Shown here piece after piece: positions 1 to 38,136 of a stretch of DNA of 38,136 nucleotides. This stretch comes from Deltaproteobacteria bacterium (GTDB lineage Bacteria; Bdellovibrionota_C; UBA2361; SZUA-149; JAITKM01): positions 1-38,136 of the forward strand of contig JAITKM010000009.1 of assembly GCA_031278395.1 (NCBI GenBank). The letters run 5' to 3'. The translations under genes were made by a program, and so were the position numbers. The notes below the pieces were generated by a model. It was not told the origin of the DNA, did not search any database, and saw only the letters and a list, made by a program, of their open reading frames with translations. How positions within the stretch are numbered: position 1 is the stretch's first letter; each line of letters opens with the position of its first letter.

Positions 1-240
1 TAATTTGCTAAATGGAATTCTTTTTTTTACCATAATGTAAATTAGCTTTCGAATACATCCGAATCCTTGCCGCTTGGCGGGGAGCTTGTGATGTATGTTC
101 AAGGCTTTTCGCTAAAAGATCACAAGGGTCGTTATTCGGAATATGATCTGTCAACTCCCCGCTTCTTGCCTTTAGATTTATCAACTTTAGGTGTTATTGT
201 TTTAGCTAAAACACTATTCTATGGGTTTTATCTTTAAAAA

Positions 241-525
241 ATGAAGGACTGTATTGTAACAATGATTATGGTCATGTCTTTAGATGGAATTATTTCTAGA
301 TTCCCTGATGAAAGTGTAACAAACTGGACTTCTAAAGAAGACCATGATCATCTTTTAACGCTTGTGAGTCAGTATGATGCTGTATTAACAGGAAGAAAAT
401 CATTTATAAGTTTGTACTGTGATAAACCTCATTACATATTAACCAATGATAAAAATAAATTAGAATCTAATAAAGAAAGATGTATTAAATATATCTCTTT
501 CTCTAGTGCAGGGTTCTTTTTGTAG
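241..525 (+). pseudogene. RibD C-terminal/DHFR-like reductase, N-terminal fragment only (94 aa)
   Basis: MSLDGIIS...VTNWTSKEDHDHL...YDAVLTGRKSF resembles the RibD_C/DHFR fold N-terminus. The ORF stops at about half the normal length, inside a sequence similar to the repeat-element end. Confidence 0.6.
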
Positions 526-602
526 CCTTTAAACATTAATTTCCCTTATTAATTGTTTTTTACAATAGTGGTAGTTCCGTTATAAATTAAGATATTAATT
601 AT

Positions 603-1883
603 ATGACAAACATTAATTATTACAACCTCCATAATTACCATAGTCTAAATCCTGACGGCTCACCTTTTGAAGTTGTGGAACGAAAATTTAGAGGTCACCC
701 TGACTCTTTAGCAGATATAATTGCACAATCCTTTTCACAAAAATATATATACCAAGCATGGGATAAATTTCCTGAGTTAGAGCATAAATATTTTCCAAAT
801 TTTTCTGCAGATAAGGTAACGCTTACAGGTGCTAGTTCTTGTATTGAAAATAATCAAATTACAATCAAAAGCCCAGTACATGCCTTGTTGATAGGAAAAA
901 TTACTCAGAGTATAGGCAATATCGATATGGGGGTTGATAATTTATTTAAAGCTTCAATTGAAGAAAGTATGTCAACATGCCTGCATACAGATGACTACAA
1001 ACAGCACATTGCTCGTCAAATGTACGCCGTTAATTTGGCAGGGGTAGACCGTGGTAGACATTTTTATAATCCCCAAACTGTATCAGATTTAATAACTATA
1101 TTGCAAAAGGAAACGTTTGCTACAAGTACAGTGTATGTAGTTGCTTATGCACCTCTTAGCGTGACAGAAAAGCTCTCTATTTTTTTAGATAACTACACAA
1201 ACTCCCACGAATTTATCCTATCTTTTCCAGCAGTTGGATCTGATATTAAGGTGTTAATAAGGCGTAATGGATCAGAGTTTAATATTTCTTTGTGCCTTCC
1301 TGTTCGTCCTAAGATTATCAATACCATAGAAGGCTATAATAAAGTTATAAAATCTGCTACTGAGATGATTAAATTAGCTATTCTTAATTATCTAAAAAAC
1401 AGCGGATACGCTGATAATCCTAAGATCTACATACACGTAAATACGAAAGACACAGAAACAAAAAAATATTTTGCAGTATGGGGTACTGCATTATCCAAAG
1501 GAGACATTGGTGCAGTAGGTCGCGGGAACAGGCAACAAGGATTTATTAGTGGCATTCGACCAAGTACTAATGAAGCCATAAGTGGGAAAAACCCATACCA
1601 TTTCTCTGGTGTCATCTATCAAATTGTTGCAGATAGCATTGCAAATGAAATTTATAAAAAAACGAGATTGAAAAATATAGTATACATTACTGCTAATAAT
1701 GGTGACCCTTTAAAAAAGCCGAATTTAATAGATGTAATTCTCGAACCAGACGGTCATAACTTCAAGGTTATTATTGATAAAATCATTAATGATACACTTG
1801 ATAATTTAGATACATTACGTATGGAGTATATACTCCAAAATCCAATTGACCGCTTTATGAAACCAAAATCTTATTTACTATAG
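603..1883 (+). CDS. Archaeal-type S-adenosylmethionine synthetase (AdoMet synthetase, archaeal family)
   Basis: Motifs VVERKFRGHPDSLAD, YAPLSVTEKL, LPAVGSDIKV-like FPAVGSDIKV, GDIGAVGRGNRQQGFI and GKNPYHFSGVIYQIVAD match the archaeal MAT family, not bacterial MetK. Confidence 0.88.
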   Translation: MTNINYYNLHNYHSLNPDGSPFEVVERKFRGHPDSLADIIAQSFSQKYIYQAWDKFPELEHKYFPNFSADKVTLTGASSCIENNQITIKSPVHALLIGKITQSIGNIDMGVDNLFKASIEESMSTCLHTDDYKQHIARQMYAVNLAGVDRGRHFYNPQTVSDLITILQKETFATSTVYVVAYAPLSVTEKLSIFLDNYTNSHEFILSFPAVGSDIKVLIRRNGSEFNISLCLPVRPKIINTIEGYNKVIKSATEMIKLAILNYLKNSGYADNPKIYIHVNTKDTETKKYFAVWGTALSKGDIGAVGRGNRQQGFISGIRPSTNEAISGKNPYHFSGVIYQIVADSIANEIYKKTRLKNIVYITANNGDPLKKPNLIDVILEPDGHNFKVIIDKIINDTLDNLDTLRMEYILQNPIDRFMKPKSYLL

Positions 1884-1885
1884 AA

Positions 1886-3310
1886 ATGGCTAAAAAAATT
1901 GTTACGAGAAGTGGAATCACACCAGTTGGTAGTCCACAATACAGGATCAATAGGTTACGATATCACTTACTTGCTTATTCAATTTCGCAATCTGCCAAAT
2001 TAAATAGATTTGAGTCGAAATATATAATTCGTTGTGATGATACAAATGCGGAGACATCTAACCATTCATTTTTGTATGCATATTTAGATGTTCTGAAAAA
2101 CATTGGAGTTTGTCCCGACATGTGGCCGTACGATCGTGATGAAAATGGATATAGCTTGTTTCAATCTGAGCGCACTGATATTTATCAAACTTATATTCAA
2201 CAACTTATTAGTGATGGATTGGCGTATATAGATATAACCGGAGCAATCTTTTTCGACACAGGTGCGTTTGAAAGGAAATTTCGACATTTGATACAAGATG
2301 GAAAAATACTAATCCCAGATATGTCCATGGGCATGCTGTCAGTTGATATTCGTACATCATTGAACAATAGAAGCGGACAAATGGATTTGGTGCCATTCCC
2401 ATTAACAAGATCAAATGGCTCTTCACTCTTTAATATTGCATCACCAGTGGATGATGCTTTGCTCGGTGTTACACATGTTGTTCGGAATAAAGGAAAGCTA
2501 AGTTTACTTCATAATCAGGAAATGGTTCGAATTGCTCTTGGATTTCCTGAGTTAATATATGTGCACACCCCTCTAATCGTCGACAACGCTGGTATGAAGT
2601 TAGTCTACGATGAGTATTATGGCGAAGCTACTTATCAAAATTTTATTGAGCATGGCATTCTTTCAAAAGGACTTATCTCTTATTTACTATCTTCGATCGC
2701 CGGCGCCCCTGAAAAATTTTACGAATCAATTGATGATTTTGTAAAATTAACAGATTTTACAAATATTCATAAAGCAAACACAACTTTTGTCCCAGCGATA
2801 CTGGAAGAACATAATAAAAAAGCAATTAAAATTTCTTCTGAACAAGAATATGAGTTAGCATTACAAAATTATTTAAACATTTTTGATGATAAAGCATTAA
2901 GACTTTTTGTTACAAATATGGACATAAAACACTTATTATTTCAATCGAAACGAAGTTTTGCAGAATGTTCAAAAATTATTAAATGTGTACTTGATCCACA
3001 ATATAATCAAACTAAACCAGAATTAAAACAATTAATCAATTTACTTTTAAATAAGTTTTCTGAAATTGCAATAAAGGTCAAATTATCCGCTGATGATTTA
3101 TTAAACGAAAAAGTTATAGACTCGTTCAAAGTACAAAAGAAGGAGTATTTTCAAGCAATACGATATATATTGACAGGCGAATATTTTGGTTATGATTTGC
3201 ATGAAATCATCAAATATTTATCTAAGAAAGATTTAATAAGAAAAAGACTTGAAACAGCAAAAGAGTGCATAAGGGATTTAGGCGAAGGTAAATATGCTAA
3301 TGTTATATAA
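1886..3310 (+). CDS. Glutamyl-tRNA synthetase paralogue with degenerate class I signature motifs
   Basis: IIRCDDTNAETSNHS (RIEDTD-like region), FQSERTDIYQTYIQQLISDGLAY, GMKLVYDEYYGEATYQNFIEHGILSKGLISYLL (GKKLSKRHG region) and C-terminal KVQKKEYFQAIRYILTGEYFGYDLHEIIKYLSKKDLIRKRLE resemble GluRS across its length. Confidence 0.82.
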   Translation: MAKKIVTRSGITPVGSPQYRINRLRYHLLAYSISQSAKLNRFESKYIIRCDDTNAETSNHSFLYAYLDVLKNIGVCPDMWPYDRDENGYSLFQSERTDIYQTYIQQLISDGLAYIDITGAIFFDTGAFERKFRHLIQDGKILIPDMSMGMLSVDIRTSLNNRSGQMDLVPFPLTRSNGSSLFNIASPVDDALLGVTHVVRNKGKLSLLHNQEMVRIALGFPELIYVHTPLIVDNAGMKLVYDEYYGEATYQNFIEHGILSKGLISYLLSSIAGAPEKFYESIDDFVKLTDFTNIHKANTTFVPAILEEHNKKAIKISSEQEYELALQNYLNIFDDKALRLFVTNMDIKHLLFQSKRSFAECSKIIKCVLDPQYNQTKPELKQLINLLLNKFSEIAIKVKLSADDLLNEKVIDSFKVQKKEYFQAIRYILTGEYFGYDLHEIIKYLSKKDLIRKRLETAKECIRDLGEGKYANVI

Positions 3311-3334
3311 GTCTTATTTTTATGGTATTGCCAA

Positions 3335-4034
3335 ATGCAAAACAAACATAATTCAATTATAGTTTTTGACATTGACTGGACACTTGTGCACGGATTAAAC
3401 CTTACGCATAGCGCGAGTTTTAGATATATGTTTGAATATGTGTTCAAGCTTAAAAACATAAATGTTTATGATATACGACCGCATGGAATGACGGATTTAC
3501 AAATAATTTTTGAAATACTGAAAATTCACAATTTATCGAATAAATTCACAAAAAAGCGATTAAATGCAGCAATCAAATTAATGGGAGATTACTACATAGA
3601 TAATTCACATACAGAACATATCAGGCTGATGCCTGGTGTAAAAAATCTGCTAGATATTCTAAAAAATACTGGACATCTCTTGGGTGTTTTGTCTGGAAAT
3701 ATAGAAAGGATAGGAAAACAAAAATTGTTAAATGCCTCAATATCAGAATATTTTTCTTTTGGCGCTTTTGGCAACATGTCTGTATCACGATCCAAATTAG
3801 TATACTTCGCAGAGAAAGACATGCTAAGACATGGGATTAATGGACGAAAAGATCAATTCGTTATTATTGGTGATTCGATACGAAATATTGAATGTGCAAA
3901 AAAATCAAAAATCCTGTCAATTGGTGTAGCAACCGGGGGCTTATTCAAAAGAAGAAATACAATATGCTGGTGCAGATTTGGTGATTGATACATTGGAAGA
4001 AGTAGGCGCTGTCATGCAATTTATTTCACGCTGA
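3335..4034 (+). CDS. HAD-superfamily hydrolase with a probable 1-nt frameshift near 3935-3939 (track ORF ends at 3988)
   Basis: FDIDWTLVHG, LSGN and IIGDSIRNIECAKKSKILSIGVATG are HAD motifs. Dropping one G from GGGGG restores GVATGAYSKEEIQYAGADLVIDTLEEVGAVMQFISR*. Confidence 0.75.
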
Positions 4035-4598
4035 TGATGAATTTGCATCATCCACATACTCGTTTGATATAATAATGTCATATGAAGTTATGATTTTTTC
4101 CACTACGTAATCGATTGACAAAGTTGTATTGTCTATAACAAAACTGTCACGTTCAGGTACTTGTAAAAAAGGATTAATTTTCGATAAATATGATTTAAGA
4201 GCATCAGTACCGTACAATTTGAGATAATTTTTCCTGTCTGGCTCAGCTATTCTAGCTTTTAATGCGTCTAGACTAGCTTTGAGCTGTACAAGATATACAG
4301 TGCCACCTCTTTTTTCATAAATATCAATATATTTTCTAAGTAGACAATCTTTATCACCGCTTTCGTAAACAAAAGTAAAAATTATATCGAGATTACTATC
4401 TGCAGCTATAGTAAATAAAAGGACTCTAACTGTATCTAAGGCAGCCCAGAATGGCTTGCTCCATACTTCAAAAAAAGAAGCTAGCAAATCCACTGTGAGG
4501 TGATGGTGAAATAGTTTAAATTTCGTCTTCAATGCTAGTTTTTTTGCTACGGTAAGTTTACCAACTCCAGGAGGACCGTATATTATTATCATTTTCAT
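4026..4598 (-). CDS. Small P-loop nucleotide kinase-like protein (shikimate kinase/AAA_33-like)
   Basis: N-terminal Walker A IIYGPPGVGKLTVAKKLA; overall size and layout of small kinases. Confidence 0.65.
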   Translation of the reverse strand: MKMIIIYGPPGVGKLTVAKKLALKTKFKLFHHHLTVDLLASFFEVWSKPFWAALDTVRVLLFTIAADSNLDIIFTFVYESGDKDCLLRKYIDIYEKRGGTVYLVQLKASLDALKARIAEPDRKNYLKLYGTDALKSYLSKINPFLQVPERDSFVIDNTTLSIDYVVEKIITSYDIIISNEYVDDANSSSA

Positions 4599-4692
4599 AG
4601 TTCAAAATATAAGTGGTTGGTATTTTCGTATTTAAAAAAAATAGAGAAGTTAAATGTCTACATCAGTAGATAAAAATTCAAAAGAAAAAAGA

Positions 4693-4754
4693 GTGTCCTC
4701 TAGTTTTTTTTATTACAGCAAGCTATAATAAAAAACCTTATTGTTGGAGGACAC
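4693..4754. repeat. Imperfect inverted repeat with GTGTCCTC/GAGGACAC ends
   Basis: gtgtcctc (4693-4700) pairs with gaggacac (4747-4754); an inner arm gttttttttattacagc pairs with gctataataaaaaac. Confidence 0.6.
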
Positions 4755-4831
4755 GCACAACATCATAACCTTTCCAAAACTTGCGCTAACGTAATTGCTT
4801 ACAAAAAACACACCAATCTAGTAAGACAGTA

Positions 4832-5455
4832 TTACGAGTTTGTTTCCGAAAGTATTATGAAGCTACCTTCTTTTAGAGTGACAACATTTCTCCCATCAGC
4901 ATTCGATTTCATAAGGTCATCGACATCATCCCAGAAAATCTGAGATTTATCGACGTCACCGTTATGAATGAATGTCGATCGATAGTGAGTAGCAATTACA
5001 ATCGGCAATAAACCTAACCCTTGTGCCAATTGAGGCGTTACGTCGGTAACAACATAATTCGAAGACAACATATATGCCCCTGCAGAGGATCCGACAATGG
5101 TTTTCCCAGATAGGTTGACCTGCCAGCCATTGACCTTTGCAAGTCTATTAATCAAGTCTTTGGTTGAGCCACCGCGAAACACAATGACATTTGCCCAAGC
5201 AACTTGCTTAATGAAATTGTTCAGATCAGCATTATCAAAAAATAGTGATACCCTATCATTGAATAATGTTATCTGACGCTTATCGTCTTCAAAACCAGTC
5301 TGCCACTTATCAAAAGGCATCGCAAAGCAACAAATCAAGACGTTCGCTGTTTTACGATCACCGATTATTGCTCTATAGAAAGCACTGCCGTTGTCAGGAG
5401 TTTTTTTCATAACCCCCCCTCCAAGTACGTACGTGATTGTATTTGAATTATTCAT
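4832..5455 (-). CDS. Peptidase S51 (peptidase E/cyanophycinase-like) family protein
   Basis: FRGGSTKDLINRL, IVGSSAGAYMLSSNYVVTD (nucleophile-elbow GSSAGA) and IATHYRS. Start reassigned from 5503 to the internal Met (MNNSNTITYVLGGGV). Confidence 0.75.
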   Translation of the reverse strand: MNNSNTITYVLGGGVMKKTPDNGSAFYRAIIGDRKTANVLICCFAMPFDKWQTGFEDDKRQITLFNDRVSLFFDNADLNNFIKQVAWANVIVFRGGSTKDLINRLAKVNGWQVNLSGKTIVGSSAGAYMLSSNYVVTDVTPQLAQGLGLLPIVIATHYRSTFIHNGDVDKSQIFWDDVDDLMKSNADGRNVVTLKEGSFIILSETNS

Positions 5456-5704
5456 CGTTTTTTTGTTGCGCGTTAACGCAAAGAAAAAGGATTTAAAAAA
5501 CAAAAAAGTAAAACCATTTTACTTATAAGTCTGTTTTTCGAAATTGAAGTTATTTTATCAAAAAATAAGTCAATTACGAAGCGTCGATAACTATATTATA
5601 AAAACACAAAAGTAAATTTTTTGAGTATAGAAAAAATAACTCCTCGAGATATATAATAAATTAGTATATTTTTTATTAGCGTCCAATTTTTGGGTTTTTC
5701 TTTT

Positions 5705-5762
5705 TTCTGGTACAGGGTTACTTTTGGAGTGTTTAAATTATGAAAAGAGGGTTACACCAGAA
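5705..5762. repeat. Degenerate copy or end of the TCTGGTATGGGGTTACTTT repeat family
   Basis: ttctggtacagggttactttt at 5705-5725; distal side ends gggttacaccagaa. Confidence 0.5.
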
Positions 5763-5829
5763 TAATATAATTCTCAAATTAAAGATTTATTTAGTAATGA
5801 AAAACAGATGATCAGATATTTTAAGATAT

Positions 5830-6855
5830 TTGAAGAACGTTTTTATAAGATCAAATAAAATGCATAAAATTAATTCTGCTAAAGAAAAACTTTTTGTTGA
5901 ACGTCTATCTAAAATATTTTATCTTCCTCAAGATAAAATATATCAAAACTTTTCTTCTAAGAAAAGATTTTCTGGGAGAGTTAATACTTTAAAAATTAGC
6001 GCAGATGAATTTTATAGTTTAGCTGAAAAAGAAAATTTAAAATTAACTCCATTAGATTGGTATCCTGATGGATTTTATTTTTCATCCCCTAAATCTGAAA
6101 TAGCACAACATAGATTATTTAAATTAGGTCTGGGATTTATTCAAAATGCTTCAAGTTTTTTACCAGTGCTGGGACTTAAACCAGCTAAAGGAGAAAAAAT
6201 ATTAGATGTATGCGCATCACCAGGAGCAAAAGCTTCACATATAGCTGCATTAACTCAAAACGATATTTTTCTATGGGTCAACGATGGTATTTCTTCAAGA
6301 TTAAAAGAAATTGAAGAGGTGAGAAATTTATTAGGTTTTAAATATGACGTAATAACATCCTTTCCAGGTCAATATATTGACAAGTTTATCAACGAAAAAT
6401 TTAATAAAATTTTGGTTGATGCTCAATGTACAGGGGAAGCAATGATTGATTTATTGAAAGCCAATTCTTTGCATTATTGGAATCTTCAACGGATTAAAAA
6501 ATATCATTATTTACAACTAAAAATACTTAAAAATTCCTTTAAATTACTCAAACCTGGTGGAGTCTTAGTTTATTCAACCTGCTCTTTTGCACCTGAAGAA
6601 AATGAGGCTGTTATTTCTGAATTTCTAAGAGATACTAATGATGTAATTGTTGATTCATTAATTTTTGATACTACTGCTACTAGAGAGGGGATTATCAATT
6701 TTGATAAAATGACGTATGACAAACGAGTTCAAAATGCACTTAGAATTTTTCCAGAAGAGTATCTGGTAGTTTTTTTTGTTTGTAGATTAAGAAAGGTCGA
6801 TTCTAACAATAAAACTGGATGTGTTGTAAATATTTCCCCTGGTGAGGTCGATTAA
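5830..6855 (+). CDS. NOL1/NOP2/Sun-family RNA m5C methyltransferase (RsmB/RsmF-like)
   Basis: FIQNASSFLPVL, ILDVCASPGAKASHIA, LVDAQCTGEAM and LVYSTCSFAPEENEAVI match this family's motifs. Confidence 0.85.
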   Translation: MKNVFIRSNKMHKINSAKEKLFVERLSKIFYLPQDKIYQNFSSKKRFSGRVNTLKISADEFYSLAEKENLKLTPLDWYPDGFYFSSPKSEIAQHRLFKLGLGFIQNASSFLPVLGLKPAKGEKILDVCASPGAKASHIAALTQNDIFLWVNDGISSRLKEIEEVRNLLGFKYDVITSFPGQYIDKFINEKFNKILVDAQCTGEAMIDLLKANSLHYWNLQRIKKYHYLQLKILKNSFKLLKPGGVLVYSTCSFAPEENEAVISEFLRDTNDVIVDSLIFDTTATREGIINFDKMTYDKRVQNALRIFPEEYLVVFFVCRLRKVDSNNKTGCVVNISPGEVD

Positions 6856-6863
6856 ATATTTCC

Positions 6864-7018
6864 CCTGGTGCAGGGTTACTTTTAATCATAAGTTTCGGTG
6901 GGAACTTTTAAAAAATTGAAACGATGAAGTAAGATTTAGAGCATTTTTTTTCAATCAGAAAATCATAACAAAAACATAAAGTTAAGAATTAGCTTAAAGT
7001 AACCCCATACCAGAATTA
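6864..7018. mobile_element. Inverted-repeat (MITE-like) element, subfamily B, between convergent methyltransferase and rdgB
   Basis: Left end cctggtgcagggttactttt; right end aaagtaaccccataccagaatta. Internal sequence resembles 17366-17470. Confidence 0.7.
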
Positions 7019-7642
7019 CGTTAGCTCGGTGGCTGATAACCCCATACCAGAATTAAAACCAGAATTAAACTCCTTCAAGGCGTTAGCTCGGTGACTGATA
7101 GTATTTTTTAAGTTGTTATCCATTTCAGCAAAAGTCTGGTTGTATCCATCGGGAACAAAAATTGGGTCGTAACCAAAACCATACTCACCACGTGCGGGCT
7201 GGACTATTCTCCCAAAAACTCGACCAACTGCTACAGTTTGAACCACCCCTACTGGAGAAGCAACAACAATACAACATTCAAAATGAGCAGAATTATCATT
7301 TGGAGTTTTTTCCGCCATCTCTGCCCAGATACGCTTAAAAGCAACTGGATACCCATCTTCCTTTACACCAAAAGAACGAGCTGATAAAATTCCAGGTCTG
7401 TTGCCTAACCCATGAATACACAACCCACTATCATCACTTATTGCTTGCAAACCCGTTAGTTGCGCCGCACTTACTGCTTTAATACTAGCATTCCTTTCAA
7501 AAGTATCCGCTGTTTCTTCAACATTATAAACACTTATCAATTCTCCAACCGGCACAACTTCATATCCAAGCGGAGACAAAATCTCCTGAAATTCTTTGAT
7601 TTTCCCCTTATTATTTGAAGCAAGAACAATTCTTTTATTCAT
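7016..7642 (-). CDS. rdgB: Non-canonical purine NTP pyrophosphatase (RdgB/HAM1)
   Basis: IVLASNNKGKIKEFQEIL, AISDDSGLCIHGL, GYGFGYDPIFVPDGYNQTFAEM and NTISHRANALKEF. Confidence 0.93.
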   Translation of the reverse strand: MNKRIVLASNNKGKIKEFQEILSPLGYEVVPVGELISVYNVEETADTFERNASIKAVSAAQLTGLQAISDDSGLCIHGLGNRPGILSARSFGVKEDGYPVAFKRIWAEMAEKTPNDNSAHFECCIVVASPVGVVQTVAVGRVFGRIVQPARGEYGFGYDPIFVPDGYNQTFAEMDNNLKNTISHRANALKEFNSGFNSGMGLSATELT

Positions 7643-7747
7643 TTATTTTCTATGAAATTAATTCTAAAAACATCCGATAGGCACGCCGTAAATAAATAAA
7701 ACTAATTATTTGGAACAGGTAAAACTTAAAACTCATGAAACAATTTT

Positions 7748-8314
7748 ATGGATGTTCAAAACGCAAGCTACTTACCCTTAAATTATCAATCAGTCAATCG
7801 CTATCTGACAGAAGCAAGTTTAAAACTCTCAACTATCGACAATTCAAAAATTGCATTTCAACCACTGTCCATTAACCTTTTTAATAGTGTTGATTTACAA
7901 ACAGAACTACAGCAAACACTTATTTCAAACTTTATTACTTTAACTCAAGACAGCATCTTTGAAAATTTTCAAAACTTACAAAAACTACAGTTTACTAAAT
8001 TCATAGATCATATAACTACCCCTGTTCTAGCCCTTTTGTCCTTAGACGATATTTTTCAAACAAACAACAGACCTCATACCAATCATACAGAAAATATCAG
8101 CCAGCTTTTTAATCCAAACATAAATTATACCTGGCTTAACCAAACATCCACCAACCTCAGGCGTCCATTAAGACAACAGTTGTTTCATAAAACCAAACCA
8201 CAAGATTATCAGAAGAAAAGAAAGCCTCAGAAAAATAAGCTTCAAAATAGTTTCTTAGGTAAACTGTTCGCGAAATTCTTAAAAAAGCTCACCAAAAATT
8301 TATTAGAATACTAA
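7748..8314 (+). CDS. Hypothetical protein with strongly basic C-terminus
   Basis: 188-aa ORF with no recognised family. It overlaps the 3' end of dgkA by 26 nt. Confidence 0.45.
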   Translation: MDVQNASYLPLNYQSVNRYLTEASLKLSTIDNSKIAFQPLSINLFNSVDLQTELQQTLISNFITLTQDSIFENFQNLQKLQFTKFIDHITTPVLALLSLDDIFQTNNRPHTNHTENISQLFNPNINYTWLNQTSTNLRRPLRQQLFHKTKPQDYQKKRKPQKNKLQNSFLGKLFAKFLKKLTKNLLEY

Positions 8315-8663
8315 GCCAAATTACAATACAATTTATCAATGCAAACAATACCGCTGTGCTACCGTAATCTTTGGCTCGCTTAGATAATTCATGATATTCT
8401 AGCGAAATTCTATCAACTACGCATTCAATCGCAGAATTTAGTAATTCCACAATTAAAACTAAGAACACTGCTCCAAGCATTAAAGCTCGTTCGAGCACTG
8501 TAACATCAAAGTAAAAAGCCAACGGAATAAGAATGACAGCTAAAACTACTTCTTGGCAAAACGCTACTTCATGCTTGACCCCAGCCTTAAAACCTTCCCA
8601 AGAATAAATCAGAGCTTTAAAAAGTCGTAGTAAATCCATTTTAATAAAATATGTAAAAATCAA
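8289..8663 (-). CDS. dgkA: Diacylglycerol kinase, DgkA type
   Basis: FKALIYSWEGFKAGVKHEVAFCQEV and VELLNSAIECVVDRISLEYHELSKRAKDYGSTAV. Confidence 0.92.
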   Translation of the reverse strand: MIFTYFIKMDLLRLFKALIYSWEGFKAGVKHEVAFCQEVVLAVILIPLAFYFDVTVLERALMLGAVFLVLIVELLNSAIECVVDRISLEYHELSKRAKDYGSTAVLFALINCIVIWLSILINFW

Positions 8664-8715
8664 AAAACATATGTGGGTTAATTGTCAAAAACCTTTTTCC
8701 AAAAAAAATAATACC

Positions 8716-8758
8716 ACGCCGTCCAAACCTTTAAGCTAAAAGGTTAGACGACGCGGCT
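8716..8758 (-). terminator. Probable Rho-independent terminator for the 8782-9249 gene
   Basis: Minus-strand RNA CCGCGUCGUCUAACCUUU...AAAGGUUUGGACGGCGUGG forms a long stem using G-U pairs, followed by a T-run. On the plus strand those pairs become mismatches. Confidence 0.7.
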
Positions 8759-8781
8759 TTAAAACCAATCCCCTGAATCTC

Positions 8782-9249
8782 CTACTCTAATAGAGACTCA
8801 ACAACACTTCTCATTATCCCTAAATGAGAAACGTTATGATCAAGGGGAACCTTCACTCTCATAAGACGACTCCCTGCTATTTCAAATAGCAGAGAATTAA
8901 GTTTCAAATTCGCACCCGCAATATCTCCTTTTGCATAGCTGGAGATAAATGAATCGTAATATAATACGATTTTCTGCCTATCTATGGGGTCGTCAAGAGC
9001 CATAATCTTGTCTTCAGTATTATCATTAATGATATTATTGATAATACTTCCTTTAGTTAGATTTTTTTCTAAATGAACTTCAACTATTAGCAATGAGTCT
9101 TTTGCTATTTCGTGAAGTATTTCATTTAGAATAGTTTGTGCCCTCTCAAAATTACAGCTAATTACATACGCTCTGACAAACCTCATATAGAGTTGTCTTA
9201 TTCTATAGTCGTCAATATTTGTGCTATCAACTGGAACTGTTATGCACAT
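8782..9249 (-). CDS. Hypothetical protein with two internal homologous repeats
   Basis: 155-aa ORF with an upstream AGGAGAC ribosome-binding site. Halves align: FVRAYVISCNFERAQTILNEILHEIAKDSLLIVEVHLEKN and FISSYAKGDIAGANLKLNSLLFEIAGSRLMRVKVPLDHN. Confidence 0.7.
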   Translation of the reverse strand: MCITVPVDSTNIDDYRIRQLYMRFVRAYVISCNFERAQTILNEILHEIAKDSLLIVEVHLEKNLTKGSIINNIINDNTEDKIMALDDPIDRQKIVLYYDSFISSYAKGDIAGANLKLNSLLFEIAGSRLMRVKVPLDHNVSHLGIMRSVVESLLE

Positions 9250-9699
9250 AATTGAGTCTCCTTTTTGGTTAAAACCTTACAAAAATTAATCCACAATAAA
9301 ATAGATTTAACGTAAAATTTTTACTCGTATCTCTATTCTATGTGGACTATAGATTAAACTTTGATTTCTCTTCTACCCTCAGATTTAAAATTTTTTAAAG
9401 TCCGCCCAATAACACAACCAATACAACATAACAATCTATATTTAAAAAACTTAATCTGCTATTTTTTCTAGAAAAAGCTAAATTATTCTGTTGTTATTGT
9501 AATTTTTTGGCAAATTCGTAAGCGTTTATCACTCGCCCATTTTTGGACCTACCGTTTGAAGCATAGCTTTTGGGAACGACTTTCAAAATGAATAGTATTA
9601 TTTTTAGATGTTACACTATAGCAGATGCTAAGTTATAAGGAGTTTAACAGTTAGCAAACACTTAGCTCACTTAGAGTATAGTAGGATGAATATAAAAAA

Positions 9700-10125
9700 T
9701 TAACCTAAGATTTCTTTGATAATTCTACTGGCGACTTGTCCTTCAAATTTACCCTTATGGTCACTATTTAGCCCGCCCATAATCTTGCCAATATTATCAC
9801 TGCCAGCTGAAATTAAATCTTGAATTATCTCTCGGAGTTTATCTTCGGATAACTGTTCGCCCAAGTAAGTTTGGATTAAAGCAATTTCAGCTTTATTTTG
9901 TTCTACTAAATCGTCACGTTTGGCTTGTTCGGCGAACTGTAAAGCATCACGCCTTTTTTTGATTTCTTTTTGAAAGATAACAGCTATATCACTATCGCTA
10001 AGCTCTTTTCTTGTATCCACCTCAACCTGCTTAATACTAGCCATTAAACTTCTAAGATTTTCTAACTTCTTAGAGTCTCTAGCTTTCATTGCTGTTTTAA
10101 TATCTTCTTGTAATTTAGCTTTCAT
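9700..10125 (-). CDS. GatB/YqeY domain protein
   Basis: MKAKLQEDIKTAMKARDSKKLENLRSLMASIKQVEVDTRKELSD...EIKKRRDALQFAEQAKRDDLVEQ...EIALIQTYLGEQLSE. Start reassigned from 10167. Confidence 0.93.
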   Translation of the reverse strand: MKAKLQEDIKTAMKARDSKKLENLRSLMASIKQVEVDTRKELSDSDIAVIFQKEIKKRRDALQFAEQAKRDDLVEQNKAEIALIQTYLGEQLSEDKLREIIQDLISAGSDNIGKIMGGLNSDHKGKFEGQVASRIIKEILG

Positions 10126-10129
10126 AGAT

Positions 10130-10768
10130 TTAAAAAGAAATTTTACTTTCAATTCCGTTAAAGGCATCTGCCAAAACTAATAAATACTCATGAGCAATAA
10201 TATCATAGACATTAATAGCCTTTGAATCTATCACTTTAACGCCTTTAGCGTTTCTGAGACTTCTAAAGACCACATCATCATACGCAGGAATAACCACCAA
10301 AATACTTCGCGCACTTCCTAAACCAACGGATTTTAAAACCTCTAGCGCTTTCTTGGTCTTAATTTCAGAAAGCCCGAAACTATCTAAAACAACTAAACGT
10401 CCTTCACTCTTACGCGCAGCAATAGCTCCAGCTAAAGCTTTTTTACGATCTCTTTTATTAATTTTAAAATCGTATTTATGCGGCTTTGGTCCATGAGCTA
10501 CTCCACCACCAACCCACACTGGGGACGTATTAGAACCTGCTCTAGCGCGACCATTGCCTTTTTGCTTCCAAGGTTTTGCGCCACCGCCAGAAACTTCAGC
10601 CCGTGTTTTAACCTTGTGAGTTCCGGCTCTCCAACAAGCTCTCTGCCAACGCACAACTTGATGTAACAAGGAATGCGAAACTGTTTCGTCAAATACAAAG
10701 CTAGCAACTTCTTTTTTACCAACTTGATTACCTAAATTATTAATAACTTGTAATTCTATACTTTCCAT
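10130..10768 (-). CDS. rplD: 50S ribosomal protein L4
   Basis: RAEVSGGGAKPWKQKGNGRARAGSNTSPVWVGGGVAHGPKPHKY. Confidence 0.96.
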   Translation of the reverse strand: MESIELQVINNLGNQVGKKEVASFVFDETVSHSLLHQVVRWQRACWRAGTHKVKTRAEVSGGGAKPWKQKGNGRARAGSNTSPVWVGGGVAHGPKPHKYDFKINKRDRKKALAGAIAARKSEGRLVVLDSFGLSEIKTKKALEVLKSVGLGSARSILVVIPAYDDVVFRSLRNAKGVKVIDSKAINVYDIIAHEYLLVLADAFNGIESKISF

Positions 10769-10777
10769 AAATATACC

Positions 10778-11434
10778 TTACGCCTTAATTGATGTTTGAA
10801 CAAAAACAATACCGTTTTTTGAACCAGGAACAGACCCTTTGACAATCATAATCTTTTCTTCAGGACGAACTTGCAGGACTTCAATAGCCTGCTGAGTTAC
10901 TCTTTTATTGCCCAGATGACCTGGCATTTTTTTATTCTTAAACACTCGACCCGGAGTTTTTCGATTACCAATTGAACCACCATGACGAAAATATTCATGC
11001 GTTCCATGACTATTAGTTTGTGCACCTTTCATATGATGACGTTTAATAACGCCAGCAAAACCTTTACCAATTGAAGTGCCAACAACATCAACTAAATCAC
11101 CTGGTTTAAACAAACTATCAACTGTAATTTCATCTCCAAGTTTTAATTCACTAACATTTTCATTTTTTTTATCACCTTTTTCACTACGAATCTCACCCAC
11201 AAATTTAGGTAGTCCCTTCTCAGCCTTAGCAAAATGTTGTGTTAATGCCTTATTAACTCGCTGTTGTTTTTGTGTTCCAAGACCAACTTGCACAGCAGAA
11301 TAACCGTCATGCTCCTTAGTCTTAACTTGATAAACAACATTCGATGTCATTTCAAGAATAGTCACCGCGATATTTTCCCCTTTTTCGGTAAAAATTCTAG
11401 TCATTCCTAATTTTTTTCCATACATTGCGTTCAT
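10778..11434 (-). CDS. rplC: 50S ribosomal protein L3
   Basis: YGKKLGMTRIF, GTSIGKGFAGVIKRHHMKGAQTNSHGTHEYFRHGGSIGNRKTPGRVFKNKKMPGHLGN. Confidence 0.97.
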   Translation of the reverse strand: MNAMYGKKLGMTRIFTEKGENIAVTILEMTSNVVYQVKTKEHDGYSAVQVGLGTQKQQRVNKALTQHFAKAEKGLPKFVGEIRSEKGDKKNENVSELKLGDEITVDSLFKPGDLVDVVGTSIGKGFAGVIKRHHMKGAQTNSHGTHEYFRHGGSIGNRKTPGRVFKNKKMPGHLGNKRVTQQAIEVLQVRPEEKIMIVKGSVPGSKNGIVFVQTSIKA

Positions 11435-11451
11435 TGTTTTACGCCTTTAGA

Positions 11452-11823
11452 TTATTTTTTAGTTTTTTTATTTTTATTATTTACTAGATTGCTAGATCTT
11501 TTGCTATTTTTAGGCTTTCTAATACCAACATCAACGCCAGCAGGTATTTCAAGTTTAGTTAGATCATCCATAGTCTGCGGGGTTGCCTCAAGAATATCTA
11601 AAATTCTACAGTGTGCAGCAAGCTCAAATTGATCTCTAGCTTTCTTATCAACATGTGGCGAACGGTTGACTGTAAATCTTGCTACCTTTGTAGGTAAAGG
11701 TATAGGACCTGCAACCTTGCCACCTGTGCGCTTGATAACCTCAACAATTTCAGCTACAGCAACATCTAATACTTTGCGGTCATATCCACATAAACGGACT
11801 CGCATTTTGTTATCACCAATCAT
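11452..11823 (-). CDS. rpsJ: 30S ribosomal protein S10
   Basis: [60 protein letters not shown]. Confidence 0.97.
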
Positions 11824-11835
11824 AATTCTTCCTTC

Positions 11836-13929
11836 TTATTTATTAGCTATTGTTTCTCTTATCTGTGCAGGCACTGATTCATAATGATCAAAAGTCATTG
11901 TAAATGTCGCACGCCCTTGGGTTTGTGAACGCAAATCTGTTGCGTAACCAAACATTTCAGCCAGAGGCACTTCTGAGTTCACAACCTGCACGCCAGGTCT
12001 GGCATCCATTCCCATAATTTTGCCACGACGACGATTTAAATCTCCAACTACATTAGACAAAAAATCATCTGGCGTTACTACTTCAACTTTCATTACTGGC
12101 TCTAAAATATCAATCCCTGATTCTCTTGCGGCTTCTTTTAAGGCAATCGAAGCACAAATCTTGAACGCCATTTCAGACGAGTCAACTTCATGATACGAAC
12201 CATCAATTAAATTAACTTTTAAATCTACCATTGGATAACCAGCCAATACCCCACTTTGCACTGCATCTTCAAAACCTTTCAAACAAGCTGGAATATATTC
12301 CTTAGGAATAGAGCCACCTTTAATCGAATTGACAAAAGTAAAACCACTAGCTCTTTCACCAGGCTCAAGCTCAAAAACTACATGCCCATATTGCCCACGA
12401 CCACCACTTTGCTTGGCATACTTATAATTTTTAGTTACAGTCTTTAATACAGTTTCTCGGTAAGCTACTTGTGGTTTACCAACATTAGCCTCAACCTTGT
12501 ATTCTCGCACTAAACGATCAACTATAATTTCAAGGTGTAACTCCCCCATACCTGCAATAATTGTCTGCCCTGTTTCTTGGTCACTGTTAATTCTAAAAGA
12601 TGGGTCTTCTTGAGCTAATTTATTTAAAGCTAAACCTAATTTTTCTTGGTCAGCTTTAGTTTTCGGCTCAATTGCTACTGAAATCACTGGCTCTGGGAAC
12701 TCCATTTTTTCAAGCACAATCTGATGTTTTTCATCGCAAAGCGTATCTCCTGTATAAGAATCTTTCAGTCCCACCACAGCAGCAATATCACCAGCTTCAA
12801 GATGATCAATTTCTTCTCTCTTGTTCGCATGCATCTTAACTAAACGTCCCAGACGTTCTTTTTTCCCAGTTCTGGTGTTCAGCACAGAAATACCAGAATC
12901 AACTTGCCCGGAATAAACACGAATAAATGAAAGAGTTCCGTGCGGGTCAGCAATAATTTTAAAAACCATGGCTGCAAAAGGATCATTAACATCTGCCTTT
13001 CTAGTTAAAACATTGCCTTCTTTATTTGGATCAAAACCTTCGACTGGAGGCACATCTAGCGGAGAAGGCAGATACAAAACAACTGCATCTAATAAAGACT
13101 GAACGCCTTTGTTTTTAAAAGCTGAACCGCAAAGCACTGGGACAGCTTCCATTGCCAAAGTCATCTTTCTAATGCCTTTGTGAATTTCTTCAACAGTTAA
13201 TTCTTCACCTCTTAAATATTTATCACAAAGTGTGTCATCACTTTCAGCGATAATGTCTAACATATAAGCTCTGTCCTCTTCGGCTTTGGCTTTATAAGCC
13301 TCTGGGATGTCAATATAATCGAAGTCCGCACCTAAAGTTTCCTCTTTGTAAGTTATAGCGCGCATTTGAACTAAATCTATAATGCCAGCAAACTCAGCTT
13401 CGGCTCCGATTGGAATTTGAATTGGAACGGGACGAGCTTTGAGACGCTCTTTAATCATTTTAATACAACGCTCATAATCAGCACCTGCCCGATCCATCTT
13501 ATTGACAAAACAAATTCTTGGGACATGGTATTTATCAGCTTGCCGCCAAACAGTTTCAGATTGCGGTTCCACACCTGCAACTGAATCGAAGACCGCAACT
13601 GCACCGTCCAACACGCGCAAGGAACGCTCAACTTCAATGGTAAAATCAACGTGTCCCGGTGTATCTATGATGTTGATGCGATGATTAGAAAACTGCTTCT
13701 TAGAACCAGCCCACTGCGCTGTAGTAGCTGCAGAAGTAATGGTAATCCCTCGTTCCTGCTCTTGTTCCATGTAGTCCATGGTTGCTAGTCCTTCATGGAC
13801 TTCACCAATTTTATAATTAATGCCAGTATAATATAAAATACGCTCTGTTGTTGTTGTTTTACCAGCGTCAATATGCGCCATAATACCAATATTACGCACC
13901 TTATCTAAGGGAACACTTACTCTAGCCAC
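11836..13929 (-). CDS. fusA: Elongation factor G
   Basis: [68 protein letters not shown]; full length. Confidence 0.98.
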
Positions 13930-13992
13930 GATCTTAATTTCCTTTTCTGTAAAATTATTTAATTAAACTTTATAGTTCTTAGCAATTTGCTG

Positions 13993-14472
<480 letters not shown>

Positions 14473-14585
14473 TTAATACATAAATCCGTAACGTATATTC
14501 TCAATTATTATCTGGTGAATATTTAAACTACGAATTAAATTTTTAATTTATAACCCTCTCTTCGCGACACCTCAAAAAAACTAAA

Positions 14586-14957
14586 TTACTTAGGTCTCTT
14601 GGCTCCGTATTTTGATCTTGACTGCTTGCGACCGTTAACTCCTTGTGTATCAAGTTTTCCGCGAATAATATGATAACGCACGCCAGGTAAGTCTTTGACA
14701 CGTCCACCGCGAATTAAAACGACAGAGTGTTCTTGTAAGTTATGCCCCTCACCCGGAATATAGCTAGTTACTTCCATTCTGTTTGTTAAGCGCACACGAG
14801 CTACTTTACGCAAAGCTGAATTTGGTTTTTTAGGTGTAGTTGAATGCACACGCAAACAAACTCCTCTTTTTTGCGGACAGCGGTCTAAAGCTGGAGACGC
14901 TGTTTTGTCTTTTGCTCTTTGTCTCCCTTTGCGAACAAGTTGATTAATAGTAGGCAT
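14586..14957 (-). CDS. rpsL: 30S ribosomal protein S12
   Basis: [12 protein letters not shown]...[33 protein letters not shown]...[35 protein letters not shown]. Confidence 0.98.
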
Positions 14958-15183
14958 AATTTCCTAATCGTAAAATAAAGTTAGTAGATTTAATTAATTT
15001 AATTAATAAGTGTTCGACATTTTTCTGTCTTTCTATCAAACATTTTTCAGATTAATCAGAAATGACTTAAGCCCATGCATCGTCGAACTAACCAGAGGGG
15101 CTTATAAGGTTATTACCTTCAAAAAGTGGCGGCTTGCTATCACTTTCACTAAAGGCTGTCAACCTCTTAATAAAGAAAATTTT

Positions 15184-15309
15184 TTATAAAATTTTTCCAG
15201 TCGCTTTCAATTTTTTAAGTTTTAATCTAGTCTTTTTAATTCGTTTTTTATTGACTTTATTCCATTTAACTTGTCTTTTGGACTTCGTTGTTTTTGCTAA
15301 AGATGCCAT
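15184..15309 (-). CDS. Small, very basic 41-aa ORF upstream of rpsL, absent from the ORF track
   Basis: Translation read by hand: MASLAKTTKSKRQVKWNKVNKKRIKKTRLKLKKLKATGKIL*. Composition resembles a small ribosomal protein. No strong Shine-Dalgarno sequence. Confidence 0.45.
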   Translation of the reverse strand: MASLAKTTKSKRQVKWNKVNKKRIKKTRLKLKKLKATGKIL

Positions 15310-15489
15310 AATGGTTAATTTTATTAGGGCAATACACAAACAAATCGTAGTAAATCTTTGGTTATGTAGTTTTGCCTGAGTTTATAATCACACTATAAAA
15401 ATAGGGCGCGTTCTATATATAAAAGCCTAAAAAATGTCAAAGATATAATTTAGTAGTAGTTATAGCTAATTATAAAAAAACAAAAACAG

Positions 15490-15516
15490 TTGACCTAAAA
15501 TAACAATCAGTATAAA
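15490..15516 (+). promoter_or_regulatory. Candidate sigma70-like promoter upstream of tRNA-Ile
   Basis: TTGACC (15490-15495), 15-nt spacer, TATAAA (15511-15516). The spacer is slightly short. Confidence 0.35.
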
Positions 15517-15588
15517 AGCCCCGAGCATTTTGAATGCGTCCTTAAGCATTTTGTAAAGTAATACATTAAATAATTAAGCTGTAACTAT

Positions 15589-15665
15589 GGGATCGTAGCT
15601 CAGGTGGTTAGAGCGCGTGCCTGATAAGCACGAGGTCGGAAGTTCGAGTCTTCCCGGTCCCACCA
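15589..15665 (+). tRNA. tRNA-Ile (GAT), CCA encoded
   Basis: GGGATCG...CTGATAAG...GGTTCGAGTC-type arm...CGGTCCCA-CCA; cloverleaf assembled by eye. Confidence 0.95.
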
Positions 15666-15761
15666 GTATAAAAACTAGGTGAGCTACAATATTAATTAGA
15701 AACACATCTTGACCATTTATGTTTCTTTATGATAGCTGGACAACGAAGTTTTTCCCCATGT

Positions 15762-15838
15762 GGGGCTGTAGCTCAGTTGGCTAGAGCATCGCCCTTGCAA
15801 GGCGAGGGTCCTCGGTTCAAATCCGAGTAGCTCCACCA
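15762..15838 (+). tRNA. tRNA-Ala (TGC), CCA encoded
   Basis: GGGGCTGTAGCTCAGTTGGCTAGAGCATCGCCCTTGCAAGGCGAGGGTCCTCGGTTCAAATCCGAGTAGCTCCACCA. Confidence 0.96.
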
Positions 15839-15849
15839 TTTTTTATTTA

Positions 15850-17274
15850 ATGAGTATTGTTGAATTTCAAAAGATAGCTCAAACCGAAGGGATTAAAAAA
15901 ATTCTATCAGCTTTAGATGGCGTTAAAGTTTATTTAGTCGGTGGTGCAGTTCGTGATCTGTTGCTTAAAAAGAAATCTAAAGACCTGGATCTAGCTGTTG
16001 CAATTGATATCCAGTCCTGTTTAACTAAATTAAAATCTGCTAAAATCAAGGTGTTTGAGACTGGTTTGCAACATGACACGCTTTCCGCCGTACCAGTTGG
16101 GGGTGAGCCAGCTATTGAAATTACAGCCTTTAGAAATGGCGCAGTAACTATTGAAGGCGATTTGACATGTCGGGATTTTACTATCAATGCGCTGGCATTT
16201 GATTTTCAAAACAATACAATCATTGATCCGCTATTCGGCAGGCAAGATTTAAAAAACAAAATTCTAAAAACCTGTGGTAAGGCTTATGATAGATTTTCTG
16301 AAGATCCTCTTAGACTTTTTAGACTAGTCCGTTTCAGCGCTAGTTTAGGTTTTGCAATAGATACCAAAACTTTTCAGGATTATCCTCCTCTTAGCTGGAC
16401 TACGTCCCGAGTTAGCCCTTTAATTAATCAAAGGCTAACTCGAATGGAAAGCACATTAAAAGATAATATAGCAAAAACAAATTTTGCGTTAAGTAATCAG
16501 GTGAGCGTCGAGCGCAAACGTGATGAATTTAGTAAAATCTTAAGCTCTGCGCGCCCAAGCTATGGGCTTAGAAAAGTTTTAGAATTTGGTCTGTTACAAG
16601 ACATCTTACCAGAGTTGCTTGAATTTATTGGCTATGAGCAAAACGAGTTTCACATCTATGATTTATTTGATCATACCTTAGCTGTGGTTGAGAATACTTT
16701 ACCTTTTGCAGCCTCAAAAAATCAGGATTCGATTTTAATTCTGCGGCTTGCCGCATTACTGCATGACGTAGGAAAACCGCGCACATTGTCGATTGATGAG
16801 AATGGGCGGCGCCATTTTTATTGTCATGAGATAGTTGGGATAAACATAGCAAAAAATATTTTACAACGTTTAAAATATTCAAATAAAATAGTGCAAGCAG
16901 TTACGATGTTAGTTAAAACACATATGCGCCCCTTAAATGGTGGTGCTGGCAGTTTAAGGCGCATCCTACGTGATACAGGCGCATATTACCCAGAGTGGCG
17001 TTATCTTAAAGAGGCAGATGCCATGGCTTGTGGAGCAACTGACTGCCAGATTAGAAAAAATTTAGAAGTTTTTGATGAGAGAATCAAACAACTAATTGAG
17101 CAAGAACAATTTTCTGCACAATTTAAGCTAGCAGTAAATGGCTATGATATAATGAAGTTAGGTATTCCCCAAGGTCCTCAGGTTGGCAAAATACTAACCG
17201 AACTAACCGACATTGTTTTGAATAATCCAGCTTTAAATTCAAAAGAAGAATTAATAAAAATTATTAAAAAATAG
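15850..17274 (+). CDS. cca: CCA-adding enzyme / poly(A) polymerase family protein with HD domain
   Basis: VYLVGGAVRDLLLKKKSKDLDLAV, CRDFTINALAFD, EDPLRLFRLVRFSASLGF, SVERKRDEFSKIL, HD motif LLHDVGKPRT. Confidence 0.9.
   Translation: MSIVEFQKIAQTEGIKKILSALDGVKVYLVGGAVRDLLLKKKSKDLDLAVAIDIQSCLTKLKSAKIKVFETGLQHDTLSAVPVGGEPAIEITAFRNGAVTIEGDLTCRDFTINALAFDFQNNTIIDPLFGRQDLKNKILKTCGKAYDRFSEDPLRLFRLVRFSASLGFAIDTKTFQDYPPLSWTTSRVSPLINQRLTRMESTLKDNIAKTNFALSNQVSVERKRDEFSKILSSARPSYGLRKVLEFGLLQDILPELLEFIGYEQNEFHIYDLFDHTLAVVENTLPFAASKNQDSILILRLAALLHDVGKPRTLSIDENGRRHFYCHEIVGINIAKNILQRLKYSNKIVQAVTMLVKTHMRPLNGGAGSLRRILRDTGAYYPEWRYLKEADAMACGATDCQIRKNLEVFDERIKQLIEQEQFSAQFKLAVNGYDIMKLGIPQGPQVGKILTELTDIVLNNPALNSKEELIKIIKK
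16408..16442. repeat. Palindrome inside the CCA-adding enzyme gene
   Basis: CGAGTTAGC-C-CTTT-AATTAATC-AAAG-GCTAACTCG: 13 paired bases with a 1-nt bulge. Confidence 0.75.
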
Positions 17275-17365
17275 TTGTTCCCTTTTTCTGGTATCGTGAG
17301 TTCCCACAAAAATAAGTTCCAAGAGGTATTTTATCTAATAAATTTATCTAGTTAAGCCTTGAGGC

Positions 17366-17470
17366 TCTGGTATGGGGTTACTTTTAGTCATAGATTTCAG
17401 TGGAAATTTTGCGAAATATCCGACGATTAAGTTAAGCTTTGGAGAATTTTTTTAGTCAAAAAATTGTGGG
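17366..17470. mobile_element. Subfamily-B inverted-repeat element; right end not recognised
   Basis: tctggtatggggttacttttagtcatagatttcagtggaaatttt aligns with 6864-6920; ...ttaagctttggagaatttttttagtcaaaaaat aligns with about 6930-6965. Confidence 0.6.
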
Positions 17471-17488
17471 GCGACCGGGATGGTCGCC
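17470..17488 (-). terminator. GC-rich hairpin downstream of fliS, probable terminator
   Basis: ggcgacc-gggat-ggtcgcc. On the minus strand it is followed by CCACAATTTTTT. Confidence 0.65.
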
Positions 17489-17499
17489 AGTGGTAATTT

Positions 17500-17958
17500 T
17501 TAGCAGCTCGAATTTAACAACTGACCGTTCAAAGTATCGGGTTGAACTTGAGAATTTTTAATTTGGCTATTATCAGTAACTTTATTTATTTCTATAATTT
17601 CTCGGTAACCTTCAGCAATCTTACTTAGTATTTCGATAACCTTACCAACCTTGCTTGGGCTTTTTTCAAGATTAGCTTCTGTCAAATAAAACAACATAAA
17701 TTCATACAAACTAGCTAATTTTTTTGGTAAATCACCGCCATGCTTGTAGTCTAAGGTATTAATAAATTCGGAAATAATAGCTTGTGATTTCTGTATGTAT
17801 TTTCCTGATTTTTGCCAATCTTTTTCTGCAAATCCTTCTTGAGTTAAATTTAAAAAATTTAAACATCCATCAAATAACATCATTAATAATTTTCCCTTGT
17901 CCGCTGTGTTACATCCGACTTCCCTATACTGTTCACATTTATTATTTTGGCTATACAT
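17500..17958 (-). CDS. fliS: Flagellar export chaperone FliS
   Basis: LLMMLFDGCLNFLNLTQEGFAEKDWQKSGKYIQKSQAIISEFINTLDYKHGGDLPKKLASLYEFMLFYLTEANLEKS. Confidence 0.88.
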   Translation of the reverse strand: MYSQNNKCEQYREVGCNTADKGKLLMMLFDGCLNFLNLTQEGFAEKDWQKSGKYIQKSQAIISEFINTLDYKHGGDLPKKLASLYEFMLFYLTEANLEKSPSKVGKVIEILSKIAEGYREIIEINKVTDNSQIKNSQVQPDTLNGQLLNSSC

Positions 17959-18301
17959 ATTTTTTATATCCCTTTTAATATTAGTTGAAACTTTACTTTT
18001 TATATCTTCACTGCATACCTTCTTATCGGCGATAATTTGTTTTTACCTAAATAGATTTTTTTTTCTGGTATGGGCTTATTTTATTTATTATATTTTTTAT
18101 GCCTATTATAGCTATAATATCCTTAATTCATTTGTTATTTTTTAGTACAGGATGATTTGTGTTTAGCATTTTCAGGGTCTTGCATCATATGTGATGGACT
18201 TACAAGAGTCCTTAGGTAAGGTTTTAATAATTCCAACTAATGTCTCATACATTTTTTCCAAGGTAAATATTTTAAGCGCTAATCGAATAAAAAAACAAAG
18301 T

Positions 18302-18338
18302 GTAGAGATGTAGTATACCAAAAATACTACATCTCTAC
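18302..18338 (-). terminator. Perfect 15-bp hairpin plus T-run downstream of the 18387-19121 gene
   Basis: gtagagatgtagtat / atactacatctctac. Minus-strand 3' side reads CACTTTGTTTTTTTA. Confidence 0.75.
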
Positions 18339-18386
18339 AAAAACTCAATGACAATCACAGCATAGATGCGGTCTTTCAAAAACTTA

Positions 18387-19121
18387 CTACCCAACTATCT
18401 TTTGAAAAAAATCTTGTTGAAGACTGTCTATACTGGTATTTGGCTTTTCTCTTGAAAGCTTATCAAGCAAAGAATAACCATTATCAAGTAGAATTTTCCA
18501 AAGAAAAACTCCTTTATAAAAGTTATTTAAAGCACATCTATGATAGAAATTTACATTATCATGCATCAGTAGTTCGTAATAATAGATTAGAGAATTAACC
18601 TCTATTGATTTTCTCCCTTTGTCCAACAAAATCAAATCTTGAACTAAGTCTTGCAGCTCATGACTTGTATTCACCAACCCCGACAACATAGCTATTGCTA
18701 ATGTTTTCTTGGCTGTTTCTTGTTCATAAACTACAAACTTATTATAAGTCTTAAGGTCTTCTTCATAAACACTATTATAGACTTTTTGAAGCATTTTTGA
18801 ATAATTGCCCACATATGATGGGCAATCAAAAAAGTTCATCCTAGAACTAACTGCTGCATACAACAACGGTTCAGAAGAATCTTTATCTTTGTTGACTACC
18901 CAAAATAGGCGATATGTCCTACTTTGTTGAATCTCCAAACGTAAAAATTTTTGCCTTGTTGTTCTTTCTCGTTGACAACAATCGACAGGTATAAAACCTT
19001 TGCCAATAAGTTGGATTACAGAATCCGACTTATCAAGATAGGTTTTAGTAATTACAAACGGAGCCATCGGCTGGTCTCCCTTGTCAAATATTCTTTTATA
19101 CAAATCAAAAATGGTTCGCAT
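18387..19121 (-). CDS. Hypothetical protein (244 aa)
   Basis: Long ORF with an AAAGGAG ribosome-binding site and a terminator; family not recognised. Confidence 0.7.
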   Translation of the reverse strand: MRTIFDLYKRIFDKGDQPMAPFVITKTYLDKSDSVIQLIGKGFIPVDCCQRERTTRQKFLRLEIQQSRTYRLFWVVNKDKDSSEPLLYAAVSSRMNFFDCPSYVGNYSKMLQKVYNSVYEEDLKTYNKFVVYEQETAKKTLAIAMLSGLVNTSHELQDLVQDLILLDKGRKSIEVNSLIYYYELLMHDNVNFYHRCALNNFYKGVFLWKILLDNGYSLLDKLSREKPNTSIDSLQQDFFQKIVG

Positions 19122-19368
19122 AAAATACTCCTTTCCTTTTAGCTTTTTTGGAAATTTAAAAAACCTATACCAACTTACAAAGCGCCAATAAAAACCTTAA
19201 TCTTCTATTAACGCTTAAAATATTTACCTGTGATCACTTCTACTCGTATATAATAATGTAGCACAGTTTTCCATTGTTGCGGAAATACAACCCTAACGAA
19301 TTATATTAGGGCGCCCACAAGGACTTACCTTTCTTATGCGGAGCTTATTCTGCAATCCGCAAGCTACG

Positions 19369-21084
19369 TTATTTTTCCTCTTTATTTAACTGTTGCTGTA
19401 ACAAATCTCCAAAAGTAACCACCGTATTACTTTCGTCTTCTAAGTATTGTGAATACTCTTCTTTCTGTTTGCGTTTAGAAGGTTTTAAACTCAAGCTAAT
19501 TCGACGCTCCAGTTTATCTACAGTTGTTACTTCTGCCTCAATTACTTCACCAACTTTATATTTGCTGGCAATATTTTCATCCTTGTTCAAAGGCACTTGA
19601 GAAATATGAATCAACCCCTCAACTCCCTCTTCAAGTTCAACAAAAATACCAAAATCTGTAACATTAGTAATTGTTCCCTTAACTCGCACGCCATTCGGAT
19701 AACGCGCAGGGACAGTTGTCCAAATATCAGGTTCTAATTGTTTAATACCTAGACTTAAACGTTCATTAGTCGGATCAATTTCCAGCACAACCACCTCAAC
19801 TTTATCCCCCTTCTTATATAATTCCCCAATCTCCTTAGAGTCTTTAATGCGTTTAACCCAAGAAAAATCAGAAACATGAACTAAACCGTCAATATCATCT
19901 TTAACATTTACAAAAATACCAAAATCAGTAACCGATCTAACTGTTCCGACTAACCTTGACCCGATTGGAAATTCGCGCTTCAAATCTTCCCATGGATTTG
20001 GAGTTAATTGCTTTAATCCTAAACTAATTCTCTGGTTCTCAGCACTAACTTCAAGCACCACAGCTTCAACTGTATCCCCGACACTAACTACTTTAGACGG
20101 ATGTTTAATTTTCTTTGTCCAACTCATCTCAGAAACATGGATTAACCCTTCAATCCCATCTTCAAGTTTCACAAATGCACCGTAATCAGTTAAACTAACA
20201 ATTTCGCCCTTAACCGTAGAACCAGAATGCACGGTGGATTGCACCTTTTCCCACGGATTTTCATTCAATTGCTTCATACCTAAACTTACACGCTCGGCAT
20301 TTTCGTCATATTTCAAAACCACAACTGGGATAACCTGTCCGACATTTAAAATCTCGTTTGGATGATTAACACGTCCCCACGACATATCAGTAATGTGTAG
20401 CAAACCATCAATACCACCCAAATCAATAAATGCTCCATAATGCGTAACATTCTTGACTGTCCCTTCCATGACCGTGCCTTCAGAAATTTTGTCTATTGTA
20501 TCTTTCTTTAAAGCCGTTCTTTCTTCTTCAAGCACAGCACGTCTTGAAAGCACAATATTTCCACGATCTCTGTTGAATTTCAAAACTTTAAATTCTAAGT
20601 CTTGCCCAACAAACTTATCCAAACTGCGCTGTGGACGAACATCAATCTGTGAGCCAGGCAAGAAAGCTGGCACACCAACATCAACTTGTAGTCCGCCCTT
20701 GACCTTTTGCACTACCCGACCAACAATATGAGTCCCTACCGAGTGAACCTCTTCAATTTTATTCCAAGTCTTCAACTGTTGCGCCCGATCGTGAGAAAGA
20801 ATCATCTCACCATCTTCGCTTTCTGGCGCCAACATTAAAACTTCAATCTCATCACCCATATTAACTGAAATTTTTCCATCACTATCTTTGAACTGATTTA
20901 GCGGAATTAACCCTTCTGACTTATAGCCAATATCAATAACTACATGTTCTTTACTAATTGCAACGACTTTGCCTCTAATTAATTCTCCTTGTTTGCTAGG
21001 ATTGTAACCGCCACCTAGCAAAGATTCAAATTCTTTTTCTAAAACCGCATCAAATTTTTCGTTCATTAAATTTTCATAATTCAT
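19369..21084 (-). CDS. rpsA: 30S ribosomal protein S1
   Basis: Tandem S1 domains (GTVKNVTHYGAFIDLGGIDGLLHITDMSW, GEIVSLTDYGAFVKLEDGIEGLIHVSEMSW, etc.). Start set at MNYENLMNEKF. Confidence 0.95.
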   Translation of the reverse strand: MNYENLMNEKFDAVLEKEFESLLGGGYNPSKQGELIRGKVVAISKEHVVIDIGYKSEGLIPLNQFKDSDGKISVNMGDEIEVLMLAPESEDGEMILSHDRAQQLKTWNKIEEVHSVGTHIVGRVVQKVKGGLQVDVGVPAFLPGSQIDVRPQRSLDKFVGQDLEFKVLKFNRDRGNIVLSRRAVLEEERTALKKDTIDKISEGTVMEGTVKNVTHYGAFIDLGGIDGLLHITDMSWGRVNHPNEILNVGQVIPVVVLKYDENAERVSLGMKQLNENPWEKVQSTVHSGSTVKGEIVSLTDYGAFVKLEDGIEGLIHVSEMSWTKKIKHPSKVVSVGDTVEAVVLEVSAENQRISLGLKQLTPNPWEDLKREFPIGSRLVGTVRSVTDFGIFVNVKDDIDGLVHVSDFSWVKRIKDSKEIGELYKKGDKVEVVVLEIDPTNERLSLGIKQLEPDIWTTVPARYPNGVRVKGTITNVTDFGIFVELEEGVEGLIHISQVPLNKDENIASKYKVGEVIEAEVTTVDKLERRISLSLKPSKRKQKEEYSQYLEDESNTVVTFGDLLQQQLNKEEK

Positions 21085-21142
21085 TATATATAATTCCAAA
21101 TATTAGGGGGTTAATAAAAAATAAAACATAATTCACCATTAG

Positions 21143-21817
21143 TTATGCTTTAACTTTGACTGCCAATAATTCAACTATCTCATCAATATCTAAATCATCA
21201 GTCTTAATAATCTGTGTGGTCTCCGTAATCTTTAATGAATAAATTCCCTTATGTGTATCAGTGTAATCTCGACGCTCTAAATTTTCTTTAATTTCTTCGA
21301 GATTAACGTTTGGGTTACCTTGAGCCAATTGATCTTTTAATCTTCGTTCTGCTCGCACTTCAACTGAGGCTGTTAAATAAAACTTAAACTTGGCATTAGG
21401 AAAAACTATCGAACCTGCATCCCGCCCTTCTAACACCAGTGAACCGTTTAACAACTGCGCCCTTTGCACTTCTGTTGCAACTGTGCGCACTTTAGGAAAC
21501 ATGCTAACTTGACTGGCAAGTAATCCGATGTGTTCGTTAAAAATTTCTTGACTGCACGGCATATTGTTCACGTAAAGCTCAGTTATTCCGGCGGAGTTTA
21601 ATTTAAATTCAAATTTTAAGGATTGGGCTATTTTTTCGAGTTGGTTTTCATCTTTAAGAGAAACTTTTTGCTTTTCAGCCCAAAAAGCCACATTGCGATA
21701 TAATGCACCTGAATTAACATGTAAGAAATATAATTTTTGAGCAAGCTTGCGAGAGACAGTCGATTTACCAGAGGCGACCAGTCCGTCGATGGTTATTACT
21801 ATATGTTTATCTGTCAT
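21143..21817 (-). CDS. cmk: Cytidylate kinase
   Basis: ITIDGLVASGKSTVSRKLA, VNSGALYRNVA, LVLEGRDAGSIVFPNAKFKFYLTASVEVRAERR; adjacent to rpsA. Confidence 0.95.
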   Translation of the reverse strand: MTDKHIVITIDGLVASGKSTVSRKLAQKLYFLHVNSGALYRNVAFWAEKQKVSLKDENQLEKIAQSLKFEFKLNSAGITELYVNNMPCSQEIFNEHIGLLASQVSMFPKVRTVATEVQRAQLLNGSLVLEGRDAGSIVFPNAKFKFYLTASVEVRAERRLKDQLAQGNPNVNLEEIKENLERRDYTDTHKGIYSLKITETTQIIKTDDLDIDEIVELLAVKVKA

Positions 21818-22024
21818 GTATCTTTCATTAAACCCGCCTCTAATTTTAGAAATGCATCCCTCAAAACCGTCCTTGAAAAAACAATTTATCTTCGTTCCTC
21901 GTTAAATTCCCCATCTTTATGACGCACTTTGTGGGGCGGACTTCTACAAGAAATCTATAAAAAAGTAAATAGGTAGAGATTTAGTATAAGAAAAGTTATA
22001 AAATAAGATGGATTTCTTATTTCT

Positions 22025-22139
22025 TCTGGTATAGGGTTACTTAATTTATTATCTTTTTAATAATTATTAGAAAGATAACAAATTAAATTAATTCTATATT
22101 TTTTTCAAAGTCTATATTTCAAAGTAACCCCATACCAGA
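22025..22139. mobile_element. Inverted-repeat (MITE-like) element, subfamily A
   Basis: Left end tctggtatagggttactt; right end aaagtaaccccataccaga. Confidence 0.75.
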
Positions 22140-22162
22140 TCCCTAAAAAATTATAAGGCTAT

Positions 22163-22735
22163 CTAACTTAGCAGTGTCGGTTTTATGATATAGCCTGTTA
22201 ATTTATAAAATACTAATAAAGATAGCAAGATAACTATGGCAAAAACTTTGACATCTATTGGCTGCTTTCCTTCTACATCAACAACACCAAAAACTATATA
22301 AGGATCAGTTTGCTCAGAAATAATTCTTAGTCCAGCGGATGGTAAAGCCTCATATTTATCTATTTGATTATACTTTAAATCCGAAAAATTTTTTAAATAG
22401 TGTTTTTGCATCCCAGATAAAACCAAATTACTTATTTCTACCGTCTTAGGTATAGTTCCAAAATCTAAACGAAATTGGTTAATTTTCTTACTTGGAATAT
22501 CGATACTAACATAGCTGGTTTTAGATAAATCAACCTTTTTTCTAACCGATTGCTTTTCATTAAAATTCTCTTTTGGATCTTCAGTATAAAATACTTGCCA
22601 CTCAATCACCCCCACGCCTTTAGCATTGAAGCTGGCTGTTACCACTTCCTGCTTTTTCACCCAAAGATTTAGATTTATTGTTACCCCAAGTAATACTAAA
22701 GTTAATGCGATACTAATTATTATCCTTTTCCACAT
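22163..22735 (-). CDS. Hypothetical membrane-anchored protein with N- and C-terminal TM segments
   Basis: N-terminal IIISIALTLVLLGVTINLNLW and C-terminal VFAIVILLSLLVFYKLTGY hydrophobic stretches. Confidence 0.65.
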   Translation of the reverse strand: MWKRIIISIALTLVLLGVTINLNLWVKKQEVVTASFNAKGVGVIEWQVFYTEDPKENFNEKQSVRKKVDLSKTSYVSIDIPSKKINQFRLDFGTIPKTVEISNLVLSGMQKHYLKNFSDLKYNQIDKYEALPSAGLRIISEQTDPYIVFGVVDVEGKQPIDVKVFAIVILLSLLVFYKLTGYIIKPTLLS

Positions 22736-22854
22736 TTTCTTAATCTCCTAATCTAGTAAATTATAATAACCTCCTCACTACTTTTGGGTAAGAATTTTAA
22801 TAAACTTAACCTTAAATTTCAAGCAGATCAGCAAAAAAAATAACTTATACTAAA

Positions 22855-23325
22855 TTAAAATCGCACTTCTATTATTTCGTATTCCTTTTCACCACTAGGC
22901 AGCTTGACTTTTGCTACATCATCAACATTTTTACCAATTAATGCTCGCGCTAACGGGGATTTATAAGAAATATACCCCTTTTCTATGACCGCTTCCTCTT
23001 CTCCAATAATTCGCACTATCCGCTCCTCACCACTATCTACATCCGATAAAGTTACTGTCGCACCAAAAACAACTTTTTTGCCAGATAATTTTGAAACATC
23101 AACTATTTCAGCTAAAGAAAGCAACTCCTCAATATAGCGAATTCGCCCTTCTAAAATACTCTGCGCCTCCTTGGCTGCAGAATACTCCGCATTTTCAGAC
23201 AAATCCCCATGCGCTCGCGCTTCCTCAATAGCTCTAATAATTTTACCACGTTCCTCGCCTTTTAATCTTTTTAATTCATCTTGCAAAGCGTTATATCCCT
23301 CTAATGTCATTGGTGCACGTTCCAT
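22855..23325 (-). CDS. greA: Transcription elongation factor GreA
   Basis: APMTLEGYNALQDELKRLKGEERGKIIRAIEEARAHGDLSENAEYSAAKEAQSILEGRI. Confidence 0.97.
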   Translation of the reverse strand: MERAPMTLEGYNALQDELKRLKGEERGKIIRAIEEARAHGDLSENAEYSAAKEAQSILEGRIRYIEELLSLAEIVDVSKLSGKKVVFGATVTLSDVDSGEERIVRIIGEEEAVIEKGYISYKSPLARALIGKNVDDVAKVKLPSGEKEYEIIEVRF

Positions 23326-23329
23326 AATA

Positions 23330-24076
23330 TTACTCTAATCCTATTGTTACTTTTGGTGTTAATTTCTCTCTTATACTATTTTTATCAAGGCCACTCGCAA
23401 CAAGATCTTTCTGCTTAAATGCTCGTTTCAGACTAAATGGCAATAAATCTTTAGGAATAAAATATTTTCCCTCTTTTCCTGGCTCTAACTTGACTTGACC
23501 GTCAGCTACAACTCTAGATCTATCTTTAAAATCAAACACTACCGCAATTCCATCTTGGGTTTGGTTTCCAATATTTTTTATTATCGCTGAACAAGTCGTG
23601 ATATTATAATCATCATCATATTTAATACTAATATCTCCTACTTCTAGTTTTTCTAAAGCTTGCAAGATTCTAACCCCATCATTCATCTGAGATTCAACCT
23701 TAACCCCCGAACTAGTAGTTACTTTTTGAATCCCTGAATTAGGCTTGTCGAGAGCAACATTTTTATTTTCCATAGAGGAATTATTAGCAGTATTATTTTT
23801 CGGTTCCATTTCCTGCGCTTTGGCACGTTTTTCTTTAGCAGCTTTAGCTAACTTTGCCGCGTCAGTAGCTTGATTCAGCCGATTTATCATTTCTTTAGAA
23901 TTATAGCGCGAAAGTTTTGCCGCTACCGCTTCAGTTTTTTTCCCTTTAGGTGGTTTGTTCCCATAATGCACATTACCCTGTTCATCAGTCCATGAATAAA
24001 CCTGCCCCCAGCTCAATGTCGATCGTATAGATATCAAAACCAAAAAACTAATTGTCAGCAAAAGTTTTATATACAT
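23330..24076 (-). CDS. DUF4124-domain exported protein
   Basis: Signal-like N-terminus followed by QVYSWTDEQGNVHYGNKPPKGKK. Confidence 0.8.
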   Translation of the reverse strand: MYIKLLLTISFLVLISIRSTLSWGQVYSWTDEQGNVHYGNKPPKGKKTEAVAAKLSRYNSKEMINRLNQATDAAKLAKAAKEKRAKAQEMEPKNNTANNSSMENKNVALDKPNSGIQKVTTSSGVKVESQMNDGVRILQALEKLEVGDISIKYDDDYNITTCSAIIKNIGNQTQDGIAVVFDFKDRSRVVADGQVKLEPGKEGKYFIPKDLLPFSLKRAFKQKDLVASGLDKNSIREKLTPKVTIGLE

Positions 24077-24098
24077 ATAAAATTTGGAAACTAGAAAT

Positions 24099-24171
24099 GC
24101 GCCCTGAGGGATTCGAACCCCCGACCGACTGGTTCGAAGCCAGCTACTCTATCCAGCTGAGCTAAGAGCGC
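24099..24171 (-). tRNA. tRNA-Arg (TCG), CCA not encoded
   Basis: Reverse complement GCGCTCTTAGCTCAGCTGGATAGAGTAGCTGGCTTCGAACCAGTCGGTCGGGGGTTCGAATCCCTCAGGGCGCA. Confidence 0.93.
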
Positions 24172-24377
24172 ACGAGATAACAAAAACGCTACCTTGTAAT
24201 TAATTCTATCAAAAAAGTCAACAGGATTCATCGTAGGGTTACCACTTACAGGAACTTACGTTTTGTTTTTATCTGGAAGTCAAATCTTAAAATCCATAAA
24301 TAAACCACCACATAGTATTTTTATTTAACTTGCAAAAAATGAGGATAGTAAATTTTATGGTTATTGGATTATTACAA

Positions 24378-25016
24378 TTACTTCGCAGCTGGTAATTTTA
24401 CCCAGTCTGTTAATGTTATCTCACGATGATTATCTTTATAATCAAAATAATCCCAAATAGTTTGGTCAATGGTCGGGCATCCCATAATAAAAGATTTTAA
24501 TTTTCTTTCAATTTTAAAATAACCATATTTTAAAGCTAGTTGTTTTTTTATAAGTTCATCAGAAAAAGCAGATTCTTTATTGAGTAACCATATACTAGTT
24601 GCTACCCCACTACGATGTGTCCCACTATCACAATGAACTAAAACCGGCGTTTCTAATTGGTCATAAATACTAATTAGGTCTAAAATTTTCGGCTTAGATA
24701 AAATCTCGCTGCCTGTCATTGAACAATGATAGTAAACTATGCCTAGGGCTTGCACGATTTCTTCTTCTTGGGCGACAAACTGCTGATCCAGACAAAGATT
24801 GATAACCGTTTTAATTTTATTTTTTGTTAGAACTTCAGTCAAAGTCTTGTCTGACATCTTACCAGCACGATAAAATTTATTTTTGACTATCTCATGAAAA
24901 TTATTTTTAACTACAAGATTAGCGAAATAACTAGTAACTGCAGTTGTATCTGTAATTATTTGTGGAAGTTCCAGGAGAATTAGAATAATAAGCAAGGCAA
25001 TTATAATTTCAAACAT
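24378..25016 (-). CDS. Dual-specificity/tyrosine phosphatase-like protein
   Basis: FYRAGKMSDKTLTEVLTKNKIKTVINLC and catalytic CX5R loop HCDSGTHRSG. Confidence 0.82.
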   Translation of the reverse strand: MFEIIIALLIILILLELPQIITDTTAVTSYFANLVVKNNFHEIVKNKFYRAGKMSDKTLTEVLTKNKIKTVINLCLDQQFVAQEEEIVQALGIVYYHCSMTGSEILSKPKILDLISIYDQLETPVLVHCDSGTHRSGVATSIWLLNKESAFSDELIKKQLALKYGYFKIERKLKSFIMGCPTIDQTIWDYFDYKDNHREITLTDWVKLPAAK

Positions 25017-25869
25017 ATTGTTTTAAGGCGACATTTAATTGATAAGTTAACACAATTCCATGCTCGGCAAACATATTATAAATTTTACTTCGCACATCAC
25101 TTTCAACCTGAGTTTTACTAATCTTCGCACTCAGTAAAGTCCAAATGAATAAATTAAAAACTAACCCATCAGTACTTAAATCAGTTAAAATAACATTCGG
25201 AGCTGGATCTTTTAAAATCGCGGTATGGCTTTGAGCAATTTTTAATAACAGCTCTTGGACTTTTTCTATCTGGCATCCATAATCGACAGTTACTGTTATT
25301 TTAGAACGTATTTTATCATCACTCAAAGTGAGGTTATTAAAACTTTTCTCCAATAACACGCTGTTCGGTACTACAAAATCAATATTATCAAAAAGCAAAA
25401 TCTTGGTACTTCTAGCTCCAATCTGTACTACCTTACCTGATTTATCCTCAATCTCAATAATATCGCCAACCCGAATCGGGCGTTCTAACAAAAGAATTAG
25501 CCCGCTAATAAAGTTATTCATTATATTCTGGCTACCAAAGCCAACCCCAATCGCAACTACACCACCCAAGACAGTGAAAATAGTTAGCGGAACATGCACA
25601 AAATTCAGCACTATGAATACCCAAAGCACCAACAAAATATAAAAAAACAACATTTTAAAAGCTGAGGCTTCACCGGCACTAATACCGAATTTTAACAATA
25701 AACGCTGAGCGACGTTTCTACTAATCCACTTAGAAATAACCCAACCTAACGCCAAAAGGATTAAGGCTAAGATAATTTTTTTAAGTGTCAACGGACTATC
25801 GTCAATCACGAAAAGTCGCAAATTTAAAAACTCGTTTAAATTATTATAAATTTCACTAAAACCAGACAC
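25009..25869 (-). CDS. MscS-family mechanosensitive ion channel
   Basis: GGVVAIGVGFGSQNIMNNFISGLILLLERPIRVGDIIEIEDKSGKVVQIGARSTKI. Confidence 0.93.
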   Translation of the reverse strand: MSGFSEIYNNLNEFLNLRLFVIDDSPLTLKKIILALILLALGWVISKWISRNVAQRLLLKFGISAGEASAFKMLFFYILLVLWVFIVLNFVHVPLTIFTVLGGVVAIGVGFGSQNIMNNFISGLILLLERPIRVGDIIEIEDKSGKVVQIGARSTKILLFDNIDFVVPNSVLLEKSFNNLTLSDDKIRSKITVTVDYGCQIEKVQELLLKIAQSHTAILKDPAPNVILTDLSTDGLVFNLFIWTLLSAKISKTQVESDVRSKIYNMFAEHGIVLTYQLNVALKQYV

Positions 25870-27428
25870 TATTTTTTATCCTTTGTTTTTTCACGTGCAT
25901 ACTTAAATATTGTTTTTCCTAAGTCCAAAACTTCCGCAGTCCGCTGTAAATATAAATTATAACTCTCAATACCTGACTTATAAAAATCAACTTGCTTTTG
26001 CAAAGTGATAGCCAGATTTACATCTTTGACCAGATTCATCTTTAATTCTACAATTTTTACGGAACGCTTCCAAATCGCCAGCTGTAATTCCTTAACTTGG
26101 TAATTCTTTTCTAAAAAAGGTAAAGTTTGTTCTAAATCACTTCGTAAAGCTAACAAATCGTCATAATAAGCCTGTTTGGCTATAATTTTTAAATTACCTT
26201 CCTGAAAATCTTTCTTTAATTTATTTAAGAATAATAAATCCTCAACTAGATTTAAAGCTTCTTTATTAACGTCCATACAAATCTGATAAGCTGTGACTTC
26301 TTCAAGATTCTGATAATGGACAGCCGAGTTTTGAGATTTTTCTAAACTAGCCAAAAACTCCCTCTCACAGGCAGCCAATTTATTTTCATAACTTGAAATA
26401 GACACAGTTAAAGCGACATTATCTTCTCCGATGATCTTTTCAATAAGCGCTAAATCGCTACTGAGAATCCTAGATCTAGGCAAACGTTTTTTTAATTCAG
26501 CCTCTAGTAAGCCAATCCGTGCCAATGAAATCTCTAAAGATAGTTTTAGATTCTTAAGAATTTGGTTATTAATAGCTTGGTTCTGATAAGAAATTTCCGT
26601 AATTAATTCTTTAATATTTTTGGTGTGTTCCAAGGTATCCTGAGCTTTTAGGACTGTATTAGTATTATAAACCATTACAGCTTGATCTTTGGCTACTTCA
26701 TTCTCGCTAATAGTTTTGTCCAAAGCTGAATTTATATTATTTAAATTTTCAATACTTAAATTAGAAAACTTAACATTATCTTTTTCTTTAGCTATTTCAT
26801 CGGTCAGCAAACCTATAATTGAATAAGACAACTCTTTAGGGTCTAGTAAATAGATTAGGCTTTCATCTTTATTTTCACTCAGTTTATTTTTGATTGCGGT
26901 AAAACTCTGTTCCTTCTTAATCTCGCTAATCTCCTGCAAATAAAAAGATTCAAGAGTTGAATTGAAAGAGACTTCCTGAATTAACAATTTTAATAAAGAC
27001 CCTTTTTTTTGTTTTTCAGCAGTTTCTTGGACAACTTTAATTTTTTCTCTATTAGCGCGCAGCGCTCGAATCTTGTTTTTAAGAAACGCAATGCGTTTGT
27101 TGGATTCCCAGTTGAGGTAGTTTTCTAAATTCTCGTTTTCTTCAAAAACATACTGTTCCTCATCAGCCAGATCATCAACTAGATCTAAGCTGGTATTGGA
27201 TTTATGACTTATCACCTGTTCGTTAACGTCTGTCTTGATTCCTGCCAGTTGTTCGATAGTATTTAAGATTATGTTGTTCTGAGGAGTTTCCAAATTTTGT
27301 GATACAGGCGCTGGATTTTGCACATCCTGAAAACTTCTTATTTCTGTTTTAATACTTGGTAGTGCAATAGTCAGCACTATAAACCCACAACCAAAAATAA
27401 TAAAAAAGTTAAGTAATATTTTTTTCAT
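25869..27428 (-). CDS. Hypothetical membrane-anchored coiled-coil protein
   Basis: N-terminal TM segment (FFIIFGCGFIVLTIALP), then long charged helical sequence; stop/start overlap with mscS. Confidence 0.7.
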   Translation of the reverse strand: MKKILLNFFIIFGCGFIVLTIALPSIKTEIRSFQDVQNPAPVSQNLETPQNNIILNTIEQLAGIKTDVNEQVISHKSNTSLDLVDDLADEEQYVFEENENLENYLNWESNKRIAFLKNKIRALRANREKIKVVQETAEKQKKGSLLKLLIQEVSFNSTLESFYLQEISEIKKEQSFTAIKNKLSENKDESLIYLLDPKELSYSIIGLLTDEIAKEKDNVKFSNLSIENLNNINSALDKTISENEVAKDQAVMVYNTNTVLKAQDTLEHTKNIKELITEISYQNQAINNQILKNLKLSLEISLARIGLLEAELKKRLPRSRILSSDLALIEKIIGEDNVALTVSISSYENKLAACEREFLASLEKSQNSAVHYQNLEEVTAYQICMDVNKEALNLVEDLLFLNKLKKDFQEGNLKIIAKQAYYDDLLALRSDLEQTLPFLEKNYQVKELQLAIWKRSVKIVELKMNLVKDVNLAITLQKQVDFYKSGIESYNLYLQRTAEVLDLGKTIFKYAREKTKDKK

Positions 27429-27752
27429 AAAAATTAGTAACGCTTCAGTTCGTTGCCATGATATTTGATAAAACTCACAGGATATCGATATATTTTTAGC
27501 AACAACATTTTCGGCAAGTAACAGATTTTCATAAAATCTAAAATCATAATATATTCCTATCTTACTATGCGGTTTTATTTTTTCATTGGCATTTCACTGG
27601 TATCGAGTTCTTTATTTTTTAAAAATTTCCAACAAAACTTATGCTTAAAAATGACTCATAGCAAGATTTTTCAACTTGCGAGTTTTGGTTAGTAATGTTT
27701 TATCTCTCTGGCTTCAAGACTGAAAATAGCTATCAATTATTATGCAATTATT

Positions 27753-29321
27753 ATGCACGACTCTTTATTTAATATTCTAAGTGACTTTTTACCAGTAACT
27801 ATTCAATTGGCAACAATCATCGCGCTAATCCTAGTTGGTCTCTTTAAAAACCTACGCAACCATAAAATTATTACCTCAATAATTGCAATTAGCGGATTAA
27901 CCATCTCCTTTATTTGCACTATTCTTTGGAATCTAATTTCTAACAACCTAATCGAAGCCAGTATTTTCAATTTCACACTTCCTGAATTTTTCAATTTAGG
28001 CGGTTACTTTGCCAGTGGTTTTTTGATACTAGACAATATCAGCATCATCTTCAGTAGTCTTTTTATCTTAGGCGCAATTTTAACCATTGTGCTTAGTTTA
28101 AATAGTCATGAATTAGAATCAGCGCGTTTTGTCGATTATCTTACTCTAATTGTTGGCGCAACTTTTTGTGCCTGTATTGTTGCCAGCAGTAACAACCTCA
28201 TTACTTTCTTTTTTGCCTTAGAAGCCTTTTCACTTTGTCTTTACGCTTTAGTTGCCAGTAACAAAAACTCTAAACTCTCTTCAGAAGCCACACTAAAATA
28301 TATGCTGTATGGAATTTTTTGCTCCAGCGTGATGCTCTACGGCTTAAGCCTGTTATATGGTTACTCAAACTCGCTAGTCTTAGACTATGCAACTAAATTC
28401 GTTTTTACTTCTAAAGATGAAGAACTATTTACTTTCATTGCGCTCTTAATTTCCGCTGGTCTGGCTTTTAAAATCTGTCTAGTTCCCTTCCATTTCTGGG
28501 GGCCAGACGTCTATCAAGGCGGGGCTTCGCCAATTGTAGCTTTTATTTCGACGGTTTCCAAAGCTTGCGGATTTGCCGCATGTGTTAGGCTTTATACGCC
28601 AGTCTTCAAATATTTAATAACTTATCCGCAAGAATATTTACCACTTTTTATCATAGCCATAGGTGTCCTGGCTTTAATTAGCATGACCTATGCTAACCTA
28701 ATTGCTTTAAAACAAAACGATATTAAACGCTTATTTGCTTATTCTTCTATAGCTAATGCTGGTTATATGCTGCTCGCCTTATGCTTGATTAATGATAATT
28801 GTTTAAAAGCCTTAATATTTTTTTTAACTGTCTTTATTTTGGCTAACCTCGGAATTTTTTGGTGTATTATTAAACTAATTAATAACACCAACAGCGCTAA
28901 TATTTCAGATTGGCGAGGCTTAGGACAAAAATTTCCCTACCTTAGCGCCTTGTTCTTTATTTTTATAATTTCGCTCATTGGCTTACCGCCAACCGCTGGC
29001 TTTTCAGCTAAGTTTTTTATTTTTCAAAATTTAGTAACTGAAGGGCTGGGAGAGTTAAAATACAATTTGCAATATGGATTGTATAATGCCATTTTCTACT
29101 TTACTCTTGTCGTTGTCGGATTAATGAACAGTATAATTTCAGCAGGCTATTATTTACGAATAATTTCTGTTTTATGTTTTGAAAAAGCTAGTCCGCAACA
29201 AGCAACGCAACCAAACCGTCCGTTCATTTCCAAACTAGACTATTGCATGCCAGCACTTTTAGTTATTGTTATTATCTATTTGGTCGGCTTTGAACCGCTA
29301 TTTAGCTTATTAAATATCTAA
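27753..29321 (+). CDS. nuoN: NADH-quinone oxidoreductase subunit N
   Basis: Multi-TM; ALEAFSLCLYALVAS, FKICLVPFHFWGPDVYQGGASPIVAFISTVSKACGF, NDIKRLFAYSSIANAGYMLL. Confidence 0.93.
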   Translation: MHDSLFNILSDFLPVTIQLATIIALILVGLFKNLRNHKIITSIIAISGLTISFICTILWNLISNNLIEASIFNFTLPEFFNLGGYFASGFLILDNISIIFSSLFILGAILTIVLSLNSHELESARFVDYLTLIVGATFCACIVASSNNLITFFFALEAFSLCLYALVASNKNSKLSSEATLKYMLYGIFCSSVMLYGLSLLYGYSNSLVLDYATKFVFTSKDEELFTFIALLISAGLAFKICLVPFHFWGPDVYQGGASPIVAFISTVSKACGFAACVRLYTPVFKYLITYPQEYLPLFIIAIGVLALISMTYANLIALKQNDIKRLFAYSSIANAGYMLLALCLINDNCLKALIFFLTVFILANLGIFWCIIKLINNTNSANISDWRGLGQKFPYLSALFFIFIISLIGLPPTAGFSAKFFIFQNLVTEGLGELKYNLQYGLYNAIFYFTLVVVGLMNSIISAGYYLRIISVLCFEKASPQQATQPNRPFISKLDYCMPALLVIVIIYLVGFEPLFSLLNI

Positions 29322-29349
29322 AGAAAGACATTGTCACAGAATAAACAGA

Positions 29350-29478
29350 GGTTTTTTCTGGTATGGGGTTACTTTGTTTTTTATCTTTTAAAAAAAATAA
29401 CAAATAAATATAATATATTATGATCTACACTAACCACAAAAAAGATAAGAAATAAAGTAACCCCATACCAGAAAAACC
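29350..29478. mobile_element. Inverted-repeat (MITE-like) element, subfamily A, with near-perfect arms of about 40 bp
   Basis: ggttttttctggtatggggttactttgttttttatctttt and aaaaaagataagaaataaagtaaccccataccagaaaaacc. Confidence 0.8.
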
Positions 29479-29597
29479 AAAAAAGACAACTTCTCTGTTG
29501 TTTTGCAACGCCTCACTTAAAGAGGAAAGCTAAAACGCACATTCTATAACTATCATTTGCCTTGTTGTTATTTTTTTAATAGAAAAGCTCCCCTATT

Positions 29598-31145
29598 ATG
29601 GATATCAAGCAACAACAACTTATTGCTGACTTAAAATCAGTTAAAGCTCAAATGCGGCTCGGCGGTGGTGAAAATAGAATCTCAGCCCAGCATAAACGCG
29701 GAAAAATGACAGCATACGAACGCATTGAGCATCTCTTTGACCCCGACACTTTCGTCGAAATTGGCGCTTTTGTTATGACCCGACACAGTAACTTCGGAGA
29801 AAATAGTGAAAGAATCGCCGGCGACGGGGTAATTACAGGCTTCGGTAAAATCTTTGGACGCACTGTCTATGCTGCCGTGCAGGACTTTACAGTCATGGGC
29901 GGTTCAGTTGGAGAAATGCACGGACAAAAAATTTCTAATATCATGAACCAAGCCATTCAAAACGGCTGTCCTTTTATCAGCCTTAACGACTCTGGCGGCG
30001 CCAGAATTCAAGAGGGGATAAGCGCTGTCGGATCTTTTGCTGGTATCTTTTTACAAAACACCCGCGCTTCAGGAGTGATCCCACAAATCAGCGTCATCAT
30101 GGGTCACTGCGCTGGCGGGGCAGTGTATTCACCTTGCATGAGCGATTTTATAATTATGGTTGAAAATACCTCGCATATGTTTATTACTGGTCCTCAAGTT
30201 ATCAAAACTGCCACCAATGAAGATGTAACCATGGACGAACTAGGTAGCTCTGACGTGCATGCAGTCAAGTCTGGAGTTTGCTGTAAAGTTTGCTCGGATG
30301 ATGAAAACGCCTTGAACTGGGTTAAAATCTTACTTAGCTATTTACCAAACAATAATCTTGAGTCGCCCCCAATTACTCAAACAACTGAACAAAACCCCGA
30401 ACATATTGCCGCCCTAAACTCCGTTGTCCCGTCCAGCGGCAATAAACCTTATAACATGTTAGAAGTAATCAACGGCATAATTGATACTGGCTCATTCTTA
30501 GAACTTTACGAAAATTTCGCTCCTAATATTATTATTGGACTAGCTAAACTAGACGGTCAGACGATTGGTATTGTCGCCAATATGCCTAAAAATCTTGCTG
30601 GTTGCCTAGATATTAATGCCTCAATTAAGGCGGCGCGTTTTGTGCGTTTTTGCGATGCGTTTAATATTCCTTTACTTAATTTAGTTGATGTTCCTGGATG
30701 TTTGCCAGGAGTTGAACAAGAACATAACGGTATTATTAGACACGGCGCCAAGCTTTTGTATGCTTACTGTGAAGCTACTGTCCCCAAACTCACTGTCATC
30801 TTACGCAAAGCATATGGCGGGACATATTGTTCAACACATTTAGGAGCGGATGTAGTATTAGCTTGGCCTAGCGCAGAAATTGCAGTCTTAGGACCTGAAG
30901 GAGCAGTAAGTATTATGTTTAAAAAAGAAATTGAGACTGCGAAAGATCCTGTTCTAAAACGCGAGGAGTGTATTAAAACTTACATTGATAAATTTGCTAA
31001 CCCGAATATGGCAGCAGAACTTGGCTATATTAACGACATCATTGAACCCGCGCAAACCAGAGAGATCTTAATTCGTTATTTAACTCCTCTCTTACATAAG
31101 CGAGTTGATACTCCAAAACGTAAACACGGAAATATTCCATTATAA
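29598..31145 (+). CDS. Acyl-CoA carboxylase carboxyltransferase (beta) subunit, PccB-like
   Basis: SLNDSGGARIQEGISAVGSFAGIFLQN, GHCAGGAVYSPCMSDFIIMV, FITGPQVIKTATNEDVTMDELG, VDVPGCLPGVEQEHNGIIRHGAKLLYAYCEATVPKLTVILRKAYGG. Confidence 0.95.
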   Translation: MDIKQQQLIADLKSVKAQMRLGGGENRISAQHKRGKMTAYERIEHLFDPDTFVEIGAFVMTRHSNFGENSERIAGDGVITGFGKIFGRTVYAAVQDFTVMGGSVGEMHGQKISNIMNQAIQNGCPFISLNDSGGARIQEGISAVGSFAGIFLQNTRASGVIPQISVIMGHCAGGAVYSPCMSDFIIMVENTSHMFITGPQVIKTATNEDVTMDELGSSDVHAVKSGVCCKVCSDDENALNWVKILLSYLPNNNLESPPITQTTEQNPEHIAALNSVVPSSGNKPYNMLEVINGIIDTGSFLELYENFAPNIIIGLAKLDGQTIGIVANMPKNLAGCLDINASIKAARFVRFCDAFNIPLLNLVDVPGCLPGVEQEHNGIIRHGAKLLYAYCEATVPKLTVILRKAYGGTYCSTHLGADVVLAWPSAEIAVLGPEGAVSIMFKKEIETAKDPVLKREECIKTYIDKFANPNMAAELGYINDIIEPAQTREILIRYLTPLLHKRVDTPKRKHGNIPL

Positions 31146-31150
31146 AAATT

Positions 31151-32656
31151 ATGTTTTCAAAAGTCTTAATTACCAGTCGAGGGTTAATCCAAACCCAAAC
31201 AATTAAAGCTGTTCAAGAGTTAGGAGCTAAGGCTGTAGTCCTTAATCTTCCAGGACAAAAAATTAACATTAGTGAATACATTGCGGATGAGGTTTATCCT
31301 GTCAAAGATTCAAATCAAGTTAATATCTTATACGATCGCAAAACTTTGTTAGAAATTGCTAAGTCTTGCCATGCTGATGCTGTGCATCCAGGTTATGGTT
31401 TTTTGGCTGAAGACTTAGAGTTTGCCACAGAACTTAAAAAGCGAAATATCTGTTTTATCTCAGCCGGGCTTTTGAATAATCAGGGACTTAGTTTTAAATA
31501 TAAAACTAAAGAAGTAGTTAGCTCTTTAGGAATTAAAACCACACGTGGTAGCAAACCATGCAAAACTTATGAAGAGTTAAAACAAAATATTAGGCATTTT
31601 AAATACCCATTAATTCTCAAACCCGAACATGGTGTTGGAGCAGACGGCGTGGTCATAGTACATAGTGAGTCTGAACTTGAAGTCGCTTACCGAATGATTA
31701 CGATTTTAGCTGAAGCTCACCAAGCAATTACCAAAGATGTGATTATCGAAGAATATTTAGGAACTGCAAGACAAATCGAATTTCCAGTTTTGCGTGATAA
31801 ATATGGTAATGTGGTAGTCTTGCCAGAAATTGAGTGTTCTATCCAGCGGCGTTTTAATCCGCTGCTGATAGAATCCCCAGTCCCTAATTTAAATCCAGAT
31901 TTAATTAAGCAGCTCCGCATTAATTGCAAACAGATAGTTGAAAAATTTCAAATCATTGGTTTGCTGTATATCGAATTTTTCATTGTTAATAACCAAAGTT
32001 ATTGTAACGGGATTAATTGCAGTATTCAACCTTCATGCTTGTTGAGTTATGAAACCACGGGTTTTAATATTTTAAAACACCAAATCCAGCTCATGGCTGG
32101 AGAAAAACTAGATTTTAGTGAGCAAGATATACAACTCAAAAAACATGGCATTGGTATTTCGATTAACGCTGAAGACCCGGATAATAATTTTATTCCTAGC
32201 ACAGGTAAACTTGAGAATGATCTAATTTTTAATAGTCCGGGCATTGCTATTTACAAAACGCTAACTACTGGAGATGAAATACCTAGTTTTTACGAACCGC
32301 AAGTTGCCCATGTTGTTTCGGTTGGGGATAACCGCCGTGAGACAATTAGTAAGTTAAAGTCTGCTTTGTGGAATTTTGTGATAGAGGGGGTGAAATCTAA
32401 CTTAACTTTTCTGTATGCGATTATTAATTCTGATGAATTTAAAGCTGCTAATTATAATTTAACATATTTGCAAAACCCGAAAATTCTTCAACAATTATTA
32501 CAACCCAAAATTTTTAAAAATGAACTTGCTTTGGCTGCATTAATTGCGGCTGTATCTTTGCAAAATGACGTTGCTTGCAGGCAAAAGTTAATTGCCCAAC
32601 ATAAAAACGAAAGTTTATCGTTCTGGAATTTAACTCATAGAATTTTGAACCGTTAA
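31151..32656 (+). CDS. Biotin carboxylase-like subunit with degenerate active site
   Basis: HPGYGFLAEDLEFA, ECSIQRRFNPLLIESPVPN and INAEDPDNNFIPSTGKL place it in the AccC/PccA family, but catalytic motifs are altered (see findings). Confidence 0.88.
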   Translation: MFSKVLITSRGLIQTQTIKAVQELGAKAVVLNLPGQKINISEYIADEVYPVKDSNQVNILYDRKTLLEIAKSCHADAVHPGYGFLAEDLEFATELKKRNICFISAGLLNNQGLSFKYKTKEVVSSLGIKTTRGSKPCKTYEELKQNIRHFKYPLILKPEHGVGADGVVIVHSESELEVAYRMITILAEAHQAITKDVIIEEYLGTARQIEFPVLRDKYGNVVVLPEIECSIQRRFNPLLIESPVPNLNPDLIKQLRINCKQIVEKFQIIGLLYIEFFIVNNQSYCNGINCSIQPSCLLSYETTGFNILKHQIQLMAGEKLDFSEQDIQLKKHGIGISINAEDPDNNFIPSTGKLENDLIFNSPGIAIYKTLTTGDEIPSFYEPQVAHVVSVGDNRRETISKLKSALWNFVIEGVKSNLTFLYAIINSDEFKAANYNLTYLQNPKILQQLLQPKIFKNELALAALIAAVSLQNDVACRQKLIAQHKNESLSFWNLTHRILNR

Positions 32657-32660
32657 AAAA

Positions 32661-33179
32661 ATGCATTATAAAATCCGTTGCGAAACTGAAAACTATAAGA
32701 TTGTGATTGATGATCAGGCAGAATTAACGCAAGAGAACCAATTTGAGGTTGGTCGAGATAAATACAAGTTCAGGATAGTAACTCAAGACGAAAAACGAGA
32801 AATCACGACAGTTCAAATTAATAACAAATTATACTCGGTAAAGATTAGAAAAAACGCTGATGGCTCGCCTTATAAAGTTTTTATTAATGGGCGATCTTAT
32901 AAAATCGAAGTTGAGCGGATTGAGTCTACTCGTTTTAGACCACGAGCTAAGAAAAAGAAAATTGATGGAAATATAGTTGCCGTTCTGCCCGGACAAGTTA
33001 CTAAAATACTAGTTAGTGAAAAGCAAAGAATTAAAAAAGGTGAACCCTTATTAATCTTGGAAGCTATGAAAATGCAAAATGAAATAGTCGCTCCTTGTGA
33101 CGGTATTATTGAAACTATCCAGATTCAAGAAGGTCAGCTCGTAACTAAAGAACAACTATTATTACAACTTAAAGTCTGA
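32661..33179 (+). CDS. Biotinyl-domain carrier protein of an acyl-CoA carboxylase
   Basis: Biotinylation motif LEAMKMQNEIVAPCDGII with Lys in the expected position. Confidence 0.92.
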   Translation: MHYKIRCETENYKIVIDDQAELTQENQFEVGRDKYKFRIVTQDEKREITTVQINNKLYSVKIRKNADGSPYKVFINGRSYKIEVERIESTRFRPRAKKKKIDGNIVAVLPGQVTKILVSEKQRIKKGEPLLILEAMKMQNEIVAPCDGIIETIQIQEGQLVTKEQLLLQLKV

Positions 33180-33342
33180 TTTTCTGTTTTCACTATTTCC
33201 GCACCAATTCGCATGAATAAAATCAGCTTGCTCAACAATTAGCTTCTCAAAATCGATTTTACAGCTGCACACCATTGATTCAAGCGATTAGCAAATCACA
33301 ATTAGACGATTAGAAGACTTTGATAGAATTTTAAACTTGAGT

Positions 33343-34890
33343 TTAAATTTTAGTCCCAGCAATTATGCTGCGTAAAATTTCTTCTTCTAAGGCGCCAGCT
33401 TCCGCCTTGGACACTGGACCATTGATAATTATCGTAAAGATAAAGCGCCGGTCATTAATATCTGACAAATATCCCGCCAACGAACTTGTGCCAGTTAAAG
33501 TTCCAGTCTTTGCCCAGACACTTTCTTCAGCTTGTCTTAAATCCTCTTCTGCGACCTCAAGAGCAGATAATTTTTTCGCTGCTTTCTTTTTAAAAAAAAC
33601 ACTTCTCTTCGACAAAGTTCCACCAGACTTGCCAAACTTAGTTAGTGAATTAATAAACGTAGGCGATATCGACATATCTTTTCCTGCTACAAATAAAACT
33701 TGCGCAACTTGTTCAGCGGTTAATCTATTATTCACGTCTAATCCCGAACCATCCGTTATCATATAAGCCGACGGTTGAATCCCTATTGTCTGTAAAACAC
33801 TCGCCAAACGCTTGAGACCTAAATCAAACCTAAAATATCCATCATCGTCTTGTCCAATTGCATAAACCAGTTGAGAAGCAATAAAATTATTACTAAACTT
33901 ATTTAAATCAGAAATTATTTCAGCCAAGATTTTCGACTTAAAATCAATTATTTTTTTGGCTGAATTAGGCACCTTACCTTTATAAATATCACCAGCAATC
34001 TTAATCCCATTTAATTTTAAAAAATGGGCGAATGCATGACCATAATAATTAGCTGGATCATCTGGGAAAGCGCGAAAACCTGTAAAAGGTGCTCCCCCTT
34101 CCTTAATACTCCCTTTTAGCACAACCTTACCCACTGTTTGCAGCTGAGTTCTGCCGTTAATACTCGCTGTATTATGTGTAAACGGTAAGTATTTCATTGT
34201 AACATTATTTTTAAGGGCAGTATTTATAGCATTTTCAAGATGAAGTGGCACGCCTGGCGTGGCACTCACTAATGCCCCTTGCCCATTGGTAGTTGGGATA
34301 ATTTTAAATGTATAAGAATTAAAATTTAATGAAGTCGCTGACAAACCAGCATTATAAGATTCCCACCCTAAGGCTCGACGTGGGGAAAGAAACAACGAAT
34401 CATCAATTATAATATTATTGACTTCTTTAATTCCTAAGTCTTTTAAAGAATTAGTCCACTCCCATAAAGTTTCATTTACTAAACTTGGATCACCATAACC
34501 ACGAATATATAAATTCCCCACTTTACCTAAAGTCTCTTCAAACTTGGCAGAATCTCGCACAGTTTGCTCAGCAAAAACTTCTGTTAAAAATCTATAGTTA
34601 GTCCCAAGTAATTTCAAAACGCCATATGTTGTCATGATTTTAGTAATCGAGGCTGGAATCATAATTTTATCAGCATTGTAACGAAAAACATCGATACCAG
34701 TTTGGGCGTCGAGAATATTTACTGCGACTTCAATTTTGTTTTTGCGCTTACTGTGTTTGGTTTTAAACTTTTCGATTTTAGCTACTAATTCATTAGACAA
34801 CGTGTCCGACGCAGCTAAAGCAGAACTCAATCCTGAGCTTGAAACAATCAAACAACCCAGCAAGCAAAATAAAAAGTATTTCAACACCAT
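33343..34890 (-). CDS. dacB: D-alanyl-D-alanine carboxypeptidase/endopeptidase, PBP4 family
   Basis: SITK, SNN and KTG motifs (PASITKIM, FSNNFIASQLV, AKTGTLTGTSSLAGY). Confidence 0.92.
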   Translation of the reverse strand: MVLKYFLFCLLGCLIVSSSGLSSALAASDTLSNELVAKIEKFKTKHSKRKNKIEVAVNILDAQTGIDVFRYNADKIMIPASITKIMTTYGVLKLLGTNYRFLTEVFAEQTVRDSAKFEETLGKVGNLYIRGYGDPSLVNETLWEWTNSLKDLGIKEVNNIIIDDSLFLSPRRALGWESYNAGLSATSLNFNSYTFKIIPTTNGQGALVSATPGVPLHLENAINTALKNNVTMKYLPFTHNTASINGRTQLQTVGKVVLKGSIKEGGAPFTGFRAFPDDPANYYGHAFAHFLKLNGIKIAGDIYKGKVPNSAKKIIDFKSKILAEIISDLNKFSNNFIASQLVYAIGQDDDGYFRFDLGLKRLASVLQTIGIQPSAYMITDGSGLDVNNRLTAEQVAQVLFVAGKDMSISPTFINSLTKFGKSGGTLSKRSVFFKKKAAKKLSALEVAEEDLRQAEESVWAKTGTLTGTSSLAGYLSDINDRRFIFTIIINGPVSKAEAGALEEEILRSIIAGTKI

Positions 34891-34899
34891 AAAACCAAC

Positions 34900-36705
34900 C
34901 TATTTCTTTCCCTGATACTGTATTTTATACAACTTCGCATATTCGCCACCGCGTTGTAGTAATTCGAGGTGTGTACCGCGCTCAATAATTTTACCATCTA
35001 CAACTACTAAAATCATATCCGCATTCACAATCGTTGATAACCTATGCGCAATTGCAATTACTGTGCGCCCCTTAACTGCCAAATCCAAAGCATCCTGAAT
35101 AAACTTCTCTGACTCACTATCCAACGCCGCTGTCGCTTCATCCAAAATCAAAATCGGCGCATCCTTAATCAAGGCTCTGGCCAACGCAATCCGTGCTCGC
35201 TCCCCACCAGACAAACGTAACCCCTGCTCCCCAATTTTAGTTTCATAACCTTGCGGCAACTTACTAATAAAGTTATCAGCTTGGGCAATCTTAGCCACAG
35301 CGATAACTTCCTCTTGAGTCGCACCCAAACGCCCATACAAAATGTTATTGTAAATTGTATCGTTAAATAAAAACGTGTTTTGACTAACATTCGCTAAACT
35401 ACCTCGCACGGAAGCTAAAGTTCGCTCACGAATATCAACATCATTAATCAACACTGCCCCAACTTGCGAATCATAAAAACGCGATAACAAATTGACAATT
35501 GTGCTTTTGCCACCGCCAGACATACCAACTAAAGCTACAGTCTCTCCACAACGAACCTTAAACGAGATATCTTGCAAAGCTAAGGTCCCATCTGGATAGG
35601 TAAAAGATACATTACGATATTCAATTGTCGGATTAACAATTTTTTCATCCAGAGCGTCAGGCTTATCAACAATATCAGGTTGTGTATCTAAAATTTCAAA
35701 AACCCGCTCTACAGAAGCCGTGCCAGCTTGGATAGCAGTTAAAACCTTACTGATTCTTTTTAATGGGTCGTAAACCAAAAACACAGCAACTATCACAGCA
35801 ATAAAATCTCCTGGCGTGCGCTCACCCTTTAAAACGCTCATGCCGCCAATACAAATAATTATTGCAATTGCCAACATACCGATTAACTCATTAGTTGGCG
35901 TAGATAGAGCGCTATATTTTTCAACCTTCAACTGCAAGCGCACCATATTATTGTTAATCTCTAAAAAACGTTTTTGAGCAAAATCTTCCAAACTAAAAGA
36001 CTGAATAACCTTTAAGCCAATCACACTTTCTTGAAATAGCGAGGTTAAATCTGCAAACTGTCCTAAACTCCACTTAGCAAAGCGTCGAACTTTTTTACTA
36101 AAGAGAATAATTGGATAAAGACCAATCGGAAAACTAACAAAAGTAATTAAGGCAAAAAAAGGATCTAAATAAACTGCGGTACAGAAAAGAGCTGTAATTC
36201 TTACAATATCTCGCAGAATTGCCGAAACATTATCAGTTAACATTGAACGAACAGCGTTAGTATCATTAATCATTCTCGCGCTTAAATTACCGCTAGTATG
36301 TTGACTAAAATATCCAGCCGAAAGACGCAGAATAACTTGATTTACTTCGGCTCGCACGTCTTTAGTGATATTAATACCTACTGCAGCCGACAAATAGCGT
36401 TCAAAAAAACCTAAAGCCCCGCGCACAAATCCAAACACAATCAGAGCTAGCGGCAGGATAAAAAGTTTCGATTCATCTTTTTCAGTGAAAATCCGATCTA
36501 GCGCTTCTTTTAAAAACAAAGGAATCACACCTTCAGTCGACCCATATGCAAACATTATAACCACAGCTAAAATAAATTTACCCCAATACGGTTTAATGTA
36601 TTTAAAGAGCCTAGAGTAGATAACAAAAAGCTGTTTAAAGTTTAAGTCAACTGGTTTATTACTTTCGCCTGCGCTGATTTTATGTTTATTTTTTTTCTTA
36701 GACAT
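34900..36705 (-). CDS. MsbA-like ABC transporter (permease-ATPase fusion)
   Basis: TM domain plus VALVGMSGGGKSTIVNLLSRF, LSGGERARIALARALIKDAPILILDEATAALDSESE. Confidence 0.93.
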   Translation of the reverse strand: MSKKKNKHKISAGESNKPVDLNFKQLFVIYSRLFKYIKPYWGKFILAVVIMFAYGSTEGVIPLFLKEALDRIFTEKDESKLFILPLALIVFGFVRGALGFFERYLSAAVGINITKDVRAEVNQVILRLSAGYFSQHTSGNLSARMINDTNAVRSMLTDNVSAILRDIVRITALFCTAVYLDPFFALITFVSFPIGLYPIILFSKKVRRFAKWSLGQFADLTSLFQESVIGLKVIQSFSLEDFAQKRFLEINNNMVRLQLKVEKYSALSTPTNELIGMLAIAIIICIGGMSVLKGERTPGDFIAVIVAVFLVYDPLKRISKVLTAIQAGTASVERVFEILDTQPDIVDKPDALDEKIVNPTIEYRNVSFTYPDGTLALQDISFKVRCGETVALVGMSGGGKSTIVNLLSRFYDSQVGAVLINDVDIRERTLASVRGSLANVSQNTFLFNDTIYNNILYGRLGATQEEVIAVAKIAQADNFISKLPQGYETKIGEQGLRLSGGERARIALARALIKDAPILILDEATAALDSESEKFIQDALDLAVKGRTVIAIAHRLSTIVNADMILVVVDGKIIERGTHLELLQRGGEYAKLYKIQYQGKK

Positions 36706-36752
36706 TATGTTATTATAGAAGCTAGCCCAACTACACTAAAACGCACAACCTA

Positions 36753-37739
36753 TTATATATTAGCTACTTTGCTACTACTTTGATTGCTACCTTCTCCAGC
36801 AATCCAGACTTCACGCACAGCATAAATCTTCTTATTTTGTGATTCGTGATAGGTTCTAACCAAAATTTCCGCTAACAGCCCAAAGCACAAAAATTGCATG
36901 CCAACAATCACCAGCATCACCGACAAGATCAGCAAAGGACGCGAGCCAATGCTCATATCATAAATAAATTTTTCCACCATTAAATAGGCTAACAGCAGGG
37001 CCCCGAATAAACTAGATACTAAGCCGGTAAAGCCAAAGGCATGGCTAGGTCTCTTGAAATATCCCAGAAAAAACTTAACTGTCAGTAAATCCAAAACAAC
37101 TCGAAAAGTGCGCGAAATACCATATTTAGTTTGCCCATGAATTCGCGGGCGATGATTAACTGCTAACTCGCAAATATTAATTCCCATCTCGTTAGCCAGA
37201 GCTGGGATAAAACGGTGCATTTCTCCGTAAAGCTGTAAATTCTTCGCTACTTCAGAACGCATAACTTTTAGCGAACATCCATAATCGTGAAGTTTTACTT
37301 TAGTAATCGTTGAAATTAATTTATTAGCAATCATTGAGGGCAAGCGGCGATTAAGAAAGGCGTCTTTTCTATCTTTTCGCCAACCAGCCACCATGTCATA
37401 GCCTTCATTTAGTTTTGCAATCAGGCGTGGAATTTCAGCAGGGTCGTTCTGCAAATCGCCATCTAAAACTGCGATGATTTCTCCGTCAGCATAGTCAAAA
37501 CCAGCTGCTATGGCGGCAGTTTGTCCAAAATTACGACGAAATTTGATTAATTTAACTCGCGAGTCTCCAGCAGTAATTTTTTTTAAAACTTTAACGGTAT
37601 GATCTTTTGAGCCATCGTCAACTAAAATAAACTCAACATTGTCTTGTATCTTATTGGCAACCGCGCATAACTCTTTATAAAGCGGCTGAATATTATCCTC
37701 TTCATTGTATAAGGGGATAATCACAGAAACTAAACTCAT
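36753..37739 (-). CDS. Family 2 glycosyltransferase (polyprenyl-phosphate sugar transferase-like) with C-terminal TM segments
   Basis: VIIPLYNEEDNIQPLYKEL, ILVDDGSKDHTVKVL, AVLDGDLQNDPAEIPRLI. Confidence 0.93.
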   Translation of the reverse strand: MSLVSVIIPLYNEEDNIQPLYKELCAVANKIQDNVEFILVDDGSKDHTVKVLKKITAGDSRVKLIKFRRNFGQTAAIAAGFDYADGEIIAVLDGDLQNDPAEIPRLIAKLNEGYDMVAGWRKDRKDAFLNRRLPSMIANKLISTITKVKLHDYGCSLKVMRSEVAKNLQLYGEMHRFIPALANEMGINICELAVNHRPRIHGQTKYGISRTFRVVLDLLTVKFFLGYFKRPSHAFGFTGLVSSLFGALLLAYLMVEKFIYDMSIGSRPLLILSVMLVIVGMQFLCFGLLAEILVRTYHESQNKKIYAVREVWIAGEGSNQSSSKVANI

Positions 37740-37832
37740 AATTTCTCCATTGAATTTGCTAGATTTATTCGTAAAAAAGAATTTGAGCTTTTAGCATCAA
37801 TTATTGGAAATTACAAGAGGCGTTACTATGTA

Positions 37833-38136
37833 TTATACAAACGGAAGTTCCTTTTTTAACTTGTCATCATTTTCTATAGGATTTTTTCCTTTTACATCAT
37901 CATCACCGCCGTTTAATTGTCCGTCGCCATCACCAACAGGATAATCGCTTTTACCTATTCCACGCCACGGTTGACAGCCCCAACCTTTCTGGTAGGCGGC
38001 TGGTTTACTTTTATCTTCTACACCATCTGTATAATTTGATTTCCACGGGCAAGTGCAAGCTGTGCGCTTGTTCCAGAACATTAATCTAACCGATCCCTTT
38101 TGTCTAAAATTAAATTTATCGGCTTTAAAAACATCT
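37833..38136 (-). CDS. C-terminal part of a Cys- and Asp-containing protein, truncated by the window edge
   Basis: The frame stays open upstream of the track ATG at 38081 to the window edge: ...DVFKADKFNFRQKGSVRLMFWNKRTACTCPWKSNYTDG... . Confidence 0.55.
   Translation of the reverse strand, partial: DVFKADKFNFRQKGSVRLMFWNKRTACTCPWKSNYTDGVEDKSKPAAYQKGWGCQPWRGIGKSDYPVGDGDGQLNGGDDDVKGKNPIENDDKLKKELPFV

Follow-up and report, generated by a model that had tools for sequence, protein, structure and literature searches.

The MAT-GX gene pair and the housekeeping copies

Why does a bacterial genome carry an archaeal-type SAM synthetase (MAT) gene directly upstream of a gene for a GluRS paralogue? 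In the window, by which we mean the whole 38,136-nucleotide stretch of DNA analysed, the MAT (603-1883, + strand, 426 aa; PF01941, E 3e-57) belongs to a non-housekeeping lineage and is followed on the same strand by a GluRS-like protein of full length that lacks the HIGH and KMSKS motifs (1886-3310, + strand, 474 aa). We use the name GX for this 474-aa paralogue and its family. A sequence-only reading had placed the end of the MAT at 1883 and the start of the GluRS-like frame at 1886, and the ORF coordinates confirmed this 2-nt gap. It had left redundancy open, which could be settled from the host genome (1.71 Mb, 92% complete): a bacterial metK (C6:19822-20250, 218 bits) and a canonical gltX (C63:10071-11618, 314 bits), both scoring above cut-off, are found on other contigs, so that neither the window MAT nor GX is the housekeeping copy. 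The possibility that GX is the genome's only GluRS was ruled out by the gltX on contig 63. A foreign origin of the contig (C17) was also considered and rejected, as the island is continuous, on that contig, with genes for ribosomal proteins and EF-G.

The window opens at the contig end, so the context upstream of the MAT is lost. What remains comprises a short, apparently truncated RibD_C-like ORF of uncertain membership (241-525, + strand; below the Pfam cut-off, downstream frames closed) and a dispersed repeat of ~120 bases identified by alignment (50-165, + strand; 26-base core exact at 79-104). The same repeat adjoins the genome's second archaeal-type MAT island on contig 60 (L013:5590-5990), where it lies near a Y1/REP-type transposase gene (L013:6176-7150).

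Sequence features and phylogeny of the MAT

The window MAT scores 194.6 bits against PF01941 (gathering score 27) and falls far below every NCBIfam housekeeping model (249 bits vs 481 for the best). Its GHPD motif (693-704, + strand), with the catalytic His retained in the alignment to TkMAT residues, and its GRGN motif (1518-1529, + strand; sequence and alignment) are present, as the sequence-only reading had noted. The closest MATs, at 33-35% identity, come from the actinomycetes Actinorugispora and Nocardiopsis. In the MAT tree, the window MAT falls in a clade of 16 (support 100/100) together with 13 actinomycete GX-linked MATs and two actinomycete MATs unlinked to GX. The MATs of the two Uhrbacteria-order loci described below (L029 and L143) form two further lineages; GX is thus paired with three MAT lineages, which indicates that the association is not one inherited accident.

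Using the named residues of the Thermococcus MAT (TkMAT) as reference (PMC3853416), we found that GX-linked MATs retain the catalytic His, the adenine-stacking Tyr and the ribose aspartates. The methionine-carboxylate pair His62/Asn64 (HHN) is changed to NHW in actinomycete GX-linked MATs and to HK..NFS in the window, and Asn161 is Thr in the window MAT and retained in the actinomycete ones. Judged by these residues, the adenosyl side is predicted to be intact and the amino-acid side remodelled. GX-linked MATs therefore share with archaeal MATs (TkMAT, SsMAT; PF01941) the fold family, the GHPD His, the ribose aspartates and the adenine-stacking Tyr, but replace HHN (NHW/NHS; HK..NFS in the window) and belong to a non-housekeeping lineage. 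The earlier proposal of a dedicated SAM supply is uncertain, the methionine-carboxylate ligands being lost in the GX-linked MATs.

Sequence features, fold and phylogeny of GX

The window GX matches PF00749 (E 9e-16) and reaches 113 bits against the bacterial GluRS model TIGR00464 (E 2e-32), below its cut-off of 290, while the Glu-Q-RS models give 29-62 bits, far short of cut-offs of 250-453. We aligned 15 members (of 16 GX genes found) with 12 canonical GluRS. In the region equivalent to HIGH (PQYRINRLR in the window, 1934-1960, + strand), the His is replaced by Arg or Lys in 15/15 GX, and the loop equivalent to KMSKS (MKLVYDE, 2594-2614, + strand; reads GMKLVYDE) is absent or replaced in all 15, vs H-[IVM]-G and K[LM]SKR in every one of the 12 canonical rows. 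The altered PQYRINR and GMKLVYDE segments had been picked out from the sequence, and here they prove to be a family trait; the accompanying description of GX as an amino-acid-activating enzyme is not supported, both motifs being lost. RIEDTD carries Asp in place of Glu in all aligned GX. The Arg of RxxPSPTG is retained as an N-terminal Arg (RxGIxP), as are the Arg of VIRG (VVRG) and the VDD segment, and H27 and K204 are newly invariant across the 15 members. The two retained arginines and the changed Glu line what we take to be the counterpart of the glutamate pocket of Thermus GluRS.

The C-terminal domain of the window GX matches PF19269 at 2e-4, below the cut-off, indicating a diverged domain, and the other GX proteins scanned gave no PF19269 match. 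An AF2 model of the window GX (pLDDT 81.6, pTM 0.79) contains the two-domain GluRS fold, and the PDB structures most similar to it are GluRS, matched over the whole chain (Foldseek E 6e-20, TM about 0.6-0.7). In the tree, a branch with 100/100 support separates GX from the 12 canonical GluRS; inside GX, the window protein groups with that of L029 (97/89), a placement to be read with caution given the long branches. In five actinomycete pairs, dN/dS was about 0.27-0.39 (simple Nei-Gojobori), indicating purifying selection.

Distribution of GX and co-occurrence with MAT

Relatives were fetched from GTDB genomes with a MAT alignment, and their flanks were then screened with GX. This screen retrieved a GX-like gene next to the MAT in two settings: the Nocardiopsis group and an Uhrbacteria genome, L029, whose protein matches at 30% over 468 aa (2e-61). 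A GX profile search yielded 13 hits among 347 genomes of the Nocardiopsis order, two among 41 of the Uhrbacteria order (L029 and L143) and one among 383 genomes of a broad bacterial sample, the last being the host genome itself; no hit was found in 397 genomes across Actinomycetota, a sample that held no GX member as positive control. Two Patescibacteria proteins with E-values just past the threshold (L138, L139) were rejected because they have KLSKR and a HIGH-like motif and are canonical GluRS. Single-protein GX scans of GTDB and viral contigs and alignment-based scans of viral contigs gave no match. A tblastn search of phages and plasmids with GX returned only weak matches (22-31% identity), the annotated ones being gltX or, in two phage records, yadB.

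An archaeal-type MAT adjoins GX in all 16 GX genes found, across three phyla. The pair is thus present in 15 genomes besides the host, from two phyla other than the host's, which answers the objection that it might be confined to a single genome. The background is low, with no archaeal-type MAT in the 45 other genomes searched in the host's phylum.

Organization of GX loci

In the actinomycete order, all 13 loci consist of a MAT, a hydrolase of the alkaline-phosphatase superfamily (akin to NCBIfam STM4013; 1e-38, short of the cut-off) and GX, convergent with an intact gltX; both genomes that were checked encode another gltX elsewhere, and upstream about half of the loci have genes for an XRE-type regulator and a NUDIX protein. 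In these loci (L127-L141) the two convergent genes overlap by about 35-125 bases, the open frame of GX running into the 3' end of gltX. In L143, a MAT, an AlaRS-like protein, an S51 hydrolase, a SAM methyltransferase and GX lie on one strand between two transposase genes, the methyltransferase and GX overlapping by ATGA; this methyltransferase is not common to the other GX loci. In L029, GX and an S51 hydrolase share a strand and are divergent from the MAT and a glycosyltransferase. The genes of these operons are tightly spaced (the 2 nt of the window, a few nt in L015/L016, the ATGA overlap in L143). We found no dedicated tRNA-Glu in the islands and no extra gltX in the islands of the window, L029 or L143; MIPS, PIG-L and glycosyltransferase queries gave no match near GX genes, the glycosyltransferase of L029 being the only one seen beside GX.

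In the window, the MAT-GX pair is followed by a HAD phosphatase-like ORF (3335-3988, + strand) whose reading frame, compared with the family consensus, is shifted close to the 3' end and, on the opposite strand, by a small P-loop kinase (4026-4598, - strand; weak PSTK/gluconokinase-type matches) and an S51-family, PepE/cyanophycinase-like hydrolase with a SAG nucleophile motif (4832-5503, - strand; PF03575, 4e-10). The HAD frameshift could reflect decay or an assembly error. S51 hydrolases are common to the three non-actinomycete GX loci (the copies of the window and L029 are merely distant relatives). The window hydrolase is therefore likely to belong to the system and is the best-supported member among the neighbours. 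Of the three neighbours named in the sequence-only reading, the peptidase can be kept; nothing supports membership of the frameshifted HAD or of the kinase, for which the other GX and MAT loci offer no equivalent, and the place of both is uncertain. As a candidate anti-phage defence system the locus was rejected: PADLOC gave no match for MAT, GX or the S51 hydrolase, and weak P-loop matches for the kinase only.

Other islands with non-housekeeping MATs

A ~390-aa AlaRS-like protein occurs in 14 of 30 MAT-fetched islands vs 1 of 50 housekeeping loci, and S51 hydrolases in 7 of 30 vs 0 of 50; the p-values of this census serve description only, since the loci are interrelated and some (L127-L137 and L143) were fetched by GX itself. 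The AlaRS-like proteins retain motif-2 and motif-3 residues, and the fold of an AF2 model agrees with that of AlaRS catalytic fragments (E 1.5e-10). Myo-inositol-phosphate synthase (MIPS) is encoded in 10/49 islands with related MATs, and an F420-type gamma-glutamyl ligase in some, including a cyanobacterial one and the second MAT island of the host genome. The recurring element of the islands is a MAT together with something that handles an amino acid. In L046/L049, a sugar isomerase-like protein, MAT, a radical SAM protein, a PIG-L deacetylase, a glycosyltransferase, a kinase-like protein, an AlaRS-like protein and an S51 hydrolase are found together, a gene set that, by analogy, recalls mycothiol logic; the comparison with MshC drawn in the sequence-only reading is reasonable at this pathway level. 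An intact SerRS gene is present in each of the eight AlaRS-type islands from actinomycetes.

Several further loci were recorded. The second archaeal-type MAT of the host, on contig 60, is 29% identical to that of the window, and its island (G000:C60; L013:572-5555) encodes a glycosyltransferase, an HPr-kinase/PEPCK-like protein, the F420-type ligase and a shikimate dehydrogenase that is split; a Shapirobacteria bin and Moorena have comparable combinations of MAT, ligase and HprK. In L085:8950-16104 and seven actinomycete loci like it, all of the Streptomyces type, MAT is accompanied by APH kinases, a histidine phosphatase, the intact SerRS copy, a glycosyltransferase and the AlaRS-like protein, and the product of such islands may target SerRS. 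A Nanoarchaeota bin (L022, 6366-9684) has MAT, AlaRS-like and S51 genes, with N runs inside the AlaRS-like gene. The rickettsial plasmid AP017966.1 of Ca. Megaera polyxenophila (L009:13003-24645) carries an island with an archaeal-type MAT, a sugar isomerase-like protein, four oxidoreductases/dehydrogenases, a NUDIX protein, a nucleotide kinase-like protein, a carbohydrate kinase and a nucleotidase.

Proposed function and alternatives

Recurrence of the pair in 15 other genomes and two other phyla argues for a role in a pathway rather than in protein synthesis, and MAT and GX likely serve an uncharacterised small-molecule or modification pathway, as had been suggested from the sequence. Our preferred reading, to which we give a probability of roughly 0.45, is by analogy that GX may be a Glu-tRNA-dependent glutamyl transferase in a SAM-linked, horizontally mobile small-molecule (or modification) pathway. 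An ordinary GluRS, or the extra intact GluRS of the Nocardiopsis cassette, would charge tRNA(Glu); GX would bind the charged Glu-tRNA(Glu) and, in the manner of SbzA acting on Ile-tRNA, hand its glutamyl group on to a small acceptor. The MAT would move the adenosyl group of ATP onto methionine or onto a sulfur nucleophile resembling it; the resulting SAM or SAM analogue would feed the same product, and the S51 or STM4013-type hydrolase would trim a conjugate.

With the HIGH His and the KMSKS loop lost throughout the aligned family, a pre-activated donor (Glu-tRNA) is likelier than activation of glutamate with ATP. In favour of the reading as a whole are also the retained arginines, the low dN/dS, the extra gltX in 13/13 actinomycete loci, the canonical metK and gltX elsewhere in the host, the constant MAT neighbour, the tight operons, the single GX branch, the precedents of SbzA and of the cyclodipeptide synthases (CDPSs) and the AlaRS-like enzymes in a similar slot of MAT islands. 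Against glutamyl transfer stand the diverged C-terminal domain, the islands' lack of a tRNA-Glu, the frameshifted HAD among the 3' neighbours and the imperfect fit of both precedents (SbzA has modified motifs, and CDPSs have no anticodon-binding domain). The extra gltX, found in actinomycetes only, could be a dedicated Glu-tRNA supply or equally a self-resistance gene. A broader and more tentative extension, which we regard as possible and distinctly less probable, is that the islands form one modular cross-phylum pathway class, in which a substrate-shifted archaeal-type MAT is combined with an interchangeable aaRS-like transferase (GluRS-like or AlaRS-like) or a glutamyl ligase, GX acting on an adenosyl- or cyclitol-derived acceptor.

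Among the alternatives, an MshC-like role fares best, though it is unlikely: GX, with its altered motifs, would still use ATP, or an adenosyl compound derived from the MAT reaction, to activate an amino acid and would ligate it directly to an amino sugar or cyclitol. MshC is itself a class I aaRS paralogue (PMC9437257), and the MIPS genes of related-MAT islands and the glycosyltransferase, PIG-L and AlaRS-like set of L046/L049 would suit such chemistry, but the two ATP motifs are gone in all aligned GX, and near GX itself the queries for this chemistry found nothing beyond the lone L029 glycosyltransferase.

Somewhat less probable still is a non-catalytic GX, a tRNA- or glutamate-binding regulator or self-protection factor in a pathway for an aaRS inhibitor, the extra gltX and SerRS being resistance copies. 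The intact gltX beside GX and the intact SerRS of the AlaRS-type islands fit this, and such a clustered IleRS led to the discovery of SB-203208 (PMC6331615). GX nevertheless retains pocket residues, and an extra gltX is unseen in the three non-actinomycete islands; GX as the resistant GluRS copy itself was rejected as unlikely, a protein without ATP motifs being unable to fill that role.

A function in RNA modification, with GX as a Glu-Q-RS-type enzyme or the tRNA-binding partner of a methyltransferase and SAM made locally, we consider improbable. It would draw on the GluRS fold with its anticodon-binding-like domain and on the methyltransferase of the L143 operon, which is missing from the other GX loci; Glu-Q-RS has no domain beyond the catalytic one and depends on ATP to activate Glu (PMC9437257), and the MIPS, NUDIX, kinase and glycosyltransferase genes linked to MATs elsewhere suggest small molecules. 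Chance neighbours or a decaying GluRS pseudogene, which the frameshifted HAD and the truncated RibD_C-like ORF close by might suggest, are refuted by the recurrence of the pair, with open full-length frames, the same altered motifs in 16 genomes and purifying selection in actinomycetes.

Relation to known systems and significance

To our knowledge, few aaRS paralogues serve outside translation. A review lists Glu-Q-RS only among GluRS duplications (PMC9437257). Glu-Q-RS/YadB is, like GX, a GluRS paralogue outside protein synthesis, but it is a stand-alone catalytic domain that keeps ATP activation, whereas GX is full length. MshC likewise acts in a small-molecule pathway (mycothiol) but is an ATP-dependent ligase of the CysRS family. 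SbzA, an IleRS-like protein of the SB-203208 pathway (PMC6331615), takes Ile from Ile-tRNA and transfers it to a metabolite, charging being left to a separate IleRS; it resembles GX in being a class I aaRS paralogue of full length encoded within a biosynthetic cluster and differs in its IleRS family, in HIGH and KMSKS motifs that are slightly changed but kept, and in that no archaeal-type MAT is reported in the sections consulted. CDPSs are class I aaRS-like and, like GX, lack the ATP motif, in their case because charged tRNA is their substrate (PMC4159871); unlike GX, modelled as GluRS over its full length, they are TyrRS/TrpRS-like Rossmann proteins without a C-terminal tRNA-binding domain. 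Our search of openly CC-licensed PMC text found no description of the MAT-GX pairing. Aminoacyl-tRNA synthetase-like enzymes in biosynthesis are thus known, and what is new is a GluRS variant that keeps its full length, lacks the ATP motifs and is linked to a remodelled MAT of the archaeal type.

GX and the remodelled MAT, found together in three phyla, provide a concrete enzyme pair to express, and the culturable hosts Nocardiopsis and Actinorugispora allow a search for the product by deletion and metabolomics. The analysis also flags AlaRS-like islands in Streptomyces, Bacilli, Patescibacteria and a Nanoarchaeota bin. If the islands do form one modular class, GX would be the first case of a full-length GluRS turned into a glutamyl-tRNA-dependent transferase.
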